A DNA stretch of 7,500 nt from NCBI GenBank assembly GCA_965371325.1, contig CBDUXZ010000083.1, forward strand, positions 1-7,500, given 5' to 3'. Positions 1-7,500 of the stretch are shown piece after piece (the stretch's first letter is position 1; each line of letters begins with the position of its first letter). The position numbers and the translations under genes are program-made. A model generated the notes under the pieces. It had not been told where the DNA came from, did not search any database, and was given only the letters and a program-made list of their open reading frames with translations. Source of the DNA: CBDUXZ01 sp965371325 [NCBI: uncultured bacterium]. GTDB taxonomy: Bacteria > JAUYMQ01.

Positions 1-1
1 C

Positions 2-1294
2 ATCAGGCGTGCAACCGAGGAGGGCCTCTCCACCGAAGAGCTTACCGAGAGATACATCGCCGCTTTCCATGACGATCTGAACCCCCTCGGCCTCCTGCCG
101 CCGGTCGTAGAACCACGCGCGACCGGACACATTCCGCAAATCATCGCGCTCATCGAGCGGCTTATCGAAAAAGACTTTGCCTACGTCGGAGGCCGCGACG
201 TTTTCTTCTCCGTGAAGCGCTTCAAAGAGTACGGGAAGCTCTCCCACAGAGAGCCCGATGAGCTTCTCGCCGGTGCCAGGGTGGAAATCGACGAGAAGAA
301 GGAGTACGCGGGGGATTTCGCGCTCTGGAAAGGCGCCAAGGAGGGGGAGCCGTCCTGGGAGGCTCCCTGGGGATCGGGACGGCCGGGATGGCACATCGAG
401 TGCTCGGCGATGGCCATGGCGCATCTCGGCGAAACGTTCGACATTCACGGGGGAGGTCTAGATCTCAAGTTTCCCCACCACGAGAACGAAATTGCCCAGA
501 GCGAGGCGGCCTCCGGAAAGCCCCTCGCCCGGTGGTGGCTGCATAACGGCTTCGTCACCATCGACAGGGAGAAGATGTCCAAGTCCCTCGGCAACTTCTT
601 CACCGTGCGGGACATTCTCGCGAAATTTTCCCCCGAGGTGCTTCGCTACTTCCTGATATCGAGCCACTACCGCGGGCCTCTCGATTTCTCCTTCGATCGG
701 TTGACCGAAGTGGAACAGGCGCTCGAGCGATTTTACGGTACACTCTCGAAGGTTTATTCGCTGGCGCTTACCGACCCCACGGCCGCGCCGGAGCCGCCGG
801 GCCCCGGCGATCCGCCTCCGCAGGGCTCCACCGGGAGTGAGGCGGACGCGTGGCACGCGCTTGCGCGTCTCCCGGATCGCGTTCGCGAAGCGATGGAGGA
901 CGATTTCAACACGGCCCAGGCAATCGGCCACGTGTTCGAAACCGTGAAGACGCTCAATATCTTCCTCACCGAGCATGATCACGGCCAGGCGGGACCAACG
1001 CCCTTCACCGATCTTCTCGCGCGACTTGCAACGCTTAGCTTCGAGGGAATTGGGGAGATTCTCGGCGTCTTCCGGAGCGATCCGGAGATGGTCCTGAAAG
1101 GGGAGCAATCCTCCCTCCCCGCCGAGCAGATTGAGCGACTCATCTCGGAGCGGCTGGCGGCGCGCAAGCAGAAGGATTTCACCCGTGCCGACGCGATCCG
1201 TGTTGAACTGGCCGCCGGGGGGATTCTCCTCGAAGATGGTCCCAAGGGGACGACCTGGAAAATCGACAAGGGGAGATCCGGCAAGGAAACATGA
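2..1294 (+). CDS. cysS: Cysteinyl-tRNA synthetase, 5'-truncated by window edge
   Basis: Cytoplasmic class I aminoacyl-tRNA synthetase that charges tRNA-Cys with cysteine using ATP. The frame is already open at base 2, reading IRRATEEGLSTEELTERYI, which matches the family region just after the usual TDIDDKI motif. About 75-80 N-terminal residues, including the HIGH motif and the first zinc Cys, are therefore missing, and the Met at 212 is internal. Visible landmarks: GWHIECSAM with a zinc Cys at 401-403; HGGG then FPHHENEIAQSE, with the zinc His and Glu ligands at 476-478 and 488-490; the KMSKS ATP-binding loop at 572-586; EDDFNT in the anticodon-binding helical region; and a C-terminal EDGPKGTTWK ending typical of the family. 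Oddity: a Pro/Gly-rich stretch at about 766-849, longer than the matching linker in E. coli CysRS. Its stop overlaps the next ATG (ATGA). Identification is very secure. Confidence 0.97.
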   Translation: MRRATEEGLSTEELTERYIAAFHDDLNPLGLLPPVVEPRATGHIPQIIALIERLIEKDFAYVGGRDVFFSVKRFKEYGKLSHREPDELLAGARVEIDEKKEYAGDFALWKGAKEGEPSWEAPWGSGRPGWHIECSAMAMAHLGETFDIHGGGLDLKFPHHENEIAQSEAASGKPLARWWLHNGFVTIDREKMSKSLGNFFTVRDILAKFSPEVLRYFLISSHYRGPLDFSFDRLTEVEQALERFYGTLSKVYSLALTDPTAAPEPPGPGDPPPQGSTGSEADAWHALARLPDRVREAMEDDFNTAQAIGHVFETVKTLNIFLTEHDHGQAGPTPFTDLLARLATLSFEGIGEILGVFRSDPEMVLKGEQSSLPAEQIERLISERLAARKQKDFTRADAIRVELAAGGILLEDGPKGTTWKIDKGRSGKET

Positions 1295-2013
1295 CCGGAA
1301 CGGTCCGATCCCGTGGCGGCCATGGGGGCCGCCAGTTCCTCGCCGTGCGCGCAGCGCTCCTCCTGCCTCTCGTCGCAGCGGCGCTTCTCATGCACACCCT
1401 GGCCGCCCGGGGCGGGGAAGGGCAGGCCGAAAGCTGTCAGGCCCGTCCCATCGTTTTCCTGCACGGCCACTATTACACGAACGCCTCCCTGAGCCTCCTC
1501 ATTGATCGTTTCCAGGCGGACGGCTGGCCGCGCGATCGCCTTGCCACGATCAAGGTCTCACGGAAGACATGCACGCGTGTGTGGGCGGATGCGCTTGAGG
1601 CAAAAATCGTGGCCCTCACACGTGCGACGGGTTGCCCGAAGGTCGACATCGTGGCGCACAGCCGCGGCGGACTTGCCGCGCGGGAATACATCCGGCGAGC
1701 GAAGGGGAAAACGCGCGTGGTGCACCTGGTGACCCTCGGCACCCCGCATCATGGCGCGGCGTTCAACCGCGCATGCCCGGGATGCGGTTGCCTCGAGATG
1801 AGACCCGGATCCGATTTTCTCAAGCGACTGAACGCGGGGGATGAGACTCGCGCCGTCGCCTTCACCTCCATTTACAGCCGGCACGACGAAATCGTTTCGG
1901 CGGAATCCGCCTGGCTGAGCGGCGCGCGGAACGTCGAGGTGCGGGGTGTGAAGCACTCCGACCTGCTTCGAAGCCGGCGGGTCTACGGGAAGGTCCGCGC
2001 GGGCCTGATGTGA
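1291..2013 (+). CDS. Secreted LipA-like lipase/esterase (alpha/beta hydrolase)
   Basis: Predicted exported serine hydrolase of 240 aa acting on lipid or ester substrates; the true substrate is unknown. The N-terminus has basic residues (Arg7, Arg8, Arg14, Arg20), a hydrophobic core at about 19-37 and small residues at 38-39, which is a signal peptide with cleavage near residue 39. The mature part follows Bacillus subtilis LipA closely from memory: HG oxyanion loop at 58-59, DIVAHSRGG nucleophile elbow with Ser124, VTLGTPHHG after it, SIYSRHDEIV with catalytic Asp199, and GARNVEVRGVKHSDLL with catalytic His222. The complete triad suggests an active enzyme. Six cysteines (49, 94, 115, 162, 165, 167) follow the signal region, including a CPGCGC cluster; LipA itself, as I recall, has none, so disulfides or a metal site are possible. 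The ATG overlaps the cysS stop, with an AAGGA ribosome-binding site at 1283-1287, implying coupling. No functional link to CysRS is evident. Confidence 0.88.
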   Translation: MTGTVRSRGGHGGRQFLAVRAALLLPLVAAALLMHTLAARGGEGQAESCQARPIVFLHGHYYTNASLSLLIDRFQADGWPRDRLATIKVSRKTCTRVWADALEAKIVALTRATGCPKVDIVAHSRGGLAAREYIRRAKGKTRVVHLVTLGTPHHGAAFNRACPGCGCLEMRPGSDFLKRLNAGDETRAVAFTSIYSRHDEIVSAESAWLSGARNVEVRGVKHSDLLRSRRVYGKVRAGLM

Positions 2014-2126
2014 GCGCTGGCGGTGCGGCCCGAAAATCGTACGTTTGATGCGGGATGAAAGCGCCGCGAGGTCAGCCGGAGTACGACGCGTGGATGGCGC
2101 ACCGCGTTCCGCACGCGAGGTGAGGC

Positions 2127-4220
2127 ATGCCGTCGGTGAAGCGACCGAGGATAGACGAGCGGGCAAAGCGGGCGGAGAAGGATTTCCGCATTGTCAGTGA
2201 GTTCACACCGAAGGGCGATCAGCCCCGGGCGATCGAGGAGCTGTGCGCCAATCTCGATCGCGGCATGGATCACCAGGTGCTTCTTGGAATCACCGGCTCG
2301 GGAAAGACGTTCACGATGGCGCAAGTGATTGCGCGAATGGGACGTCCGGCGCTCATTATTGCGCCGAACAAGACACTCGGCGCGCAGCTCTTCACCGAGT
2401 TTCGCGATCTCTTTCCCGATAACGCGGTCGAGTACTTCGTTTCTTACTACGATTACTACCAGCCGGAAGCCTACGTACCCCGCACCGACACCTACATCGA
2501 GAAGGATTCTCACATCAACGAGGAGATCGACAAGCTGAGGCACTCCGCAACGCGCTCGGTGCTCTCCCGGCGCGACGTGATTGTCGTGGCCTCCGTCTCC
2601 TGTATCTACGGCCTTGGCTCGCCCGATTCCTACTTCCAAATGCTGCTGTTCTTCGAGACCGACGCCGCGATGACGCGCGAATATGCCCTGAGAAAGCTGG
2701 TGGACATGCAATACCAGCGGAACGACGTCGATTTTCACCGAGGCACTTTCCGGGTCCGCGGCGACGTCATCGAGATCTTCCCGGCCTACGAGGGGGATCG
2801 GGCGTTGCGCGTGGAGTTTTTCGGAGACTACATCGAATCGATCGCCGAGATAGACCCCCTCCGGGGGAGGGTTGTTCGCAAGCTGCGGCGGGTGGCGATC
2901 TATCCGGCCAGCCATTACGTGACGACGGAAGAACGGCTGAAGAAAGCGATCGACACCATCGCCCATGAGCTTCACGGCCGCCTGGCCGATCTGCAATCAT
3001 CGGGAAAGCTGCTGGAGGCCCTGCGGCTCGAGCAGCGCACGAACTTCGATCTCGAAATGCTAGGCGAGATGGGTTTTTGTCACGGCGTCGAGAACTATTC
3101 GCGGCACCTCGACGGCCGGAGGGCCGGGGAGCCCCCCTCCACGCTGCTCGATTATTTCCCGGACGACTTTCTCCTCTTTATCGACGAGAGTCACATCGCT
3201 GTTCCGCAAATCGGTGCGATGTACCGCGGAGACCGCTCACGCAAAGAGACCCTCGTCGAGTATGGCTTTCGCCTCCCCTCGGCGCTCGATAACCGGCCTC
3301 TGCGCTTCGAGGAGTTCGAGGCACGTGTCAGGCAGTGCATCTACGTTTCGGCTACGCCGGCCGACTGGGAACTCGAACGCTCGAAAGGGCTCCTGGTGCA
3401 GCAGATCATCCGTCCGACAGGGCTCATGGATCCGCGCATCGAAGTGCGTCCCGCCAAGGGCCAGGTGGACGATCTGCTGGACGAGATCCGGACCCGCGTG
3501 GAGCGGGGGGATCGGGTCCTCGTGACCACTCTTACCAAACGCATGGCGGAGGAGCTCACGGAGTACTACGCGGACCTCGGGGTGCGGGTGAGATATCTCC
3601 ATTCCGACATCCAGACCCTCGAGCGGATGGAAATCCTGCGGGATCTGCGGACGGGAACCTTCGATGTCCTCGTAGGGATCAATCTGCTTCGAGAGGGGCT
3701 CGATCTCCCCGAGGTGAGTCTTGTGGCGATCCTCGACGCGGACAAGGAGGGCTTTCTCCGCAGCGAGCGCTCCCTCATGCAGACCTGCGGACGGGCGGCG
3801 CGGAACCTCGACGGGACGGTGTTCCTCTACGCCGATACCACGACCAAGTCGATGAAGCGCACGATCGACGAAACCAACCGGCGCCGGAAGCTCCAGGAGG
3901 CTTTCAACCGGAAGAATGGAATCACGCCCCGGACCATCAGCGCGACCATTCACGACATCCGCACGTCCATCTACGAGCAGGACTACGTCACCGTTTCCGT
4001 GGCCGCCGAATCAGAGGAGCCCTATCTTCCGCCCGACAAGGTCCGCAGGACGGTGGAGGCGCTCCGGAAAGAGATGCGGGAGGCCGCCGCCAAGCTCGAG
4101 TTCGAGCGGGCCGCCGGGCTCCGCGACCGCATCCGGAAGATCGAGACGCAGGAGCTCAGCGCGGGAGGCGACGGCGCCGTGACCGCCCCGGAGGCGGCAG
4201 GCCCGCCGCGGGCGCGTTGA
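2127..4220 (+). CDS. uvrB: UvrABC system protein B (excision nuclease helicase subunit)
   Basis: UvrB receives damaged DNA from UvrA, verifies the lesion with its beta-hairpin and recruits UvrC for dual incision, in the cytoplasm. The protein is 697 aa against about 670 typical; the excess is a basic N-terminal leader of some 18 residues and a short Ala/Pro tail. Motifs in order: [11 protein letters not shown] (26-36); Walker A GITGSGKT (54-61) with Lys60; the damage-probing beta-hairpin around [20 protein letters not shown] (107-126); Walker B/DEAD-like FIDESH (351-356); [10 protein letters not shown] (406-415); helicase motif [13 protein letters not shown] (519-530); motif [11 protein letters not shown] (552-560) with Arg556 and Arg559; and a C-terminal UVR domain at about 635-670 that contacts UvrC. 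The start is supported by GAGGTG at 2117-2122. No clear promoter is visible in the 113-nt gap before it. Its stop overlaps the next gene's TTG. Confidence 0.98.
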
Positions 4221-4966
4221 GCCCGCCGGGCCATGCCCTGAGCGGACTTCTGGCCGTCACCGCCGCGGTCTACGCCCTCCCCGGAACTCCCGAAGGGCGG
4301 CATCGACTCATCCTCTGGGCCGTCTTCGGCAGCCTCGCGCCCGATATCGACGCCGTCTCTCTTCTCTTCAGCCACGACACCTACTTCGGGCTGGCCTGGT
4401 ACTCCCATCGGGGCTTCCTCCACTCCCTCGCCGGCTGCGCTCTCGTTGCCATGCTCTTCCCTCGGATCCTTCACAGCCTGCGATCCCGGGGGAGCCGGGG
4501 GGTGCCGCCGGGAGGCGCTTCGCTTCGGGCGAGCGCTCTGGCGACCTTCGCGGGAGGGCTCGTGCATCTCATCGGTGATCTGCCGACACCCCCGGGTTCC
4601 TGGGGGGGCCTGCCCCTGTTTTTTCCACTCCCCCTTCGGGTCGGAGGCTGGAGCCACATCGGTTGGATCAACGCGGCCCTCCTCTACCTGCTCGGCGCGG
4701 GGGCACTCGCGGCGGGTGCGCTTGCCGCCGCCCATCATCGCGCCCCGCCCGCGTACCGCCCCTGGCTCCGGGGGTGCGTTATCGGGGTCTCGGGGCTCGC
4801 CCTTGCCGGAACCCTCTGGTTCAGCGCGATTTCCCGGTATGAAGGGACCCTGCAGTGGCGGGCCTGGCAGGCGCGTTTCATTCCAGTCGTCTGGATCGAC
4901 GCACTCCATGAACTGGGACGCCCCACCGGGGTCTTCTGGGAACGCGAAGTTCTGTCCGGCTCCTGA
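4217..4966 (+). CDS. YdjM/DUF457-type membrane-bound metal-dependent hydrolase
   Basis: Predicted polytopic inner-membrane protein of 249 aa in the YdjM/YfhP (DUF457) family, annotated as metal-dependent hydrolases though no reaction is established. Conserved features are present: His6 in GHALSG near the start; GSLAPDID with Asp43 and Asp45; YSHRGFLHS with His64 and His69; and HLIGDLPTP with His117 and Asp121, a plausible metal-binding His/Asp set. Hydrophobic segments lie at about 8-21, 31-50, 67-84, 105-120, 152-171 and 185-205. The start is inferred: the frame runs open far back inside uvrB with no good upstream start, and a TTG at 4217-4219 overlaps the uvrB TGA (TTGA) and keeps the conserved His6. 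No good Shine-Dalgarno precedes it (a GGAGG lies 22 nt upstream), so translation probably depends on ribosomes finishing uvrB. It sits exactly between uvrB and uvrC; E. coli ydjM is SOS-regulated, hinting at a damage-related role. Confidence 0.82.
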
Positions 4967-4987
4967 GGGAACGGCCCGTTCATGAGA

Positions 4988-4993
4988 TATAAT
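4988..4993 (+). promoter_or_regulatory. Candidate -10 box for uvrC, possibly leaderless
   Basis: A perfect TATAAT sits in otherwise GC-rich DNA, followed by only 6 nt (TCGCCC) before the ATG at 5000. Transcription normally starts about 7 nt after a -10 box, which would place the first base at or next to the A of that ATG and give a leaderless uvrC mRNA. There is no recognisable TTGACA-like -35 at 16-18 bp spacing and no extended TGn. If instead the ATG at 4982 is used, this sequence is coding (Met-Arg-Tyr-Asn) and may be fortuitous. Confidence 0.45.
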
Positions 4994-4999
4994 TCGCCC

Positions 5000-6862
5000 A
5001 TGAGCATCGAGGAGAAGCTTCATAGCGTTCCCGCCGATCCCGGCGTGTATCTCATGAAAGACCGGGACGATCGGATCATCTACGTCGGCAAGGCCAAGAG
5101 CCTCCGGCCCCGCGTGCGCGGCTACTTCAGGAAGGGAACGGGCGACACGCGGGCTTCCGTCCGGTTTCTCGTCAAGCGTGTGGCCGATCTCGACTGGTTC
5201 GTCACGGGGACCGAAAAAGAGGCCCTCATCCTCGAGAACAACCTCATCAAAAAGCACCGTCCCCGTTACAACATCAAGCTCCGCGACGCCAAGACGTACA
5301 TCGGGCTTCGCCTGAACGTGCAGGATCCCCTCCCGCGGCTGACCACCACCCGGCGCGTGAAACATGACGGATCCCTCTACTTCGGCCCTTACACGTCGAG
5401 CCAGCTGATGCGGGAGACGGTCAATCTCATCCAGAAGATCTTTCCGATTCGCTCCTGCTCCGACGCGGTCTTCCGCCAGTACCGCAGATCGGGGCGCCCC
5501 TGCATCGAGCACCAGATGAAGCGCTGCGCGGCTCCCTGCTGCGACTACATCGACCAGGCGCGGCACGGTGAGCTGGTCAAGGGTGTGATCTACTTCTTGC
5601 GGGGGCAGAACAAGGAGCTTCTGGGCGATCTTCGCGTGAAGATGAAGGCGGTTTCGAAGGCCGAGGATTACGAGCAGGCGGCCGTCCTCCGGGATCGGAT
5701 CGGCGCCATCGAGGCGACCATCGAACGACAGCGCGTGGTCTCGGGAAAGGAGACGGATCGGGACGTGTTCGGTCTCGCGCGGGAGGAGAACCAGGTCGAA
5801 GTGCAGCTGCTCTTCGTGCGGCGGGGAAAGCTCATCGGGGGGGCCAACTACCCCCTCCGGGGCGTGCAGCTCGACGACGGGGAGGCGCTCTCCTCCTTCG
5901 TCTCCCAGTACTACGCGCGCGATCGGGTCGTTCCCGACGAGGTGCTGCTTCCGATGCCCGTGGAGGGGGCGGGGGCCCTCGCGGAATTTCTGAAGGAGGA
6001 GTCCGGGCGGCGGGTGCGCGTGTTTGCGCCGAAACGGGGGGAAGCCGCTTCCCTCGTGGAGATGGCCTCCGCAAACGCCCAGGCGGCCCTCGATAAGCGG
6101 CTTGCCAGCCACCAGGCGATCGATGCTGCGCTTGACGAGCTTCGGGAGCGGCTGCGCCTGCGCCGGCGTCCGGAGCGGATTGAGTGTTACGACATCAGCA
6201 ATCTGCAGGGCAAGTTCGCCGTGGGTTCCTGCGTCGCGTTCAACGCCGGGAAACCGGACACCTCCCGCTACAAGAAGTTCCGGATCAAGGGGCTCGACAC
6301 GCCCGATGACTACCGGATGATGAAGGAGGTGCTCTCGCGCCGATTCCGCCGGGCAGAGGAGGAGCACGCGTTGCCGCATCTCCTTTTGCTGGATGGCGGA
6401 AAAGGGCAGCTCGGGATCGCGCTCGAGGTCCTGCGCGAGCTCGAAATCGACGGCGTCGACGTGGCGACCGTGGCCAAGTACGCGGAGACGACGGAGACAG
6501 GAGCACGCGTGGTTGGGCCCAGGGCGATGGCGCGAACCTCGGAGAAGGTCTACATCCCGAACCTGAAGGACCCGGTCCGATTTCCCTCGAATTCGTCGGC
6601 CATGTTCCTGCTTCAGCGCATCCGCGACGAATCGCATCGCTTCGCCATCGCGTATCACAAGCTTCTCCGCAGGAAGATCACGCTCCTCTCGGCGCTCGAG
6701 GAGATTCCCGGAATCGGGACGGAGCGACGCAGACTTCTCCTGCGCCGGTTCGGAAGCCTCCGGCGCGTTCGCGAGGCGAGCGAGAAGGCGCTCGGGGAGG
6801 TTCCCGGCATCACCCGCGAGACCGCGCGCGCGATACGCGCGTTTCTCCGCGAGGGGAACTGA
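5000..6862 (+). CDS. uvrC: UvrABC system protein C (dual-incision endonuclease)
   Basis: UvrC makes the 3' and 5' cuts around a lesion once UvrB is loaded. The protein is 620 aa, about normal. The N-terminal GIY-YIG nuclease carries PGVY (14-17), IYVGKAK (27-33), Arg38, Tyr42, catalytic Glu79 in LENNLIK, and Asn91. Cysteines 153, 168, 176 and 180 match the iron-sulfur cluster ligands described in E. coli UvrC. A UVR domain (about 211-244) binds UvrB. The C-terminal RNase H-like nuclease has Asp398 in YDISN, DDY (436-438), Asp465 in LLLDGGKGQ and His546 in DESHRFA. Two helix-hairpin-helix motifs follow (PGIG at 570-573, PGIT at 602-605). Start choice: ATG 5000 gives the usual distance to PGVY and has the TATAAT just upstream; ATG 4982, six codons earlier, has GAGGGA at 4965-4970 and remains possible. 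It lies 33 nt (or 15 nt) after the membrane gene. Confidence 0.97.
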   Translation: MSIEEKLHSVPADPGVYLMKDRDDRIIYVGKAKSLRPRVRGYFRKGTGDTRASVRFLVKRVADLDWFVTGTEKEALILENNLIKKHRPRYNIKLRDAKTYIGLRLNVQDPLPRLTTTRRVKHDGSLYFGPYTSSQLMRETVNLIQKIFPIRSCSDAVFRQYRRSGRPCIEHQMKRCAAPCCDYIDQARHGELVKGVIYFLRGQNKELLGDLRVKMKAVSKAEDYEQAAVLRDRIGAIEATIERQRVVSGKETDRDVFGLAREENQVEVQLLFVRRGKLIGGANYPLRGVQLDDGEALSSFVSQYYARDRVVPDEVLLPMPVEGAGALAEFLKEESGRRVRVFAPKRGEAASLVEMASANAQAALDKRLASHQAIDAALDELRERLRLRRRPERIECYDISNLQGKFAVGSCVAFNAGKPDTSRYKKFRIKGLDTPDDYRMMKEVLSRRFRRAEEEHALPHLLLLDGGKGQLGIALEVLRELEIDGVDVATVAKYAETTETGARVVGPRAMARTSEKVYIPNLKDPVRFPSNSSAMFLLQRIRDESHRFAIAYHKLLRRKITLLSALEEIPGIGTERRRLLLRRFGSLRRVREASEKALGEVPGITRETARAIRAFLREGN

Positions 6863-7000
6863 TTGCACTGCGCTGTTTGGGTTGAAAGCGGAGACGAACC
6901 CGTGCAGATGGACGGAGACCGAGAGCGCCCGTCCGGGCCGATAGGATAGGATTCAGTATCGACCGGAGTGCAGTATTTGCAGAATCTTGATAAACCCTCG
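6863..7000 (+). other. Gap after uvrC, first part: nothing firm
   Basis: No convincing gene or RNA is visible here. Two weak pairings are present: GGGTT (6879-6883) with AACCC (6897-6901), and GCCC (6927-6930) with GGGC (6935-6938). Neither is followed by a T-run, so I do not call either an intrinsic terminator for uvrC. A short direct repeat ATAGG/ATAGG occurs at 6941-6950. Confidence 0.5.
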
Positions 7001-7002
7001 CG

Positions 7003-7026
7003 GGAAAAGGTTTTCCGGATTCGGAA
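7003..7026. repeat. Two overlapping near-palindromes, candidate activator site
   Basis: GGAAAA (7003-7008) and TTTTCC (7011-7016) form a perfect 6-bp inverted repeat with a GG spacer. It overlaps a second one, TTCCG (7013-7017) and CGGAA (7022-7026), around GATT. They lie about 150-175 bp upstream of the predicted sigma-54 start site, a usual distance for enhancer-binding protein sites. Function is inferred from position and symmetry only. Confidence 0.35.
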
Positions 7027-7044
7027 GGGAAAGGGTCAGATTGA

Positions 7045-7056
7045 GTAAAAGTTTAC
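7045..7056. repeat. Inverted repeat GTAAA-AG-TTTAC, candidate operator
   Basis: Five-bp arms around a 2-bp centre form a compact, operator-like dyad about 120-130 bp upstream of the predicted sigma-54 start site. It could be an enhancer-binding protein half of the array that begins at 7003, or chance. Confidence 0.3.
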
Positions 7057-7061
7057 CCACA

Positions 7062-7094
7062 CCCGCGCTGACCCGCGGGACAAGCGATTTTTTT
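7062..7094 (+). terminator. Weak candidate terminator (GC hairpin then T7)
   Basis: CCCGCG (7062-7067) can pair with CGCGGG (7074-7079) across a 6-nt loop, and a run of seven T follows at 7088-7094. The 8-nt gap between stem and T-run is too long for a classical rho-independent terminator. The segment also contains ACCCGCG repeated 10 bp apart (7061-7067 and 7071-7077), which suits a DNA-binding site as well as a terminator. It is about 200 nt after the uvrC stop. Confidence 0.25.
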
Positions 7095-7104
7095 ACGCCC
7101 CAAG

Positions 7105-7130
7105 TTCCCGGAATTGAAGGGAGTTTTTTT
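7105..7130 (+). terminator. Weak candidate terminator (short hairpin then T7)
   Basis: TTCCC (7105-7109) pairs with GGGAG (7119-7123), one pair being G-T, over a 9-nt loop, and seven T follow directly at 7124-7130. Geometry is right but the stem is short, so termination would be inefficient. It would insulate the sigma-54 gene from uvrC read-through. The T-run also contributes the left arm of the next inverted repeat. Confidence 0.3.
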
Positions 7131-7149
7131 CACGTGGAATGTGTGAAAA
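7127..7149. repeat. 7-bp inverted repeat abutting the -24 promoter element
   Basis: TTTTCAC (7127-7133) and GTGAAAA (7143-7149) are perfect inverted arms separated by 9 bp, with centres 16 bp apart. The right arm ends one base before the -24 element. A dimeric regulator bound here would touch the polymerase footprint, which suits a repressor or a factor bending promoter DNA better than a distal enhancer-binding protein. The assignment is positional inference. Confidence 0.45.
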
Positions 7150-7150
7150 T

Positions 7151-7166
7151 TGGCACGGAACCTGCT
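7151..7166 (+). promoter_or_regulatory. Sigma-54 (RpoN) -24/-12 promoter
   Basis: TGGCACGGAACCTGCT matches the sigma-54 consensus TGGCACG-N4-TTGCW at all positions except the first T of the -12 block. The invariant GG (7152-7153) and GC (7164-7165) have the required spacing of 12. Predicted transcription start is near 7177, leaving a leader of about 100 nt before the ATG at 7276. Transcription from such promoters needs an ATP-driven enhancer-binding protein; none is encoded in this window. Confidence 0.72.
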
Positions 7167-7202
7167 TAATCTTCGCCTGTCCAGGCTGCCTCTGTATGGG
7201 GA

Positions 7203-7260
7203 TGAGCTAGGGCTGTTGCGCTCACTGTGTAAGAAAGCTGCTCCCAGCGCTCGGGAGCAG
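7203..7260 (+). other. Structured 5' leader with two hairpins
   Basis: In the predicted leader, TGAGC (7203-7207) can pair with GCTCA (7220-7224) over 12 nt. A stronger stem follows: CTGCTCCC (7238-7245) with GGGAGCAG (7253-7260) over a 7-nt loop, perfect over 8 bp. There is no T-run after it, and it ends 6 nt before the Shine-Dalgarno, so it is more likely mRNA-stabilising or translational control than a terminator. I do not recognise a known riboswitch class. Confidence 0.4.
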
Positions 7261-7266
7261 GCCCTT

Positions 7267-7272
7267 GGAGGG
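7267..7272 (+). promoter_or_regulatory. Shine-Dalgarno fixing the start at 7276
   Basis: GGAGGG lies 3 nt before the ATG at 7276 and supports that start. Part of it (AGGG, 7269-7272) could pair with CCCT at 7262-7265 in a small hairpin, which might partly hide the site. Confidence 0.7.
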
Positions 7273-7275
7273 TAG

Positions 7276-7500
7276 ATGTTCCAGCAGTCCGCCACGGTCG
7301 GAAAGCGCCTGTCCGCTTTGGTGGGGAGGTGTGTTTTCCTGACGGCGGCGTTGTTACTCCTGCTGCCCGGCACGGCGAGCGCGCGTCTCTTCACCGTCTG
7401 TAACATAACGACCTGTCCGGCCGAGGGTAGCACCATCACCTTTTTGGACACCGCAAGCGGGCTTGGTGGGACCATCGATCCCGTTCTGTCGATATCGGTG
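7276..7500 (+). CDS. Secreted protein of unknown function, 3'-truncated by window edge
   Basis: The frame stays open from the ATG to the window end (75 codons). The N-terminus is a clear Sec signal peptide: basic residues at Lys10, Arg11 and Arg18, a hydrophobic core at about 19-30 (CVFLTAALLLLL), a Pro-Gly turn, and a good AXA-type cleavage site after ASA (35-37). The mature protein would begin RLFTVCNITTCPAEG, with two cysteines five residues apart (42 and 47), then a Thr/Ser/Gly-rich stretch suggestive of a beta-rich exported or surface protein. There is no lipobox, so a lipoprotein is unlikely. I do not recognise a family. A Shine-Dalgarno at 7267-7272 and a sigma-54 promoter at 7151-7166 mark it as the first gene of its own regulated unit, distinct from the repair cluster. 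Confidence 0.8.
   Translation, partial: MFQQSATVGKRLSALVGRCVFLTAALLLLLPGTASARLFTVCNITTCPAEGSTITFLDTASGLGGTIDPVLSISV

Follow-up and report, generated by a model that had tools for sequence, protein, structure and literature searches.

The question that this locus raises is what switches on the gene that begins at its very end, and what kind of exported protein this gene encodes. In the stretch of DNA analysed here (the window, 7,500 nucleotides), the end of cysS is followed by a lipase-like gene, by uvrB and a ydjM-like gene, and then by uvrC and the start of the exported-protein gene. We named cysS, uvrB and uvrC by eye and the lipase-like and ydjM-like genes by Pfam. Between uvrC and the exported-protein gene there is an intergenic region of 413 nt, and the first 75 codons of the gene lie inside the window (Table 1). 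The lipase-like gene (1291-2013, PF01674), between cysS and uvrB, also encodes a protein with a signal-like start.

Table 1. Features of the uvrC to exported-protein region, in window coordinates; L001 is the orthologous contig of the closest relative found.
Feature	Position	Strand	Remarks
uvrC, 5' neighbour	4982..6862	+	synteny anchor with L001, 76% identity
enhancer box A GGGAAAAGGTTTTCCG	7002..7017	+	centre 141 nt before the -24 T; 12/16 positions kept in L001
enhancer box B GAGTAAAAGTTTACCC	7043..7058	+	centre 100 nt before the -24 T; 12/16 positions kept in L001
sigma-54 -24/-12 promoter TGGCACGGAACCTGCT	7151..7166	+	17/18 positions of 7150-7167 kept in L001
predicted transcription start	7177	+	placed by spacing, 12 nt after GC
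conserved leader element GTTGCGCTCACTGTGTAAGAAAG	7214..7236	+	18/23 positions kept in L001
8-bp inverted repeat	7238..7260	+	between leader element and ribosome-binding site
Shine-Dalgarno GGAGGG	7267..7272	+	conserved in L001
exported-protein gene, 5' part	7276..7500	+	runs past window end; orthologue is a PEP-CTERM protein
predicted signal peptide, 36 aa, ending TASA|R	7276..7383	+	by eye

Regarding the promoter, we compared the region with the sigma-54 consensus TGGCACGN4TTGCW. The site TGGCACGGAACCTGCT has one mismatch to it, with GG at 7152-7153, GC at 7164-7165 and 10 nt between them, and it scores 14.8 of 15.5 under our own weighting. Among 3000 shuffled versions of the 413-nt intergenic region (plus strand), none attained this score; among 200 shuffled versions of the entire window, with both strands counted, 2 did. 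A second sigma-54-like match, with a score of 13.5, lies within cysS at 389. Loose matches with up to 3 mismatches are no more frequent in the window than expected (39 found vs 50.5 expected), and therefore the case for the promoter rests on its position and its conservation.

The closest relative that we found is the MAG contig JAUYMQ010000387.1, titled Deltaproteobacteria bacterium (L001, from genome G001); UvrC identity to the window falls to 47% in the next relative. At the same place 3' of uvrC, L001 has TGGCACGGAATCTGCT, which is followed by a gene of 272 codons. The identity between the window and L001 is 94% at the promoter, 69% in an enhancer block at 6999-7060 (43/62), 78% in the leader element and 81% at the ribosome-binding site and start (13/16), compared with 42-48% in four other segments; these blocks come from two sequences and were drawn after the alignment had been viewed. 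This conservation is stronger evidence for the predicted promoter than the chance scores are. Furthermore, G001 encodes RpoN (449 bits, cut-off 277) and many regulators of the NtrC family. It also contains 22 exact matches to TGGCACGN4YTGC (L126-L147), some of which precede regulator-like, PilM and ammonium-transporter genes (named by eye), others being inside apparent coding frames; such matches before genes are as expected for a working sigma-54 system.

A preliminary description, made from the letters of the window, had proposed a -24/-12 site with correctly spaced GG and GC, a leader of about 100 nt, GGAGGG, an ATG and a signal peptide. We recovered each of these elements at the positions of Table 1, the leader measuring about 99 nt from the predicted start to the ATG at 7276 and the protein having a signal-peptide-like start. 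The further proposal of an activator-requiring sigma-54 promoter for an exported protein gains support from the conserved promoter, from the paired boxes described below and from the RpoN and NtrC-family regulators of the relative. It is hardly credible that the -24/-12 match is accidental and that the gene is transcribed from a different promoter, since, although loose matches are not enriched in the window and the start position is predicted from spacing, the score is out of reach of the intergenic shuffles, the promoter is far better conserved than the less conserved segments, and a scan of 6800-7500 found no sigma-70-like promoter.

Regarding the leader, a search of G001 with up to 2 mismatches found the leader motif solely at the orthologue. 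Taken as a whole, the leader folds unremarkably (z -0.22), and the leader element has no match in Rfam. The sole Rfam match in the window is a sub-threshold one to RAGATH-18, on the minus strand within uvrC (6605-6673; 25 bits vs a gathering score of 44.9), which is probably due to chance.

The nature of the exported protein becomes clearer from its orthologue in L001, which is syntenic after uvrC and aligns with the window peptide at 48% across residues 2-65 (E 2.9e-7). The C-terminus of the orthologue, IPEPGTILLLGSGLVALGLGERRRRRGRG, is a PEP-CTERM sorting signal, with 19.8 bits for TIGR02595 (cut-off 16) and 20.6 bits for PF07589, 0.1 bit short of the cut-off of 20.7. Because the window stops before the C-terminus, the PEP-CTERM identity of the window protein rests on orthology; on these grounds it is very probably a PEP-CTERM protein and a substrate of exosortase. 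Pfam gave one match for the window peptide, far below the cut-off (DuoxA, E 0.12), and the structure predicted for the orthologue from its single sequence was unusable (mean pLDDT 37.8). When 192 genomes (G001 and relatives) were searched with the orthologue, 4 had a match, and the listed matches outside G001 all fell within residues 198-271, which is the sorting-signal end. In G001 we found an exosortase (226 bits, cut-off 25.7), a second, partial exosortase match, and 19 PEP-CTERM matches over the cut-off among the 22 listed at E up to 10; one PEP-CTERM match over the cut-off was also present in each of 2 out of 14 control genomes. The genome of the window would be expected to encode RpoN and exosortase as well. 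Thus, where the preliminary description spoke of an unknown secreted protein, the signal-peptide-like start agrees with secretion, and "unknown" can be replaced, since the L001 orthologue belongs to the PEP-CTERM proteins and its genome encodes exosortase.

The same description had placed the gene at the head of a separate operon continuing beyond the window. In L001 the orthologue has behind it, at 3458-3490, a terminator-like hairpin with a T run (two overlapping calls, where shuffled sequence would give 1.0), and the next gene probably starts only at about 3614. Therefore, the operon is unsupported and the gene looks like a single-gene unit. The same strand of L001 does carry further genes beyond this point, and one of these begins like a signal peptide, but given the hairpin and the position of the next start we consider it quite improbable that the gene heads an operon extending past the window.

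Upstream of the promoter there are two palindromes like GGGAAAA-N2-TTTTCCC, 41 nt apart, box A having 1 mismatch and box B 3 mismatches. Both are found in the orthologous region of L001 with the same 41-nt spacing and at the same distances of 100 and 141 nt from box centre to the -24 T. The boxes recur elsewhere in G001: when up to 2 mismatches are allowed, the related pattern GGGAAAANTTTTCCC has 25 occurrences vs 6 for the reversed control, and the N2 palindrome with up to 1 mismatch has 10 vs 1. Eight of these ten close copies (two of the eight promoters being near-duplicates) precede a sigma-54-like site scoring at least 13.5, with the box centre 100-128 nt from the site, and one of the two remaining boxes sits 34 nt from a contig end. 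Counting the window, 8 of 9 promoters have a second box 20-21 or 41 nt away, that is, about two or four helical turns, this second box being weak in some of them (up to 5 mismatches). A site scoring at least 13.3 at 85-150 nt was found for 7 of the 20 listed GGGAAAANTTTTCCC places in G001 and for 1.2% of random positions (249 of 20,000) in fetched G001 DNA, which was not itself chosen randomly. Leaving aside the query gene and one duplicate, it was found for 5 of 18 listed places (P about 2e-6, with the score threshold and the distance range fixed after the first promoters had been seen).

For the genes behind these box promoters in G001, secretion was judged by eye from signal-peptide-like starts. 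The targets on the contig of L001 are two PEP-CTERM genes, beyond which the same strand carries another two PEP-CTERM matches. On contig C634 the target is a secreted protein of 443 residues, followed by two PEP-CTERM genes and with the partial exosortase match nearby; on C317, the exosortase contig, it is an open frame of 1626 residues, and C55 and C478 add a secreted protein and a truncated secreted protein respectively. Pfam assigned no family to the box-promoter proteins of C317, C634 and C55. A box with up to 2 mismatches lies directly 5' of 2 of the 19 PEP-CTERM matches, most of them having none in the 5' DNA searched (1500 nt for 15 of the 19, 53-895 nt for the others), and, beside these two, four PEP-CTERM matches on C335 and C634 lie on the same strand downstream of a box-promoter gene.

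Sigma-54 control of PEP-CTERM genes was predicted in Haft et al. 2006 (PMC1569441), in whose accessible text the PEP-CTERM box is a 17-nt motif ending in TTTACA, 32-92 nt before the sigma-54 site (mean 62.8). As far as that text goes, our locus shares with this system an exported PEP-CTERM protein, a single gene, a long intergenic region and an enhancer box before a -24/-12 site. It differs in the box, which resembles GGGAAAA-N2-TTTTCCC and is usually paired, and in the spacing, which is at or just beyond the far end of the range described there, the nearest box of the window ending 92 nt before the promoter and so exactly at the described maximum. Neither TTTACA nor TGTAAA is present in the 200 nt upstream of any of the nine promoters (154 nt in C61), the hexamer being the part of the 17-nt motif that was compared. 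For separating the two systems the spacing is less decisive than the box sequence. Because the box differs while the spacing is less decisive, we file the locus as a variant beside the Haft system; from its sequence it appears to work like that system and is not assigned as a member.

A further difference concerns the regulators. The exosortase locus of G001 (L156/L157, on C317) contains the exosortase, EpsI and a PrsT-type TPR protein, and the place expected for PrsK/PrsR is taken by a kinase and a regulator of AtoS/AtoC-like type. The TPR protein reaches 449.5 bits for TIGR02917 (cut-off 312.2) and passes the cut-offs of other TPR families too. None of the 47 matches to the PrsR model in this draft genome reaches the cut-off, several of them being fragments; the best has 437.8 of 502.6 bits, and the regulator of the exosortase locus has 406.6. 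The PrsK model (TIGR02916) was tested on the kinase adjoining the exosortase, which is not PrsK by this model (68.8 of 300) and whose best model is AtoS (276 of 646).

It could be argued that this is an ordinary PrsK/PrsR PEP-CTERM promoter whose box is a lineage variant, and that PrsR has diverged, is truncated at the edge of a contig or falls in a gap of the draft. The shared architecture, the PrsT-type protein that adjoins the kinase and regulator of the exosortase locus, the GTAAA..TTTAC contained in box B and the gap of 92 nt all speak for it. Nevertheless, we find it rather unlikely in view of the sub-threshold PrsR matches, even with fragments among them that are unable to reach the cut-off, the low PrsK score of the adjoining kinase and the absence of the hexamer upstream of the nine promoters.

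Other known cases can be compared with our locus in the same way. Aquincola is a distant proteobacterium. The pepA gene of Aquincola tertiaricarbonis RN12 is a PEP-CTERM gene shown by primer extension and an rpoN1 mutant to be RpoN1-dependent, its start is mapped, and its motifs TGGCAC and CTGCTT are both in the window promoter; according to the accessible text, however, pepA lies upstream of prsT and the earlier predicted enhancer sequence is present there (PMC9850573). DVUA0057 of Desulfovibrio vulgaris is a sigma-54 response regulator with DAP-chip binding upstream of PEP-CTERM genes (PMC3333781, PMC4641369), and in the accessible parts of these papers it resembles our system in its sigma-54 promoters and its exopolysaccharide locus, whereas it is encoded in a plasmid exopolysaccharide-related operon; this likeness is one of description, not of motif letters. 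Francke 2011 (PMC3162934) links sigma-54 in general with surface polysaccharide and exported components, but it is a general survey, and the term PEP-CTERM is absent from its accessible text. In the literature that we found, so far as its text was accessible, PrsK/PrsR with its box is the one system proposed to place exosortase substrates under sigma-54, and a search of titles and accessible text gave no earlier description of a box like ours at PEP-CTERM or polysaccharide genes. That sigma-54 controls PEP-CTERM genes is thus known, and what appears to be new here is the paired boxes like GGGAAAA-N2-TTTTCCC.

We scanned 386 genomes (G001 and relatives) for boxes and inspected stretches of ten of these other than G001. 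In three of the ten, G087, G108 and G245, boxes with a sigma-54 site are located in loci with polysaccharide assembly or export genes. In G108 (L265) and G245 (L261) paired boxes and a promoter lie between two NtrC-type regulators, and polysaccharide genes follow. An exosortase match was found in 69 genomes, which include G087 and do not include G108 and G245; the box is therefore not an exosortase box as such.

Two broader associations were also considered. A tie between box and exosortase across genomes was rejected, because 10 of the 43 genomes with a box excess (forward minus control of at least 3) had an exosortase match vs 59 of the 343 others (P 0.40). A general link between the palindrome and sigma-54 was unsupported, since in other genomes 2 of 30 palindromes in the best loci stand beside a sigma-54 site vs 0.5% of random positions; in a second set of box loci 2 of 3 do.

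Regarding the activator, the C-terminal helices of the Fis-type domain are the ones that read DNA. In the regulators of G108 and G245 these helices are SYKALLYKM and SYKTLL-KI, and the same helices occur in a tandem pair on contig C635 of G001. The second member of this pair is the best scorer for all four G108 and G245 regulators among those compared, a part of the G001 regulators having been fetched, with 43-46% identity; the regulator of the exosortase locus has 36-40%. A similar helix is found in one more of the G001 regulators with readable ends, on C292. Because of the same helices and the best scores, a homologue of the C635 pair would be the best candidate for the activator, to which we give roughly an even chance, and the exosortase-locus regulator comes second. 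The latter is linked on C317 with the kinase, the PrsT-type protein, EpsI and exosortase, and the box promoter of the 1626-residue frame is on the same contig; that it, rather than the C635 pair, is the activator seems nonetheless somewhat unlikely, given that the helices of the box-flanking regulators in G245 and G108 match the C635 pair and not C317. By eye we saw no box in the C635 intergenic region, where the G108 and G245 loci would suggest one as autoregulation, and C635 is also missing from the list of 20 places.

The most coherent explanation of the locus, which we regard as probable as a whole, is a switch in which a sigma-54 (RpoN) promoter with two enhancer boxes activates one gene, which encodes an exported PEP-CTERM protein. 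An NtrC-type response regulator, of which the C635 pair is the leading candidate, would bind the paired palindromes upstream and open the promoter by ATP hydrolysis. The protein would then be exported by its signal peptide, be handled by exosortase through the C-terminal sorting signal and finally be placed in the surface or exopolysaccharide matrix.

More tentatively, and with slightly less confidence than an even balance would imply, we suggest that sigma-54 reaches exosortase substrates here by a second route, which does not involve PrsR. It would consist of the paired enhancer like GGGAAAA-N2-TTTTCCC and an NtrC-type activator, whose relatives flank the same boxes in polysaccharide-export loci, in two other genomes without detected exosortase, and in this lineage it would have spread to PEP-CTERM genes and further genes for secreted proteins at scattered places. 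If this is true, a single signal would induce the matrix together with the proteins that it receives. A different box with a recognisable pairing rule would make it possible to delimit such regulons in uncultured relatives by sequence. It would also point to one testable activator linking the matrix-polysaccharide genes to the matrix-protein genes. The finding is ordinary in kind, as sigma-54 and a surface protein are, with its special detail in the different paired box and a possible link to polysaccharide export.

One of the box targets is of another type. The duplicated region of C61 and C128 (L185, 1-604, and L186, 2433-2783) has enhancer boxes and a sigma-54 site, and what follows is only an open frame of 20 codons, hydrophobic, MEATVGMCVIGALLLFLTSS. 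In C61 a terminator-like hairpin, seen by eye, comes next, and C128 ends earlier. This region possibly encodes a small membrane peptide or a non-coding RNA. The 12-mer GTTGCGCTCACT is common to C61 and the leader of the window.
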